Part shown: one piece after another, positions 1-64,000 of the stretch
Numbering within the stretch: the first letter of the stretch is position 1
How the letters are laid out: the number at the start of each line of letters is the position of its first letter
Source of the DNA: Asaia bogorensis
Lineage (GTDB): Bacteria; Pseudomonadota; Alphaproteobacteria; Reyranellales; Reyranellaceae
Reading direction: 5' to 3'
Assembly: GCA_945905835.1 (NCBI GenBank)
Contig: CAMDQJ010000004.1
Span: 1 to 64,000 of the forward strand
Length of the DNA: 64,000 nucleotides
The notes under the pieces: generated by a model
The model's input: only the letters and a program-made list of their open reading frames with translations
Told to the model about the DNA's origin: nothing
Databases searched by the model: none
Translations under genes and position numbers: made by a program

Positions 1-48
1 TGGCGCAAAGTCATTGACACGTTCCGCCCACGGGCTTCAAATTTAGAG

Positions 49-240
49 TTGTGCGGCGTTCAGAAATTTTTCACCCAATTGCCCTGGGGGAATGCGCACA
101 TGTGGTGGAATCTCGCTGCAGCAAAGGGCAATGCCGTTGCCGTCAAGAACCGCGACAAAGTCGCCGCCAAGATGACGTCCACACAAATCGCTGAGGCGCA
201 GAAGCTGGCGCGCGAGTGGAAGCCCAAGCCGGAACGGTAG
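49..240 (+). pseudogene. Sel1-repeat protein, C-terminal remnant
   Basis: The 63 codons end in a stretch (NAHMWWNLAAAKGN... then TSTQIAEAQKLAREWKPK) that looks like the last repeat and tail of Sel1-like (TPR-related) proteins. Family members have several such repeats and usually a signal peptide. Here only one repeat is left, and the codons before it, open to the window edge, do not resemble Sel1. I read this as a 3' remnant. No ribosome binding site supports the TTG at its start. The bases from 241 to 468 hold no gene I can support. Confidence 0.5.
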
Positions 241-468
241 TGGCGGAGGCCCGCAAGGATGCGGAAGGGGACTTGGTAGCGGCACTTGCCGCGCGCTGGA
301 AAGCCAGCGGCGGGGGCGGGCGCAACTATAGGATGCCGGTGCTGACCATCCCCGCCTAAATATCTTCCTCATCCGCGCAGCATATTCGCTGGCGTTGAGC
401 TCGAGATGTAGCCTCCGTCCTCGTCGCCAAAAGATGTGGCCCGCTGCCCGGCATGTGGCGGGTTTTTG

Positions 469-822
469 TCAGGCCGGCACCAACCGCAGATCTAGGCTGC
501 AGCGATGGCGCGTCATCGTGGGCAGCGAGACAGTGCCGTGCACCGTCCACGAATCGAACAACACGGCGTCACCCGGCTTGAAGATGGGCCGCACCCATGT
601 CCGCTGCGGGAATTGTTCGGCCGCCACATAGCTCAGCGACGGATCATGCTGGTTAATGACCTTGCCGTTAAACCGCCTCGGCAAAAACTCGACGCTTGGC
701 GCATCGCGCCCGCATTCTGTTAGCGCAATCCAGACTGTGATGCTGCCCTCCGGGTAGAGATCGAGGGCGCCGTCCTGGTGCTTGTAGAGGCCCTGGAGTT
801 CGCCTGTGTTCGGCCGTCGACC
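469..822 (-). pseudogene. Phytanoyl-CoA dioxygenase family remnant (3' part)
   Basis: Reading the minus strand from about 822 gives an open frame with typical PhyH (Fe(II)/2-oxoglutarate dioxygenase) features. The HQDG near the start would supply the HxD iron ligands, followed by DLYPEGSITVWIAL. Near the end, KPGDAVLFDSWTVHGT carries the distal histidine. Only about 115 residues remain of the usual 250-300. The frame has no start codon upstream of the TTG at 684 and runs into a TGA at 826-828. It abuts a plus-strand transporter remnant at about 812-822, so the 5' half was lost by rearrangement. It cannot be a functional oxygenase. Confidence 0.75.
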
Positions 823-1554
823 TCGTCAAAGCCAAGCCCAACATCATCATTGCGGTCGGCGGCACCCCCGTCCCTCTCGCCGTCAAGGCTGCAACGTCCA
901 CGATCCCGACCGTCTTCACGATCGGTTTCGATCCGGTCGAACTGGGGCTCGTCGACAATCTCAGCCGTCCCGGCGGTAACATGACGGTCGTGATGCTCTC
1001 GGCCTCCATTCTGGAAGGAAAACGGCTGGACCTGCTGCGCGAGATGCTGCCCGGCGTCCGGTCCGTGGCGCTTCTGGCCAACCACTCCAGTCCCATCGCC
1101 CTCAACCAGACTCGCGAAGCGCAGACTGCGGCGGCCACGCTCGGCCTGAAGCTGGACGTTTTGAACGTGACCAACGACGGCGAATTCGACCGCGCCTTCG
1201 CCGCCATGGCCTCGAGCAAGCCCGATGCCCTTGCCATATCGATCGACGGCTTCCTGATCGGCAGGCGCGAACGGATCATGGCGTTCGCAGCGGCGCAGCG
1301 CCTGCCTGCGATCTATCCGTCGCGCGAATTCACCGATGCCGGCGGGTTGGCAAGCTATGCGGCCCGCTGGGCTGACATGTACCCGCTGGGTCGGCATCTA
1401 TGCCGGCCGCCTGCTCAAGGGCGCAAAGCCGTCCGACCTGCCGGTGCAGCAGCCGACAAGCTACGAGCTGGTCGTCAATCTCAAGACGGCCAAGACGCTC
1501 GGGATCGCCCTGCCGCCGACCTTCCTGGGCCGCGCCGACGAGACGATCGAGTAG
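816..1554 (+). pseudogene. ABC transporter substrate-binding protein (PF04392 type), truncated and frameshifted
   Basis: The translation (AVGGTPVPLAVKAATST, then VFTIGFDPVELGLVDNLSRPGG) matches the ABC_sub_bind family of periplasmic binding proteins. The signal peptide and first third are missing. Homology starts at about 816, where the PhyH remnant ends. At about 1381-1384 one extra C (tacccgc where taccgc is expected) shifts the frame. Before it the protein reads [11 protein letters not shown], and after it, in the next frame, [17 protein letters not shown] and on to a normal TAG at 1552. With two lesions and no start codon it is almost certainly dead. Confidence 0.85.
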
Positions 1555-1560
1555 GCAGCG

Positions 1561-2583
1561 TCAGGCCCAGTAGCCCGGCAGCCTGGTCGCCAGCCATTTG
1601 GCGAGCGCGGCATTGACCTCGACCGGCTTCTCCTGCGCCATCCAGTGGCCGGATTTCACGACCACCTCGGTGAGGTCGCTGCAGTCGCGCCGCATCGGCT
1701 CGGGCAGGCGCGAAGTCATGGTCTCGTAGGTCATGTCGTAGGCGCCGTGCAGGAACAGCACCGGCATGGCGAGCTTGCCACCGTTCTTCGAGCTGAGCGC
1801 ATAGTCGCCGTTGGCCTTGTGGTTCATGTACCAGGAGTCCGGCCCGAAGAAGCCGTTGCGTGTCAGCGCCACGGTATAGGCCTCCATGTCGGTCTCACTG
1901 ATGACGTCGGGATCGCGCGGCACGTCGGGACAGGCGCCGCCACCGAACCAGCCGCCGGCCTTGCGCACGCCGGCCGTTCGCGACGGCTTGCCCACCGCCT
2001 TGGGATCGCCCTTGCGGAACAGCGCCTTCACGACGTTGCGCGGATTGGCGTCGAAGGCGGCACGCGCCTTGTCGAAATTCTCCTCGTAGTAGAACTGATA
2101 GTCCCACTGCCCCGCCGGATACTCGGCCTCGGGATAGAGCTTGGGGTCGACCAGCGGCACCACCGTGTCGAGCGTGAAGCCCGAGGCGAGATAGGGAACG
2201 CAAAGGCTCGCCACGCCGACGGTCTTTTCCGGATGGTGACTGGCGATGTTCCACACCACAGAACTGCCCCAGCCGTGGCCGATCCAAACCGCCTTGTCGC
2301 GGCCGAGGGCGGCCAGCAGCTCCAGCATGTCGGCGACGATCAGCTATTGCGCGAAATCCTGGTGGCGCGTGTAGGTGCTCGAGCGGCCGTAGCCGCGCAT
2401 GTCGGGCGCGATGCAGCGGAAGCCCAGCGCCGCGAGCGCCAGCAGCTGGTGCCGCCACGACAGCGACAGCTCGGGCCAGCCATGGACGAAGACCAGCGGG
2501 GGTGCGGCTTCCGCTCCGCAGGCGAGATAGCCCGTGGTGTGGCGCGCGGTCTTGACGGTGTGTTCGGTGACGGGGAAGGTCAT
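1561..2583 (-). pseudogene. Alpha/beta hydrolase (epoxide-hydrolase-like) with internal stop
   Basis: An ATG at 2583 opens a 340-codon frame of the alpha/beta hydrolase fold. The oxyanion motif is VFVHGWPELSLSW, then DMRGYGRSS, and a late histidine in KSGHWMAQE. A TAG at 2344-2346 interrupts it (DFAQ*LIVADMLELL) with both sides in the same frame. The nucleophile elbow reads GHGWGSS, where relatives with this architecture have GHDWGS, so the expected catalytic Asp is Gly. The two defects together argue for decay rather than a sequencing slip. It diverges from the enoyl-CoA hydratase gene, with 15 nt between the start codons. Confidence 0.8.
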
Positions 2584-2598
2584 GCAGGAGAAAATCCC

Positions 2599-3411
2599 AT
2601 GGAAATCGATACCGGCACAACCGAACTCTTATGCTCCGTGACCGACGGCGTGGCGCTGATCACGCTCAACCGGCCCGAGGCGCGCAACGCCATGTCGGAC
2701 CGGCTGACGCCGGCGTTGCGCACCCAGATCAAGGAGCGCGGCGAGGATCCCAACGTCGGCGCGCTGCTGATCACCGGCGCCGGCACCGCCTTCTGCAGCG
2801 GCGGCGACGTGAAAGGCATGGGCGACCGCTCGTCCAAGAAAGACATGAGCGTCGAGGAGCGCATCGCCGACCTGAAATGGCGGCAGGCCAATCTCACCGG
2901 CGCGCTGGTCGGCGTGCGCAAGCCGACCATTGCCGCTCTGCCGGGTGCTGCGGCGGGCGCGGGACTCGCCATAGCGTTGGCTTGCGACATCCGGATTGCG
3001 GCGAAGTCGGCGTTTGTCTCGACGGGCTACGCGCGCGTCGGCCTGTCGGGCGACTACGGCATCGCCTGGCTGCTCACACGCGCCATTGGCTCGGTGCGGG
3101 CACGAGAGCTGATGTTCACCGCCGAGCGCGTCGATTCGGAGCGCTGCGAGAGGATCGGTTTGGTCAACAAGGTGGTGCCCGACGATAAGCTACAGGCCGA
3201 GGCGTTCGCCTGGGCCAAGGCCGTCGCCGAAGGCCCGCGCGTGGCGTTGCGCAACATGAAGGACAATCTCGACGACGCGCTGGTGGTCGACTACCCGACC
3301 GCGCTCGACCGCGAAGCCGAGCGCATGGGGGTCTGCCAGCGCACCGAGGACCACAAGGAAGCGGTGCGGGCGTTCGTGGAAAAGAGGAAGCCGGCGTTCG
3401 TCGGCCGTTAG
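2599..3411 (+). CDS. Enoyl-CoA hydratase/isomerase family protein
   Basis: A 270-residue crotonase-superfamily protein, probably acting on acyl-CoA thioesters in the cytoplasm. The N-terminal half has VALITLNRPEARNAM. The two oxyanion-hole segments are FCSGGDVKGMG (around residues 66-76) and LPGAAAGAGLAIALACD (around 113-129). The position of the second catalytic acid reads LSGDYG, so the exact reaction is uncertain. The ATG at 2599 is chosen because AGGAG lies 8 nt upstream, although the frame stays open further up. Its stop overlaps the convergent GST gene by 4 nt. Confidence 0.9.
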   Translation: MEIDTGTTELLCSVTDGVALITLNRPEARNAMSDRLTPALRTQIKERGEDPNVGALLITGAGTAFCSGGDVKGMGDRSSKKDMSVEERIADLKWRQANLTGALVGVRKPTIAALPGAAAGAGLAIALACDIRIAAKSAFVSTGYARVGLSGDYGIAWLLTRAIGSVRARELMFTAERVDSERCERIGLVNKVVPDDKLQAEAFAWAKAVAEGPRVALRNMKDNLDDALVVDYPTALDREAERMGVCQRTEDHKEAVRAFVEKRKPAFVGR

Positions 3412-4037
3412 TCCCTATCCGGCGCGCCCAGCGGAAAGCCGGCGCGATACGGCCGCGCCTCGTCGACGGCGCGCTTGACCGAGGGATGCGCCAGCAGGCG
3501 CGCGCGATAGGCGCGCAGCACCGGGAATTGCTCGCCGATGCGATGCGTCCAGTCGGCGTAGAACAGCGACGGTGCGGCAGCACAGTCGGCCAACGTGAAG
3601 GCCGTGCCACCGGCCGCCCATTGCCGGCCGGCCAGCCGCGCCTCGAGCCAGGCATACGACGTTTCGAGCCGCGCCTTGGCGTCGGCGACGCCGCGGGCGT
3701 CGCGCTCGGCCTCGGGACGCAGGCGGTCGATCACGACCTTCTGCATCGGCGTCATCACATAGAGGTCGAAGAAGCGGTCGAGGAAGCGCACTTCCAGCCC
3801 GTCGTTGGGAATAAGGCCGGGTGCCGCGTAGTCGATGATGATGCTCGACTCGACCACGGTGGTGGCGCCATCGACCAGCACCGGCATCAGGCCCATCGGC
3901 CACAGCTTCCTGAGTTCGGCGAAGTCGGTGGCGCTCTCGATCATCTTGAAGTCGAAGGCGATGCCCGCCTCGTAGAAGGCGATGGTGACTTTCTGGCAGT
4001 ACGACGAGAAAGGATGGCCGTACAGGACAAAGGCCAT
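3408..4037 (-). CDS. Glutathione S-transferase family protein
   Basis: A 209-residue cytosolic GST. The N-terminal thioredoxin-like domain (residues about 1-78) begins FVLYGHPFSSYCQKV and contains the cis-proline region GLMPVLVDG and the glutathione-contact VESSIIIDY. The all-helical C-terminal domain has TLADCAAAPSLFYADW, the usual N-capping box region. It is the last gene of a minus-strand operon (6807 to 3408), and its ATG overlaps the stop of the oxidoreductase gene. Beside crotonase and NADPH-oxidoreductase genes it may conjugate or isomerise reactive intermediates, but the substrate cannot be read from sequence. Confidence 0.9.
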   Translation of the reverse strand: MAFVLYGHPFSSYCQKVTIAFYEAGIAFDFKMIESATDFAELRKLWPMGLMPVLVDGATTVVESSIIIDYAAPGLIPNDGLEVRFLDRFFDLYVMTPMQKVVIDRLRPEAERDARGVADAKARLETSYAWLEARLAGRQWAAGGTAFTLADCAAAPSLFYADWTHRIGEQFPVLRAYRARLLAHPSVKRAVDEARPYRAGFPLGAPDRD

Positions 4038-5029
4038 CAGGACACCCGGACGGCGCGCTTGCCGCGGTTGTTGCCCTCGAACAGGCCGATCAGCGCCTCG
4101 GGCGCGCGCTCCAACCCGTCGAAGACGTCGACGATGGCCTTGACCTTGCCCTGCTCGACCCAGCGGGCAAGGCGCGTCTCGGCTTCAGCACGGCGGTCGA
4201 AGAAATCCATGACGATGAAGCCTTCCATGCGCAGGCGCTTGGTCACCACAAGGCCCGGCACCGCCATCGGCCCGGGCGCCGGCTTGTCGACGTCGTATTG
4301 CGAGACGTTGCCGCAGCAGGCGATGCGGCCGCGCAAGTTCATCAGCGAAAGTGCTGCGTCGAGCACCGGACCGCCGGTATTGTCGAAATAGACGTCGATG
4401 CCGTCGGGGCAGGCCGCCGCAAGCGCGCGGCGCACGCCGCCCGCCTTGTAGTCGATCGCCGCATCGAAACCCAGGTCGCGAACCAGCCAGTCGCACTTGT
4501 CCTGGCCGCCCGCCGTGCCGATGACTCGGCAGCCCACCAGCTTGGCGATCTGGCCCACCATGGTGCCAACCGCGCCGGCCGCCGCCGATACCAGCACCGT
4601 GTCGCCGGGCTTCGGCTGGCCGACGTCGAGCAGACCGAAATAGGCCGTGAGGCCGGTGATGCTGAGCGGCCCGATCAGCATTTCCAGCGGCGCCTTGGTC
4701 GTGCGCTTGGTGAGGTGACAGGCGGGGAGCGCGGCGTAGTCCTGCCAGCCCCAGTCGCCTTCGACGATGTCGCCCGCTTTCAGGCCCGGTGACTTGCTCT
4801 CCACGACCTCGCCAATGGCGAAGCCGCTCATCACCTGTCCCGGCTCCAGCGCGTCGCGATAGGTCTTGCCCATCATCCAGGCGCGATTGGCAGGATCGAG
4901 CGAGAGCATGCGCGTCTTCACCAACACCTCGCCATCGCGCGGCGCCGGAAGGGCGGTCTCGGCCCACTGGAACGTGTCCTTGGCGATCTTGCCCTGGGGC
5001 TGTTTGGCGTAGAGCCACTGGCGGTTCAT
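4037..5029 (-). CDS. Zinc-free NADP-dependent oxidoreductase (MDR superfamily, CurA/LTB4DH-like)
   Basis: A 330-residue medium-chain dehydrogenase/reductase. The GroES-like N-terminus contains LSLDPANRAWM, typical of the leukotriene B4 12-hydroxydehydrogenase/CurA branch, which reduces alpha,beta-unsaturated carbonyls with NADPH. The Rossmann motif is AAAGAVGTMVGQIAKL (about residues 149-164), followed by GTAGGQDKC. Cysteine/histidine zinc ligands of classical alcohol dehydrogenases are absent. It starts 4 nt after the crotonase stop and overlaps the GST start, so all are probably translated from one message. Confidence 0.9.
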   Translation of the reverse strand: MNRQWLYAKQPQGKIAKDTFQWAETALPAPRDGEVLVKTRMLSLDPANRAWMMGKTYRDALEPGQVMSGFAIGEVVESKSPGLKAGDIVEGDWGWQDYAALPACHLTKRTTKAPLEMLIGPLSITGLTAYFGLLDVGQPKPGDTVLVSAAAGAVGTMVGQIAKLVGCRVIGTAGGQDKCDWLVRDLGFDAAIDYKAGGVRRALAAACPDGIDVYFDNTGGPVLDAALSLMNLRGRIACCGNVSQYDVDKPAPGPMAVPGLVVTKRLRMEGFIVMDFFDRRAEAETRLARWVEQGKVKAIVDVFDGLERAPEALIGLFEGNNRGKRAVRVS

Positions 5030-5033
5030 GGCG

Positions 5034-5837
5034 TCAATCCTTGTAGTTGGCGGCGCGCTTCTGCAGGTTCGACATCACGGCCTCGACCTGGTTGGGCGTG
5101 CCGATCAGCTTCTGCTGCTCCACCGATTCAGCCATCAGGCCGGTCGCGGCATCGCTCGCGACAGCGAGATTGAGCAGCCGCTTGGAAGCGCGGATCGCGT
5201 CAGGACTCTTGCCGGCGATTTCCTGCGCGGTCTCGAAAGCCGCGGCCCGCGGATCCTCGACCAGGCGTGTGACGAAGCCGTATTGCAGCGCCTCGCTGCC
5301 GTTGAAGATTCGTGCGGTATAAGTGAGCTCGCGCACCACATCCTCGCGTGCGAGATGACGCATGAGCTGCGTGCCGGCGAGGTCGGGCACGAGGCCCCAC
5401 TTGATCTCCATCACCGAAAAGCGCGTGTCGGCGGTGGCGTAGCGCACATCGGCGCCGAGCGCGATCTGGAAACCGCCGCCGAAGGCCACGCCATGAACCG
5501 CGGCGATCACCGGCACCGGCAGCTCGCGCCATGCCCAGGCGCATTGCTGCAGCCGGTTGGCGATGCCGTGGGTGCGCCGAGCGAGATCGCGCGCACCGGG
5601 CACCGCGTCGTCGTCCTGCTTCATGACGGCGAAGCTTGCCATGTCGAGGCCAGCGCAGAACGCCCTGCCCTCGCCCGACAGCACGACGCAGCGCAGGCCC
5701 TTCATGGCCGCAAGTTTGGCCGCCGCCTCGATGATGCCTTCGAACATCGCCGGATCGAGCGCGTTCATCTTGTCGGCGCGGATCAGTCGGACGTCGGCGA
5801 CGCCGTCCTTGAGGTCGATGGAAACGCGGTCCTTCAT
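5034..5837 (-). CDS. Crotonase family enoyl-CoA hydratase/isomerase
   Basis: A 267-residue crotonase. The oxyanion-hole segments are FCAGLDMASF and VHGVAFGGGFQIALGAD. SVMEIKWGLVPDLAG places both a Glu and an Asp near the active site, an arrangement that resembles dienoyl-CoA isomerases as much as hydratases. The start overlaps the preceding 66-residue gene as ATGA. Together with the downstream oxidoreductase and GST it suggests processing of an unsaturated acyl-CoA or ketone, but no specific pathway can be assigned. It differs in sequence from the plus-strand crotonase at 2599. Confidence 0.9.
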   Translation of the reverse strand: MKDRVSIDLKDGVADVRLIRADKMNALDPAMFEGIIEAAAKLAAMKGLRCVVLSGEGRAFCAGLDMASFAVMKQDDDAVPGARDLARRTHGIANRLQQCAWAWRELPVPVIAAVHGVAFGGGFQIALGADVRYATADTRFSVMEIKWGLVPDLAGTQLMRHLAREDVVRELTYTARIFNGSEALQYGFVTRLVEDPRAAAFETAQEIAGKSPDAIRASKRLLNLAVASDAATGLMAESVEQQKLIGTPNQVEAVMSNLQKRAANYKD

Positions 5838-6034
5838 TTATCCTTCTCCGATTGGAGCCATTCGCGAAGGCGGCGTTTCACTTCTTCCGGCTCGAGCCGC
5901 TCGGGCGGTGCCAGGCTACCGTCTTCCCGCTTGGGCCACATCATCACCGCGATGGCGCGCTGCACGTCGGCGAAACTGCAATCGTCGGGCAGGCGATCGA
6001 GCAGCGCCCGCACTCCTGCCTTCACGTCCGTCAT
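5834..6034 (-). CDS. Small uncharacterised protein (66 aa), antitoxin-like composition
   Basis: A 66-residue protein starting at ATG 6034, which overlaps the TauE stop (ATGA), and ending in an ATGA overlap with the crotonase start. The tight coupling on both sides makes it a real gene. The sequence (ALLDRLPDDCSFADVQRAI near the start; PEEVKRRLREWL near the end) recalls short addiction-module-type proteins with an LPD(D)xxxxDIQ helix and an EEV...W tail. No toxin gene is next to it, so an antitoxin role is not supported. It may be a cytosolic regulator or adaptor. Function unknown. Confidence 0.7.
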   Translation of the reverse strand: MTDVKAGVRALLDRLPDDCSFADVQRAIAVMMWPKREDGSLAPPERLEPEEVKRRLREWLQSEKDK

Positions 6035-6807
6035 GGGTACACCATCTGCCAGATTCCCTGACCTATATAGACCACACCCAGCGCCAGGATGATCCGACGC
6101 GTCCAGTGATAGAACTGCTTGTCCGACAGCCGGTCGAGGAAGCTTCTCGACAACGACGTGCCGAGTACTGCGAAGGCCGCGGCAAAAGCCATGGCCAGCC
6201 ACTGCTCGAGGTCGCGGCCGGCCGGGTTGGCGATCAGGGCGCCGAAATAGACTACCTTGGTCAGGTGGCCCAGCACTTGCGCGGCGGCCTTGGTGGCGAC
6301 GTTGACCTGCCGCGTCATGCCCGTGCGCACGTAGAAGATGTCGAGGATCGGCCCGGTGATGCCCGACACGAGCTGCAGCGCGCCGCCGATCACGCCGGCC
6401 AGGAAGGCCTGGCCCGGGCGCTCGATATTGGGCGCGAAGCGCGGCGGCACGGCCAGCGCCAGGAACGGCGTCAAGCCGACCGTCATCAGCACCAGCGACT
6501 TGGGCGGCACGAAGTTGAGGGAGGAGAACGCCAGCAGCGAAGCCACGGCACCGGCGCCGAACTGCAGCACCACGCTCCATTTCACATGCTCGCGCCACAG
6601 CCAGGCGCGCCAGCTGTTAGCCGAGATCTGGATCACACCGTGGAACACCATAGCGACCGGAACCGGCAGCAGGACCAGCAGGAAAGCGATCAGCAGCATG
6701 CCGCCGGCCATGCCGAAGATGCCGGAAATGAACGAGGTCACGACGGCCACGGTCGCGAGCGCCGCCAGGATTGGCAGGGAGAACATCGACGCGACGTAGC
6801 GCAGCAT
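6031..6807 (-). CDS. TauE/SafE family sulfite/anion exporter
   Basis: A polytopic membrane protein of up to 258 residues with about eight hydrophobic segments. The first is LAALATVAVVTSFISGIFGMAGG, which holds the family's GxxxGxxGGxL-type loop, and it is repeated in the second half as FLAGVIGGALQLVSGITG. The family moves sulfite, sulfonates or related small anions across the inner membrane. Starts at 6807 or at Met8 (6786) are both possible. It heads the minus-strand operon down to 3408, and 34 nt separate its start from the divergent amidase gene, so the promoters overlap. Confidence 0.85.
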   Translation of the reverse strand: MLRYVASMFSLPILAALATVAVVTSFISGIFGMAGGMLLIAFLLVLLPVPVAMVFHGVIQISANSWRAWLWREHVKWSVVLQFGAGAVASLLAFSSLNFVPPKSLVLMTVGLTPFLALAVPPRFAPNIERPGQAFLAGVIGGALQLVSGITGPILDIFYVRTGMTRQVNVATKAAAQVLGHLTKVVYFGALIANPAGRDLEQWLAMAFAAAFAVLGTSLSRSFLDRLSDKQFYHWTRRIILALGVVYIGQGIWQMVYP

Positions 6808-6841
6808 GCGGAGGCTGTCGAGAATGGGTTATGGTCGGGGC

Positions 6842-8276
6842 ATGACCGACACAGATCTTCTCTTCATGCCGGCCGTTAAGGCCGCCGCCCTCATCCGCGC
6901 CAAAAAGCTTTCGCCTGTCGAGTATGTCGACGCCATCCTGAAGGCCGTTGAGCGCGCGCAACCCAAGCTCAATGCCTTTCGCGAGGTGATGCCCGAGCAG
7001 GCGCGTCGCGATGCCAAGGCGGCTGAAAAGGCCGTGACCCGACGGGGCGAAACTTGGTCCCCTGCACGGCATCCCCATCAGCATCAAGGACCTCGTCGAT
7101 GTGGCGGGCGTCCACACGCGCCACGGCTCGGCGATCTTCGAGGACAACATCGCCAAGACCGACGACGTTCTGGTGCAACGCCTGCGCGGCGCCGGCGCCA
7201 TCATCCTCGGCAAGGCAACGACGCCGGAATTCGGCGTCAAGGGCCTGACCGACGGGCCGTCCTTCGGCATCACACGCAATCCGTGGAATTTGGAGCGCAC
7301 GCCGGGCGATTCGAGCGGCGGCGGTGCGGCGGCGGTCGCCGCCGGCCTCGGCCCCTTGTCGCTCGGCACCGATGGTGCAGGCTCGGTGCGCGGCCCGGCC
7401 TCGTGCAGCGGCCTGGTCGGACTGAAGCCGACGCTGGGCGCGGTGCCGGCTGACACCGCGCGCGACGCCTTCGGCAACAATGTCTATGCCGGCCCGCTGG
7501 CCCGCACGATCACCGATGCCGCGATCATGCATTCAGTGCTGTCCGGCCCCAGTGCCAAGGACCCGTGGAGCCAGGGCGGCGAAGACCGGCGCCAGCTTTC
7601 GCCCGCCCTAATGGGCGAAGACCTGAGCGGCATCCGCATCGGTTACATCGAACTCACCGCCAATCCCCGCATTGCCGGCGACGTGCGAACGAACACCCGC
7701 GCCTCGCTCGATGCCTGGCGTGAAATGGGCGCCGATGTCGAGGAGGTAACGGAGAAGATCGACTGGATCGAATTCGAGGGCCGTGTGCTCTACCAGGCGA
7801 ACTTCGCGGTGTTCTGCGCCCAATACCTGCCGAAGTGGCAGAACCAGATGGACCCGGTAACGCTGGCCTTCATGCAGCGCGGCGAGAAATTCACCCTGGC
7901 CGATTTCCGCAACGCCCAGTACGCCCGCACCACCCTCTTCCGCAAGATCCAGTCGCTGCTCGAGCGCTATGACTTCATCGTGACTCCGACCAATTCGCGC
8001 ACCGCCCTCGACGTCACCCACGACGACGCCAACGACGAGGTCATGATCGATGGTTTCAAATGCGGCATCACCCGCCAGGGCTGGACCTCCTACCAGTACC
8101 CTTTCAACCTGACCGGCCATCCCGCGCTCGCCCTACCCTCCGGCTTTGGCTTCGACGGCCTGCCAACCTCGGTCCAGATCGTCGGCAAATGGGGTGCCGA
8201 GACCGACGTGCTGCGGCTGGGTGCGCTCCTCGAGCAAGCCCGCCCATGGGCCCAGCACCGGCCGCCGGCGTTGTAG
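6842..8276 (+). pseudogene. Amidase-signature enzyme, frameshifted
   Basis: The start (MTDTDLLFMPAVKAAALIRAKK) and the rest belong to one amidase of about 475 residues, but they lie in different frames. The first frame runs to VTRRGET at about 7045, and the second resumes with LGPLHGIPISIKDLVDVAG. Removing one base in cgacggggcg (7041-7049) restores a continuous protein, so this is a +1 insertion. The catalytic Lys is in SIKDL and the cis-Ser in DSSGGG. The nucleophile segment reads GTDGAGSVRGPA, with Ala for the usual Gly. The G-run makes an assembly error possible. Confidence 0.8.
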
Positions 8277-8326
8277 CGCCGCGCCGCCGTTGCGCTAAGC
8301 TCACCGGCTCATCGGGAGGACTAAAA

Positions 8327-9292
8327 ATGCGTCTCACTGCCGCCATCGCGGCCGCGCTCGGGCTGTTGCTCGCCGCCGGACCCGCCTCAGCCCAATTCCC
8401 CGACAAACCGATCAAGATCATGGCACCCTACGCACCGGGCGGAAATATAGACGTCACCTCACGCATCATCGCTGACAAGCTGAAGGACGTGCTTGGTGTC
8501 CAGGTCGTGGTCGAGAACAAGGCCGGCGCCTCGGGCATGATCGGCAGCGACATCGTCGCCCGCTCCACCCCCGACGGCTACACGCTCATGGTCTCGGCCA
8601 ACTCGCTGGTCGCGGTGCCGGCGATCTACGGCAACGCGCCCTACGACTGGAAGACGGCGTTCCAACCGATCAGCCACATCCAGGCGGTGCCGGGCGTGCT
8701 GCTGGTGCATCCATCGTCGCCGATCAAGACGCTCAAGGACTTCATTGCGCTCGGCCAGGACGGCAAGTTCGCCGTCGCCGACTCCGGCATCGGCACGACC
8801 AACCACATCATCCTCGCCCTGCTGACCGACGCCACCAACACCAAGTACACGCTGATCCACTACAAGGGCTCGGGTGCCGCCCACATCGACGTCATCGCGG
8901 GCCAGGTGTCCGCCCAGGTCGACCAGGTGAACGCTGCGATCGGCCACATCAAGGGCGGCAAGCTGCGCGCCATCGCCGTCACCTCCGACAAGCGCATGGC
9001 CGAGCTGCCCGACGTGCCGACCTTCAAGGAGTCGGGCGTGCCTGGCCTCGAGACCTTCACCTACTCGACCTACACCGGCCTGTTCGGTCCGGCCAAGATG
9101 CCGCCCGACGTCCTGAAGAAGCTCAACGACGCCATGGTGAAGGTGCTGACCGACCCTGCGACCGTGAAGCGCTTCGCCGACCTCACAGCCGAGGCCAAGC
9201 CCTCAACGCCGGCCGAGCTCGCCGCCATGCTCGACAAGGAAGACAAGCTGGTCGTGCCGCTGATCAAGAAGGCCGGCATCAAAGCGGAGTAG
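8327..9292 (+). CDS. Tripartite tricarboxylate transporter substrate-binding protein (Bug family)
   Basis: A 321-residue periplasmic binding protein. It has an N-terminal signal peptide ending PASAQF and the family opening FPDKPIKIMAPYAPGGNIDVTSR, whose PGG loop contacts carboxylate ligands. GGGAGGA at 8314-8320 lies 6 nt before the ATG and fixes the start. No TctA/TctB membrane genes are nearby, as is usual for the many orphan Bug proteins. Placed just after a broken amidase, it may have served uptake of an amide-derived carboxylate. Confidence 0.9.
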   Translation: MRLTAAIAAALGLLLAAGPASAQFPDKPIKIMAPYAPGGNIDVTSRIIADKLKDVLGVQVVVENKAGASGMIGSDIVARSTPDGYTLMVSANSLVAVPAIYGNAPYDWKTAFQPISHIQAVPGVLLVHPSSPIKTLKDFIALGQDGKFAVADSGIGTTNHIILALLTDATNTKYTLIHYKGSGAAHIDVIAGQVSAQVDQVNAAIGHIKGGKLRAIAVTSDKRMAELPDVPTFKESGVPGLETFTYSTYTGLFGPAKMPPDVLKKLNDAMVKVLTDPATVKRFADLTAEAKPSTPAELAAMLDKEDKLVVPLIKKAGIKAE

Positions 9293-9306
9293 ACTTCATG
9301 ACCTGA

Positions 9307-9657
9307 ATGCCCCCGGCCATCGCGCCGATCGTCCTGCTGGTGATCTCCAACGTCTTCATGACGTTTGCCTGGTACGGACACCTGAAATTCACCGACCGGC
9401 CGCTGTGGCTGGTGGTGATCGCGAGCTGGGGGATCGCCTTCATCGAATATTGCTTCGCTGTGCCGGCCAACCGCTTCGGCCACGCCGTCTATACGACGGC
9501 CGAACTCAAGACTATGCAGGAGGTGATCACGCTCTGCGTGTTCGCCGCCTTCTCGGTACTCTATCTAGGTGAGCGCATCACCATCAATCATGGCATCGGC
9601 TTCGCATTGATCTGCGCTGGCGCGTTCTTCGTTTTTAAGGGGCCGATTTCGGCCTAG
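9307..9657 (+). CDS. DMT-superfamily protein, DUF486
   Basis: A 116-residue membrane protein with four hydrophobic segments (about residues 4-21, 32-50, 70-86 and 94-112) and the family signature FMTFAWYGHLKF, then SWGIAFIEYCFAVPANR. DUF486 members are small drug/metabolite-transporter-like proteins with no proven substrate. Its stop overlaps the convergent feoB stop by 4 nt. It lies 14 nt after the Bug gene and could be cotranscribed with it. Confidence 0.85.
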   Translation: MPPAIAPIVLLVISNVFMTFAWYGHLKFTDRPLWLVVIASWGIAFIEYCFAVPANRFGHAVYTTAELKTMQEVITLCVFAAFSVLYLGERITINHGIGFALICAGAFFVFKGPISA

Positions 9658-11531
9658 CCAGCGCTCAGCGCGCGGGCGACCTGATAGGTGATGAGAGCGG
9701 CGGCGTAGGCGAGCCCCAGCATGTAGGCGAAGGTGACGCCGACCCACTTCCATCCGCCGGTCTCGCGCTTGATGACGGCGAGAGTCGAGGCGCATTGCGG
9801 CGCGAACACGTACCAGGCGAGCAGCGCCAGCGCCGTGGCAAGGCTCCATTGCCCGGCGAGCGCCTGACCGATCTTTTCGACCGACCCATCGCCGGCATCG
9901 ATCGAATAGATCGTGCCCAAGGCGCCGACCGCGACCTCGCGCGCCGCCATGCCGGGGATCAGGGCAACGTTGATCTGCCAGTTGAAGCCCAAAGGGGCTG
10001 TCAGCGGCTCGATGAAGCGGCCGATCATGGCGGCGAGGCTGTAATCGATCGCCGGTCCCGGGGCGCCCGCCGGCGGCCGCGGGAACGAGGCCAGCAGCCA
10101 GATCAGGATCATCATCGACAGGATCGTCGTGCCGGCACGCTCGAGGAAGATGGTGGCGCGCGTCCACAGGCCGAGCGCCAGGCTTTTGGGCCGCGGCAGC
10201 TTGTAGTCGGGCAGCTCGAGCATGAAGGGATCGCCCGGCGAGCCGCGCCAGATCAGGCGCTTGATCACGAACGACACGGTGAGCGCACCCACGATTCCTG
10301 CGGCGTAGAGGCCGAACATCACCAGCCCCTGCAGGCCAACAAAGCCCCAGACCTCTCGGTCGGGCACGAAGGCCGAGATGATCAGCGTATAGACCGGGAT
10401 GCGCGCCGAGCAGGTCATCAGCGGGGCGACGAGGACGGTCGTCAGCCGATCGCGTTTGTCGTCGATGACGCGCGTCGCCATAATGCCGGGAATGGCGCAG
10501 GCGAAGGAGGACAGCAGCGGGATGAAGGCGCGCCCGTGCAGGCCGGCGCCGCCCATGATCTTGTCCATCAGGAAGGCCGCGCGCGCCATGTAGCCCAGGT
10601 CTTCCAGCACCAGGATGAAGAAGAACAGGATCAGGATCTGCGGCAGGAACACCAGCACGCTGCCGACGCCTGCGATCACGCCGTCCTTGAAGAAGCTTTT
10701 CAGCAGCTCGGGCATGTCGAGCGACCCGACCAGCGCGCCCAGCCAGGCGAAGCCGGCGGCGATGAGGTCCATCGCCGGCCGTGCCCAGGCGAACACCGCC
10801 TGGAACATGACAAACAGCAGCGCCAGCAAGATGACGATGCCGCCGATCGGATGGAGCAGCAACGCGTCGGCGCGCGTCGTGCCGCCGTCGGGCCGGCCGG
10901 CGCCGCGCACCGTCGCGCGCAGGATGCGGTCGGCCTCGCTCTGGCCCGAGCGGAGGGCACCAGCATTGGGCGCCTGCCAGTCCGCGGCCGATGCCGACGG
11001 CAGGTTAGCCAGCAATCGATCGAGTTCGCCCAGCAACGCCTCGGTGCCGCCGCGCCGCACCGCGACCGAGGCCACGACCGGCACGCCGAGCTCGACCGTG
11101 AGCTTGGCGGTGTCGATCTCGATGCCGCGGCGGCGCGCGATGTCCATCATGTTGAGCGCCAGCACGACGGGACGGCCGACATGCTTCAGCTCGAGCACGA
11201 GGCGGAGCGCGATGCGGAGGTTGCTGGCGTCGGCCACGCAGACGATCAGGTCGGGCGCGCTTTCGCCTTCGATCTTGCCGAGCACGGCATCGCGCGTGAT
11301 CTCCTCGTCGGGCGAGCGGGCGCGCAGCGAATAGGTGCCGGGCAAGTCGACGATCTGGATTGCGCGGCCAGCCGGCGTGGCGAGACGACCGACCTTCTTC
11401 TCGACCGTGACTCCGGGATAGTTGGCGACCTTCTGCCGGCTGCCCGTGAGCGCATTGAACAGTGCCGTCTTGCCGCAGTTCGGATTGCCGACCAGGGCAA
11501 CGATGGGTGCCAGTTCGACGCCGGCGTTCAT
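9654..11531 (-). CDS. feoB: Ferrous iron transport protein B
   Basis: A 625-residue inner-membrane Fe(II) transporter. The N-terminal G domain has G1 GNPNCGKT (residues about 16-23), G3 DLPGTYS and G4 NMMD. Then come gate segments with LVFLPQILILFFF and CAIPGIMATRVI, and a second gate region with MAAREVAVGALG. It is shorter than the E. coli protein (about 770 aa), as is common in alphaproteobacteria. The ATG at 11531 forms an ATGA overlap with feoA; a GTG one codon upstream is also possible. With feoA it imports Fe(II). Confidence 0.95.
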   Translation of the reverse strand: MNAGVELAPIVALVGNPNCGKTALFNALTGSRQKVANYPGVTVEKKVGRLATPAGRAIQIVDLPGTYSLRARSPDEEITRDAVLGKIEGESAPDLIVCVADASNLRIALRLVLELKHVGRPVVLALNMMDIARRRGIEIDTAKLTVELGVPVVASVAVRRGGTEALLGELDRLLANLPSASAADWQAPNAGALRSGQSEADRILRATVRGAGRPDGGTTRADALLLHPIGGIVILLALLFVMFQAVFAWARPAMDLIAAGFAWLGALVGSLDMPELLKSFFKDGVIAGVGSVLVFLPQILILFFFILVLEDLGYMARAAFLMDKIMGGAGLHGRAFIPLLSSFACAIPGIMATRVIDDKRDRLTTVLVAPLMTCSARIPVYTLIISAFVPDREVWGFVGLQGLVMFGLYAAGIVGALTVSFVIKRLIWRGSPGDPFMLELPDYKLPRPKSLALGLWTRATIFLERAGTTILSMMILIWLLASFPRPPAGAPGPAIDYSLAAMIGRFIEPLTAPLGFNWQINVALIPGMAAREVAVGALGTIYSIDAGDGSVEKIGQALAGQWSLATALALLAWYVFAPQCASTLAVIKRETGGWKWVGVTFAYMLGLAYAAALITYQVARALSAG

Positions 11532-11806
11532 CACGGCAGCCCCAGCGTGACCAGCACGGCCCGCGCCTCGCGGCGGCGCAGCGCGACGGTCGTTTCCGAG
11601 ACCCGGACGGCGATCGGATCGCGGCCGAACAGGCCTTCATGCAGGAGCGCGACGTAGGCGCCCTCGACGAACCCGAGTTCGATCAGCCGCCGCTCCAGCT
11701 CGGGCACGGGCAGACCTGCCCCTCCCCGGCTCATGTCGAGCGCTGCAATGCGGCCGCGAAAACCGACTCGCGCGTCGCCAAGTGATAGAGTTGAAGGGCT
11801 GATCAT
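11531..11806 (-). CDS. feoA: Ferrous iron transport protein A
   Basis: A 91-residue SH3-like FeoA protein (LSLGDARVGFRGRIAALD; ELERRLIELGFVEGAYVALL; IAVRVSETTVALRRREA), the small cytosolic partner of FeoB. The ATG lies at 11806 and the stop overlaps the feoB start, so the two are translationally coupled. The upstream space to the divergent hydrolase gene is short and contains a small inverted repeat that may serve iron-dependent control. Confidence 0.92.
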   Translation of the reverse strand: MISPSTLSLGDARVGFRGRIAALDMSRGGAGLPVPELERRLIELGFVEGAYVALLHEGLFGRDPIAVRVSETTVALRRREARAVLVTLGLP

Positions 11807-11810
11807 TGAG

Positions 11811-11829
11811 AGTGCTTCTGAATAGCACT
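11811..11829. promoter_or_regulatory. Inverted repeat upstream of feoA
   Basis: AGTGC (11811-11815) and GCACT (11825-11829) are perfect inverted arms around TTCTGAATA, 5 bp upstream of the feoA start. The position would suit a repressor operator for feoAB. It does not match a classical Fur box well, and the arms are short, so the assignment is weak. Confidence 0.3.
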
Positions 11830-11864
11830 AGGTGAAGGCGACCGCCAGCAGCGGGGGAAACCAC

Positions 11865-12476
11865 GTGGCGACAATCGTACTGGCGCATGGCGCCTGGTCG
11901 GCGGCTTGGGCATGGAAAAAGATGCGGCCGCTTTTCGCAGCCGCCGGACATCAATTCTATGCCCCGACCTACACGGGCCTCGGCGAGCGCGCGCATCTGG
12001 CGAAGCCGGAAATAGACCTCAGCGTGCATATTCAGGACGTCGTCGGCGTGCTCGATACCGAGGATCTCAAGGACGTGACTTTGATCGGCCAGAGCCTGTT
12101 CGACCTGGTGGGAACGCACGGCGCCGACAGCATGCGCGGCAAAGCGATGGCCGAGGGCGGCGGCTGGCGCATTCCCGCCAATCCCATGCCACCCGACACC
12201 GCGCCGGAGGACGTGACCTGGGCCGCGCCGCGCAGGCGCTCACAGCCACTAAAAACCTTTGAGCAGAAAATCTCGCTGACGATGGGCAAGGAGCTGCCGC
12301 CGCGTCATTTCATCTACGCGACTCGCCCCGGCCCGGGCGACGTGTTCCGCCAGTTCGGCGAGCGCGCTAAGTCGGAGCCTGGCTGGAAATATTACGAAAT
12401 CGAAGCCAGCCACAATCCGCACATCACCTGTCCCGAGACGTTGCGCGACCTCGTGCTGAAGATCATGGCCACCTGA
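11865..12476 (+). pseudogene. Alpha/beta hydrolase lacking the nucleophile segment (in-frame deletion)
   Basis: The frame opens with VATIVLAHGAWSAAWAWKKM and PTYTGLGERAHLA, typical of a salicylate-esterase-like alpha/beta hydrolase, and closes with the usual ATRPGPG...ASHNPHITCPETL, including the late catalytic His. In relatives the elbow reads IGHSYGGM, followed some 25-30 residues later by GQSLFDLVG. Here VTLIGQSLFDLVG joins the two directly, so the nucleophile loop and following helix are gone while the frame is kept. GTG 11865 is preferred (purine-rich AGCGGGGGAAA upstream) over GTG 11832. The product could be made but should be catalytically dead. Confidence 0.7.
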
Positions 12477-13250
12477 ATGCCGAGGCAACTCGCTCACGAC
12501 ATTCTCTCCCTGATCGATCGCGCACCACGCGCCGACGACCGGCTTGAGCTGAGCGGCGGCGACGATCCGGTATTCCCCTCGCCCTAGCGCGTCGGACGCG
12601 CTGGCGCCGCGGCGCTGGGCGCCGTCGGCCTGGCAACCAGAGATCTGTGGCGGTTGCGGACCGGGCGCGCCCAGTCCGTTGCCGTCAACCTGCGTGCCGC
12701 GGCGGCGTCGCTGCGGTCCAACACCTACGTGACGCAAAACGGCGAGAAGCCGGTGTCGTGGGACCCGCTGGCCGGCCACTACAAGACGCGCGACGGCCGC
12801 ACGATGTTCCTGCACACCAACCATCCGCATCACCGCGCCGGCGCGCTAAGAATCTCCGGTGCCAAGGTCGAAACGCGCGAAGCGCTGGCCGAGGCTGTCG
12901 CAAAATGGGATGGACTCGCCATCGAGGAGGCAATCGCTGACGGAGGCTGCGTCGGTGGCCTGGTGCGCAGCCGCGACGAATGGGATGCCCATCCACGCGG
13001 CCAGGCGGTGGCCAGGCTGCCGCTGCTCGACATCGTCAAAATCGGCGAGGCGCCGGCAGAGCCACTTCCGAAGAGTGGCGACCGCCCGCTGGCCGGCGTG
13101 CGCGCCCTAGACCTCACACGCGTGCTGGCCGGCCCGACCAGCGGCCGCGTGCTGGCGGAGAACGGCGCGGAAGTCCTGCATGTCGCAGCACCGCACCTGC
13201 CGTATCAAACCGAAATCCTGATGGACACGGGCCACGGCAAGCGCTGCGCC
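12477..13250 (+). pseudogene. CaiB/BaiF (class III) CoA-transferase, nonsense and 3'-truncated
   Basis: An ATG directly after the hydrolase stop opens MPRQLAHDILSLIDRAP, the start of a long class III CoA-transferase. A TAG at 12585-12587 interrupts it (PVFPSP*RVGRAGAAALGAV), and the same frame continues through RTGRAQSVAVNLRAAAASL and SWDPLAGHYKTRDGR to VRALDLTRVLAGPTSGRV. Homology stops near 13250 at DTGHGKR, about half the usual length. The conserved catalytic-Asp region downstream is missing. A nonsense codon plus loss of the 3' half make it a clear pseudogene. Confidence 0.82.
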
Positions 13251-13251
13251 G

Positions 13252-13344
13252 TGGCCCGAAAACCCGGGGGCAGGTCAGGACGGCGGCGAAGCCGGTGTGA
13301 AGAAGAAGAAATCGACCGGCGGATGGAGCGGCTTGGGGGATTGA
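13252..13344 (+). other. Unidentified gene tail after the CoA-transferase breakpoint
   Basis: Right after the CoA-transferase homology ends, one frame reads PENPGAGQDGGEAGV, then KKKKSTGGWSGLGD and a TGA at 13342. The lysine run and glycine-rich tail look like the C-terminus of a different protein joined at the breakpoint. I do not recognise the family. The following 57 bases to the inverted repeat hold nothing clear. Confidence 0.25.
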
Positions 13345-13400
13345 AAACTCATCTGCCTCTCCTCGCGGTGATGAGCCCAACATCGTGCCGGCGCGCCGTT

Positions 13401-13429
13401 CCCTTAATTACACGCGAAGTAATTAAGGG
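13401..13429. promoter_or_regulatory. Perfect 11-bp inverted repeat, probable operator
   Basis: CCCTTAATTAC (13401-13411) and GTAATTAAGGG (13419-13429) are exact inverted arms around ACGCGAA. The AT-rich palindrome stands out in this GC-rich DNA, lies 57 bp before the aminotransferase ATG, and has no following T-run, so an operator for a dimeric MarR/HxlR-like regulator is likelier than a terminator. No regulator gene is adjacent. Confidence 0.5.
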
Positions 13430-13486
13430 GCGATTTTATCCCCCTAGCCGCGCTACTCTCCGGCGGCAACGATCCCGGAGAATCCC

Positions 13487-14635
13487 ATGCTGCCGTCTCA
13501 ACGCGACCTGTTCGACATCCCACGCGACGTCTGTTTCCTGAACGCCGCGACGTGGAGCCCGCTGCCGCTGGCGGTGCAGGAAGCGGGACGCGCCGCCATC
13601 GCCCGCAAGGGCCAGCCATGGAAGCTCTCAGCCGACTTCCAGTCAGGGCAGTACGAGCGCGCACGAAAGGCTGCCGCGGCGCTAATCGGTGCCGATTCCG
13701 GCGACGTGACCCTGATCTCCTCCGTGGGCTACGGCGTTGCCACCGCGGGCAAGGTCATGACCATCCCGCGCGGATCGCGCGTGCTGGTGCTGCAGGACGA
13801 CCACACCTCGCCAGTGCTGGAATGGGTAGGCCGCACAGAAGCCGGCGGCTTCACCGTCGACAGCGTGAAGCAGCCAGGCGATGGCGACTGGACCTCCGCC
13901 GTTCTCGAGGCGATCGCCCGGCCGGGCGCCGCGCCGCTGGCACTCGCCTCGATCTCGTCGGTGCACTGGTCGGATGGCGGCGCAGTCGATCTCGCGCGCG
14001 TCTCGGCGGCGCTCAAGAAGTCCGGAGCCGCGCTGCTGGTCGACGCCACACACGATGTCGGCGTGCGCCACGTCAATGTGAAGGCACTCGATCCCGACTT
14101 CCTCATCTTCCCGACCTACAAGTGGGTGCTCGGCCCCTATGGCCGGGCCTTCATGTATGTCGCCAAGCGCTGGCAGAACGGCGTCCCGCTAGAACAGACC
14201 TCGGGAGCGCGCAAGGGTGTGTCGGCGGAGGACACGGTCTATTTCCGAGACACCTCCTACAAAGACGGCGCGCAGCGCTACGACATGGGCGAGCGCGACC
14301 ATTTCATCAGCATGGAGATGGCGGCGGTCGGCATGGAGATGATGGCGAGTTGGGGCAACGACGCCATCGTCGAGCGCCTGTCGATGCTCACCACGAAGCT
14401 CGCCGACGGCCTTGGCAACCTCAACGTCCGCCTGCTCGACCCCAAGCTGCGCGCGCCGCATATCCTGAGCCTGGCGTTTCCCAAGGGCATGGCACCCGAC
14501 CTGCCGAAGAAGCTGGCGGCCGAGAACGTCCATGCCGCGCCGCGGCTCGGCCGCCTGCGCATCAGCCCGCACGTCTACAACGACGAGCAGGACGTCGAGC
14601 GCTTCGTCGAGGTGTTCCGCCGCGTTGCGATCTGA
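13487..14635 (+). CDS. PLP-dependent class V aminotransferase-fold protein
   Basis: A 382-residue fold-type I PLP enzyme of the class V (NifS/kynureninase-like) group. ALLVDATHDVGVRHV holds the Asp that pairs with the pyridine nitrogen. FPTYKWVLGPYG (about residues 206-217) carries the Schiff-base lysine. The C-terminal small domain ends APRLGRLRISPHVYNDEQDVERF. CGGAGAATCCC precedes the ATG. It is first in a plus-strand series leading to hyuAB, 12 nt before hyuA, and may remove or transfer an amino group from a hydantoin/amide-derived substrate. The specific reaction is unknown. Confidence 0.88.
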   Translation: MLPSQRDLFDIPRDVCFLNAATWSPLPLAVQEAGRAAIARKGQPWKLSADFQSGQYERARKAAAALIGADSGDVTLISSVGYGVATAGKVMTIPRGSRVLVLQDDHTSPVLEWVGRTEAGGFTVDSVKQPGDGDWTSAVLEAIARPGAAPLALASISSVHWSDGGAVDLARVSAALKKSGAALLVDATHDVGVRHVNVKALDPDFLIFPTYKWVLGPYGRAFMYVAKRWQNGVPLEQTSGARKGVSAEDTVYFRDTSYKDGAQRYDMGERDHFISMEMAAVGMEMMASWGNDAIVERLSMLTTKLADGLGNLNVRLLDPKLRAPHILSLAFPKGMAPDLPKKLAAENVHAAPRLGRLRISPHVYNDEQDVERFVEVFRRVAI

Positions 14636-14647
14636 AGCGCCGAAGTA

Positions 14648-16714
14648 ATGCGCGCGCGTCTGGCCGTCGACATCGGCGGCACCTTCACCGATCTCGTGCT
14701 CGAAACGCCTGAGCGCGCCCACGCCATTAAGGTTCTGACCACACCCGACGCGCCAGAACGCGCCGTGCTCGAGGGCGTGCGCGCCGTGCTCGCCGAAGCC
14801 AAATGCCCGGCCAGCGATGTCGGCCTGGTCGTGCATGGCACGACGCTCGCCACCAATGCCCTGATCGAGCGCAAGGGCGCGCGCACGGCGCTGGTCACCA
14901 CCGAGGGCTTCCGCGACTCGCTGGAGATCGCCTGGGAGCACCGCTTCGAGCAGTACGACATCTACATGGAGCGACCCGATCCGCTGGTGCCGCGCGACCT
15001 GCGCTTCGGCGTGCCCGAGCGCGTTGCCGCTGACGGCGCCGTGCTGCTGGCGCTCGACGAGAAGGCGGTGCGCACCGTCGCATCAGAGCTCAGACGCCAG
15101 AAGGTCGAGGCCGTTGCCGTCTGCTTCCTGCACAGCTTCAGCAACGAGACGCACGAGCGGCGCACCAGGGCGATCCTCGTCGAGGAGCTGCCGGGTGTGG
15201 CGATCTCGCTTAGCTGCGAGGTCTGTCCCGAGATCCGCGAATACGAGCGCGCCTCGACCACTATCGCCAACGCCTACGTGCTGCCGCGCATGGCGGGCTA
15301 TCTCGGCCAGCTCGAGACCGACCTCAAGAATGTCGGCATCCCGGGCCCGCTGCTGCTGATGATGTCGTCGGGCGGTATCACCACGGTCGACACGGCGATG
15401 CGCTATCCCGTGCGGCTGGTCGAGTCGGGACCGGCCGGCGGCGCGATCCTGGCGCTCACGGTCGCGGCCGAGAACGGGCTCGACAAGGCCGTGGCCTTCG
15501 ACATGGGCGGCACCACGGCCAAGCTCACGCTGCTCGATGGTCTCGAACTGCAGCGCTCGCGCCAGTTCGAGGTCGCGCGCGCCTATCGCTTCGTGCAGGG
15601 CAGCGGCCTGCCGGTGCGCATTCCGGTGATCGAGCTAGTCGAGATCGGTGCCGGCGGCGGCTCGATCGCCCGCCTCGATGCGCTTGGCCGCATCCAGGTC
15701 GGCCCGGATTCCTCGGGCAGCGTCCCTGGGCCCGCCTGCTACGGCAACGGCGGCACCGAGCCTACCGTCACCGATGCCGACACGATGCTCGGCCGCCTCG
15801 ATCCGGCGCGCTTTGCTGGCGGCGCCATTCCGCTTTATCCCGACAAGGCCGCGGTGGCCCTCAAAAGTCTGGCCGATCCGCTCAAGACCGACGCTGCCGG
15901 CGCCGCGGTCGGCGTCGCCGAGATCGTCGACGAGACCATGGCGAGTGCCGCCCGCGTGCACGCCGTCGAGAATGGCAAGGACACCGCTGAGCGTACGCTG
16001 ATCGCCTTCGGTGGCGCGGCTCCGCTGCATGCCGCACGACTGGCGCGCAAGCTCGGCATGAAGCGCGTCGTCGTGCCTGTCGGCGCCGGCGTCGGCTCGG
16101 CCTTCGGCTTCCTGCGCGCACCCATTGCTTACGAGGTCGTGCGCACGCGCCATCTGCGGCTCGACCAGTTCGACGCCAAGACCGCCAACGAATTGTTCAC
16201 CGCCATGCGCCGGGAAGCCGAAGCGGTGGTACGCACGGGTGCACCGACCGAGCAGCTGGTCGAGACACGCCACGGCTTCATGCGCTATCGCGGCCAGGGC
16301 CACGAGATCGCCGTGCCCCTGCCCAACAGCCCGTTCGATACAAATGCCGTGGCCGAGCTGCGCCGGCGCTTCGAGGAGACCTACGCCACCGTGTTCGGCC
16401 GCGTCATTCCCAAGCTCGAAGTCGAGGCGCTGACCTGGACATTGTCGCTGGCGACGGCGCGGCCGCTGCCCAAGCCGATGGCCGAGGCAAAGGCCATTGC
16501 GACCCCGGCGTCCAGCGGCCAGCGTGAAATGATCGATTCCGCTACCGGCACCAGGGCGACGGCCGCCATCCATGAACGCAGTGCTCTTGCGCCCGGCATG
16601 AGGCTCGACGGGCCGGCGCTGATCGTCGAGGATGGCACCACCACCGTCGTGCCGCAGGGCTTTTCCGCCCGCATCAATGCTGCAAGCCAGATCGTTCTGG
16701 AGGACCTCACATGA
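14648..16714 (+). CDS. hyuA: Hydantoinase A / N-methylhydantoinase-type ATPase subunit
   Basis: A 688-residue HyuA/OXP1-N family protein, the ATP-binding subunit of enzymes that open hydantoin-, oxoproline- or ketone-type substrates with ATP. The ASKHA-fold phosphate loops are VDIGGTFTDLVLET (residues 7-20) and AFDMGGTTAKL (about 285). VHGTTLATNALIERKGA and SGPAGGAILAL are family blocks. Full length is normal for the family. The stop overlaps the hyuB start (ATGA), as expected for a two-subunit enzyme. Substrate may be hydantoin, N-methylhydantoin, oxoproline or another amide; acetone carboxylase relatives also share this architecture. Confidence 0.92.
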   Translation: MRARLAVDIGGTFTDLVLETPERAHAIKVLTTPDAPERAVLEGVRAVLAEAKCPASDVGLVVHGTTLATNALIERKGARTALVTTEGFRDSLEIAWEHRFEQYDIYMERPDPLVPRDLRFGVPERVAADGAVLLALDEKAVRTVASELRRQKVEAVAVCFLHSFSNETHERRTRAILVEELPGVAISLSCEVCPEIREYERASTTIANAYVLPRMAGYLGQLETDLKNVGIPGPLLLMMSSGGITTVDTAMRYPVRLVESGPAGGAILALTVAAENGLDKAVAFDMGGTTAKLTLLDGLELQRSRQFEVARAYRFVQGSGLPVRIPVIELVEIGAGGGSIARLDALGRIQVGPDSSGSVPGPACYGNGGTEPTVTDADTMLGRLDPARFAGGAIPLYPDKAAVALKSLADPLKTDAAGAAVGVAEIVDETMASAARVHAVENGKDTAERTLIAFGGAAPLHAARLARKLGMKRVVVPVGAGVGSAFGFLRAPIAYEVVRTRHLRLDQFDAKTANELFTAMRREAEAVVRTGAPTEQLVETRHGFMRYRGQGHEIAVPLPNSPFDTNAVAELRRRFEETYATVFGRVIPKLEVEALTWTLSLATARPLPKPMAEAKAIATPASSGQREMIDSATGTRATAAIHERSALAPGMRLDGPALIVEDGTTTVVPQGFSARINAASQIVLEDLT

Positions 16715-18396
16715 GCGCGGCCCCCCCAACTTCTCCGGCGAATTCGATGGCCGATATCCGCCTGCAGGTCATGTGGAACCGCCTGCTCTCCGTCGTCGAG
16801 GAGCAGGCGCGCGCCCTGGTGCGCACCGCCTTTTCGACGAGCGCGCGCGAGGCGGGCGACATCTCGGCCGGCGTGTTCGATCTCGATGGTCAGATGCTGG
16901 CCCAAGCCGTCACCGGAACGCCGGGGCACGTGAATTCGATGGCGCGGAGCGTCATTCATTTCATCCGCGAGTTCCCGGTCGACACAATGAAGCCGGGCGA
17001 CGCCTATGTGACCAACGACCCGTGGAAGGGCACCGGCCATCTCTACGACATCGTCGTGACCTCGCCCGCCTTCCACAACGGCAAGCTGGTGGCACTGTTC
17101 TCCTGCACCACGCACGTCGTCGACATCGGCGGCCTCGGCCAGTCGCCCGATGGGCGGCAGGTCTTCCACGAGGGCCTGTTCCTGCCGCTGCTGCCACTGA
17201 TGCGCGAAGGCAAGCTGGACGAGAGCGTGATGCGCATCGTGCGCGCCAATGTGCGCGAGCCGGTGCAGGTCGAAGGTGACTTCCACGCCCTGATCGGCTG
17301 CAACCTGATCGGCGAACGGCGGCTTTCCGACATGATGCGCGAGCACGGCATCGCCGACCTCGACGAGCTCGGCCACCACATCATCGAGAAGAGCCGCGCC
17401 GGCATGGTGGCGGCGATCGGCAAGCTGCCGCGCGGCACCTGGAAGGGCCATATGCGGATCGACGGCTACGACGCGCCGATCGACCTGCACGCCGCCGTCA
17501 CGATCAACGCCGACCACATCGCGGTCGACTATGCCGGCACCTCGCCGTCCTCGATCTACGGCATCAATTCGCCGATGTGCTACACTGAGGCCTATACCGC
17601 CTTCGGCATCAAGTGCGTGGTGGCGCCCGCCATCCCCAACAATGCCGGCACGCTCGACGCCATCCTGTCGACGGCGCCGGAGAACACCATCGTCAACGCG
17701 CTCCATCCCGCCGCGGTCAACGCCCGCAGCACCATCGGCCACATGCTGCCCGACGTCTGCTACGACGCCCTGCACCAGGCACTGCCGGGGCGCGTGCCCG
17801 CCGAGGGCACCTCCAACCTGTGGAACCTGAAGCTCGGCGCCGGCCATGGCATGACCGGCACCATCGGCAACAGCCGGCCGTTCATGGTCACGACCTTCCA
17901 TTCCGGCGGCGCCGGCGCACGGCCAAAGCAGGACGGCCTGTCGGCGACGCCGTTCCCCTCGGGCGTGCGCAACGTGCCGGTCGAGATCACCGAGACCATC
18001 GCGCCGGTCGTGGTGTGGAAGAAGGAATACCGCGAGGATTCCGGCGGTCCCGGCGAGCGCCGCGGCGGTCTCGGCCAGGTGATGGAAGTCGAGCATCGCG
18101 AGGGCGCGCCGTTCGGCATCTTCGCCACCTTCGAGCGCGTGAAGCACCCGGCGCGCGGCCGCGATGGCGGACAGCCTGGCGGCAACGGCCGGCTGTCGCT
18201 CGCTTCGGGCGCAGTGATGAAGGCCAAGGGTTTCCAGACGATCCCGGCCGGCGAGCGCCTGGTGGTCGAGATGCCGGGCGGCGGCGGCTTCGGCGATCCC
18301 AGGAAGCGCGACCGTGCGGCGGTGAGGCGCGACGTGAAGCTCGGGCTGGTGAGCGCCGAGCAGGCGAAGACGATTTATGGCGTTGAAGGCGACTGA
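16711..18396 (+). CDS. hyuB: Hydantoinase B / N-methylhydantoinase-type catalytic subunit
   Basis: A 561-residue HyuB family protein, partner of HyuA. Blocks include RTAFSTSAREAGDIS, GQMLAQAVTGTPGHVNSM, GDAYVTNDPWKGTGHLYD and DYAGTSPSSIYGINSPMCYTE, and the glycine-rich end MPGGGGFGDPRKRD. These hold conserved Asp/His positions of the family. Length is normal (about 520-600). It is translationally coupled to hyuA and followed 27 nt later by an SMP-30 lactonase gene, which suggests a cluster for a cyclic nitrogenous or lactone-forming substrate. Confidence 0.92.
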   Translation: MSAAPPTSPANSMADIRLQVMWNRLLSVVEEQARALVRTAFSTSAREAGDISAGVFDLDGQMLAQAVTGTPGHVNSMARSVIHFIREFPVDTMKPGDAYVTNDPWKGTGHLYDIVVTSPAFHNGKLVALFSCTTHVVDIGGLGQSPDGRQVFHEGLFLPLLPLMREGKLDESVMRIVRANVREPVQVEGDFHALIGCNLIGERRLSDMMREHGIADLDELGHHIIEKSRAGMVAAIGKLPRGTWKGHMRIDGYDAPIDLHAAVTINADHIAVDYAGTSPSSIYGINSPMCYTEAYTAFGIKCVVAPAIPNNAGTLDAILSTAPENTIVNALHPAAVNARSTIGHMLPDVCYDALHQALPGRVPAEGTSNLWNLKLGAGHGMTGTIGNSRPFMVTTFHSGGAGARPKQDGLSATPFPSGVRNVPVEITETIAPVVVWKKEYREDSGGPGERRGGLGQVMEVEHREGAPFGIFATFERVKHPARGRDGGQPGGNGRLSLASGAVMKAKGFQTIPAGERLVVEMPGGGGFGDPRKRDRAAVRRDVKLGLVSAEQAKTIYGVEGD

Positions 18397-18423
18397 CCCA
18401 AAATCGCAACTGAGGGGGAAACG

Positions 18424-19377
18424 ATGACGACGACGATGTGGCAGCCCAACGAGCGCTATCCCGATCCGGCGGTGCGCGTGCTCGATCCCGAATTCGCCAA
18501 GTACCGGCTGGCACTCGCTTCGGTCGAGCGGCTCTACACCGGCTGCCGCTGGGCCGAGGGACCGGTCTATTTCGGCGACGGACGCTACCTCTTGTGGAGC
18601 GACATCCCCAACAACCGCGTGCTGCGCTGGGACGAGGAGACCGGCAACGTCTCGATCTTCCGCAAGCCGTCCAACAACGCCAATGGCCACACCCGCGACC
18701 GCCAGGGCCGCCTGGTCGCCTGCGAGCACGACGCGCGGCGCGTGGTGCGCTTCGAGTATGACGGCACGATCATCGTGCTGGCCGACTCCTACAACGGCAA
18801 GCCGCTCAACTCGCCCAACGACGTGGTGGTGAAATCAGACGGCTCTATCTGGTTCACCGATCCGACCTTCGGCATCCTGGGCTACTACGAGGGCCACAAG
18901 GCGCCCAGCGAGAATACGCCCGCCGTCTACCGAGTCGACGGCACGACCGGCAAGATAACCATGATGGTCGACGACGTACCGGGCCCCAACGGGCTCGCCT
19001 TCTCGCCCGACGAGAACAAGCTCTATGTCGTGGCCTCGCGCGCCGAGCCGCACCGCACGATCCTGACCTACGACGTCGCGGCCGACGGCAAGCTCAGCAA
19101 CGGCAAGGTGCTGATCGACGCCAATGCCGGCGGCTCGCCCGACGGCTTCCGCGTCGACGTCGACGGCAACCTGTGGTGCGGCTGGGGCATGGGCAACGAC
19201 GATCTCGATGGCGTGCGCATCTTCAATGCCAAAGGCAAGCTGATCGGTCATATCAGCCTGCCCGAGCGCTGCGCCAACCTCTGCTTCGGCGGCCGCTATC
19301 GCAACCGGCTGTTCATGGCCGCCAGCCACTCGCTCTATTCGCTCTATGTGAACACGCAGGGCGTCGCGGGCGGCTGA
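18424..19377 (+). CDS. SMP-30/gluconolactonase family hydrolase
   Basis: A 317-residue six-bladed beta-propeller lactonase. Divalent-metal ligands expected in this family are visible as Glu in CRWAEGPVYFG, Asn in NSPNDVVVKSDGS and Asp in GGSPDGFRVDVDGN; the second Asn is in VPGPNGLAFSPD. It lacks a signal peptide, so it is probably cytosolic. GAGGGGGAAACG precedes the ATG. The family hydrolyses sugar lactones and related compounds; here it follows hyuAB and precedes a PhyH dioxygenase in the same direction. Confidence 0.9.
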   Translation: MTTTMWQPNERYPDPAVRVLDPEFAKYRLALASVERLYTGCRWAEGPVYFGDGRYLLWSDIPNNRVLRWDEETGNVSIFRKPSNNANGHTRDRQGRLVACEHDARRVVRFEYDGTIIVLADSYNGKPLNSPNDVVVKSDGSIWFTDPTFGILGYYEGHKAPSENTPAVYRVDGTTGKITMMVDDVPGPNGLAFSPDENKLYVVASRAEPHRTILTYDVAADGKLSNGKVLIDANAGGSPDGFRVDVDGNLWCGWGMGNDDLDGVRIFNAKGKLIGHISLPERCANLCFGGRYRNRLFMAASHSLYSLYVNTQGVAGG

Positions 19378-19403
19378 GCGCGGGCACAAGGGAGGACGAC
19401 AGC

Positions 19404-20267
19404 ATGCTGGCCAACACCACACGGGCTTTGACCGAGGAGCAGCGCGAACAGTGGGCCGTCGACGGCTACCTGCAGCTGGAGGGCGCGCTGAGCCCAGCCG
19501 AAGTCGACTTCTTTTCCGGGCAGCTCGATCGCGTGCGCCTGCAGCCGGGCTACGAGCCCGCCTCGGGCAAGCTGCCGCGCGGCCACTATGCCTGGGTCGA
19601 CCATGCCGACCCGAAGCCGGACGCCTTCATGGATCGGCGCGACCTGCTGACCTACCACCAGGCGTTCATCGACATGATCGACCGCCCGCGCGTCTTCGAT
19701 CTGATCCTCGACCTGATGGGGCCCTACATCCAGTTCTCGATGAGCCAGGCGATCGTGCGCGCCTCGACCGATACCTTTCCCGGTTATACCCACACCGACG
19801 GCGGCGAGGCCCAGCGCGCCATCCGGGTCACCGAAACCAGCCGGCCGCTGGCGGTCAAGGTGATGTACCTGCTGACCGACGTCACCGAGCCGGACAGCGG
19901 CAACTTCACGATCTTTCCCGGCAGCCACCTTCGGCCCTTCCCGGAAAGGCTGGAGCGCATCCCCAACCCGAAGATGCCGGGCGCCGTGCCGCTGCTCGGC
20001 AAGGCCGGCGACGCTTACATCTTCCCGCATGCGATCTGGCACGGCCCCTCGCCCAACCGCTCCGGCAAGGCGCGCAAGACCATCCTCTACAACTACTGCC
20101 AGATGTTCATGCGCGCCTACGATTTCGGCGCGCCCTACGCCTCGCTGTTCGAGCGCTGCACGCCGCGCCAGCGCCGCCTGCTCGGCGACCTCGGCCACGA
20201 CTTCCGTCCGGGTGATTTCTTTTACGCGCCCGAGGACCAGGAAGCGCTCATGGCCGGCAGGGCCTAG
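19404..20267 (+). CDS. Phytanoyl-CoA dioxygenase family protein
   Basis: A 287-residue Fe(II)/2-oxoglutarate-dependent oxygenase. Iron ligands are HTDGG (about residues 132-136, the HxD motif) and the distal His in FPHAIWHGPSPNRSGKARK, which also supplies the Arg or Lys that binds 2-oxoglutarate. NFTIFPGSHLRPFP is the family block. GGGAGGACGACAGC precedes the ATG at 19404. It ends the plus-strand series from 13487. A remnant of another PhyH gene lies at 469-822, but the two are not close copies. Confidence 0.9.
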   Translation: MLANTTRALTEEQREQWAVDGYLQLEGALSPAEVDFFSGQLDRVRLQPGYEPASGKLPRGHYAWVDHADPKPDAFMDRRDLLTYHQAFIDMIDRPRVFDLILDLMGPYIQFSMSQAIVRASTDTFPGYTHTDGGEAQRAIRVTETSRPLAVKVMYLLTDVTEPDSGNFTIFPGSHLRPFPERLERIPNPKMPGAVPLLGKAGDAYIFPHAIWHGPSPNRSGKARKTILYNYCQMFMRAYDFGAPYASLFERCTPRQRRLLGDLGHDFRPGDFFYAPEDQEALMAGRA

Positions 20268-20275
20268 TCCGCGCC

Positions 20276-21865
20276 CTAGGCCGTGAAGAAGCCGTCGTAG
20301 CCTTTGGCCACGACTTCCTGGCACTTCTGAACGTAGGCTGGGAAGCCACCGATATACGGCATGAAGACGCGCGGCTTACCGGGCACGTTGGCGCCGAGAT
20401 ACCAGGAACTGCAGGTCGATCGCAGTGTGATGCCGGCCACATCGCCGACATGCTCGACCCACTTGGCCTGCGCTTCCGGCAGGGCCTCGAGCCGGCTCTT
20501 GCCGTTCCTGCGCAACCAGGTGATGGCATCGGCGATGAAATCGACGTGCTGCTCGATCGACGGCAGCATGTTGGTCAGCACTGACGGGCTGCCGGGGCCC
20601 GTCACCGTGAACAGGTTGGGGAAGCCCGCGATCGACAAGCCGAGATAGGCCCGCGGTCCTTCCGCCCATTTATCCCGCAGCGACACGCCGCCCTTGCCCT
20701 GGATATCGACACGCAGGATCGCGCCGGTCATGGCGTCGAAGCCGATGGCGAAGACGATGGCGTCGACCGCGTATTCCTTGCCGCCCGTCTTCACGCCCTT
20801 GGCCGTGATCTCTACTTCGCTCTTCGAGATGTCGACCAGCTCGACATGCGGCCTGTTGAAGGTGGCGTAGTAGTTCGTGTCGACGCACAGACGTTTGCAG
20901 CCGATGATATTGGTCGGCGACAGCAGTTCCGAGACCTTCGGGTCCTGCACCGTCGCGCGGATCTTCTCGCGCACGAAGTCGGCAGCGGTCTTGTTGGAAT
21001 CGTCGTTGAACAGCAGGTCGTTGAAAGCGCCCATGAAGGGAATGCCGCCTTCGGCCCAGCGATTCTCGAACTCACGGCGGCGGTCTTCCTCGCTGACCGC
21101 AAGGGCGGAAACCGGATTGAACCTGTAGTCGATATTGGGCGGATTCTTGCGCGCCCGCGCACGCAGGCCCTGGTAGTCGGCCTTGATGCGCTGGCGATAG
21201 TCGAGATCGAGCGGCTGGTTGTGCGCCGGCACGGTGTAATTGGCGGTGCGCTGGAACACGGTGAGCCGGCTCGCCTGGCCTGCGATGACCGGGATCGACT
21301 GGATGGCCGAGGAGCCGGTGCCGATCACCGCCACGCGCTTGCCGGTGAAGTCGACCGGCTCGTGCGGCCACAGGCCGGTATGGTAGGTCGCGCCCTTGAA
21401 AAGCTCGACGCCTTTGAAGGCCGGCTTGTTGGCAGCCGAGAGACAGCCCGTCGCCATGACAACGAAATTCGCCGTGACCTTGTCGCCTTTGTCCGTCTCG
21501 ACGGCCCAGGTACCGGCCTTGTCGTCGTAGATGGCCGAGGTGATGCGTGTCTCGAACTGGATGTCGCGCCGCAGGTCGAAACGGTCGGCGACATGGTTGG
21601 CGTATTTCAGGATCTCGGGCTGCGGCGAGTAGCGCTCCGACCACTCCCATTCCTGCTGCAGCTCGTCGGAGAATTGATACGAATACTGCATGCTTTCGAC
21701 GTCGCAGCGCGCACCGGGATAGCGGTTCCAGTACCACGTGCCGCCGACACCATCGCCGGTCTCGAAGACGCGCGCCGTGAGCCCGAGCCCGCGCACGCGA
21801 TGCAGCATGTACATGCCGGCAAAGCCCGCACCCACGATGACGACGTCGAACTTGTCGATTGCCAT
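20276..21865 (-). CDS. Flavin-containing (Baeyer-Villiger-type) monooxygenase
   Basis: A 529-residue FAD/NADPH monooxygenase. The FAD-binding motif is VVIVGAGFAGMYML (residues about 7-20), followed by TGDGVGGTWYWNRYPGARCD. The Baeyer-Villiger fingerprint FxGxxxHxxxWP is present as FKGATYHTGLWP. NADPH binds at VIGTGSSAIQSIP. The family oxidises ketones to esters or lactones. ATG 21865 is chosen because the fold starts at once after it. It converges with the PhyH gene and could feed the lactonase at 18424, but that is inference. Confidence 0.92.
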   Translation of the reverse strand: MAIDKFDVVIVGAGFAGMYMLHRVRGLGLTARVFETGDGVGGTWYWNRYPGARCDVESMQYSYQFSDELQQEWEWSERYSPQPEILKYANHVADRFDLRRDIQFETRITSAIYDDKAGTWAVETDKGDKVTANFVVMATGCLSAANKPAFKGVELFKGATYHTGLWPHEPVDFTGKRVAVIGTGSSAIQSIPVIAGQASRLTVFQRTANYTVPAHNQPLDLDYRQRIKADYQGLRARARKNPPNIDYRFNPVSALAVSEEDRRREFENRWAEGGIPFMGAFNDLLFNDDSNKTAADFVREKIRATVQDPKVSELLSPTNIIGCKRLCVDTNYYATFNRPHVELVDISKSEVEITAKGVKTGGKEYAVDAIVFAIGFDAMTGAILRVDIQGKGGVSLRDKWAEGPRAYLGLSIAGFPNLFTVTGPGSPSVLTNMLPSIEQHVDFIADAITWLRRNGKSRLEALPEAQAKWVEHVGDVAGITLRSTCSSWYLGANVPGKPRVFMPYIGGFPAYVQKCQEVVAKGYDGFFTA

Positions 21866-21962
21866 TATGACTAACCCGATATTTTCGAATGCTTGCAGGG
21901 ACAATAGGCCATCGCGACGCGGAGCGCCAAGTGATAGCGTCCCGGCCGTTCTGGGGAGAGAA

Positions 21963-23180
21963 ATGCAACAACAAGGCGGAATCGACAGCGGCTACGCGTG
22001 GACGCGGCTCGCCGCCAGCGTGGCCTTGAGCGTGGCAGGCGGCGTCGGCATGTGGTCGCTCGTCGTCGTGCTGCCCATCGTGCAGGCCGACCTGGGCGTC
22101 TCGCGCGCCGACATCTCCTTCGCCTACACCATGAACATGCTGGGCTTCTGCGCCGGCGGCGTGCTGATGGGCCGCCTGGTCGATCTCAAGGGCATCGTGC
22201 TGACCGCCATCCTGAGCGCCTTTCTGATGGCGGCGGGCTTTGCGGCCGCCGCACTTTCGCCCTCGCTCGGTTTCTATGCCGCGGCACAGACGCTGCTCGG
22301 CTTCGGCTGCGCCGCCACCTTCGCGCCGCTGGTTGCCGATGTATCGCACTGGTTCGAGAAGCGCCGGGGCGTCGCCGTTGCCATCGCCGCGTCGGGCAAC
22401 TATCTCGCCGGCACGATCTGGCCGCCGTTGATCGAGCTTGCCGTGCGCGACCATGGCTGGCGCGACACCTGCATGGTCACGGCCATGCTGGCGCTCACGG
22501 CCATGATCCCGTTGGCATTTTGCCTCCGGCGACCGCCGCCGTTCCATGCCACGACTGCGGCCGGCGCAGTGGCGCCGGCGCCGATGCGTTCGATCGGCAT
22601 GTCGCCCAACGCGCTGCAGGCCCTGATCGCCGTGGCCGGAATCACGTGCTGCGTCGCCATGTCGATGCCGCAGGTCCACATCGTCGCCTATTGCGCAGAC
22701 CTCGGTTACGGCGTGGCGCGCGGCGCGGAGATGCTGTCGCTGATGTTCGGCTTCGGCATCATCAGCCGCGTCGCCTCGGGATGGGTCGCCGACAAGGTGG
22801 GCGGCGTCGTCACCATGCTGCTGGGCTCGGTGCTGCAGACCATCGCGCTGGTCTTCTACACACTCTCCGACTCGCTCACCTCGCTCTATGTCATGTCGGC
22901 GCTGTTCGGCCTGTTCCAGGGCGGGCTGGTGCCGTCCTACGCCATCATCGTGCGCGAGTACTTTCCGCCCAAGGAAGCGGGCGTGCGCGTCGGCATCGCC
23001 ATGTCCTCGACCATCATCGGCATGGCGCTGGGCGGCTGGATGGGCGGCGTGCTGTTCGATCTGACCGGCTCCTATCAGGCGGCGTTCCTCAACGGCATCG
23101 CCTGGAACGTCGTCAATGCCGCGATTGGCTGGTGGCTGCTCGCAAGGCAGGGTAAACGGACGGCTGCCGCCGCCGCCTGA
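21963..23180 (+). CDS. MFS transporter, probable organic-anion carrier of the tartrate operon
   Basis: A 405-residue major facilitator with about twelve hydrophobic segments. The cytosolic loop between helices 2 and 3 reads MGRLVDLKG, a variant of the family's GxxxD(R/K)xG motif. PSYAIIVREYFPPKEAG near the tenth helix is typical of the oxalate/formate-antiporter and monocarboxylate-like branch. GGGGAGAGAA precedes the ATG at 21963. It sits 9 nt before tarD, so it may import D-tartrate or a related hydroxy acid. It diverges from the monooxygenase gene across 97 bp. Confidence 0.87.
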   Translation: MQQQGGIDSGYAWTRLAASVALSVAGGVGMWSLVVVLPIVQADLGVSRADISFAYTMNMLGFCAGGVLMGRLVDLKGIVLTAILSAFLMAAGFAAAALSPSLGFYAAAQTLLGFGCAATFAPLVADVSHWFEKRRGVAVAIAASGNYLAGTIWPPLIELAVRDHGWRDTCMVTAMLALTAMIPLAFCLRRPPPFHATTAAGAVAPAPMRSIGMSPNALQALIAVAGITCCVAMSMPQVHIVAYCADLGYGVARGAEMLSLMFGFGIISRVASGWVADKVGGVVTMLLGSVLQTIALVFYTLSDSLTSLYVMSALFGLFQGGLVPSYAIIVREYFPPKEAGVRVGIAMSSTIIGMALGGWMGGVLFDLTGSYQAAFLNGIAWNVVNAAIGWWLLARQGKRTAAAAA

Positions 23181-23189
23181 GGAGCTTCC

Positions 23190-24350
23190 ATGCGCATCGT
23201 CGCCATCCGCGACATCGTTTCGCCGATCAAATCGAACGTCGCCAACGCCTATATCGACTTCAGCCAGATGACGGCCTCGGTCGTGGCCGTCGTCACCGAC
23301 CACATGGTCGATGGCAAGCCGGTCGTCGGCTATGGCTTTAACTCCAACGGCCGCTATGCCCAGCACGGGCTTTTGAACGAGCGCTTCATCTCGCGACTCA
23401 CCACCGCCAAGGCAGACTCGCTGCTCGATTCAGAAGGCCTGCTCGATCCCGCCAAGTGCTGGAAGGCGATGATGGCCAACGAGAAGCCGGGCGGTCACGG
23501 CGAGCGCTCGGTGGCGGTCGGCGTCATCGACATGGCGTTGTGGGACGCCGTCGCCAAGGCCAAGCGCGTGCCGCTGTGGAAGCTTCTGGCCGACCGCTAC
23601 AACGGCGGAAAGCACGATGAGAAAGCGTGGGTCTACGCCGCCGGCGGCTACTACTATCCCGGCAAGGGGCTCGCAGCGCTTCAGGATGAGATGAAGCACT
23701 ACACCAGCCTCGGCTATTCTTGCGTGAAGATGAAAATCGGCGGCGTGCCGCTGGCCGAGGACCTCAAGCGCATCGAGGCAGTGCTGAAGATCGTTGGCAA
23801 AGGCGAGAACCTGGCAGTCGACGTCAACGGCAAGTTCGACCTCCCCACCGCCATCGAATGGGGCAAGACGCTCGCCCCCTACAAGCTGCGCTGGTACGAA
23901 GAGCCGCTCGATCCGCTCGACTATCTGGCGCACGCCGCCCTCGCTACGCAATACGACCAGCCGCTCGCTACCGGTGAGAACCTGTTTTCCATGCAGGACG
24001 CCCGCAACCTGATCCGCCACGGCGGGCTGCGTCCGGACCGCGACATCCTGCAATACGATCCCGCCCTCAGTTACGGCCTGGTCGAGTATCTGCGCACCCT
24101 CGACATGCTGAAGGCCAACGGCTGGTCGGCGCGGCGCTGCGTGCCGCATGGCGGGCACCAGTTCGCGCTAAACATCGCCGTCGGCCTGCAATGTGGCGGC
24201 AACGAATCCTATCCGCAGGTATTTGCGCCGTTTGGCGGCTTCGCCGACAATTTCGCCGTGGTCGACAGCCGTGTCGGCCTGCCCGACGCGCCCGGCATCG
24301 GCTTCGAGCTCAAGTCCGACCTGTGGGCAGTGATGAAGGAGGTCGCATGA
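23190..24350 (+). CDS. tarD: D(-)-tartrate dehydratase (enolase superfamily)
   Basis: A 386-residue enolase-superfamily enzyme that closely recalls the Bradyrhizobium D-tartrate dehydratase: IRDIVSPIKSNVANAYIDF, VVGYGFNSNGRYAQ, NEKPGGHGERSVAVG, YAAGGYYYPGKG. The catalytic lysine pair is in CVKMKIGG (KxK). Metal ligands are expected at DVNGK, the EEP of WYEEPLDP and the TGEN segment, and the general acid/base His lies in CVPHGGHQ. It dehydrates D-tartrate to oxaloacetate (Mg-dependent). GAGGAG lies 6 nt before the ATG. It follows the MFS gene and overlaps the next gene's start. Confidence 0.9.
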   Translation: MRIVAIRDIVSPIKSNVANAYIDFSQMTASVVAVVTDHMVDGKPVVGYGFNSNGRYAQHGLLNERFISRLTTAKADSLLDSEGLLDPAKCWKAMMANEKPGGHGERSVAVGVIDMALWDAVAKAKRVPLWKLLADRYNGGKHDEKAWVYAAGGYYYPGKGLAALQDEMKHYTSLGYSCVKMKIGGVPLAEDLKRIEAVLKIVGKGENLAVDVNGKFDLPTAIEWGKTLAPYKLRWYEEPLDPLDYLAHAALATQYDQPLATGENLFSMQDARNLIRHGGLRPDRDILQYDPALSYGLVEYLRTLDMLKANGWSARRCVPHGGHQFALNIAVGLQCGGNESYPQVFAPFGGFADNFAVVDSRVGLPDAPGIGFELKSDLWAVMKEVA

Positions 24351-24808
24351 TGTCGAAGAAGCCAAGCTATCTCGGCCTGCTCAACGCCGTCAGCAACGGC
24401 GAGACGCGCGCCGGCGTCTATTTCAAGGCCTGGCTCAACCTCACCAAGGATCCCGAGGTCCGCTCGGTCGTCGAGATGGTCGCCAACCGCGAGGCCGAGC
24501 ACGGGCTAGCCTTCGAGAAGCGTCTCATCGAGTTGGGATACTCGCTGATCGACAAGCCCGATCCGATTGCCGACCAGAAGCTCGCCTATCTCTCCAACCC
24601 GACCAAGAGCGACCTCGACCGCATTCTGTTCCTCGGTTACGGCGAGCCGCGCCCCGACCAATTCGGCGGCTTCTTCGACGATCACTCGATGGATCCGCAG
24701 ACCGGCGCGCTGATGGGCCGCTATGTCTGCGAGGAGCGCGACACCATCCGTCGCCTGCGCGACCTTGCCAAGTCGCTGAAGAGTCGCGCAGCCGCGAAGG
24801 CGGCGTAG
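24347..24808 (+). CDS. Ferritin-like/rubrerythrin-like helical protein
   Basis: A 153-residue mostly helical protein with no signal peptide. NGETRAGVYFKAWLNLTKDPEVRS and MVANREAEHGLAFEKRLIELGY give Glu and ExxH positions like those of ferritin-like diiron proteins, and a late CEERDTIRRLRDLAK helix could supply more carboxylates. Metal binding is not proven. The start overlaps the tarD stop (ATG 24347, or 24350 one codon on), so it belongs to the tartrate operon. A link to dehydratase protection or iron supply is conceivable but unproven. Confidence 0.75.
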   Translation: MMSKKPSYLGLLNAVSNGETRAGVYFKAWLNLTKDPEVRSVVEMVANREAEHGLAFEKRLIELGYSLIDKPDPIADQKLAYLSNPTKSDLDRILFLGYGEPRPDQFGGFFDDHSMDPQTGALMGRYVCEERDTIRRLRDLAKSLKSRAAAKAA

Positions 24809-25786
24809 TTACTCCGGCTTCAGGAGACCGAGCTTCAACAGCTCCGACACGTTCGCCTCGTCGGCCTTCAGCGCCACCGCGAATTGCTCGGGTGTCGACG
24901 GCCGCACGATGGCGCCGAGATCGCGCAGGCGCTTGTTCGCGGTCTCGTCCTTGAGGCCCGCCACGACACCTTCGTTCAGCCGCGCGATCAGTTCCTTGGG
25001 CGTCTCGATGCGGGCGAACACGCCAGCGGTGGTGGCGCCGTCGAACGGCTTGCTGCCGAGATCGCCCAGGGTCGGCACGTTGGGCAGCTCGGGAATGCGC
25101 TCGAGGCCGAAATTGGCGAGCGGCCGGAGCTTGCCCGACTGGAAATGCGGCATCGAGCTGGTGAGCTGATCGGCGAAGCAGTCGATGTTGCCCGCCAGCA
25201 GGTCGGCGATGCCGGGGCCGGAGCCGCGATAGGGGATGATGTTGAACTTGATGTTCTCGTTCAGCTGCAGGCGCAGGATGGCGACGTGGTTGGTCGTGCC
25301 GTTGCCGGAATGGCCGATGCTGACGGTGCCGGGCTTAACCTTGCACTCCGCCAGCACACTCTTCATGTCCGGGAACCGGCTGTCGGCCCGCGTCACCACC
25401 ATCGTCGGCACTGTTGTGAGGATGCTGACCGGCGCCATGATCGGCAGCATCGGCTGCTTGCCGGCGAAGATCGGCGCCACGTAACCCACGGTGAAGCTCG
25501 CCATGACGATGGTGTAGCCGTCGGCTGGGGCATTGACCGCGGCCTCCATGCCGACGACGCCGCCCGCGCCCGGCTTGTTGTCGATCAGGATGCTCTGGCC
25601 GAGCTTGTGGCCCATCGGATCGGCGACGGTGCGCGAGGTCACGTCGTAGTTGCCGCCCGGCGCAAAAGGAATGACCCAGCGGATCTGCTTGGTCGGAAAG
25701 GCCTGGGCCCATGTACCTTTGCTGACCCCACCGGCAGCAAGTGTGGCCAGTCCTGCGCCGAGCAGATCGCGTCTCTTAATGATCAT
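24809..25786 (-). CDS. Tripartite tricarboxylate transporter substrate-binding protein (Bug family)
   Basis: A 325-residue periplasmic binding protein. The N-terminus begins KRRDLLGAGLATLAAGG, which looks like a Tat-type signal. The mature part opens FPTKQIRWVIPFAPGGNYDVTSR and has IGHSGNGTTNHV and PYRGSGPGIADLLAG, standard for the family. It converges with the ferritin-like gene, directly abutting it. It starts 9 nt after the Rieske oxygenase stop, suggesting uptake of an aromatic or other carboxylate that the oxygenase attacks. No TctAB genes are near. Confidence 0.9.
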   Translation of the reverse strand: MIIKRRDLLGAGLATLAAGGVSKGTWAQAFPTKQIRWVIPFAPGGNYDVTSRTVADPMGHKLGQSILIDNKPGAGGVVGMEAAVNAPADGYTIVMASFTVGYVAPIFAGKQPMLPIMAPVSILTTVPTMVVTRADSRFPDMKSVLAECKVKPGTVSIGHSGNGTTNHVAILRLQLNENIKFNIIPYRGSGPGIADLLAGNIDCFADQLTSSMPHFQSGKLRPLANFGLERIPELPNVPTLGDLGSKPFDGATTAGVFARIETPKELIARLNEGVVAGLKDETANKRLRDLGAIVRPSTPEQFAVALKADEANVSELLKLGLLKPE

Positions 25787-25795
25787 GTTGTCTCC

Positions 25796-26824
25796 CTATG
25801 CCGCCTCGGCCTCGATCAGGCGATCGACGAGACGGCGAAACTGCGTTGGCCCGGCATCGAGGCTGGTCGGCAGCATGCGACGCGCCGGCTCTAAATCGAT
25901 CAGCTTCTGCTGCGCCTCGATGATGCTCTTGTCTTCGTTGAAGGCGGTTTCGGTGGTGGCGAAAAGCCGTTCGACGCGGCCTGGATCGATGTCGGAGCTG
26001 CGGGCACCCGCCGCGTAGAAGTAGCGCGAACCGCGCGCACCGATCGGCGTCACCGCCTGGTCGTCGATGCGCAGGAAGAGCGGCGGTTCGCCGGGCTGGC
26101 CGTCCTTGAAGCGCTCGGCGGAACCCACCGGATAAAAGTTCGTGCGCTGCAGGAAGATGCCGGGAAACAGGAAATCGTAGGTCGTCCAGATGTCGACCCG
26201 CTCGCCCAGCTTCTTCATGAAGCCGCGCGGCGGATGGTTGCGCAGCCAGCGTTCGAAACGCAGGCCGCGATCGAGCGGGGTCATGCGCGGCCGCTCGTCA
26301 GCCCATTGCAGCATGTCGAGGCCCAGCGTCTTTTCGTGCGCGAAGGAGAGATGCGAGAGGTCGAGCAGGTTGTCGTCGATCAACAAATAGTCAGCGACAT
26401 AGTCGAGATGGCTGGCCTTCAGGACATAGCCGGGATCGGTGAGTGATATCGAAGATGGGATCTGGCTCGCGTCGGCCTTGTCGGCCTCACCCATCCAGAT
26501 CCACACCCAGCTGCCGCGCTCGACAGTGGGATAGCACCGCACGAACGCGCTCTGCGGAATGAGCGGTTGGCCGAGTATTTCGATGCAGCGTCCATCCGGG
26601 ACGAATTTCAGCCCATGATACATGCAGCGCAGATTGTCCTGCTCGAGGCGGCCCAGCGACAGCGGCGCGAAGCGATGGCAGCAGCGGTCCTCGAACGCCA
26701 CGACCGCGCCATCGCCCTTGCGATAGAGCGCCAGCGGCTGGTCGACGATGGTGCGGGCCGCGATCTTGCCGGCCTCGAGTTCGTGCGACCAAGCGGCAAC
26801 GTACCAAGCGTTGCGCACCCACAT
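25796..26824 (-). CDS. Rieske [2Fe-2S] aromatic ring-hydroxylating/demethylating oxygenase subunit
   Basis: A 342-residue oxygenase alpha subunit of the vanillate-demethylase (VanA)-like group. The Rieske cluster ligands are CCH (about residue 48) and CMYH (about 68). The mononuclear iron site lies in DDNLLDLSHLSFAHEKTLG (two His, plus a later Asp). The ATG at 26824 has GGGAGGAAGG upstream. The frame is open further up, but that region is the truncated nicotinamidase gene in another frame. No reductase (VanB) partner gene is in the window. It is followed 9 nt later by a Bug binding protein. Confidence 0.9.
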   Translation of the reverse strand: MWVRNAWYVAAWSHELEAGKIAARTIVDQPLALYRKGDGAVVAFEDRCCHRFAPLSLGRLEQDNLRCMYHGLKFVPDGRCIEILGQPLIPQSAFVRCYPTVERGSWVWIWMGEADKADASQIPSSISLTDPGYVLKASHLDYVADYLLIDDNLLDLSHLSFAHEKTLGLDMLQWADERPRMTPLDRGLRFERWLRNHPPRGFMKKLGERVDIWTTYDFLFPGIFLQRTNFYPVGSAERFKDGQPGEPPLFLRIDDQAVTPIGARGSRYFYAAGARSSDIDPGRVERLFATTETAFNEDKSIIEAQQKLIDLEPARRMLPTSLDAGPTQFRRLVDRLIEAEAA

Positions 26825-26850
26825 GCCTTCCTCCCTGTTGGGCGGCAGTA

Positions 26851-27380
26851 TAGCCGGCCAGTCCCGTCGCCGTCTTGCGGTCGGCCTCCTCGAAGGCCGA
26901 GTAGCTGTCGACGTCCTTGTGAAAGCCTTTGCGGATGATGAGTTGTGCGGTCGGCAGCTTGAGGTCCGCATGCAGCGTCGCGTCGCCCGAGCCCTGCACG
27001 CAGTGATCGGGCCACAAGACCTGCGTGCCATAGGAAAGGCCGATCGTCTCGAAGGGCTTCTTGCCGGCATGCGCGCTGGCGAACGAGGTGTGGCCGGGGG
27101 TGTGCCAGTCCTGTGTCACGACGATATTTTCGAACGATACCGCGAGCTTGTTGATGATCGGCACGACCTCCGCACCGCCCTTCACCGGCAAGGTACCGCC
27201 GTCGATGAAGCAGTTCTGCACGTCGGTGACGATCAGCGCCGATTTGCCATCGGGCTTGATCGTGCCGGCGGCGAACAGGGGTCGGCCAATGCCGAGACTT
27301 CCGACCACGCCGAGCGCGGCCGTCGACTTCAGAAAAGACCTGCGAGAAGGGCCAAGCGTGACAAGATTCATGGCGGACAC
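26851..27380 (-). pseudogene. Nicotinamidase/isochorismatase-family hydrolase, 3'-truncated
   Basis: The start carries a Tat-like signal (PSRRSFLKSTAALGVVG), then SALIVTDVQNCFIDGG with the catalytic Asp, DWHTPGHTSF with metal-binding Asp/His, and LIIRKGF with the catalytic Lys: a secreted PncA-like amidase. At about 26851, after GLAGY, homology ends and the frame reads noise into the Rieske gene's leader. The missing third contains the nucleophilic Cys (usually in a GxxTDxCV segment). The deletion fused the gene to the spacer just 5' of the Rieske gene, so its promoter may now drive that operon. Confidence 0.82.
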
Positions 27381-27399
27381 TCCCTGCTTGAAAGAAGCG

Positions 27400-28155
27400 T
27401 CAGTCTAGTCGCTTGCGCAGCAGATAGGTATCCATGATCCAGCCATTCTCCTGCCTCGCGCGCTGGCGAACGGCCTCGATGTCGCCGCTCACCTCCGAAA
27501 GCCTTCCCGACACGAGGATTTCCTGCTCGGTGCCGAGATAGGCCCCCCAGTAGATGTCGAACGCCTGGCCCTCGATGCGTTTGAAGGCCTGATCGCCATC
27601 GAGGACGACGACAACGCTACCGGCCGCGTCCAGGCCCTCGGCCAGCCGGCGGGCGGGCGTGATCAGCACGGGCTCGCCGATGCGGTTCAAGGCAACCCGG
27701 TGTTTCGCGGCCAGAGCCTGCACGCTGCTGATGCCCGGGATCACGTCGTATTCCAGGGCGAAGCCCTTGGAGCGGATGCTCTCGACGATGCGCAGCGTGC
27801 TGTCGAAGAGCGTCGGATCCCCCCAGATGAGGAAGGCGCCACGCTCGCCCTCGGCGAGCTCCTTCGCGAGGAGAGTTTCGTAGGCCTTCTCGATCTTCGC
27901 GTGCCACTCCTCGACGTTCGCCCGGTAGTCGGAAAAAGCCTTGGCCCGCTCCGGCACCTTGATCTCGACGAAACGATACGGCCTGTCCTTGATGAACCGC
28001 TGGCAAATCTCCCGGCGTCGTTCGTGCAAGACGGCCTTCTCCGCGCCCTTGTCCGGAATAAAGAAGACATCGATCCGGTTGAGGGCGTTGATCGCCTGCA
28101 CGGTCATGTACTCGGGGTCCCCGGCGCCGATGCCGATAATGGAAATCCTGCGCAT
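27400..28155 (-). CDS. cobF: Precorrin-6A synthase (deacetylating)
   Basis: A 251-residue SAM-dependent methyltransferase of the CobF family, which methylates precorrin-5 at C1 with loss of the acetyl group. The SAM loop is SIIGIGAGDPEYMTVQA (residues 4-20), and the second motif is FLIWGDPTLFDST. GISSVQALAAKH follows. The ATG at 28155 starts 20 nt after the bluB stop and is the last gene of the cobalamin operon. CobF belongs to the oxygen-dependent pathway, which agrees with CobG upstream. Confidence 0.93.
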   Translation of the reverse strand: MRRISIIGIGAGDPEYMTVQAINALNRIDVFFIPDKGAEKAVLHERRREICQRFIKDRPYRFVEIKVPERAKAFSDYRANVEEWHAKIEKAYETLLAKELAEGERGAFLIWGDPTLFDSTLRIVESIRSKGFALEYDVIPGISSVQALAAKHRVALNRIGEPVLITPARRLAEGLDAAGSVVVVLDGDQAFKRIEGQAFDIYWGAYLGTEQEILVSGRLSEVSGDIEAVRQRARQENGWIMDTYLLRKRLD

Positions 28156-28175
28156 CCTGGCCTCGCGACAACTGT

Positions 28176-28817
28176 CTATCGGATGAATATCACGCTCTCG
28201 AGATCGCTGCGCTCTTCCCAATGATGGCGTTCCAGCTCGGGATCCGCATGCTCCTCCGCAGGCCAGCCGATGCAAAGATAGGCCACCAGCGTCCACGTAC
28301 CAGGCACGTCGAGCGCCCGCGTGACGGCGGCCGGATCGAGGATCGAGATCCAGCCGACACCCAGGCCCTCGGCCCGTGCCGCCAGCCAGAGGATCTGGAT
28401 CGCGCCGACCACCGAGTAATGCAGTGTCTCGGGCATCGTCTGCCGGCCGAGGCCGCCGCCGGTCTCGGTCGCCTCGTCGGCGAACACGGCGAGATGGACG
28501 GGTGCTTCCCGGAGGCCCTCGAGCTTGAGGCGGGCATAGGCGGCGCGCCGTTCGCCGTCGTAGCCCTCGATCGCCCGGGTGTTGGCCGCGGCAAAGCTCG
28601 CCTCGACGGCGCGGCGGCGCTCGGGCGAGACGACATGGACGAAGCGCCAGGGCTGGCTGAAGCCGACCGAAGGCGCGTGGGCGACCAGCGCGATCAGGGC
28701 GTCGACCTGTTCACGGTCCACGGGGTCCCTGCGAAACCGCCGCACATCGCGCCGCCACAGCACGAGCTCGCGCAGGGCCGCACGAAACGACGCGTCGAAG
28801 TGCGGCGGCGTGGTCAT
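28176..28817 (-). CDS. bluB: 5,6-dimethylbenzimidazole synthase
   Basis: A 213-residue flavin-destroying enzyme that makes the lower ligand of B12 from FMNH2 and O2. WRRDVRRFRRDPVD and HAPSVGFSQPWRFV are characteristic (FMN contacts), followed by RQTMPETLHYSVVGAIQILWLAARAEGLGVGW. The ATG at 28817 overlaps the cobB stop (ATGA). Its presence shows that the cell makes its own dimethylbenzimidazole and so true cobalamin. Confidence 0.93.
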   Translation of the reverse strand: MTTPPHFDASFRAALRELVLWRRDVRRFRRDPVDREQVDALIALVAHAPSVGFSQPWRFVHVVSPERRRAVEASFAAANTRAIEGYDGERRAAYARLKLEGLREAPVHLAVFADEATETGGGLGRQTMPETLHYSVVGAIQILWLAARAEGLGVGWISILDPAAVTRALDVPGTWTLVAYLCIGWPAEEHADPELERHHWEERSDLESVIFIR

Positions 28818-30127
28818 GCCTGCCGGTCGATCGCGTGGAAGAAGGTGCCGCTCACCGATCCGCGCCGCGCGCCAGCTTCGGCCACCGCCACACCCGCCGC
28901 ATCGCGACACTCGACGAAGGCTTCGTCGTCCGTCGCCAGCACGCTGGCATAGTGGAACTCGTGTCCAAGGATTTCCGTGCCTGCCGCACCCAGCGGACAA
29001 TCGATACGGAGCCGCGCCCGGCGATAACCGAGATGCAGGCTGCGTCGCGCGAACGAGGTCTCGAGCCATAGCAGGCCTGCCATCGCATGCCGTTTGCCGT
29101 CCGCGTCCTCGATGCCCGCCCCGAGGACCATGTAGCCGCCACACTCGCCATGGATCGGCACCGTACGAGCGGCCGCCGCGTGCAGGCCGGCGCGAAAGCG
29201 TTGGGCCGCTGCCAGCACGCCGGCATGCAGCTCGGGATAGCCTCCAGGCAACCACACGGCATCGGCGCCTGTATCGGGCGCCTCGTCGGCCAGCGGCGAG
29301 AACGGCAGGATTTCCGCCCCGGCCGCGCGCCAGCGCTCCAGCAGATGCGGGTACATGAAGGAAAAGGCGCGATCACGTGCCAGCGCGATGCGCTGACCCG
29401 GCGGACGCAGGCCGGAACCTCCGGCCCCGCCCAGGAGCGTCGCTGGCCGCGCGGCCTGCCGCACGGCGTCGAGATCGACGGCCGCTTCGACTGTGTCGGC
29501 GAGTTGGTCGAGACGTCGCGCCAAATCGGCAGTCTCACCTGCCTGCACCAGCCCAAGATGGCGCTCGGGCAGTGCCAGTCGCACATTGTTGGCGATGGCG
29601 CCGAAAATCCCGATGCCAAGTCGTTCGAAGGCCGGCGCGATCAGGGCAAGATGGCGCGGACTGGCGACGCGGTTGAGCACGACGCCTGCGATGCTGACAT
29701 CGCGGCGATAGTGCGCGCAACCCGCGGCGATGGCGGCCGCCGTTTCCGTCTGCCCCGCCACGTCGAGAACCAGCACCACCGGCCAGCCGAACAGCGCAGC
29801 CAGATCGGCGGTCGAGCCGCGCGCTGTCTGGCCGGGGTCGGGCAAGCCGTCGAAAAGGCCCATGACGCCTTCGGCGATGGCGATGTCAGCCGCGTGCTCC
29901 GTCACCAGGCCGGCCAAAGTCGCTCGCGTCATCGCCCAGGTGTCGAGGTTGTAGCTCGCGCGCCCGGCCGCAGCGGCATGGAAGGTCGGATCGATATAGT
30001 CGGGACCGCACTTGAAGGGCTGCACGGCAAGCCCGCGGCGCGACAGCGCGCGCATCAGGCCGAGCGCAATCGTGGTCTTGCCCGCGCCAGAGCGCGGTGC
30101 GGCGATGACCAGGCCGGGCGACGTCAT
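28814..30127 (-). CDS. cobB: Hydrogenobyrinic acid a,c-diamide synthase
   Basis: A 437-residue ATP- and glutamine-dependent amidotransferase that amidates the a and c side chains. The N-terminal P-loop is APRSGAGKTTIALG, followed by QPFKCGPDYIDPTFH. The C-terminal class I glutaminase domain has Cys in HGECGGYMVLG and His in GTFFHAI. ATG 30127 is chosen because it overlaps the cobA stop (ATGA); an in-frame ATG lies two codons upstream. Cotranscribed with cobA and bluB. Confidence 0.93.
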   Translation of the reverse strand: MTSPGLVIAAPRSGAGKTTIALGLMRALSRRGLAVQPFKCGPDYIDPTFHAAAAGRASYNLDTWAMTRATLAGLVTEHAADIAIAEGVMGLFDGLPDPGQTARGSTADLAALFGWPVVLVLDVAGQTETAAAIAAGCAHYRRDVSIAGVVLNRVASPRHLALIAPAFERLGIGIFGAIANNVRLALPERHLGLVQAGETADLARRLDQLADTVEAAVDLDAVRQAARPATLLGGAGGSGLRPPGQRIALARDRAFSFMYPHLLERWRAAGAEILPFSPLADEAPDTGADAVWLPGGYPELHAGVLAAAQRFRAGLHAAAARTVPIHGECGGYMVLGAGIEDADGKRHAMAGLLWLETSFARRSLHLGYRRARLRIDCPLGAAGTEILGHEFHYASVLATDDEAFVECRDAAGVAVAEAGARRGSVSGTFFHAIDRQA

Positions 30128-30903
30128 CGCCATCCGACCATCGCCGGCAGCAGGCCCTGCCGCAGCCCGACGATGCGGCCGATCACGACGATGGCCGGCG
30201 AGCCGATGCCGTATTGCCTGGCATCCGCCGTCAGACGGCCCAGCGTGCTTTCGACCACGCGCTCGCGATCCGTGCTGGCATCCTGGACGATCGCCGCCGG
30301 CGTGTCGGCCGCCAGCCCACCGCGCTGCAGGGCCGCCACGACCTCGGCCAGCTGCGCCATCGGCATATAGAGAATGATCGGCTGGCCAAGCTTCGCCAGA
30401 GCCTCCCAATCGGCATCCGACCGGCCGTCCTCGGCGCGATGTCCCGCCGCCAGGATCACCGCATGGTTGGTGTCGCGCGATGTCGCTGGAATGCCCGCGA
30501 GGGCCGCTGCCGCCAAGCCCGAGGTGATGCCCGGAATAACGCGGAAGCGAACACCGGCGGCGACAAGGGCCGCGGCCTCTTCCCAGCCTCGGCCGAACAC
30601 GAAAGGATCGCCGCCTTTCAACCGCAGCACCCGCCGACCGACCCTGGCACGCTCGATCAGCACCTCGTTGATGTCGCGCTGATGGGGCGAGGGCCGGCCG
30701 CCGCGCTTGCCCGCGGGGATCAACTCGGCGCCGTCGCGCGCCAGCACCAGCACGCGCGGATCGACCAGCGCGTCGTGCACGATGTCGTCGGCCGAGGAGA
30801 GCGCATGCAGCGCCAGCAGGGTCAGCAAGCCTGGATCGCCCGGACCGGCGCCGGCCAGCCAGACTTCGCCCGGCGGGAAATCGGCTAGCGGCGGAAGTTT
30901 CAT
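30124..30903 (-). CDS. cobA: Uroporphyrinogen-III C-methyltransferase
   Basis: A 259-residue SUMT that methylates uroporphyrinogen III at C2 and C7 to precorrin-2, the entry step. [19 protein letters not shown] is the SAM-family opening, followed by [14 protein letters not shown] and [18 protein letters not shown]. The length matches stand-alone CobA without the CysG dehydrogenase domain. ATGA overlaps couple it to cobM upstream and cobB downstream. Confidence 0.94.
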
Positions 30904-31661
30904 GTGCCCCTGCCCCGGAAGCGACGCTGGTAGGCGGCATCGTAGAGCGCGCTGTCGCGAAAGCTCCGGGCGCCCAGCACCTTGCCGACCAGGATCAGCG
31001 CCGTGCGCTCGATCGGACTCGTGGCAACTTCCGCCGCGATGGTACCGAGCGTCGCGCGGATAACGCGCTCGTCGGGCCAGCTCGCGCGATAGACGACGGC
31101 CGCCGGACAATCGGCGCCATAGAACGGCGTCAACTCCGCGACGACCTTGTCTAAAACATGGATGGAGAGGTGAATGGCAAGCGTCGCGCCGGTCGCAGCG
31201 TATGCTTCGAGCTTTTCCGCTGGCGGCATCGAGGAGGCGCGACCCGAGGTGCGCGTCAGCACGACGGTTTGCGCAAGTTCTGGCAACGTCAGTTCCTGGC
31301 CGAGGGCGGCGGCGGCGGCGGCGAACGCCGGCACGCCGGGTGTGATGGTGTAGGGGATGCCGGCTGCGTCGAGGCGGCGCAGCTGTTCGCCCATTGCACT
31401 CCACACCGAAAGGTCACCGGAGTGAAGCCGCGCCACGTCCTGGCCACGCTCGGTCGCCTGCCTACACTCCGCCACGATCTCGTCGAGCGACAGGGGCGCG
31501 GTGTCGACGATGCGCGCGCCGGATGGGCAGTGATCGAGCAGCGCCCTGGGCAGCAGCGACCCCGCATAGAGGCAGACCGGCGCACGGGCGATGAGATCGC
31601 GGCCGCGCACCGTGATCAGGTCGGGCGCGCCCGGTCCGGCGCCGATGAAATGAACCGTCAT
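30900..31661 (-). CDS. cobM: Precorrin-4 C11-methyltransferase
   Basis: A 253-residue canonical SAM methyltransferase of the tetrapyrrole class. Motifs are [28 protein letters not shown] (typical of CobM/CbiF), [15 protein letters not shown] and [15 protein letters not shown]. It methylates precorrin-4 at C11. The start overlaps the cobE stop and the stop overlaps the cobA start, each by 4 nt. Confidence 0.94.
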
Positions 31662-32041
31662 CGGCCTTCTCCGATGGCGATGGCGCAGGTCGCCGCCGCA
31701 GTGGCGACGCGCGTTCCCAGAAGCCGCGCGTTCTGTCCGGCGACCACGAGTGCGGAGGCCTCGGCAATCGACGGCACGCCCTTGGTTTCCAGAACCATCA
31801 GGGACGGCGTCAGGACTTGGCCGGCGACGCGATCGAGATCGGCCACCGTGCAGGCGATCAGCTTCACCGACAGCCGTTGCGCTGCCTCGAGAAACGCCGG
31901 TTCGGTCGCCTTTTCCGACTCGGTGGCGATGGCGTCGAGGCGTTCGGGCGCCAGGTCGAACATGCCGAGCGCCAGGCGCACGACGCGCTCGATCTCGTCG
32001 GCCGTCGTGCCGCGCCGGCAGCCCACGCCCGCCACGATCAT
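31658..32041 (-). CDS. cobE: Cobalamin biosynthesis protein CobE
   Basis: A 127-residue protein related to the C-terminal domain of CbiG ([50 protein letters not shown]). CbiG opens the ring lactone in the anaerobic pathway; CobE is its small aerobic-pathway relative with an uncertain role, perhaps binding a corrinoid intermediate. ATG 32041 overlaps the cobL stop (ATGA), and the stop overlaps the cobM start. Confidence 0.88.
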
Positions 32042-33270
32042 GGCTTCCTCGCCCGCCATTGCGTGATCGGCATCGCCGATTTCCAGGCGAAGGCTCCTCC
32101 GACCCGGTCGGCCTTGGCGACCTGCAGGCGCACGAGTTCGCCGCCCTGGCGCTGAAAGCAATCGGTCAGCCTGTTTTCCGATTCGAGGGTCACGGCATTG
32201 GCCACGAACCGGCCTCCCGGCTTCAACGCCGACCATGCCGCGTCGAAAACGCCGGGATCGCAAAGGCCGCCGCCGATGAACACGACGTCCGGCCGCGGCT
32301 GACCCGCGAAGGCATCGGGCGCGCGGCCCTCCACGATTGCGAGATCGGGCGTGCCGAGGTTCGCCGCATTGCGCGCCGCCCGTGCCGCGCGCTCGGGCCT
32401 TTCCTCGAAGCCGATGGCCTTCAGTGAGCGATGGCGCAGCAGCCATTCGATGGCGATCGACCCCGCGCCGAGACCGACATCCCACAACAGCTCACCCTGA
32501 CGCGGCGCCAGCGCCGAGAGAGTCACGGCCCGGACATCGCGCTTGGTGAGCTGGCCGTCATGCTCGAACAGCGCGTCGGCGAGGCCTGGCGCCAGCGGCA
32601 GCACGGTCGCGTCGGCCGACGCCACGATCTCAACAGCAATGGTGTTAAGAGGCGCCACATCGGCGAGATTGAAGTCCGCTGCCTTTGCGCCGCGCATGCG
32701 CTCGTGCGATCCGCCCATGTTTTCCAACACGGTGACTTTCGATTGACCCATGCCGCGTTCGACCAGCAAGCGCGCCAGCTTGCCCGCCGTATCGCCATCC
32801 CAGGCGAGCGCCAGAACAAGCGCGCCGGGCTGCAGGTAGCGCACGACCGCTTCGAACGCGCGGCCGTGCAGGCTCACTACCGACACGTCCTGCAGCGACC
32901 AGCCCAGCCGCGCCGCCGCAAGACTAAAAGAAGAAGGCCGCGGCAGGCAGAGCGTTTCGTCGGCAGAGATCGATCCGAGCAGCAGATCGCCGATGCCGTA
33001 ATGGAACGGATCTCCACTGGCCAGCACGGCGACGGGCCGGCCGCGATGCTTCTCGATCTCCGGCAGGGCGTCGCGAATGGGACTGGGCCAGGAAAGCCGG
33101 CGGCCCCTGATCAGGCTGTCAGCCAAGCCAAGATGGCGCTTGCCGCCCACCACCAGCTCGGCGGAAGAAACCAACCGCTGCGCCACCGGCGACAGCCCGG
33201 CAACGCCGTCCTCACCGATGCCGATGATGGACAGCCAGCGCGTTGCCGTGCAGTTTGCGGCCTCAGCCAT
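32038..33270 (-). CDS. cobL: Precorrin-6Y C5,15-methyltransferase (decarboxylating)
   Basis: A 410-residue fusion. The N-terminal tetrapyrrole-methylase domain ([22 protein letters not shown]) corresponds to CbiE, and the C-terminal Rossmann methyltransferase ([34 protein letters not shown]) to CbiT. It methylates C5 and C15 and decarboxylates precorrin-6B. The ATG at 33270 lies in a CATG palindrome shared with the divergent cobK start; a second ATG two codons upstream (33276) is also possible. On its strand the previous gene is cobJ, 720 bp away across cobK. Confidence 0.93.
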
Positions 33271-34027
33271 GCGCATATTGATCCTTGGCGGCACGACCGA
33301 AGCCTCGGCGCTGGCACGGCTCCTCGCCGGAGACGCACGCTTCGAGGCGACGCTGTCGCTCGCCGGCCGCACGTCCGCTCCCAAGCCGCAGCCCATCGAG
33401 ACGCGCAGCGGCGGCTTCGGCGGCACCGAAGGCCTGGCGCGCTGGCTGCGCGACAACGCGACCGACGCCGTCATCGACGCCACGCATCCCTACGCAGACC
33501 AAATCTCGGCCAATGCCGTCGCTGCCTGCCACAATACCGGTGTGCCGCTGGCGTCGGTCGTGCGCGCGGCGTGGCAACAACGGGCTGGCGACAGATGGCA
33601 GATCGTGCCCAGCACCGAAGCCGCCGCCGACGCACTGGGCGCGACGCCGCGCCGCGTCCTGCTCACGCTCGGCCGCCTCGAGCTCGATGCTTTCGTGCGC
33701 GCGCCTCAACACCACTATGTCGCACGCAGCATCGATCCGCCCGACGTTGCCCTGCCACCTGACATTGCTTTTCTGCGGGCGCGCGGTCCGTTCGACCGGG
33801 AAGCCGAAGCGCGCCTGCTCAAGGACGAAACGATCGACGTCATCGTCTCCAAGAATTCCGGTGGCGCTGCCACCTATGCCAAGATCGAGGCGGCACGCGA
33901 TCTTGGCCTGCCGGCCGTGATGATCGCCCGTCCCGACAAGGCCGCGGGCCACGTCGTCGACAGCCCCGAAGCGGCCATTGCCTGGCTGGCTCACGACTGC
34001 GCTCCCTTCTCACCGCGCGGCGTGTAG
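33269..34027 (+). CDS. cobK: Precorrin-6A reductase
   Basis: A 252-residue NADPH-dependent reductase. The start RILILGGTTEASALARLL is the nucleotide-binding motif, and VIDATHPYADQIS and SKNSGGAATYAKIEAARDLGLPAVMIAR are family blocks. It is the only cob gene of the block on the plus strand. Its ATG shares a CATG with the cobL ATG on the other strand, and its last 37 nt overlap the end of cobJ. Its promoter must therefore lie inside cobL, and the minus-strand transcript is antisense to the whole gene. Confidence 0.94.
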   Translation: MRILILGGTTEASALARLLAGDARFEATLSLAGRTSAPKPQPIETRSGGFGGTEGLARWLRDNATDAVIDATHPYADQISANAVAACHNTGVPLASVVRAAWQQRAGDRWQIVPSTEAAADALGATPRRVLLTLGRLELDAFVRAPQHHYVARSIDPPDVALPPDIAFLRARGPFDREAEARLLKDETIDVIVSKNSGGAATYAKIEAARDLGLPAVMIARPDKAAGHVVDSPEAAIAWLAHDCAPFSPRGV

Positions 34028-34743
34028 ACCCAGCGCCCGACCTGGCGTGTCGTGCTGGCGCCGATGATGATGAGTGTGCGCATATCGGCTTGCGTCGCGT
34101 CGGCGGTGCCGAGGGTGGTCGTCACGACTTTCGACTGTGAAGTGCCGGCGGCCCTGACAAACAGCACCGGCGTACCGGCTGCTTTGACCGCGCGCAAAAG
34201 GTCGAACGCCTTGCCCAATTGGTCGGGCCGCGCCTTCGACGCCGGATTGTAGAGCGCGATCACGAAGTCAGCTTCGGCCGCGGCCCTGAGGCGCCGCTCG
34301 ATGGTCGTCCAGGCCTTGAGGTTGTCGGAGAGCGAGATGGCGCAAAAATCGCCGCCCAGCGGGGCGCCCACTTCCGCCGCGGCCGCCAGCATGGCCGTGA
34401 CTCCGGGCTCGACACGGATGTCGAGGGAACGCCACGCGGGATCGCCCGTCTCGACCGCCTCGAACACCGCCGCCGCCATGGCGAAGACGCCGGGATCGCC
34501 GCCCGAGACCACGACCACCTGCTTGCCGGCCGCTGCTAGCGAGAGTGCATGACGCGCGCGGTCCAGCTCGACGCGATTGTCCGAGGCGTGACGGCATTGA
34601 CCAGCACCCGTCACCGGCACACGGTCGAGATAGCGACCATAGCCCACGAGATCGGTCGCCCTGGCGAGCGCGGCACTGGTCGCCGGAGTCATGAGGTCGG
34701 CCTTGCCCGGACCGGTGCCGACGACGACGAGGGAGCCGGTCAT
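33991..34743 (-). CDS. cobJ: Precorrin-3B C17-methyltransferase
   Basis: A 250-residue SAM methyltransferase performing C17 methylation with ring contraction. VVVGTGPGKADLMTPATSAAL is the opening, then VVVSGGDPGVFAMAAAVFE (typical of CobJ/CbiH) and PGVTAMLAAAAEVGAPLGGDFCAISLSD. ATGA overlap with cobI upstream. The 3' end overlaps cobK on the other strand by 37 nt. Confidence 0.94.
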   Translation of the reverse strand: MTGSLVVVGTGPGKADLMTPATSAALARATDLVGYGRYLDRVPVTGAGQCRHASDNRVELDRARHALSLAAAGKQVVVVSGGDPGVFAMAAAVFEAVETGDPAWRSLDIRVEPGVTAMLAAAAEVGAPLGGDFCAISLSDNLKAWTTIERRLRAAAEADFVIALYNPASKARPDQLGKAFDLLRAVKAAGTPVLFVRAAGTSQSKVVTTTLGTADATQADMRTLIIIGASTTRQVGRWVYTPRGEKGAQS

Positions 34744-35498
34744 AGCCGCCTCCCCTGTCCGGGGATCAGCACCATCGCGAAATAGGCGCCGGCGGCGTCG
34801 CGGCAGTCGGCCAGCGGCAGGATGCGTTCGTCGGCCATCGTGCCACGCTCGACATAAAGAGCGCGCGACAGCAGGCCGGCCGTTTCGACGGCGCGACGTA
34901 CTTTGCCGAGATTGCGGCCGACCTTCATGATCACGGCAGCATCGGTGTTGCGCAGGCGGTCGACGAGTTGCCCTTCATCGAGGGTGCCGGGCAGCACCGC
35001 GAGCGTGTCGTTGCCCCAGGTGATCGGCACGTTGGCCCGCGTCCAGCAGCCCGACATGCCGGTGACGCCCGGCACGACTTCTATCGGAAAGTCGCTCTCC
35101 AGCCGTCGCCACATGTGCATGAACGAGCCGTAGAAGAACGGATCGCCCTCGGCCAGCACGCCGACCGACTTGCCCTGCCGCAGCAACCCGGCGAGCACAT
35201 CGGCGCTCTCGGCATAGAAGGCGCCGATCTGGCGCTCGTAGACGGGACTGTCCGCCGGCATCTCGTCGGTCACGGGATATTCCAGGCGCATTTCGCAGCG
35301 ACCGGCCGTCATCAGCTTGTCGACGATGCGGCGGGCGTTGCCCTGCAGGCCCTTCTTGGCGAAGAAAGCCACGACATCGACGGCGCCGACCAAAGCCGCA
35401 GCGCGCAGTGTCAGGTACCGCACGTCGCCCGGCCCGACGCCGATGCCGTAGAGCGTGCCTCCCAGAGCAGTTCCCGCCAGAGCGTCGAGATTTGTCAT
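34740..35498 (-). CDS. cobI: Precorrin-2 C20-methyltransferase
   Basis: A 252-residue SAM methyltransferase that makes precorrin-3A. LYGIGVGPGDVRYLTLRAA is the SAM loop, VLAEGDPFFYGSFMHMW the second motif and VPGVTGMSGCWTRANVPIT the third. The start overlaps the cobH stop and the stop overlaps the cobJ start by 4 nt each. Confidence 0.94.
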   Translation of the reverse strand: MTNLDALAGTALGGTLYGIGVGPGDVRYLTLRAAALVGAVDVVAFFAKKGLQGNARRIVDKLMTAGRCEMRLEYPVTDEMPADSPVYERQIGAFYAESADVLAGLLRQGKSVGVLAEGDPFFYGSFMHMWRRLESDFPIEVVPGVTGMSGCWTRANVPITWGNDTLAVLPGTLDEGQLVDRLRNTDAAVIMKVGRNLGKVRRAVETAGLLSRALYVERGTMADERILPLADCRDAAGAYFAMVLIPGQGRRL

Positions 35499-36124
35499 TC
35501 CGTCTCGCTCGCCAGCGCATTGACGGCAGCGGCGGCCATGGCGCTACCGCCCTTGCGACCGCGCACGATGAGATAGGAGACGCGCCCGTCGGCGGCCAGC
35601 GCCTCCTTCGATTCAGCAGCGCCGACGAAACCGACGGGAAGGCCGATGACCACGGCCGGTGCTGCCGCCGCACCGTCCAGAAGCTCGAGCAGCCGGAACA
35701 AAGCGGTCGGCGCGTTGCCGATGACCACGACCGAGCCGCGCAGACGGTCGCGCCACAACTCCAGGGCGGCGGCGCTGCGTGTGTTGTTTATCAGGCGGGC
35801 GATTTCCGGCACCGAAGGATCGTCGAGCGTGCAGATGATTTGATTGTCGGCGGGCAGGCGGCTGCGCGTGATGCCGTTGGCGACCATCTTCGAATCGCAG
35901 AAGATCGGGGCGCCCGCCAGCAGCGCCCCGCGGCCGGCTTCGGCGAAGGCCTCCGACATGACGATGTCGCGGGCGATCTCCGGCATGCCACAGGCGTGGA
36001 TGATGCGCACCGCCACCCGCTCCTCGGCCGGGCTGAAGCGTGCAAGATCGGATTCGGCGCGGATGATGCCGAACGAACGTCGGTAGATCTCGGCGCCATC
36101 GCGGACATAGGAGCGCTCAGGCAT
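35495..36124 (-). CDS. cobH: Precorrin-8X methylmutase
   Basis: A 209-residue methylmutase that moves the C11 methyl to C12, giving hydrogenobyrinic acid. RDGAEIYRRSFGIIRAE and RIIHACGMPEIARDI carry the family signature, including the catalytic His. LPVGFVGAAESKEAL and VRGRKGGSAMAAAAVNAL close the protein. It overlaps the cobG end by 8 nt and the cobI start by 4 nt. Confidence 0.94.
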   Translation of the reverse strand: MPERSYVRDGAEIYRRSFGIIRAESDLARFSPAEERVAVRIIHACGMPEIARDIVMSEAFAEAGRGALLAGAPIFCDSKMVANGITRSRLPADNQIICTLDDPSVPEIARLINNTRSAAALELWRDRLRGSVVVIGNAPTALFRLLELLDGAAAAPAVVIGLPVGFVGAAESKEALAADGRVSYLIVRGRKGGSAMAAAAVNALASETE

Positions 36125-37240
36125 CGAACAGCGCTCCTGCCTCTTCCACCGTGACGACGCCTTCCGGAAGATCGCGCGCAGTGCCGTTGTGAATCACGTT
36201 GTAGCGGCCCTGGTCGCCCACCAGCACCGTTTCGGCCGGCGCCGACCGCGCACAGCCCTTGGCGCAGCCGGAGACATGGACCGAGCCGTTGAATTTCTTT
36301 CCCGCCAGCCGCGCCGCGAGGCTGCGTGTTTCGACACTGCTCGAAGCGCAAGCCGGTGCGCCCGGGCAAGCGTCGATCCGCAGGAGCGGATCGTCGGCGT
36401 CCACGATAAGGCCGATCGCCCGCGCACCGTCGACGATCTTTCCTGCATCCCGCGCCTCGACGTAAAGGGCGCGCCATGGCGAGAGGCGAATGTCCGTGCC
36501 GGCAAGGTCGGCAAAGCGGCGCAATTGCCGCGCCTCGATACGGCCGAAAGGTGCGGCGATGCCGACGGCAACTCGCTCTTCTCCCAACTCGATGACACCG
36601 AGGCGACGTGTCGCCGCCTTCGGCGTCCCATGGTCGCGGCGCCGGGCAATGCCCGCAAAGGCACGCGCCGTCTCGGCCGCCAGACGCGCAGCCTTGTCGG
36701 GCGATACCGTGCCCACCAGATCGCCGCCTGCGCGCACCGCCACGGCGGAGCCGGCGGCCAAAAGCGCGATGTCGGCGCGCTCGCCGGCAATGGAGAGCGG
36801 GCCGCCGCCATCGACCAGAAAGCCGAACTTCGCCGGCAGGGCGTACAGGGCGGGATCGGACGCCAGCAATCGCACGAGTTCGCGTGCGATGGGCCGCACG
36901 TCGATCGTCCCGGCGGGATCGAGGCCGGCCAGCGGGCCGACCATGATGTTGCGGCCGGCCTCGGTCTGGGGATCGCGGTCGAGCAGGCCGTACCTCGCCA
37001 GAGACGCCTGCAGCTCCGGAACGTCTTGCTCGCGCAGACCGCGGATCTGCAGGTTGGCGCGGCGCGTGAGGTCGATATGGCCGTTACCCAACCGCTCCGC
37101 GACCTCGGCCAGCCCACGCGCCTCATCGGGCGTGAACGCGCCGCACCACGGCCGCACGCGCGCCAGCAGGCCGTCGCCGCTTTGCATCGGCTGCAGGGCG
37201 TCCGGGCACCAGCCCTTTACCTCGATGGCGGCGGCGAGCC

Positions 37241-37244
<4 letters not shown>
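36117..37244 (-). CDS. cobG: Precorrin-3B synthase (oxygen-dependent)
   Basis: A 375-residue protein of the nitrite/sulfite reductase fold. It binds a [4Fe-4S] cluster through CPGAPAC and SGCAKGC, both near the C-terminal third, and uses O2 to hydroxylate precorrin-3A, the step that defines the aerobic route. The N-terminal ferredoxin-like part has HIDLTRRANLQIRGL. It is slightly shorter than some CobG proteins but complete at the motif level. The start overlaps cobN by 4 nt. Confidence 0.92.
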
Positions 37245-40546
<3,302 letters not shown>

Positions 40547-40552
40547 TGCCGA

Positions 40553-41587
40553 CTAGCCCAGAATGGCCGCGCGGATCGCGTCCCTGTCGAAACCTTTCTC
40601 GCCGATCACGACGAGGCGGCCCTGCCGCTGTTCACCCGTCCGCCACGGCCGGTCGAACTGGTGCTGGATGCGCGCGCCGACGCCTTGCACGAGCAGCCGC
40701 ATCGGCTTGCTGGCAATATCGACGAAGCCCTTTACCCGCAGGATGTCATGCGCGGCGGTCGCCATGGCGATGCGGTCGACCAGCGCCTGAGGCGTCGCCA
40801 CCGGGGCAAGATCGATGATGAAGGTGTCGAAATCCTCGTGATCGTGCTCGCCTTCGAGATCGTGATGCGACGGCCGACTTTCGAGATCGGACTCCGCCGC
40901 GGCGCCCATGCCCAGCAGCACCGAAACCGAGACCTTGCCGTTCTGCACTTCGACTACCTTCACGGCCTTCGGGACCGTCTTTCCGATCTGGCCCAGCACG
41001 TCGCGGCGCTCGTCGCCCGACATCAGGTCGGCCTTGTTCATCACCACGAGGTCGGCGCAGAGGAGCTGGTCCTCGAACACTTCCTCCAGCGGATTGTCGT
41101 GATCGAGCGAACTGTCCTCGGCGCGCTGGCGGGCGATCGCCTCGGGATTGTCGGCGAAACGTCCTGCCGCCACCGCTGCGCCATCGACCACGGCAATCAC
41201 GCCGTCGACGGTGACGCGCGAGGCGATCTCGGGCCAGTTGAACGCCTTGACCAGCGGCTTGGGCAGCGCGAGGCCCGAGGTCTCGATCACGATATGCTCG
41301 GGTGGGTTGGGACGGTCGAGCAGCGCCTTCAGCGCCGGCACGAAATCATCGGCAACCGTGCAGCAGATGCAGCCATTGCTGAGCTCGACGATGCTGTCCT
41401 CGCCGCAGCTTTCGATGCCACAGCTCTTCAGGATGTCGCCGTCGATACCGACATCGCCGAATTCGTTGACGATCACTGCGAGCCTGCGGCCCCCGGCATT
41501 CTCCAGCACGTGACGGACCAGCGTCGTCTTGCCGGCGCCGAGAAAGCCCGTGACGATCGTGCAGGGAACCTTGGCGAGACTGCTCAT
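40553..41587 (-). CDS. cobW: Cobalamin biosynthesis protein CobW (COG0523 GTPase)
   Basis: A 344-residue G3E-family metallochaperone GTPase thought to deliver cobalt for CobN. P-loop GFLGAGKTTLVRH (residues about 13-25); metal-binding CxCC in NGCICCTVADD; NKADLM for guanine recognition; and a His/Glu/Asp-rich loop HHDLEGEHDHEDFD. The C-terminal CobW_C domain is complete. It starts in an ATGA overlap with the DUF1636 gene and is transcribed into cobN. Confidence 0.94.
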   Translation of the reverse strand: MSSLAKVPCTIVTGFLGAGKTTLVRHVLENAGGRRLAVIVNEFGDVGIDGDILKSCGIESCGEDSIVELSNGCICCTVADDFVPALKALLDRPNPPEHIVIETSGLALPKPLVKAFNWPEIASRVTVDGVIAVVDGAAVAAGRFADNPEAIARQRAEDSSLDHDNPLEEVFEDQLLCADLVVMNKADLMSGDERRDVLGQIGKTVPKAVKVVEVQNGKVSVSVLLGMGAAAESDLESRPSHHDLEGEHDHEDFDTFIIDLAPVATPQALVDRIAMATAAHDILRVKGFVDIASKPMRLLVQGVGARIQHQFDRPWRTGEQRQGRLVVIGEKGFDRDAIRAAILG

Positions 41588-41964
41588 GCTAACTCCTTTG
41601 GCGTGGCAGCTGAGGGGTGGGGCGGCACGCGCGCGATGGTGTTCTTGCGGATATGGAGCGGCCGCTCGCGCCAGACGGTGAGCCCGTCGACCGTGGCATG
41701 ATGCAGTCGCGCAAAGGAAAGAATGTCGGCGGCATGCTGGTCAGGATCGAGATGACCGATCACATAGGTCCACTTGCCCGGCGCGCTGACAGCGGCGGTA
41801 CAGCTGCGTTCGCAGTTGGAAAGACATTCGACGGGAACGATCGTGAGATCGGTGCCTTCGTTCCGCGCTTGCACGGCCGACAGCAGCCTCGCGCCGGGAC
41901 GAACCTCGCCAACGGCCGCATCGCTGCTGCCCTTGCAGGTGACGCATACGAACAGGGTCGTCAT
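41584..41964 (-). CDS. DUF1636 family cysteine-rich (ferredoxin-like) protein
   Basis: A 126-residue protein that heads the large cob operon. It begins TTLFVCVTCKG, and the middle has VECLSNCERSCTAAV, so CxxC and Cx3Cx3C are available for a metal or [2Fe-2S] cluster. The pattern resembles thioredoxin-like ferredoxins. DUF1636 genes are often found with cobW/cobN, which suggests a cobalt-related or redox role, but none is proven. ATG 41964 is chosen over an upstream start, which would lengthen it into the riboswitch leader. Confidence 0.85.
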   Translation of the reverse strand: MTTLFVCVTCKGSSDAAVGEVRPGARLLSAVQARNEGTDLTIVPVECLSNCERSCTAAVSAPGKWTYVIGHLDPDQHAADILSFARLHHATVDGLTVWRERPLHIRKNTIARVPPHPSAATPKELA

Positions 41965-42044
41965 CGCGCTTCCTTCGTCGCCACAAGTCGCGCCCTGAAA
42001 CATCGACCCTCGCGGGTCCCCGCGCGACGGTCTGGACGACGACG

Positions 42045-42212
42045 TTCTCGACGGCAGGTTTCCTGGCTCTCGGGTCCTCGCCTGCGGCCACCTTCCCGGT
42101 TTCCCAGTGGAATCTCGGCCGTCGGCTTTCCGACTACAGTTGCGGGGGCAGCCGCGGCATTACCGCGTTCCCTTTTGACCCCCGAGGGGGCACCGTCCCC
42201 CGCTTGATAGGG
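42045..42212 (-). promoter_or_regulatory. Cobalamin riboswitch upstream of the DUF1636-cobW-cobN operon
   Basis: On the minus strand the B12-box core CCCCCGCAACTGTA (rc of about 42134-42147) lies between GCGGTAATGCCGCGGCTG and GTCGGAAAGCCGAC. It is followed by CCACTGGGAAACCGGGAAGG and, near the 3' end, GAGCCAGGAAACCTGCC. These blocks occur in the order expected for the adenosylcobalamin aptamer. The element ends about 80-90 nt before the DUF1636 ATG and should repress the operon when B12 is plentiful. Confidence 0.93.
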
Positions 42213-42257
42213 GCCGGCCGCCTTGCTGACAAGGGTTTTGCCGACCATTGTTCGCGC

Positions 42258-42869
42258 ATGAAAACGACCGACGAAGAAGCCGCGCGCTACAAGGCCAAAA
42301 TGGCCAACCGCAAGGCCGCACAGGACGCCGAAGTGGCGGCCAAAACCATCGAAAAAGGCCTGCTGATCGTCCATACTGGCAAGGGCAAGGGCAAGTCGAC
42401 GGCGGCCTTCGGGCTGCTGTTGCGCGCCGTCGGCCGCGGCTTCCGCTGCGGCGTCGTGCAATTCGGCAAGGGCGCCTGGCAGTCGGGCGAGCGCACGGCG
42501 GTCGAGCGCTTCGGCGATCAAGTCGAGTGGTACACGCTGGGCGAAGGTTTCACCTGGGAGACACAGGACCGCGCCCGCGATGTCGAGGCGGCCGAACGTG
42601 CCTGGACAAAAACCGCCGAGCTGATGGCCAATCCGGCGATCCGCCTGATCGTACTCGACGAGCTCAACATAGCGCTGCGCTATGACCATCTCGACATCGC
42701 CAAGACCGTCGCCGCCCTGCAGGGGCGCCGGTCGAACCTGCACATCGTCGTCACCGGCCGCAACGCCAAGCCCGAGATGATCGAGGCCGCCGATCTCGTG
42801 ACCGAGATGACTCCGGTCAAGCATCACTTCGAATCAGGCGTGAAGGCGCAGGAAGGCATCGAGTTCTGA
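42258..42869 (+). CDS. cobO: Cob(I)yrinic acid a,c-diamide adenosyltransferase (CobO/BtuR type)
   Basis: A 203-residue corrinoid adenosyltransferase. The P-loop is [15 protein letters not shown] (about residues 38-52), followed by [14 protein letters not shown] and [14 protein letters not shown]. It transfers the 5'-deoxyadenosyl group of ATP to Co(I). It diverges from the riboswitch-controlled operon, and its stop overlaps the cobQ start by one base (TGATG), so the two are coupled. No riboswitch lies on its own strand. Confidence 0.94.
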
Positions 42870-44350
42870 TGCCTGCCAAGGCGTTGATGATCCAGGGCAC
42901 GGGATCGGATGTTGGCAAGTCGCTGCTGGTCGCCGCCCTCGCCCGCGTCTTCACGCGGCGCGGATTGCGCGTGCGGCCGTTCAAGCCGCAGAACATGTCG
43001 AACAATGCCGCCGTCACCGCCGATGGCGGCGAGATCGGCCGGGCGCAGGCGCTGCAGGCCCGCGCAGCGCGCGTGCCACTCAGCGTTCATATGAACCCGG
43101 TGCTGCTGAAGCCCCAGAGCGACATCGGCTCGCAAGTCGTGGTCCAGGGCAAGGTCGTCGGCACCGCCAAGGCGCGCGAATACCAGGCGATGAAGCCAAA
43201 GCTATTAGGCGCCGTGCTCGAAAGCTTTCAGCACCTCGCGGCGGAGTGCGATCTGGTGCTGGTCGAGGGCGCGGGCTCGGCCTCGGAGGTGAACCTGCGC
43301 GCCGCCGACATCGCCAACATGGGTTTTGCCCGCGCCGCCGACGTTCCCGTCGTGCTGGTGGGCGACATCGACCGTGGCGGCGTGATCGCAAGCCTCGTCG
43401 GCACCAAGGCCGTGATCGATCCCGCGGATGCAGCCCTGATCGTCGGCTTCATCGTCAACCGCTTCCGCGGCGATCCCTCGCTGTTCGACGACGGCATGAA
43501 GACGATTACCTGGCACACCGGCTGGCAGTCTCTGGGGCTGGTGCCGTTCTTCGACGCGGCACACCGCCTGCCAGCGGAAGATGCGCTGGGCCTCGCCAGG
43601 CGCGACACGGCGGGCAAGGACGGACGAATCAAGATCGTCGTGCTCGCCTATCCGCGCATCGCCAACTTCGACGATTTCGATCCGCTGCGCCTCGAAGAAG
43701 ACGTCGACCTCGCCATCCTGCGGCCTGGCGAACCCATCCCCGGCGATGCTGCACTGGCGATCCTGCCAGGCTCGAAGGCCACCATCGCCGATCTCGCAGC
43801 GCTGCGCGAAGCGGGATGGGATATCGACCTCAAGGCGCACCTGCATCGCGGCGGCCATGTGCTCGGCATCTGCGGCGGCTACCAGATGCTCGGCCGCCGG
43901 ATTTCTGATCCGAACGGTATCGAAGGACCGCCTGGCAGCGTCGAGGCTCTCGGTTTTCTCGACATCGAAACCGTGCTCGAAGGCGCCAAGGTATTGGTCG
44001 AGATTACCGGCGAGACCGTTGCCGAAGCGGTGCCCTTCAAGGGCTACGAGATGCATATCGGACGGACGACCGGAAGCCCTCGCCCGCTTCTGCGCCTCGC
44101 CAAGGGCCATGACGAGGGCGCGCTGAGCGACAACGGCCGCATTGCCGGCTGCTACATCCACGGCCTGCTTGCTGACGACCGTCAGCGCCGCCACTGGCTG
44201 GAACGGATCGGCATCGGCGGCTCGACACTCGACTACGAGGCCGATGTCGACGCCACACTCGATCTCCTCGCTGACCACGTCGAAAAGTATCTCGACTGCG
44301 ACTGCCTGCTCGCGCTCGCGCGCGAACCGCGGCTCAAAACAACAGGCTGA
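42869..44350 (+). CDS. cobQ: Cobyric acid synthase
   Basis: A 493-residue glutamine amidotransferase that amidates side chains b, d, e and g. The N-terminal dethiobiotin-synthetase-like domain has [18 protein letters not shown] and [14 protein letters not shown]. The C-terminal glutaminase domain has Cys in [13 protein letters not shown] and His in CYIHGLLAD. Its last 17 nt overlap the convergent cobD. Confidence 0.95.
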
Positions 44351-45308
44351 TCCAGACCACAGCGACCAGTGTCGCGATCTGCAGCCCGCAGGCGGCGCGA
44401 TAGAGCTCGAGAGCCGCACGGATGTCATCGGCAGTCAGAACGCTGCGCCCGTCGCCTACCCAGCGCTCGGCCACCTCGACACCGTCGTAGATGCGCGGCC
44501 CGGAAAGCTGGATGCCGAGGGCCCCGGCCATCGCGGCCTCGGGCCAGCCGGCATTGGGCGAGCGATGATGGCGGGCGTCACGGGACACTACCTGGACCGC
44601 GCGCGGGGCCGACAGTCCGGGCGACAGCGACGCGGCGAGCACCAGCCAGAAGGCCGACAGACGCGAGGCTGGTAGATTTATCAGATCGTCGAAGCGCGCC
44701 GATGCCCAGCCGAAGGCGAGATGGCGCTCGGACTTGTGGCCGATCATGCTGTCGGCGGTGTTGACCGTCTTGTAGGCGATGGCGCCCGGCAGGCCGGCCA
44801 CGGCCATCCAGAAGAGCGGTGCCACCACGCCATCGGAGAAGTTCTCGGCCAGGCTCTCGATCGCAGCGCGGCTGACAGCGGCCTCATCGAGCGCACGCGT
44901 GTCACGGCCGACGACCATCGACACCGCACGCCGGCCGGCGTCGATGCCATCGCTCTCCAATGCCGAGGCGACGGCGGCAACGTGCGCGTGGAGACTGCGC
45001 TGTGCCAGCATCGAACTGCCGACCGCGCCGCTCAGCAGCAGCAGCACGATGCCGTGAAAGAAATGCGCCAGGACAGCGGTGATCGCCCAACCCGAAAGGA
45101 TGCTTAGGGCCAGCAACAGCGCGAGCACGGCCACGCCGCGCCAACGGCGTTCATCGTATGAAAGCGCCTCCGAGTTCCATGCCCGGTCGCACCAGCCGAT
45201 GAGCGCGCCGATCCAGCTCACGGGGTGGCCGATCCGGCGATAGACTGAATCGGGATATCCGGCAGCCGCTTCGATCGCGGCGGCTACCAGGGCAAGGGCT
45301 GCGAACAT
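44334..45308 (-). CDS. cobD: Adenosylcobinamide-phosphate synthase (CobD/CbiB)
   Basis: A 324-residue inner-membrane protein with four to five hydrophobic segments that attaches the aminopropanol (phosphate) arm to adenosylcobyric acid. Family blocks are [58 protein letters not shown] and [19 protein letters not shown]. It lies 10 nt after the stop of a broken methyltransferase and behind a second cobalamin riboswitch, so it is probably B12-repressed as a unit separate from the main operon. Confidence 0.94.
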
Positions 45309-45317
45309 GCGCCCTGT

Positions 45318-45712
45318 CTAGGGCTGATCCTTCGTGGCGCGCAACAGCCAGCCTTGGCTATCAACCGCCAGCCCCGGAAACCACGACGCCGCCATTGCCG
45401 CCTTCCGGTTCCGCTTCGCTCCACCTACAGCCGACAATGGTAAAGGTCGGCATCATGCACTAACATTCCACCCGGACCACTCAATGGGGGCCGATCAGTC
45501 GGGCTGGGCTCTATCGCGGTCGACCGATGGCCGGAATCGCGCAAAGCGCGGCCGAGCTGGCCGCCGCCGGCCCCGACGTCGAGAAGATCGCCGATCACGG
45601 GCACACTTCGACGGACGAGCGGCGCGATCTGCGCCACGTAGTCGGACGTGTCGATGGCCCCGGCGTAAAGCTCGAGGGGATCCAGGTCGGAGGAGACAGA
45701 AGGAGCAGACAC
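45318..45712 (-). pseudogene. Class I SAM-dependent methyltransferase, internally deleted
   Basis: From GTG 45712 the minus strand reads SAPSVSSDLDPLELYAGAIDT and the SAM motif DLLDVGAGGGQLGRALRDSG, then ends at a TAG near 45425. A second frame over 45318-45425 reads RKAAMAASWFPGLAVDSQGW, then LLRATKDQP and a stop, which looks like the C-terminus of the same kind of protein. Most of the catalytic domain between them is missing and the frame is broken. The remnant lies between the second cobalamin riboswitch and cobD, so the intact ancestor was probably a B12-regulated methyltransferase cotranscribed with cobD. Confidence 0.65.
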
Positions 45713-45845
45713 ACGGGACTCGCGGCGACTAACGACCGTCACCGCGAACTGTAGCCATCCGACGCCCAATCGCTCGCGCGACCGGACTCCGGCTGGATTT
45801 CTACATCAGGACACCCCGCTAATGCGTTCGCGCGTGACCGCGGCT

Positions 45846-46025
45846 AGTGGCAGGTCTCCTGGCTCGCGGGTCGCCGCCTTCAGCCCGCCTTCCCAGGAAC
45901 CTGACGGTTCCCAGTGGCACTCTTGGCCGAAAGCTCGCCGGTTACAGTTGCGGGGGCAGCCGCGGCGTAGCGCGCTCAGAGCGCACGCACCGCGTTCCCT
46001 TTTGATCCCTTGCGGGAACCACTGT
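45846..46025 (-). promoter_or_regulatory. Second cobalamin riboswitch, upstream of the methyltransferase remnant and cobD
   Basis: The minus strand shows the core CCCCCGCAACTGTAACC, preceded by AAAAGGGAACGCGGTGCG and followed by GTGCCACTGGGAACCG, GGGAAGGCGGGC and GAGCCAGGAGACCTGCC. This is the same order of conserved blocks as in the first riboswitch, with a longer variable hairpin (around 45970-45990). It lies about 130 nt before the remnant methyltransferase start and should control transcription into cobD. Confidence 0.93.
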
Positions 46026-46314
46026 GAATATGCTGGCAGGCGACATTGGGAGCGTCAAAATTGATCACCTCGCTCCGTGAAACGACCTTCGTTGATGGCA
46101 CTCGTCCAGGCAGCAAGGGAATTGTCGATCGCAGGGTAGCTGGCGGAGGATTGGAGACAGGGCTCCAACTTGCTCTGCGCTGAGATTAGACTTTTCGCCT
46201 CTCGTTCCCCATCGTAAACCGCTTACCTGCGGCCGCCATCGTGTGCAACAATATTACCTATGTCTTCTCCGGGCGCTTACTCCGAGCGACGACACTGGTG
46301 ATGGTGGTGGTGAC
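46026..46314. other. Intergenic region without recognisable gene
   Basis: This stretch separates the riboswitch leader (minus) from the TPR gene (plus). It must contain the promoter for the riboswitch transcript. I see no tRNA, no clear palindrome and no ORF with coding character. Base composition drops from here toward the island. Confidence 0.4.
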
Positions 46315-47622
46315 ATGCTAACGGACCGTTACGACCTCCCGGTATCCACAACTGTCGCCGCCGCGCGCGATGCTTACGTCGAGGGCGTCGACCTTCTCCT
46401 CACCGTCTACCCGGGTGCCGCCGCGGCTTTTGACCGCGCCATCGCTGCCGATCCAGGGTTCGACCTGGCCCATATCGGCAAGGCCCGTGCCTTTCAGCTC
46501 GCGGGCAACCTTGCGGCCACGCGCGAGTCACTCGCCACATCACTGTCCCTCAGTGACGGAGGCTCGGTGCGCGATCTCAGCCATATCGATGTCTTTCGTC
46601 ACCTTTTTGCCGGCCAGGCCGTCGCGGCGCTGGCCGCGCTCCGCGCCCATGTGGAGACGTGGCCGCGCGACGCACTGGTGCTGAGCCTCGCCGCCAATCA
46701 GGGCGGGTTGATCGGGATGTCCGGCCTGCCTGGCCGGGAGCAGAGCCTGGTCGATTTTCTCGACCCGATCGCCCGGCATTACGGCGAGGATTGGTGGTTC
46801 GAAGCCCACTACGGCATGGCGCTGTCGGAAATCGGTCGGCACGACGAGGCACGCCCCAGGATAGAACGTTCCCTGGCCCAGGTCCGGCGCAACGCCTATG
46901 GCGCCCACGCCTTCGCCCATCTCTGTTATGAAACCGGCGAGCGCGACAGCGGCATCGCCTTCATGCGCGACTGGCTGCCGCTTTACGACCGTGGTGGCGG
47001 GCTGTTCGGTCACCTGAACTGGCACCTTGGCCTGTTCGAGCTGCATGCCGGCAATCTCGAAGGCGGGCTTCGTCTCTACAACGATGCCTTCTGTGCGGAC
47101 GATCATCGCGGCGCCGTGCATCAGAAGCTCTCGGACTCGTCCTCGTTCCTGTGGCGATCGGAATTGGCGGGTCATCCCCGCGATCCCGCGCGCTGGGCGA
47201 AGCTCGTGGCGTACGCGCGCGGGAAAATTCCACGACCGGGCTTTTCCCTCGCCGACTGGCACGTGGCACTCGCGTTTGCCGCCACCGGTGATGACGCAGC
47301 GCTGGAGGGCTGGGTCCAGGGCATCGAGGAGCTGGTCAAGGTGGGCCGCTATCCCTCCGGTGCCACCATCCCCACCGTGGCGCGCGCTTTCGCGGCCTTC
47401 CAACGGGGCGACAACGACGCGGCCATTGAGCAGATCGTGCCGATGCTGCCCGATCGCGAGCGCATGGGCGGCAGCCGGGCGCAGGTCGATCTGGTGGAAG
47501 CGACGCTGCTGCGGGCCTACCTGAACGCGGGACGCGAGGCCGAGGCCCAGCATCTGCTCGCGAACCGGCGTCCGGGCCCGGCGAACCTTCCGGTCGCAGG
47601 GCCGGGTAGTCTCCTAATTTGA
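46315..47622 (+). CDS. Tetratricopeptide-repeat protein, TTC38-like
   Basis: A 435-residue soluble protein of helical repeats (AAFDRAIAADPGFDLAHIGKA, then AHYGMALSEIGRHDEARPRIE, AFAHLCYETGERDSGIAFM, HLGLFELHAGNLEGGLRLY). The order and spacing recall the TTC38 family found in bacteria and eukaryotes. There is no signal peptide or membrane segment. ATG 46315 is chosen because coding character begins there; the frame is open upstream to 46243 without homology. The function of the family is unknown; it stands alone between cobD and the IS-rich island. Confidence 0.82.
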   Translation: MLTDRYDLPVSTTVAAARDAYVEGVDLLLTVYPGAAAAFDRAIAADPGFDLAHIGKARAFQLAGNLAATRESLATSLSLSDGGSVRDLSHIDVFRHLFAGQAVAALAALRAHVETWPRDALVLSLAANQGGLIGMSGLPGREQSLVDFLDPIARHYGEDWWFEAHYGMALSEIGRHDEARPRIERSLAQVRRNAYGAHAFAHLCYETGERDSGIAFMRDWLPLYDRGGGLFGHLNWHLGLFELHAGNLEGGLRLYNDAFCADDHRGAVHQKLSDSSSFLWRSELAGHPRDPARWAKLVAYARGKIPRPGFSLADWHVALAFAATGDDAALEGWVQGIEELVKVGRYPSGATIPTVARAFAAFQRGDNDAAIEQIVPMLPDRERMGGSRAQVDLVEATLLRAYLNAGREAEAQHLLANRRPGPANLPVAGPGSLLI

Positions 47623-47680
47623 CTTGCCGTCTCGGCGGCCGTGGGTGCCGATGGCCTCCAGATCCAAACCAAATTCCGGT

Positions 47681-47763
47681 CATGGCGCTGTAGCATTTCC
47701 AATGACTTAGCAGGCTCGGGCAGAGGCCAGAAATGGCTCACAAGCGCCAACGTGACCATGCCC
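47681..47763 (-). repeat. 83-bp repeat, left copy (inverted relative to 52243-52325)
   Basis: The reverse complement of this segment matches 52243-52325 with about four mismatches over 83 bp (GTTGGCGCTTGTGAGCCA and CGAGCCTGCTAAGTCATT are shared exactly). It is a partial copy of the 132-bp element described at 52244-52375, retaining one of its terminal repeats. The two copies in opposite orientation bracket about 4.5 kb. It abuts an IS3 transposase fragment. Confidence 0.85.
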
Positions 47764-47910
47764 AACCAGCGCTACCACGAGAGCCTCGATAACCTGACTC
47801 CGGCTGACGTCTACTTCGGCAGAGGCCACGCGATCCTGCTCCAACGCGCACGCATCAAACGAAAGACCATCGAACATCGGCGCTTGCTTCACCGCAAGCG
47901 CGCCGCCTAG
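47764..47910 (+). mobile_element. IS3-family transposase, C-terminal fragment
   Basis: About 45 codons read NQRYHESLDNLTPADVYFGRG, then RARIKRKTIEHRRLLHRKRAA and stop. This is the usual end of IS3-family OrfB integrases (the YHESLxNLTPADVYFGR block). The catalytic DDE domain is absent. The fragment begins exactly at the end of the 83-bp repeat, so two mobile elements were joined here. Confidence 0.8.
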
Positions 47911-48002
47911 GATCCGCTAACCAGATGAGGCCAAACCCTCCTCTAGATCAACACTCGATCTGTCCCAAATGTTCTGACGACGAACAGTAGATTCGAAATT
48001 CC

Positions 48003-50330
48003 TTGATTGAGGAGCAACCAATAGTAACCAAGGTGCCGCGGAATGAAACTCGCACTGCGTTGTCCACGGTGGCAAGGGAAGGCCAGCGCATAGCGGCCTT
48101 GGCGGCTCTTGGCGGCCTCTTTTTAGTCGCCGGTCTTGTGCTCGCTGTGCTGTTCGAGCAATTCCGGCAGACTATCTACATCGTTTTCCTTTTTATGACT
48201 TGCATGGCTCCGGCGCTGTCGGCTTGCCTGATCTTCAGTGCTGAACGCGGCGATGCCCTAGGCCGTCCAGTCCTTGAGGGCGTGCTGATCGTGGTCAGAG
48301 CGTTCCTGCTCAGTTTGTTGATCGCGTTGACCACGGACTTGCTGATCAAAGCGCGCGTGTGGCCGCAGATTGTATCTCCAAGAGTCCCCGTCATTGCATT
48401 CGCAATGAGCGCGGCAGTGATCTTTCTTTGGTTCGCTCTCTGGTCGCGGCCGCGGTCCGAATTTTCTGCTCTTCTTGACGCTGGCATTGTCGTCGCGGTG
48501 GCGGTCGCAGTCTTTGTCCTTAGTCCCTTCAGGCCTGCCGATCCGCAGCCTGTAGGCCTCCTTCGCTATGCGCTTGACGCTCCGCGGTTTGGCTTCTGGA
48601 TGCTGCTCGGTATCGGTTGGACTGCCGCGGGCATCTGGTTACGACGGCGCGAAGGTTGGGCGTTTCCTCGCAGGAGAAATTTCCTGGTGTCAGCGGCCGT
48701 CCTGGGCGCCGGGGCCGTAATCCTCGGGCTATACGATGATGGGCACTTCGTCGACCAGGGGCACCAGATGCCCTTGGTCGGTCCGGCGCTCAACGCGCTG
48801 CACGGCGGCATCCCGATGGTCGACGTCTACAGCCAATACGGCCTGTTGCCGTGGCTCGCCCACCTCGCGGTGTTCGAGGTGTTCTCACCAACCTTCGGCA
48901 CGGCCGCGGTCTTGATGCGGCTCATCAATCTCAGCTATTTCGGCGTCGTTCTGTTGATCTTGTTCTTCGTATCGCGCCGTCGCCTCAGCGCGCTCTGGTT
49001 CTTCGTTCCGGCTCTCCTTGTCGCCATCACGTCGCACAATCCCGGCCCCACCGGGATGTGGAACATGAACGCCCTGCCGATGACCCTCGGCGGGAGATGG
49101 CTGTTGCCCGCCGGTATCGTTCTTGTGTTGGTCGCGGCGCCGGGACGGCGTTGGGCCGCGCACTCCCTCATTGCGCTGGCGTCATTATGGAGTTTTGAGA
49201 CCTTCGTGTTTACCCTGGCGCCTTGGGGCTACTGCCAGGTGCTCGATTCTGTCCGGTCACGCTCGGCACACCTCTTGCTGCGGCAGATCGCCCTCGCATG
49301 TGCTGCGATCGCCACGGCACAGGCTGCCTTTGCAGCTATGATCTATTTCTCGACCGGTGCGGTTGTCGATTATCGACCCTATTTTGATCTGATCTTTCAA
49401 TTTCGGCCCGCTGAAGACTCGCACTGGTCGCTGCCATTCGATCCCTACTATGCTCTGTGGTTTCCGATTGGCGCCGCGTATTTTCTTGTCATGGCGGTGG
49501 CAACCTATCGCGCGTTGCGCGGAGATGCGCCCGACACGATCGTTGAGCGCCTCCTGCCCGTCGCCGTCCTGGGATTGGGCCCCTTGGCCTATTTCTTCGG
49601 GCGCCCCCAGGAAGGGACGCTGAATATCGCCTGCCTTTCATTCGCGGTGGTTGCGATAGGCGTCGCCGAAGTTATGTTCGTCAATGCGCGGCGGTTCGGG
49701 GCCGTCGGCCCGGCGTTGAGCACGGTCATGGCACTGGCTTTCGCCTTTACTGTTGCCGACGGATTCGAGCACTTCATGCGGCCGCTAGATCCCGGCCGCG
49801 GCAACGCCACCATCTTGCGCCGGTGCCTGAGCGACGAGGGCTGTCGGCTTGTCGATGTTCCCCGTAACATCGACTTGGCGCTCCACACCCAACCGCTCGA
49901 TTCGCGCACGAAGGTCGGCTACTACGTCAAAGACGCTTCCCGCGCGCGCATCGCCGAGGTGATATCGATGCTCCGCCGTTGGGCGCCTGAGGCGCGCTAC
50001 GTCGGACTGCTGACGGAGTATTCGCCGGTAGTCTTCGGGGATCCCAACGCCACCATCGGCTTGACGGCGTCTATGGCGACCGGGCAATGGTTTGCCTGGA
50101 GGATATCCGGTCCGCTCATGGATATGTTTTCGCCTGTGATCACCGATCGGATACTGAAACGCGTCGCCGCAACGCCATCGGGAATGCTGATCATCCTCGG
50201 CAATCGTCGAGAGGAACGCCTTCCCATAACAAACGCGATCCTGTCTGTTCTCAATGACAAGTGCCGCCTGAGATTGCTCGAACAAGGTACATTCAATTCG
50301 GCTTTCCTAACGGAAGATTGCCGCGGATGA
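48003..50330 (+). CDS. Large polytopic membrane protein, GT-C glycosyltransferase-like
   Basis: Up to 775 residues with about twelve hydrophobic segments over the first 600 residues and a soluble tail of about 170. DDGHFVDQGHQ in an early extramembrane loop, followed by LHGGIPMVDVYSQYGLLPWL, resembles the acidic first loop and (G)xxPYxDxxxxYGPL block of GT-C (ArnT/GT39-like) transferases, which use lipid-linked sugars. The start is uncertain: TTG 48003 has no clear ribosome binding site, and a GTG at about 48033 follows GAGGAG at long distance. GC is visibly lower than in neighbours. It lies inside the repeat-bracketed segment and is probably acquired. Confidence 0.65.
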   Translation: MIEEQPIVTKVPRNETRTALSTVAREGQRIAALAALGGLFLVAGLVLAVLFEQFRQTIYIVFLFMTCMAPALSACLIFSAERGDALGRPVLEGVLIVVRAFLLSLLIALTTDLLIKARVWPQIVSPRVPVIAFAMSAAVIFLWFALWSRPRSEFSALLDAGIVVAVAVAVFVLSPFRPADPQPVGLLRYALDAPRFGFWMLLGIGWTAAGIWLRRREGWAFPRRRNFLVSAAVLGAGAVILGLYDDGHFVDQGHQMPLVGPALNALHGGIPMVDVYSQYGLLPWLAHLAVFEVFSPTFGTAAVLMRLINLSYFGVVLLILFFVSRRRLSALWFFVPALLVAITSHNPGPTGMWNMNALPMTLGGRWLLPAGIVLVLVAAPGRRWAAHSLIALASLWSFETFVFTLAPWGYCQVLDSVRSRSAHLLLRQIALACAAIATAQAAFAAMIYFSTGAVVDYRPYFDLIFQFRPAEDSHWSLPFDPYYALWFPIGAAYFLVMAVATYRALRGDAPDTIVERLLPVAVLGLGPLAYFFGRPQEGTLNIACLSFAVVAIGVAEVMFVNARRFGAVGPALSTVMALAFAFTVADGFEHFMRPLDPGRGNATILRRCLSDEGCRLVDVPRNIDLALHTQPLDSRTKVGYYVKDASRARIAEVISMLRRWAPEARYVGLLTEYSPVVFGDPNATIGLTASMATGQWFAWRISGPLMDMFSPVITDRILKRVAATPSGMLIILGNRREERLPITNAILSVLNDKCRLRLLEQGTFNSAFLTEDCRG

Positions 50331-50433
50331 GGTCTGGTCATTCGTGCGGCCATGCGTGGTGTGAAAAAAGACCCGCGTGTAGATATGTACGGACTTGCGA
50401 GACATCCTTTTGAGAGCCAATCGGGCAGGAAGG

Positions 50434-50721
50434 ATGACTTCGATGACCAATTTCGACCGCGATATTCAGCGCAAGTTGCGGGCTCTGAGGCACGCCGAGC
50501 AGCGTAGCGAGCGTGATGTGAAACCCGGTCGGCAGGCCCAGACTGTAGCTTAAATTACTACCAAACCTGTCCAACGCGCGGGGAGTACCTCATTTACTTA
50601 CACCCATGACATCGATCTTCACCAAAAGCTGGCTGAATGGGAACGCTTCTACAATCTCTCCAGACCCCATGGCGCCTTCAATGGAAAGGCTCCTTACGAA
50701 ACACTCCGCGAACGCCTATAA
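50434..50721 (+). mobile_element. IS481-like transposase remnant with internal deletion
   Basis: The first piece (50434-50553) reads MTSMTNFDRDIQRKLRALRH, then AEQRSERDVKPGRQ and stop, like the N-terminal helix-turn-helix of IS481-type transposases. The second piece (50596-50721) reads HQKLAEWERFYNLSRPHG, then AFNGKAPYETLRERL and stop, the classical C-terminus of the same family. The DDE core between them is deleted, so the element is dead. It marks the spacer between the membrane protein and the serine hydrolase. Confidence 0.72.
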
Positions 50722-50831
50722 AAAAATCCGATGTCTCGTCAGTTCGTCCACATTACAGTGGTGCCCTGTGACCTTCATTAGCAAACCTGTTCCTTGACCG
50801 GCTGATTTTTGTGATGGGACAACAGTTCCAT

Positions 50832-52142
50832 TCAGCGTGCGAGACTGGACTTTACGCCGCGCCAGAGCGCTGTTGTGTCCGCACCTCCGGGATCGCGGGC
50901 ATCGGGTCGGACCGCAAGATGTACGAGCACGAGTCGGCGTGCCGGATCGACGAAGATGCACTGCCCGCGAACGCCCAGCAGGGCGAAGCTCCCGTCGTTG
51001 TCGGGGAAAACCCAGGTTTGGAAGCCGTAACCGTACCAACGGCCAGTCTGCGCGCCCGAGAAATGCGCGCCCGTCATCTCCTGAAGCCAAACTTCAGGTA
51101 CAAGCTGGCGCCCTCCGGCACGACCTCCGTCGGCGAGCAGCCTGCCGAGCCGAGCGTAGTCGCGCAGAACTGCGTTAAACCCCGTATAGCCGACTTCAGT
51201 CCCCGTAGCCTCGACCAGCCAGGTAGCGTCTGCCTCAGCACCCATCGGCTGCCATATCTTCTCGGATAGATAGTCGGCGATCGGTCGGCCAATCGCCGCG
51301 CGCAGGACCAGTGCGATCACATAGGTCTCCGCCGAAGCGTAGTGCCAGCGCCGGCCCGGCTCAGCCCCGCGCCGGTTAAACAGCCGCGCCGCCTCGGCAC
51401 CGCCTGAGGACTGACCAACGAAGGTTGCACGCGAGAGGCGCGAAGAGTCGTCTGTGCCGTCATAGTCCTCGCGGAAATCGACGCCAGACGACATCGTCAG
51501 GAGGTGACGCAGCGGTGTGCGGCCATACTCGCTACCAGCCAATCCGGGAACGTAAAGCTCAGCGTGGTCCTCGATCGAGGCGATGAGCCCTTCATCGACG
51601 GCGACCCCGACCAGCATCGCAAGGATGGTCTTCGCCATCGAGAAGGAGGTCATGCGGCTCGTGTCGCGGCGGCCGTAGCGGTAGCGCTCTACCAGGATGG
51701 CATCGCCCTGAACCACCGCAAGCGCCGTCGTCGGGTTACGCTTGAGATACTGGTCGATGTCGTAGCGCCCCGCGCCGACTTGGGGTGCGCCCTGATAGGA
51801 GATCGCCGGCTCCATCGCCGGGCGCTTCCAGGCGGAGGGCAATGGGGGGCGCCGGACGACATTCGCTCTCCAGATGTCGTCAAGACGCGAGAAGGAATCG
51901 ACCGAGTGGCTGGCGCGCCACCAGTTTGACCGGTCAGCGCGTGGGAAGCCGTTACTCCCCGGCGCAGAGTAAGTCGAGATATTTGCGCCGCCCGAGTCAA
52001 AAGCAGGCCCGCTGGTGCGCGGTGGCGAGGGGGGTTCGGTAGCCACGCATCCGACCGCCAGCAGCGACAGGCAAGCGGTACTTAGTAGCGCGACGTAGCC
52101 AACGCGGCGGCGCTTAAGGCTATTTTCGAGATTGTTGATCAT
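50832..52142 (-). CDS. Serine hydrolase of the beta-lactamase (class C/EstB/NylB-like) family
   Basis: A 436-residue exported hydrolase. LLSTACLSLLAVGC near residue 32 is a lipoprotein-type signal. The catalytic SxxK is SMAK in SFSMAKTILAML (about residue 167), and the second motif tyrosine lies in WHYASAETYV. The C-terminal LLGVRGQCIFVD and VLVHLAVRPD take the place of the third motif. Such proteins act as esterases, oligomer hydrolases (NylB-like) or D-amino-acid amidases more often than as beta-lactamases. GC is closer to the genome than for the membrane protein gene. It lies within the island. Confidence 0.82.
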   Translation of the reverse strand: MINNLENSLKRRRVGYVALLSTACLSLLAVGCVATEPPSPPRTSGPAFDSGGANISTYSAPGSNGFPRADRSNWWRASHSVDSFSRLDDIWRANVVRRPPLPSAWKRPAMEPAISYQGAPQVGAGRYDIDQYLKRNPTTALAVVQGDAILVERYRYGRRDTSRMTSFSMAKTILAMLVGVAVDEGLIASIEDHAELYVPGLAGSEYGRTPLRHLLTMSSGVDFREDYDGTDDSSRLSRATFVGQSSGGAEAARLFNRRGAEPGRRWHYASAETYVIALVLRAAIGRPIADYLSEKIWQPMGAEADATWLVEATGTEVGYTGFNAVLRDYARLGRLLADGGRAGGRQLVPEVWLQEMTGAHFSGAQTGRWYGYGFQTWVFPDNDGSFALLGVRGQCIFVDPARRLVLVHLAVRPDARDPGGADTTALWRGVKSSLAR

Positions 52143-52242
52143 GTCTGTGTGCCATGAGGGGGAATCTCGTGATTGAGCGGTAGACCTGAGGCGCTGGAAG
52201 ATTGGTTATCACACCCTGGCCGCATCTGGAACCGCATCCCCG

Positions 52243-52325
52243 GGCATTGTCACGTTGGCGCTTGTGAGCCACTTCTGGCCTCCGCCCGAGCCTGCTAAGT
52301 CATTGGAAATGCTTCAGCGCCATGA
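52243..52325 (+). repeat. 83-bp repeat, right copy (inverted relative to 47681-47763)
   Basis: It matches the reverse complement of 47681-47763 with about four mismatches and forms the left two-thirds of the 132-bp element. With the left copy it brackets the membrane protein, IS481 remnant and serine hydrolase. Recombination between such inverted copies would flip the 4.5-kb segment. Confidence 0.85.
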
Positions 52326-52375
52326 AGCGAAGCGGGCGGAGTTTGGGGGTGAACTCTGCCAACGTGACAATGCCA
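52244..52375. mobile_element. 132-bp element with perfect 17-bp terminal inverted repeats (MITE-like)
   Basis: GGCATTGTCACGTTGGC (52244-52260) and GCCAACGTGACAATGCC (52359-52375) are exact inverted repeats enclosing 98 bp. No transposase is encoded inside, which is the structure of a miniature inverted-repeat element or of the fused ends of a deleted IS. No target duplication is obvious at its borders. An 83-bp part of it recurs in reverse at 47681-47763. Right after it lies an ISL3-type transposase fragment that may be its source family. Confidence 0.7.
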
Positions 52376-52456
52376 CGCAAGGGACCGACGAAAACGAATG
52401 GTACACCCCTGCCGACCTTCTCGATCTGGTGGCAAGACGACCTGGCGCGGCGTGTC

Positions 52457-52530
52457 GGCATAGAACTGCGCCATGCTGGCCTCGGACCGGTCCTCGCCTC
52501 CGAACCAGATCGGCTGCTTGCGGATCGGGG
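52457..52530 (-). mobile_element. ISL3-family transposase fragment
   Basis: On the minus strand about 24 codons read IRKQPIWFGGEDRSEASMAQFY, close to the PIWFGGxDRSExSMxxFxxWLG block found near the catalytic Asp region of ISL3 transposases. Both sides break off into unrelated frames. The surrounding bases (52376-52456 and 52531-52775) show no complete gene. A minus-strand hydrophobic tail (RVAPYYLALANLMVAAYLC) ends near 52620, but I do not recognise its source. Confidence 0.6.
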
Positions 52531-52775
52531 CCTAGTAGCAGGTCCGGGTGTCACCGAACGTGGTGCGCGTGATGCAACCCCTTCGTTTGCTTATGGAAGA
52601 GGGCCGCCTAGTTCATGCACAAATAGGCGGCGACCATAAGATTGGCCAAGGCCAGATAGTACGGCGCCACTCGCCCGATTCTTGCGGACCATTGGGCACG
52701 TGGTGGCGTTCGAGTTCGCTGCTGCCAGCGCGACCACAGTTGTAGACAGAATTGTAGATGGAATTGGGCCAAAAC

Positions 52776-52808
52776 CCTAGAAACGCCTGTCTATATGGGT
52801 TTTCTAGG
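52776..52808 (-). terminator. Hairpin downstream of tRNA-Ser
   Basis: CCTAGAAA (52776-52783) and TTTCTAGG (52801-52808) form a perfect 8-bp stem around 17 nt. In the tRNA reading direction it begins 7 nt after the CCA end and is followed by GTTTT. This suits transcription termination of the tRNA, although the stem is AT-rich and the T-run short. Confidence 0.5.
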
Positions 52809-52814
52809 AGTAAA

Positions 52815-52904
52815 TGGCGGAGGGGGTGGGATTCGAACCCACGGTACGCTTGCACGCACAACAGTTTTCGAGACTGTCCTAATCGACCACTCTAGCACCC
52901 CTCC
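52815..52904 (-). tRNA. tRNA-Ser(CGA)
   Basis: The minus strand folds as a class II tRNA. The acceptor stem is GGAGGGG/CCCCTCC with discriminator G and an encoded CCA. The anticodon loop is CTCGAAA, closed by ACAGT/ACTGT, giving anticodon CGA (reads UCG). A long variable arm TGCGTGCAAGCGTAC follows, and the T arm contains GGTTCGAATCC. It marks the right edge of the IS-rich stretch, a common place for island integration. Confidence 0.95.
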
Positions 52905-53000
52905 GGGGGCGAGCTTATAGGGTCGCGACCGACGGCCTGCAACTACGCCGGGCCTCCCTAATCGGCGTCGCGATGGACGTCTGATACTGTCCTTGTCGCA

Positions 53001-53857
53001 ATGACACCGGAAACCGCCCCGCCCGCGATCTCGGTCATCATGCTGACCTACAATCGCTCCGAGCGTCGGCGCAGCCATCGCCCACGACGATCAGCTCCCA
53101 ATCGGTGCTGCACCGATGTCGTCGGCGCCCTCGTCGCCGCCGATCGGCGCATCCGCTTCGTCGATTTGCCGCACAATACCGGCGAGCAGTCGGCCACCAA
53201 CAATATCGGGCTGAAGCATGCGCGCGGCCGCTACATCGCCTTCCTCAACCACGACGATCTCTGGCTGCTCGATCATCTCGAACGGTCTTCCGCAATCATC
53301 GAGCGAAGGCAGGCCGACCTCATCTACAGCCTGCCGATGACCGTCGCCTACGACGATGGCCGGGTGCATTTCCATCCCATCAACGGGCAGTTCGAGTACC
53401 ATCCGATGTAGCTCGTGCCGGCGAGCTACTAGCTCCTGCGACGCTCGTTGCTCGACGAGGTCGGAACGTGGCGACCGGCGCGGGGCATCTGGGGATACCA
53501 CTCGCAGGAGTTGCTGTACCGCTGGTGGCGCGCCGATTGCCGGCTCTACGGCAATCCCGAATTGACCTGCCTTGCCTTTCCCTCCGGAAATCGACCCGGC
53601 GCGACGAGCTGGATTTCCGGGAAAAGCTGCTCATCCAGATGGTGATGACCCAGGGGCGGATAGACGATCGCTTCTGGCGTCCGGCGTGGCGAGCGATCCG
53701 CGACGCGCTTCGCGTGCAATGGTTCGATTCTCTCTCCCACCACGGGATCGAGCCGCAGGCGGTGACCCATTTCCTGCGCTTCCGGCGCAAAGGCGGCTGG
53801 TTCGCCGAGCTGCGCGCCATCAGGGGGCTGCCGTCGCGCGACAAAAAGGGCGGCTAA
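53001..53857 (+). pseudogene. Family 2 glycosyltransferase with inversion, stops and frameshift
   Basis: ISVIMLTYNR opens a GT-A glycosyltransferase. RIRFVDLPHNTGEQSATNNI and GRYIAFLNHDDLWLLDHLE follow normally, but the segment between is nonsense in this strand. The reverse complement of about 53066-53111 reads STDWELIVVGDGCADA, exactly the block expected at this point, so a piece of about 50 bp is inverted and some adjoining sequence is lost. TAG codons follow at 53409 and 53430, and a one-base shift near 53590 moves RDELDFREKLLIQMVM to the C-terminus (RAIRGLPSRDKKGG) into another frame. Confidence 0.85.
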
Positions 53858-53897
53858 AAGCCCCTCCAACCCATGGAAAAGACGGGCTTCTCCGGCG

Positions 53898-53925
53898 TTG
53901 ACTTGAGGGCGGCCCTGCGTATATT
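53898..53925 (+). promoter_or_regulatory. Sigma-70-type promoter of the rplU operon
   Basis: TTGACT (53898-53903) and TATATT (53920-53925) are separated by 16 bp, a near-consensus housekeeping promoter. It points at rplU, whose ATG is 139 bp beyond the -10, leaving a leader of about 130 nt that might carry translational control. It lies just past the dead glycosyltransferase. Confidence 0.7.
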
Positions 53926-54063
53926 CCGCGCTCCTCGGCGGGTCTATCGGGCCCGCCGCGCTGTTTCGTGCTTTCCGCCATTTAGGGCGTCGGCACCGCT
54001 CCCTCCTCTAGGGATGGTGTGGGGACCGCTCCGAACCGGAAAGCCTCTCGCAGGGTTGAGATC

Positions 54064-54363
54064 ATGATCGCCGTTATCCGCACGGGTGGAAAGCAATACA
54101 CGGTCGCCGCCGACGACACGCTCACCATCGAGCGCCTCGAGGGTGAGGCGGGCTCGAAGATCGAGTTCACCGACGTGCTGATGGTCGGCGAGAAGGTCGG
54201 CGCACCGACGGTTGCCGGCGCCAAGGTGCTGGCCTCGATCGTCAAGCAGGCGCGCGGCCCGCACGTCATCATCTTCAAGAAGCGCCGCCGGCAGAATTCG
54301 CGGCGCAAGAACGGTCATCGTCAGGATCTGACGGTGGTCAAGATCGAACAGATCGTCGCCTGA
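54064..54363 (+). CDS. rplU: 50S ribosomal protein L21
   Basis: A 99-residue ribosomal protein: [20 protein letters not shown] at the start and the basic [20 protein letters not shown] rRNA-binding loop near the end. ATG 54064 is chosen over the longer open frame because L21 proteins begin with this block. It is followed 26 nt later by rpmA in the universal L21-L27 arrangement. Confidence 0.97.
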
Positions 54364-54389
54364 GCAGATAGAGCGACCGGAGCAGTACG

Positions 54390-54677
54390 ATGGCACACAA
54401 GAAAGCAGGCGGCTCTTCGCGCAACGGCCGCGACTCGGCCGGCAAGCGGCTGGGTGTCAAGCGCTTCGGCGGACAGTCGGTCCTGTCGGGCAACATCCTG
54501 GTCCGCCAGCGCGGCACCAAGATGGATGCCGGCGAGAATGTCGGCGTCGGCCGCGACCACACCCTCTTCGCCACCTCCGACGGCGTCGTGTCGTTCCGCA
54601 AGCGGACGGGCGGCAAGGTCGAAGTGAACGTGCTTCCGAAGCCGGCCCCTGCTCCGTCCAAGCTGGCTGCTGAATAG
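54390..54677 (+). CDS. rpmA: 50S ribosomal protein L27
   Basis: A 95-residue ribosomal protein. [20 protein letters not shown] is the flexible N-terminus that reaches the peptidyl-transferase centre, and [18 protein letters not shown] and [14 protein letters not shown] follow. No cleavable N-terminal extension of the Firmicutes type is present. A strong terminator follows 24 nt after the stop. Confidence 0.97.
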
Positions 54678-54701
54678 CCGTTCCCACCCATCTGAACAGC
54701 G

Positions 54702-54733
54702 AAGGGGGAGCGGTCCGACCGTTCCCCCTTTTC
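54702..54733 (+). terminator. Rho-independent terminator after rpmA
   Basis: AAGGGGGA-G-CGGT and ACCG-T-TCCCCCTT pair around a CCG loop (54702-54731), followed by TTCGTTTTT. The stem is GC-rich with one mismatch and the T-run follows at once. It should end the rplU-rpmA message, so obgE needs its own promoter or read-through. Confidence 0.85.
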
Positions 54734-54767
54734 GTTTTTCCGGACCCCCCACTCGGCATTTGATCTC

Positions 54768-55793
54768 ATGAAGTTCCTCGACCAGGCCAAGATCTACATC
54801 CGCTCCGGCAACGGCGGCGCCGGATCTGCGGGCTTTCGCCGCGAGAAGTTCATCGAGTATGGCGGTCCCGACGGCGGCGACGGTGGACGCGGCGGCGACG
54901 TGGTCGTCGAATGCGTCGATGGCCTCAACACGCTGATCGACTACCGCTACGCCCAGCACTTCAAGGGCGAGACCGGCCATCACGGCATGGGCAGCCAGCG
55001 CACAGGCGGCGCCGGCAAGGACGTGGTCCTGCGCCTGCCGCGCGGCACGCAGATTTTCGACGAGGACAACGATACCCTGCTGGTCGACCTCACCGAGATC
55101 GGCCAGCGCGTCGTGCTCGCCAAGGGCGGCGACGGCGGCTACGGCAACCTGCACTACAAGAGTTCGACCAACCGCGCGCCGCGCCGCGCCGACAAGGGTT
55201 GGCCGGGCGAGGAGCGCTGGGTCTGGCTGCGGCTGAAGCTGATCGCCGATGTCGGCCTGGTCGGCCTGCCCAACGCCGGCAAGTCGACCTTTCTGGCCGC
55301 GACCTCCAACGCACGCCCCAAGATCGCCGACTATCCCTTCACCACGCTTCATCCCGGCCTTGGCGTCGTCGGCGTCGGCGGCGGCTCGGATGCCCGCGAG
55401 TTCGTGATGGCCGACATTCCTGGACTGATCGAGGGCGCGCATGAAGGCGCCGGCCTCGGCACGCGCTTCCTCGGTCATGTCGAGCGCTGCCGGGCGCTTC
55501 TCCATCTGGTCGACGGCACGCAGGACGATGTCGTCGACGCCTGGCGCACGGTGCGCGGCGAGCTGAAAGCCTATGGCGGCAATCTCGTGCGCAAGAAAGA
55601 GGTCGTGGCACTGAACAAGGTCGACGCCATGACGGAAGAGGATATCGAAGCCAAGCGCGCCAAGCTCGCCAAGGCCTGCCGCAAGTCCGTGCACGTGATC
55701 TCAGGCGTGTCGGGCCAGGGCGTGCAGCCCCTGCTCCACGAATTGATGAAGCTCGTCGACCGCCAGCGCGAGACGAGTAAGGAAGCGGCATGA
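54768..55793 (+). CDS. obgE: Obg family GTPase
   Basis: A 341-residue ribosome-associated GTPase for 50S assembly and stress control. The N-terminal glycine-rich Obg fold has [20 protein letters not shown] and [13 protein letters not shown]. The G domain has GLPNAGKST (G1, about residue 166), [13 protein letters not shown] (G3) and ALNKVD (G4). The C-terminal OCT extension found in some members is absent. The stop overlaps the proB start (ATGA). Confidence 0.96.
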
Positions 55794-56905
55794 CACCGCT
55801 GGCCAACTCCAAACGGCTGGTCGTCAAGATCGGCTCCTCGATTCTGGTGGACGAGACCAAGGGCGACATCCGCAAGGACTGGCTGGAAGCGCTGTCGAGC
55901 GACGTGGCGGGCCTGCACAAGGCCGGTTGCGAGGTCGTGCTGGTTTCCTCGGGTGCCATCCGGCTCGGCCGCACGCATCTGAAGCTGCCCGCCGGCACGC
56001 TGAAGCTCGAAGAGAGTCAGGCCGCCGCCGCCACCGGCCAGATCCAGCTCGCCCACGCCTATCAGGAGGCGCTCGCCCGGCACGGCATCACCGTGGCGCA
56101 GGTCCTGCTCACACTCGACGATTCCGAGGAGCGCCGGCGTTACCTCAACGCGCGCCAGACCATGGCAACGCTGCTGGGACTGCGCGCCATTCCGGTGATC
56201 AACGAGAACGACACCGTCGCCACCGACGAGATTCGCTTCGGTGACAACGATCGGCTGGGCGCACGCGTCGCCGAAATGGTCTCCGCCGACACGCTGGTGC
56301 TGCTGTCGGATATCGACGGCCTCTACACCGGCGATCCGCGCAGCGACACGGCGGCGAAGCATATTCCCGAGGTCCGCGAGATCACACCCGAGATCGAGGC
56401 GATGGCCGGTGCCGCGGCCTCAGAGCTTTCCAACGGCGGCATGGTGACCAAGCTGATGGCCGCACGCATCGCCATGGGCGCGGGCTGCCGCATGGCGATT
56501 GCCGATGGCCGTCCGGTCGGCGCGCTCGGCGCGCTGATCGACGGCGCCGCGCGCTGCAGCTGGTTCCTGCCGGAAGGGTCGCCCTTGTCGGCGCGAAAGA
56601 AGTGGATTGCCGGCTCACTGAAAGCCGCTGGCGCGCTGGTCGTCGATGATGGCGCCGTGCGTGCGCTGGCCTCGGGCAAAAGCCTGCTGCCGGCCGGCGT
56701 CACCTCGATCGACGGCGAGTTCAAGCGCGGCGACGTGGTCGAGGTGAAGGATCGCAGCGGCCGGGTGCTGGCGCGCGGGCTGGTCGCCTATGCGGCCGAG
56801 GACGCCCGACGTATCGCCGGCCACAAGAGCGCGGAAATCGAGCGTTTGCTGGGCTTTCGCGGCCGCGACGAGATCGTCCACCGCGACGATCTCGTGGTCG
56901 AGTGA
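55790..56905 (+). CDS. proB: Glutamate 5-kinase
   Basis: A 371-residue first enzyme of proline synthesis. The amino-acid-kinase domain begins [15 protein letters not shown], with [27 protein letters not shown] and [15 protein letters not shown]-terminal PUA domain (about residues 280-365) reads [20 protein letters not shown]. It is coupled to obgE by ATGA overlap, a typical alphaproteobacterial order. Confidence 0.96.
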
Positions 56906-56935
56906 CATACTGGGCCCCAAAATCATGACTGCCCG

Positions 56936-58219
56936 ATGAACGTTCACACCACGCCTGCCATCGAGGACGCCGCCGCGATCGTTGCCGGGCTCGGCCGACG
57001 CGCCAAAAGCGCCGCGATCGGTCTGCGCAACGCCACGACCGCCGCCAAGAACCGGGCGCTTACCGAGGGTGCGCGGCTGATCCGCGCCGAGAAGGACGCC
57101 ATCCTCGCCGCCAACGCCCTCGACATCGAGGCCGCCAAGGTCGCCGGCATGAACGCCGCGCTGCAGGACCGTTTGCTGCTCAACGCCGAGCGCGTCGAGA
57201 CGATGGCGCGCGGGCTCGACGACATCGCCGCCCTGCCCGATCCGGTCGGCGCCACCATGGAAGAATGGAAGCGGCCCAACGGCCTCGTCATCAGCCGCGT
57301 GCGCGTGCCGATCGGAATCATCGGCGTGATCTATGAGGCTCGCCCCAACGTCACCGCCGACGCCGGTGCGCTCTGCATCAAGTCGGGCAATGTCGTCGTC
57401 CTGCGTGGCGGCTCCGACAGCTTCCATTCCTCGCGTGCCATCGTCGATCTGCTGCGCAAGGCTCTTTTGGACGCCGGCCTGCCCGAGGATTGCGTGCAGC
57501 TCGTACCGACGACCGACCGCGACGCCGTCGGCGAGCTCTTGAAGGCGATGGACTGGCTCGACCTGATCGTGCCGCGCGGCGGGCGCTCGCTGATCGACCG
57601 CGTGACGGCGGAAAGCCGCGTGCCGGTGCTGCGCCACTACGAGGGCCTCTGCCACGTCTATGTCGACCGCGACGCCGATACAGCCATGGCGCGCGACATC
57701 GTGGCCAACGCCAAGATGCGCCGCGTCAGCGTTTGCGGCGCCGCCGAGACTCTTTTGGTCGATCGCGCCGTGCTCGACACGCACCTCAAGCCCATCCTCG
57801 ACAAGCTGATCGCGCTCGGCTGCGAAGTGCGCGGCGATGCCGAGGTCCAGAAGCGCGACAGCCGCGTGAAAGCGGCCACCGAGCAGGACTGGCGCACAGA
57901 GTATCTGGCGCCGATCATCTCGGTCGCCACGGTCGATGGCGTGGGCGAGGCGATCCGTCACATAGCGACCTGGGGCAGCCAGCACACCGATTCGATCGTC
58001 ACCGACAACGACGCCACCGCCCAGCGCTTCCTCACCGAAGTCGACAGCGCCATCGTCATGCACAATGCCAGTACCCAATTCGCCGACGGCGCGGAGTTTG
58101 GCTTGGGCGCCGAGATCGGCATCTCGACCAACCGCATGCATGCCCGCGGGCCGGTCGGACTGGTCGAGCTCACCACCTACAAGAACATCGTGCGCGGCAA
58201 GGGCACCATCCGCCCGTGA
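56936..58219 (+). CDS. proA: Glutamate-5-semialdehyde dehydrogenase (gamma-glutamyl phosphate reductase)
   Basis: A 427-residue NADPH-dependent reductase acting after ProB. VPIGIIGVIYEARPNVTADA is the family signature, SGNVVVLRGGSDSFHSSRAI follows, and RRVSVCGAAETLLVD holds the active-site Cys. The start lies 30 nt after proB. The stop overlaps the nadD GTG start (GTGA). Confidence 0.96.
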   Translation: MNVHTTPAIEDAAAIVAGLGRRAKSAAIGLRNATTAAKNRALTEGARLIRAEKDAILAANALDIEAAKVAGMNAALQDRLLLNAERVETMARGLDDIAALPDPVGATMEEWKRPNGLVISRVRVPIGIIGVIYEARPNVTADAGALCIKSGNVVVLRGGSDSFHSSRAIVDLLRKALLDAGLPEDCVQLVPTTDRDAVGELLKAMDWLDLIVPRGGRSLIDRVTAESRVPVLRHYEGLCHVYVDRDADTAMARDIVANAKMRRVSVCGAAETLLVDRAVLDTHLKPILDKLIALGCEVRGDAEVQKRDSRVKAATEQDWRTEYLAPIISVATVDGVGEAIRHIATWGSQHTDSIVTDNDATAQRFLTEVDSAIVMHNASTQFADGAEFGLGAEIGISTNRMHARGPVGLVELTTYKNIVRGKGTIRP

Positions 58220-58854
58220 CGAATGCGCTTCATCCGATGCCGGGCGTGCCGCGCGATTCAGCGCGCCGCATCGGCCTCCTGGGCGGCTCGTTCAATCCGG
58301 CCCACGAGGGCCATCGTCACGTCAGTGTCGAGGCGCTCAAGCGCCTCGGCCTCGACGAGGTGTGGTGGCTGGTCTCGCCGCAGAACCCGCTCAAGACCGA
58401 CGACGGCATGGAGCCTTTGGGCACGCGGCTGGCTCGGGCGAAGAAGGTCGCGAACCATCCGCGCATCCGCGTCGAAACGCCCGAGCTGCTGCTCGGCACG
58501 CGCTACACGCTCGATACCGTGCAGGAGCTGACGCGGCTCTATCCCAGCGCCCGCTTCGTCTGGCTGATGGGCGCCGACATCCTGCCGCAGCTGGTGCGCT
58601 GGAAGGACTGGCGGCGGCTGTTCGAGGCGATTCCCATCGCCGCCTTTGCCCGACCCGGCTGGAGCTATCCCGCGCTGCTGTCGGCAGCCCCGCGCGCCTT
58701 CGCGCGTTATCGTCTCGATGCCGAGCAGGCCAGGCGGCTGGCGGGTTGCGCACCGCCGGCCTGGTGCTTTATCCCGAGCCGGCTCGACGGCCATTCGGCC
58801 ACGGCGATCCGCGCCGTGCGCCCGCCACGACGGACCAAACCGAAAGGAAACACC
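58216..58854 (+). CDS. nadD: Nicotinate-mononucleotide adenylyltransferase, no stop codon before rsfS
   Basis: NAD biosynthesis enzyme that adenylates nicotinate mononucleotide. The nucleotidyltransferase motif is LLGGSFNPAHEGHRHVS (GxFNPxHxGH), then WWLVSPQNPLK and WLMGADILPQLVRWKDW. PSRLDGHSATAIRA is the usual C-terminal ISSTxIR-type block and ends near 58820. GTG 58216 overlaps the proA stop; ATG 58237 is an alternative. No stop codon follows in frame. The reading frame runs on through PPRRTKPKGNT into RsfS, so a read-through NadD-RsfS polypeptide of 366 residues (from GTG) is possible. Confidence 0.88.
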
Positions 58855-59316
58855 ATCTCCGACCAGACCGCTTCGCCTCAAGTGCGGCAGCTTGCCGACC
58901 GCAGCAAGGCCACCGACGCCCAGCTCGCGCTGGTGCGCCGCTCGCTCGAGGACGACAAGGCCGAGGACATCGTCGTCATCGACCTCAAGGGCAAATCCTC
59001 CTTCGCCGATTACATGGTGATCGCCTCGGGCCGCTCGACCCGGCAGGTCGGCGCCATCGCCGACCATCTCGCCGAGCGCCTCAAGCAGGCCGGCCAGGGC
59101 TACATTCCGATCGAGGGCAAGCAGACCGGCGACTGGGTGCTGGTCGATGCCGGCGACGTGATCGTGCACGTCTTCCGCCCCGAATCCCGCACCTTCTACG
59201 CGCTCGAAAAGATGTGGACGCTGGAGACCGACGCCGCCGCCAAGCCGGCGAGCCCGCCGCGCCGCCGCGGCGACGCCCGCGCCCGGCCGCACCGTCCTTC
59301 AGCACGTCCGGCGTGA
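58855..59316 (+). CDS. rsfS: Ribosomal silencing factor RsfS, start codon apparently ATC
   Basis: The region reads DDKAEDIVVIDLKGKSSFADY, MVIASGRSTRQVGAIADHL and the family's DWVLVDAGDVIVHVFRPE, the RsfS (DUF143) fold that binds L14 and blocks subunit joining. An ideal AAAGGA lies 7 nt before codon 58855, but that codon is ATC, not ATG. The next possible start in frame is GTG 58882, which has no ribosome binding site. So it is made either from a non-standard ATC, as a NadD fusion, or from the GTG. The tail is Pro/Arg/Ala-rich and the stop overlaps the rlmH start. Confidence 0.85.
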   Translation: MSDQTASPQVRQLADRSKATDAQLALVRRSLEDDKAEDIVVIDLKGKSSFADYMVIASGRSTRQVGAIADHLAERLKQAGQGYIPIEGKQTGDWVLVDAGDVIVHVFRPESRTFYALEKMWTLETDAAAKPASPPRRRGDARARPHRPSARPA

Positions 59317-59771
59317 AACTGACAATTACTGCCATCGGCCGCGCCAGCCGCGGGCCCGAACGCGATCTCTACGAGCATTATGCCGGCCGCATCCGCTGGC
59401 CGCTGACACTGCGCGAACTCGAGGAAAAGAAGAAGTTGCCGGCGGCCCAGCTGATGGTCCGCGAGGGCGAGCTGCTGCTGGCAGCGGCGCCCCAGGGCGC
59501 GGTCCTGGTGGCACTCGACCGCCGCGGCAAGGTTGTGGACAGCGAGGCCTTCGCCCGGCGGCTGGAAGGCTGGCGCGATGGCGGGACCGCCGATGTCGCC
59601 TTCCTGGTCGGCGGCGCCGACGGTCACGCCGAATCCCTGCTGAAACGGGCCGATCTCAGCCTTTCCTTCGGTGCCATGACCTGGCCGCACCTGTTGGCAC
59701 GGGCAATGTTGGCCGAGCAGATCTACCGGGCGCAGCAATTGCTGGTCGGGCACCCCTACCACAGGGTGTGA
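59313..59771 (+). CDS. rlmH: 23S rRNA (pseudouridine(1915)-N(3))-methyltransferase
   Basis: A 152-residue SPOUT methyltransferase acting on the ribosome at position 1915. KLTITAIGRASRGPERDLYEHY starts it, VALDRRGKVVDSEAFA and AFLVGGADGHAESLL follow, and the trefoil-knot end is LSLSFGAMTWPHLLARAMLAEQIYRA. It starts with GTG in a GTGA overlap with rsfS, a usual arrangement. Confidence 0.94.
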   Translation: MKLTITAIGRASRGPERDLYEHYAGRIRWPLTLRELEEKKKLPAAQLMVREGELLLAAAPQGAVLVALDRRGKVVDSEAFARRLEGWRDGGTADVAFLVGGADGHAESLLKRADLSLSFGAMTWPHLLARAMLAEQIYRAQQLLVGHPYHRV

Positions 59772-59824
59772 AAAGCGTCGTTTTTGCCTCTGTTCTGCCG
59801 GAAAACGGGGGCTACATTGGGCCC

Positions 59825-60400
59825 ATGCGCTTTCCCCTGCTCGCTGCCCTTGCCGCCCTCCTGTCGATGGCTGCCCTTCCCGCCCTCGCCCAAAACACCC
59901 CGGTCCAGAAGCCGGCGCCGCGGCCGCTCAAAAGCATTCCCTACGTCTACATCATCGGCGACGACGGCGAGCGGCGGGAGTTCGAGATCAATGCCATTCC
60001 GCTGCTGTTCTACCGCGCCTGCTTCGGCTGGCAGATGTATCTCGGCGGCCCCAACCGCACGGTCTCGCTGGTTGAGGTCTTGACCACCTCGCGGCCAGCG
60101 GAGCAGGTGATAGCCGGTCCCGAGACCGAGGTCAGTGCCGACAAGACCAAGGCCACCACGCGCATGCGCGCGGACGTTCGGGATGGCGTGCTGCGGCGGT
60201 CGTGGTGCATCATCCCCGGCGACCCGCCTGGCACCTACACCTACGACGTCAGCATCGACGGCGAGCCGCGCGGCGAGTTCGTGTTCTGCGCCATCGAAGT
60301 GCCGGACCAGAACCCCGACACCGATCCACGCGACCTCAACTGTCCCAACAAGTTCAACTCGGTGCGGCGCGAGATCCCTCGTCCCGGCAGTGCCTCTTGA
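59825..60400 (+). CDS. Exported protein of unknown function
   Basis: A 191-residue protein. ATG 59825 is chosen because MRFPLLAALAALLSMAALPALAQ is a clean signal peptide with an Ala-Leu-Ala cleavage site; a longer frame opens at 59768. The mature part has two halves of beta-strand character and four cysteines (RACFGW, RSWCIIP, FVFCAIEV, LNCPNK) that could form two disulfides in the periplasm. DGEPRGEFVFCAIEVPDQNP is near the end. I do not recognise the family. Its stop overlaps the gpmI start by one base (TGATG), so it is probably cotranscribed. Confidence 0.78.
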   Translation: MRFPLLAALAALLSMAALPALAQNTPVQKPAPRPLKSIPYVYIIGDDGERREFEINAIPLLFYRACFGWQMYLGGPNRTVSLVEVLTTSRPAEQVIAGPETEVSADKTKATTRMRADVRDGVLRRSWCIIPGDPPGTYTYDVSIDGEPRGEFVFCAIEVPDQNPDTDPRDLNCPNKFNSVRREIPRPGSAS

Positions 60401-61992
60401 TGGCTGGCGGTCGTCTGCGCCCGGCGGTGCTCTGCATCCTCGACGGCTGGGGTCATCGCACCGACCCCAAGGACAACGCCATCCTCGACGCGCACACGCC
60501 CAACTATCACAAGCTGATCGCCACCTGCCCGCAGGGCCTTATAGACGCCTCGGAAACCTTCGTCGGCCTGCCCAAGGGCCAGATGGGCAATTCCGAGGTC
60601 GGCCACATGAATCTCGGTGCCGGCCGCGTCGCCGTGCCCGACCTACCGCGCATCGACACCGCTATCGAGGACGGGTCGCTGGCCCGCAACAAGGCGCTGA
60701 CCGACTTCATCGCCACGCTGAAGAAGAGCGGCGGCGCCTGCCACCTGATGGGGCTGGCTTCGCCGGGCGGCGTGCATGCCCATCAGGACCACCTGCTCGT
60801 GCTGGCCAACCAGGTCGCCGGCGCCGGTGTGCCGGTATGGATCCACGCCTTCCTCGACGGCCGCGACATGCCGCCCCGCAGCGCGCTGGAATGCCTGGAA
60901 CACATCCAGGCGGGCCTGAAGCCCGGCCTGCCGATCCGTTTTGCCACCGTTTCCGGCCGCTACTATCCGATGGACCGCGACAAGCGCTGGGAGCGCGTGA
61001 CGCTCGCCTACGACGCCATGGTCGATGCCAAGGGCGAGAGCGCGAAGACCGCCAGCGAGGCGGTCGACAAGGGTTACGCCGCCAACCTCGACGACGAGTT
61101 CGTGAAGCCAACGGTGATCGACGGCTACACCGGCATGAAAGACGGCGACGGCGTCCTGATGTTCAACTACCGCTCCGACCGCGCCCGCGAAATCCTGACG
61201 GCGCTGCTCGACCCGATGTTCGACGGCTTCAAGCGCGGGCGGCTCGTGAAGTTCGCCGCGGCCGCCGGCATGGTGGAATACTCTGCGGCGCTCAATCCGT
61301 TCCTCAAGACGCTGTTTCCGCCGGCCGTCATCAAGATGGGCCTGGGCGAGACGATCTCGAAGGCCGGCCTCACGCAGCTGCGCATCGCCGAAACCGAGAA
61401 GTACGCGCACGTCACGTTCTTCTTCAATGGCGGCGAGGAACAGGTGTTTCCCGGCGAGGAACGCATCCTGGTGCCCTCGCCCAAGGTCGCGACCTACGAC
61501 CTCAAACCCGAAATGAGCGCGCCGGAAGTTACCGACAAGCTGGTCGAGGCGATCGGCTCGGGGAAATTCGACCTGATTGTCGTGAACTACGCCAACACCG
61601 ACATGGTTGGTCACTCTGGCATTCTCGCAGCCGCCATGAAGGCGGTCGAAGCGGTCGATGCCTGCCTCGGGCGATTGATGGACGCAGTGAAGAAGGCGGG
61701 CGGCGTGCTGTTCATCACCGCCGATCACGGCAACGCCGAGCAGATGTTCGACGACAAGACCCATCAAAAGCACACTCAGCACACCCTCAACCGGGTGCCG
61801 GCGCTGCTGTTCAATGCGCCGCCGCAGGTTCATTCGCTCAGCGACGGCAAACTTGCCGACGTGGCGCCCACTCTGCTCGCCCTGATGGGTCTGAAGCAGC
61901 CCCCTGAAATGACCGGCCATTCACTGCTGGCTGAGGCCGCGCGGCCGGCGGTTCTGGCCGAGCCGCGTCCTGCTGTCGCGGCATCTGCGTGA
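60400..61992 (+). CDS. gpmI: 2,3-bisphosphoglycerate-independent phosphoglycerate mutase
   Basis: A 530-residue glycolytic enzyme of the alkaline-phosphatase superfamily that interconverts 3- and 2-phosphoglycerate with Mn. AVLCILDGWGHRTD starts it, the phosphoserine lies in GQMGNSEVGHMNLGAG, and HAFLDGRDMPPRSA follows. The metal ligands near the end are NYANTDMVGHSG, TADHGNAEQM and KHTQHTLNRVP. A 20-residue Ala/Pro tail is not part of the fold. Overlaps the preceding stop by one base. Confidence 0.96.
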   Translation: MAGGRLRPAVLCILDGWGHRTDPKDNAILDAHTPNYHKLIATCPQGLIDASETFVGLPKGQMGNSEVGHMNLGAGRVAVPDLPRIDTAIEDGSLARNKALTDFIATLKKSGGACHLMGLASPGGVHAHQDHLLVLANQVAGAGVPVWIHAFLDGRDMPPRSALECLEHIQAGLKPGLPIRFATVSGRYYPMDRDKRWERVTLAYDAMVDAKGESAKTASEAVDKGYAANLDDEFVKPTVIDGYTGMKDGDGVLMFNYRSDRAREILTALLDPMFDGFKRGRLVKFAAAAGMVEYSAALNPFLKTLFPPAVIKMGLGETISKAGLTQLRIAETEKYAHVTFFFNGGEEQVFPGEERILVPSPKVATYDLKPEMSAPEVTDKLVEAIGSGKFDLIVVNYANTDMVGHSGILAAAMKAVEAVDACLGRLMDAVKKAGGVLFITADHGNAEQMFDDKTHQKHTQHTLNRVPALLFNAPPQVHSLSDGKLADVAPTLLALMGLKQPPEMTGHSLLAEAARPAVLAEPRPAVAASA

Positions 61993-62125
61993 TTGTGAAC
62001 GATCCGGAGGGACTACCAGCCTTGAGGGTGTTCCAGCCGGCCTGTACTCTCTGAAGAACGCCCGAAAACCCCTTGAGTCGCCTGGACCCTCGTCCCATCC
62101 GACAAACTGTTGTGAAGGCATCCAA

Positions 62126-63502
62126 ATGGCCCGCCCCACGTCTCGTATGCGTATCGCCTCCGTCGCCACGATGCTTGCCTTCCTCGCCGTCCCGGCCTTC
62201 GCGCAGGACAAGTCAGATCCCAAGGCACTGACCGAGAAGAGCGAACTCTACCAGCAGCTCAACCTGTTCGGCGACGTGCTCGAGCGCATCCGCCGCGACT
62301 ATGTCGAGCCGGCCGACGAGAAGCTGCTGATCGAGAACGCCATCAACGGCATGCTGTCCTCGCTCGACCCGCATTCGAGCTACATGAACCCCAAGACCTA
62401 CAAGGACATGCAGGTCCAGACCCGCGGCGAGTTCGGTGGGCTGGGTATCGAGGTCACGATGGAGAGCGGCGTCATCAAGGTGGTGTCGCCGATCGACGAG
62501 ACCCCGGCGGCCAAGGCCGGCATCCAGTCCGGCGACCTGATCTTCGCCCTCGACGGCGAACCGGTGCAGGGCCTCACCCTGCAGGAAGCCGTTGAGAAGA
62601 TGCGCGGCAAGGTCGGCACGTCGATCAAGCTCGGCATCCGCCGCGCCAACAAGGATCCCTTCGACGTCACGCTGACGCGCGAGACCATCAAGGTGCGCTC
62701 GACGCGCTTTCGCATGGAAGGCGATGTCGGCTACATCCGCGTCACCTCCTTCACCGAGCAGTCGACCTCCGGCGTCAACGTTGCCGTCGAGAAGCTCAAG
62801 AAGGAGGGCGGCACCAGGCTCAAGGGCTTCGTGCTCGACCTGCGCAACAACCCGGGCGGCCTGCTCGACCAGGCGATCGCCATGTCCGACGCCTTCCTCG
62901 AGAAGGGTGAGATCGTCTCGGTGAAGGCGCGCAAGAGCGAGGACGTGCAGCGCTGGAACGCCAAGCCCGGCGACATCACCGGCGGCCTGCCGCTGGTCGT
63001 GCTGGTCAATGGCGGCTCGGCCTCGGCCTCGGAGATCGTGGCCGGCGCCCTGCAGGATCACCGCCGCGCCATCATTCTCGGCACGCGCTCGTTCGGCAAA
63101 GGCTCGGTGCAGACCATCATGCAGGTGAGCGGCGGCGGCGCCATCCGCCTCACCACCGCGCTCTACTTCACGCCGTCGGGTCGCTCGATCCAAAAAGAAG
63201 GCATCAAGCCCGACATCGAGGTCGAGCAGGCCAAGATCGAAACGGTGGCGCCGCGCACTAGCTTCCGCGAGGAAAACCTGCGCCGCTCGATCACCAACCC
63301 TAACGACAAGCCGGCCCCGGTGCCGCCACCAGCCGCCGCGACACCCGAGAAGAAGGACGACAAGCCGGGTGCCGCCACGACTCCGCCGGCTGCCTCGGGA
63401 GATCCCGACGAGCCGCCGAAGGACGCCGTGGCCGACTACCAGCTGCTGCGCGCCGTCGACCTAATCCGCGGCATCTCGCTGTACAACGCCAGGGCCAACT
63501 AG
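62126..63502 (+). CDS. ctpA: S41 family C-terminal processing protease
   Basis: A 458-residue periplasmic serine protease. Signal peptide VATMLAFLAVPAFAQ, then an N-terminal helical region, a PDZ domain (VVSPIDETPAAKAGIQSGDLI, about residues 115-200), and the S41 domain with catalytic Ser in NGGSASASEIV and Lys in TRSFGKGSVQ. A Pro/Ala/Lys-rich stretch (APVPPPAAATPEKKDDKPG) precedes the last helix. In many alphaproteobacteria an EnvC-like peptidase gene stands between gpmI and ctpA, but here only 133 bp of non-coding DNA separate them. Confidence 0.94.
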   Translation: MARPTSRMRIASVATMLAFLAVPAFAQDKSDPKALTEKSELYQQLNLFGDVLERIRRDYVEPADEKLLIENAINGMLSSLDPHSSYMNPKTYKDMQVQTRGEFGGLGIEVTMESGVIKVVSPIDETPAAKAGIQSGDLIFALDGEPVQGLTLQEAVEKMRGKVGTSIKLGIRRANKDPFDVTLTRETIKVRSTRFRMEGDVGYIRVTSFTEQSTSGVNVAVEKLKKEGGTRLKGFVLDLRNNPGGLLDQAIAMSDAFLEKGEIVSVKARKSEDVQRWNAKPGDITGGLPLVVLVNGGSASASEIVAGALQDHRRAIILGTRSFGKGSVQTIMQVSGGGAIRLTTALYFTPSGRSIQKEGIKPDIEVEQAKIETVAPRTSFREENLRRSITNPNDKPAPVPPPAAATPEKKDDKPGAATTPPAASGDPDEPPKDAVADYQLLRAVDLIRGISLYNARAN

Positions 63503-63514
63503 AGGGAAACTCGC

Positions 63515-64000
63515 ATGGCGGCGGCCTCCGGCCAGTACGAGGAGTATCGCCACCGCCTCCCCGCCCTGCGCGAGGAGCGCCGGACCGGCGGCCTGATGGT
63601 CGCTTACGGCGTTACCTTGGCGCTGGTCATCGGCTCGGCCGCCCTGGCGTTCGGGCTGATCGGCAGCGACGAGCGCGGCGCCACGACTCGGGCGTTGCCG
63701 ACCAACCTGCCGACGCCCAGTACGCCGCTGCCAACCAAGCAGGCGGCAAATTCCTCGCCTGGCGTCGCATTTCCGGCTGCGCCGCCGAGTGCGCCGAAAG
63801 GCGGGCTGCAACTGCCCTCGGCGCCGCCAGCGCAATCGACCGCCGCCGCACCCGCTCCGGACAAACAGCAGACAGGTGGCTCGCTGAAGCTGCCACCCAG
63901 ACCGCAGGCATCGCCGCAGCCAGCGGCGGTGGCGGCGCCGACAACGGTTGCCATGCCGACGCGGCCCAGCCCGGCGCCCGCTGCGGCAGCGCCCGCGCCG
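63515..64000 (+). CDS. Membrane-anchored protein, probable divergent polysaccharide deacetylase, cut by window edge
   Basis: An open frame from ATG 63515 (GAGGG upstream) runs to the window end without a stop. Residues 1-26 are cytosolic, about 27-50 (LMVAYGVTLALVIGSAALAF) form one membrane anchor, and the rest is a Pro/Ala/Ser-rich linker. The enzyme domain would lie beyond the edge. The position directly after ctpA and this architecture match the divergent polysaccharide deacetylase genes usual there, but no catalytic domain is visible, so the name rests on synteny. Confidence 0.6.
   Translation, partial: MAAASGQYEEYRHRLPALREERRTGGLMVAYGVTLALVIGSAALAFGLIGSDERGATTRALPTNLPTPSTPLPTKQAANSSPGVAFPAAPPSAPKGGLQLPSAPPAQSTAAAPAPDKQQTGGSLKLPPRPQASPQPAAVAAPTTVAMPTRPSPAPAAAAPAP

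Follow-up and report, generated by a model that had tools for sequence, protein, structure and literature searches.

The tRNA-Ser(CGA)–rplU locus and its glycosyltransferase pseudogene

The window, the whole 64-kb stretch of DNA analysed here, lies on contig 4 of a 4.07-Mb draft genome in 185 contigs, whose gene content points to an alphaproteobacterium. The interrupted frame of a family 2 glycosyltransferase (GT2) gene stands between two anchors that are found in most congeners, a tRNA-Ser gene and, downstream of it, rplU. The features of the locus are as follows.

52815–52904, minus strand: tRNA-Ser (anticodon CGA), found by ARAGORN; left anchor, upstream of rplU in most congeners
53001–53857, plus strand: GT2 glycosyltransferase pseudogene, from Pfam PF00535, a homologue HMM and the interrupted frame
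53001–53063, plus strand: left flank, uninverted, translated as MTPETAPPAISVIMLTYNRSE; the DNA match to the remnant in congener G024 stops at 53063
53063–53064: left breakpoint, with a deletion of about 42 bp (14 codons), from homologue spacing; G024 has 50 bp here
53064–53103, minus strand: inverted core, reading DWELIVVGDGCAD on that strand, from the HMM and from 35 of 40 bases shared with G024 as reverse complement
53101–53117: near-palindrome ATCGGTGC-T-GCACCGAT, 17 bp with perfect 8-bp arms around one base, holding the right breakpoint
53118–53408, plus strand: right flank, uninverted, from VVGALVAADRRIRF to the first stop, matched by the HMM on this strand
53409–53411, plus strand: first in-frame TAG stop, from translation
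53430–53432, plus strand: second in-frame TAG stop, from translation
53580–53600, plus strand: frameshift, approximate (near 53590), from comparison of the three forward frames
54064–54363, plus strand: rplU (ribosomal protein L21); conserved right anchor

The decayed protein is still recognised by its family, as Glycosyltransferase family 2 (Pfam PF00535) matches 53001–53408 at 3e-10, with 40.7 bits against a cut-off of 23.3. Unlike intact PF00535 proteins, it has lost 14 codons, its GDGC-bearing block is encoded in inverted orientation, and downstream come stops and a frameshift; after the frameshift the C-terminal part continues in a different frame up to 53857. An uninterrupted GT2 frame with the GDxC/DDxS motif in place is absent, the motif lying on the wrong strand of a frame that carries two stops and one frameshift. 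Read from its sequence, 53001–53857 is a pseudogene and not a functional GT2 glycosyltransferase, and the two stops and the frameshift indicate relaxed selection on the gene. In agreement with the first-pass annotation, the open reading frames and frame translations place these lesions downstream of the inverted block, through which the frame stays open.

The region around 53001–53857 occurs once in the genome. With 4.07 Mb at 96.5% completeness, this genome is small beside the 5–6.5 Mb common in most congeners compared, a size that would fit gene loss in the lineage. Beside the tRNA gene, at 50832–52142 on the minus strand, lies the intact frame of a serine beta-lactamase-like hydrolase (PF00144, E 1.9e-29). 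Where tRNA-Ser(CGA) and rplU adjoin, the gap between them measures 184–440 bp in most congeners, and its content varies across the genus (loci L205–L226 and L257–L307). It holds the GT2 pseudogene in the window and a GT2 and a cupin-like remnant in G024; in about ten other congeners the gap spans about 1.5–2 kb, with a 419-residue open reading frame resembling a PLP-dependent decarboxylase or lyase in G022.

A conserved block on the opposite strand

On the plus strand, GT2 sequence runs up to TYNRSE (53063) and resumes from VVGALVAAD (53118), giving the order AISVIMLTYNRSE, about 19 residues unlike GT2, then VVGALVAADRRIRF; the translation across the block is AISVIMLTYNRSERRRSHRPRRSAPNRCCTDVVGALVAADRRIRF. 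The segment absent from this strand, TDWELIVVGDGCAD, is found on the minus strand, where the reverse complement of 53066–53111 reads STDWELIVVGDGCADA. Both observations, GT2 coding on either side and a DWEL-type block on the opposite strand, had been made in the first-pass annotation and stand. Homologues carry TYNRS at the same place, about 14 further residues and then DWELxVVGDxCTDDTEAVV; close homologues lacking a DWELIVVGDGC block here had been named as what would speak against an inversion.

An HMM built from 76 homologues, drawn from genomes of many phyla, matched both flanks on the plus strand (profile positions 2–16 and 41–189) and the minus strand at positions 31–48, inside the gap. 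Re-inversion and renewed comparison with GT2 proteins, as had been proposed, raised the score from 110.1 to 141.2 bits for 53063–53107, more than any other inversion tried in the region. Those that share its centre, from 53053–53117 to 53065–53105, all lay within 2 bits, while inversions in other parts of the gene gained at most 1.9 bits. Put through the same procedure, 40 shuffled blocks gained at most 12.0 bits, against 31.1 bits for the actual block. A short inversion within the GT2 gene is supported by these scores and by the congener remnant described below. By DNA comparison the inverted block comprises a core of 40 bp, and by protein comparison about 45 bp. The inversion proposed earlier holds up on both the HMM and the congener, but its size of roughly 50 bp comes down to about 40–45 bp, and a deletion of about 42 bp had been overlooked. 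In another reading, TGCACCGAT to the right of the junction would represent the ancestral C-T-D motif, so that the block is partly present twice; at 137.6 bits this scored just a few bits below the 141.2 of the simple reading, and it may yet apply.

The deletion emerges from the spacing of the homologues, in which a stretch resembling xxLxxAIxSVLxQTxx makes the distance from TYNRS to DWEL about 14 residues longer than in the re-inverted sequence; at the homologous place, between the TYNRS side and the inverted block, G024 has 50 bp. About 42 bp are thus missing at the left junction, which makes the rearrangement an inversion plus a deletion, and the deletion abuts the inversion breakpoint exactly. 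Judged against G024, microhomology at this junction amounts to 0–1 nt. An 11-bp near-palindrome at the left breakpoint, CGCTCCGAGCG, was given no weight as a signal, its TCCGAG being ancestral according to G024.

The right breakpoint lies in a near-palindrome, as had been claimed, and the palindrome (53101–53117) proved longer than stated. Such palindromes are rare: the window contains seven (arms of at least 8, spacer of at most 3), and 0.3% of its positions are 5 bp or less away from one. The breakpoint itself is ambiguous and can be placed to 53104–53117 only. Because CACCGAT stands on both sides of the junction, the palindrome may predate the event or have been made by it. Inverted repeats of at least 6 bp bracketing the block were not found, and the 4-bp pair ATCG/CGAT at 53053 and 53114 is no more than chance would give.

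An un-inverted GT2 remnant in congener G024

In one congener, G024 (locus L225), the tRNA-Ser/rplU gap of 675 bp holds a GT2 remnant in direct order, which reads VSVVMATYNRSELLPYSIGSIM, a frameshift, then PDWESIVVGDACTDDTVRVVGDLAAE, and which is both frameshifted and internally deleted. Its DNA matches the plus strand of the window up to exactly 53063, so the left breakpoint is placed at 53063|53064. Beyond this point, the reverse complement of 53064–53103 aligns directly with G024 at 35 of 40 identical bases; the alignment score is 55 as reverse complement and 20 in plus orientation, and the maximum in 20,000 shuffles was 33, none reaching 55. The un-inverted order thus exists at this locus within the genus. 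Downstream of the GT2 remnant, the same gap contains a frame reading PPGVWHAIVNIGAANALLINAASLPCD, with a cupin match that is weak (E 0.011) and falls short of the Pfam cut-off; it may be the tail of a sugar epimerase, and the site may once have carried a pair of surface-glycan genes.

DNA similarity between the window and G024 is no higher than that between the window and the best distant homologue, and the proposed kinship of the two genes is based on their common site, not on identity. A quick tree of the rplU region does not make G024 and the species of the window sisters, and the GT2 gene may therefore reflect either early presence at the site with frequent loss or two gains at one site. 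The two nearest congeners by the same tree, G068 and G073, yielded no GT2 gene in the 4–8 kb examined upstream of rplU. No close orthologue turned up when the right part of the gene was searched as DNA against 40 relatives, or when a 177-residue protein was searched against 65 congeners. One plasmid record gave a weak match, the sole one of its kind, and viral contigs held distant GT2 proteins only. The search for an un-inverted allele in related genomes, suggested by the first-pass annotation, thus returned an un-inverted remnant at the same site but, across the 65 congeners, no close un-inverted allele.

Origin of the rearrangement and comparison with known systems

The best explanation, which we consider probable, is a single inter-strand template switch of type 1-3-2-4 in a decaying GT2 gene. 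Under the four-point model, an event of this class puts the reverse complement of the stretch from 3 to 2 in place of the longer region bounded by points 1 and 4 (PMC7954356). Two features of that class are present: by the HMM and G024 the segment occupies its old position as its own reverse complement, and the region replaced is longer than the inverted insert (by about 14 codons, or the 50 bp in G024). Starting from a GT2 gene between tRNA-Ser(CGA) and rplU, one local rearrangement would have turned the nearly 90 bp after the TYNRSE codons into the reverse complement of their last 40–45 bp, with about 42 bp lost and about 45 inverted. During DNA synthesis, the growing strand would have departed from its template after TYNRSE (point 1) and started again on the opposite strand, almost 90 bases further on (point 2). 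From there it would have copied 40–45 bases in reverse, as far as point 3, before rejoining its own template beside the departure site (point 4). The near-palindrome on the right would then either have been left by the return step or have existed beforehand and assisted it. In the encoded GT-A fold, the event deprives the protein of the second strand and of the GDxC motif. We infer both the unity of inversion and deletion and their replicative origin, as well as the direction of synthesis, for which the mirror image could equally apply. Points 1 and 2 are placed by a distant remnant, G024, and points 3 and 4 are ambiguous within 53104–53117; since no close un-inverted allele was found in 65 congeners, points 3 and 4 have no exact place and one event is not separated from two. 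Where the first-pass annotation had offered a template switch or a hairpin-mediated flip, the former fits inversion and deletion together; a simple hairpin flip is the poorer fit, since the block has no bracketing inverted repeats of at least 6 bp and the notable palindrome stands at the right breakpoint only.

The leading alternative, to which we assign a clearly smaller but real likelihood, is that two separate events struck a gene no longer under selection: the inversion of a segment of about 45 or about 90 bp and, independently, the loss of about 42 bp. With at least three other lesions in the GT2 gene, and with the G024 remnant damaged in its own right, separate events are conceivable; yet the deletion meets the inversion breakpoint exactly, which a single event yields at no extra cost. 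An artefact, whether a chimera of whole-genome amplification or a misassembly, is improbable. The genome is a draft in 185 contigs, and the chimeras that amplification produces consist mostly of inverted sequence with a deletion in between, the same pattern as here (PMC1855051). However, the consensus would have to contain two switches within 50 bp that lead back to the original strand and register, this single-copy region has no bracketing repeat by which an assembler could be misled, and there is no indication that the DNA was amplified. Far less credible still is a programmed, reversible intragenic inversion (an inverton) acting as an on/off switch of the glycosyltransferase: surface-glycan genes are common inverton targets (PMC11892184) and the frame is open through the block, but a flip back would leave the 14 missing codons, two stops and the frameshift unrepaired, and the flanking inverted repeats expected of invertons are missing. 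A chance resemblance of the minus strand to the GT2 motif, judged not credible from the outset, can be dismissed on the shuffling results for both protein and DNA and on a minus-strand match that covers precisely those profile positions which the plus strand lacks.

Taken with the template switch preferred here, the GT2-gene inversion is a clear case of an already known kind of mutation, in a pseudogene and with no sign of function. A microinversion is difficult to demonstrate, since a short reversed block is generally taken for a cluster of point mutations; this case is clear because protein conservation appears on the wrong strand and a congener has an un-inverted remnant in the corresponding position. 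By this example, genes decaying between conserved anchors, such as tRNA-Ser and rplU, could serve for counting template switches across bacterial genomes. Whether inversion, 42-bp deletion and 17-bp palindrome all came from one inter-strand switch is, in our estimate, evenly balanced. If they did, this would be a natural bacterial example of a complex (1-3-2-4) switch, one whose insert exceeds 40 bp and which survived because selection did not act on the gene; the natural events of such switches that we found in the literature come from primates and yeast.

Among known systems, invertons share with this locus inverted DNA in a gene of surface-glycan type, but are flanked by inverted repeats of 10–40 nt (PMC11892184); here there are no such repeats, no recombinase was recognised by inspection among the large neighbouring open reading frames, and reversal would not restore a working gene. 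Human–chimpanzee microinversions likewise copy a short block precisely as its reverse complement, yet they are pure inversions of 17–33 nt, all with flanking inverted repeats of 3–75 nt (PMC8755829). The block described here is 40–45 bp, comes with a deletion and lacks repeats of at least 6 bp at its two edges; its greater length and the lack of such repeats count against our best explanation, as does the scant microhomology of 0–1 nt at the left junction. Template switches associated with quasipalindromes in Escherichia coli (PMC7202029) are also bacterial and linked to hairpin-forming sequence, but turn imperfect inverted repeats into better ones, whereas here a whole block is inverted and a palindrome stands at one junction only. 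The short-range 1-3-2-4 switches of great ape genomes could be read against close ancestors, while here the ancestor is represented by a distant remnant only and the points are not exactly placeable; as in those events, a larger region has been replaced by its own shorter reverse complement, which would combine inversion and deletion in one event (PMC7954356).
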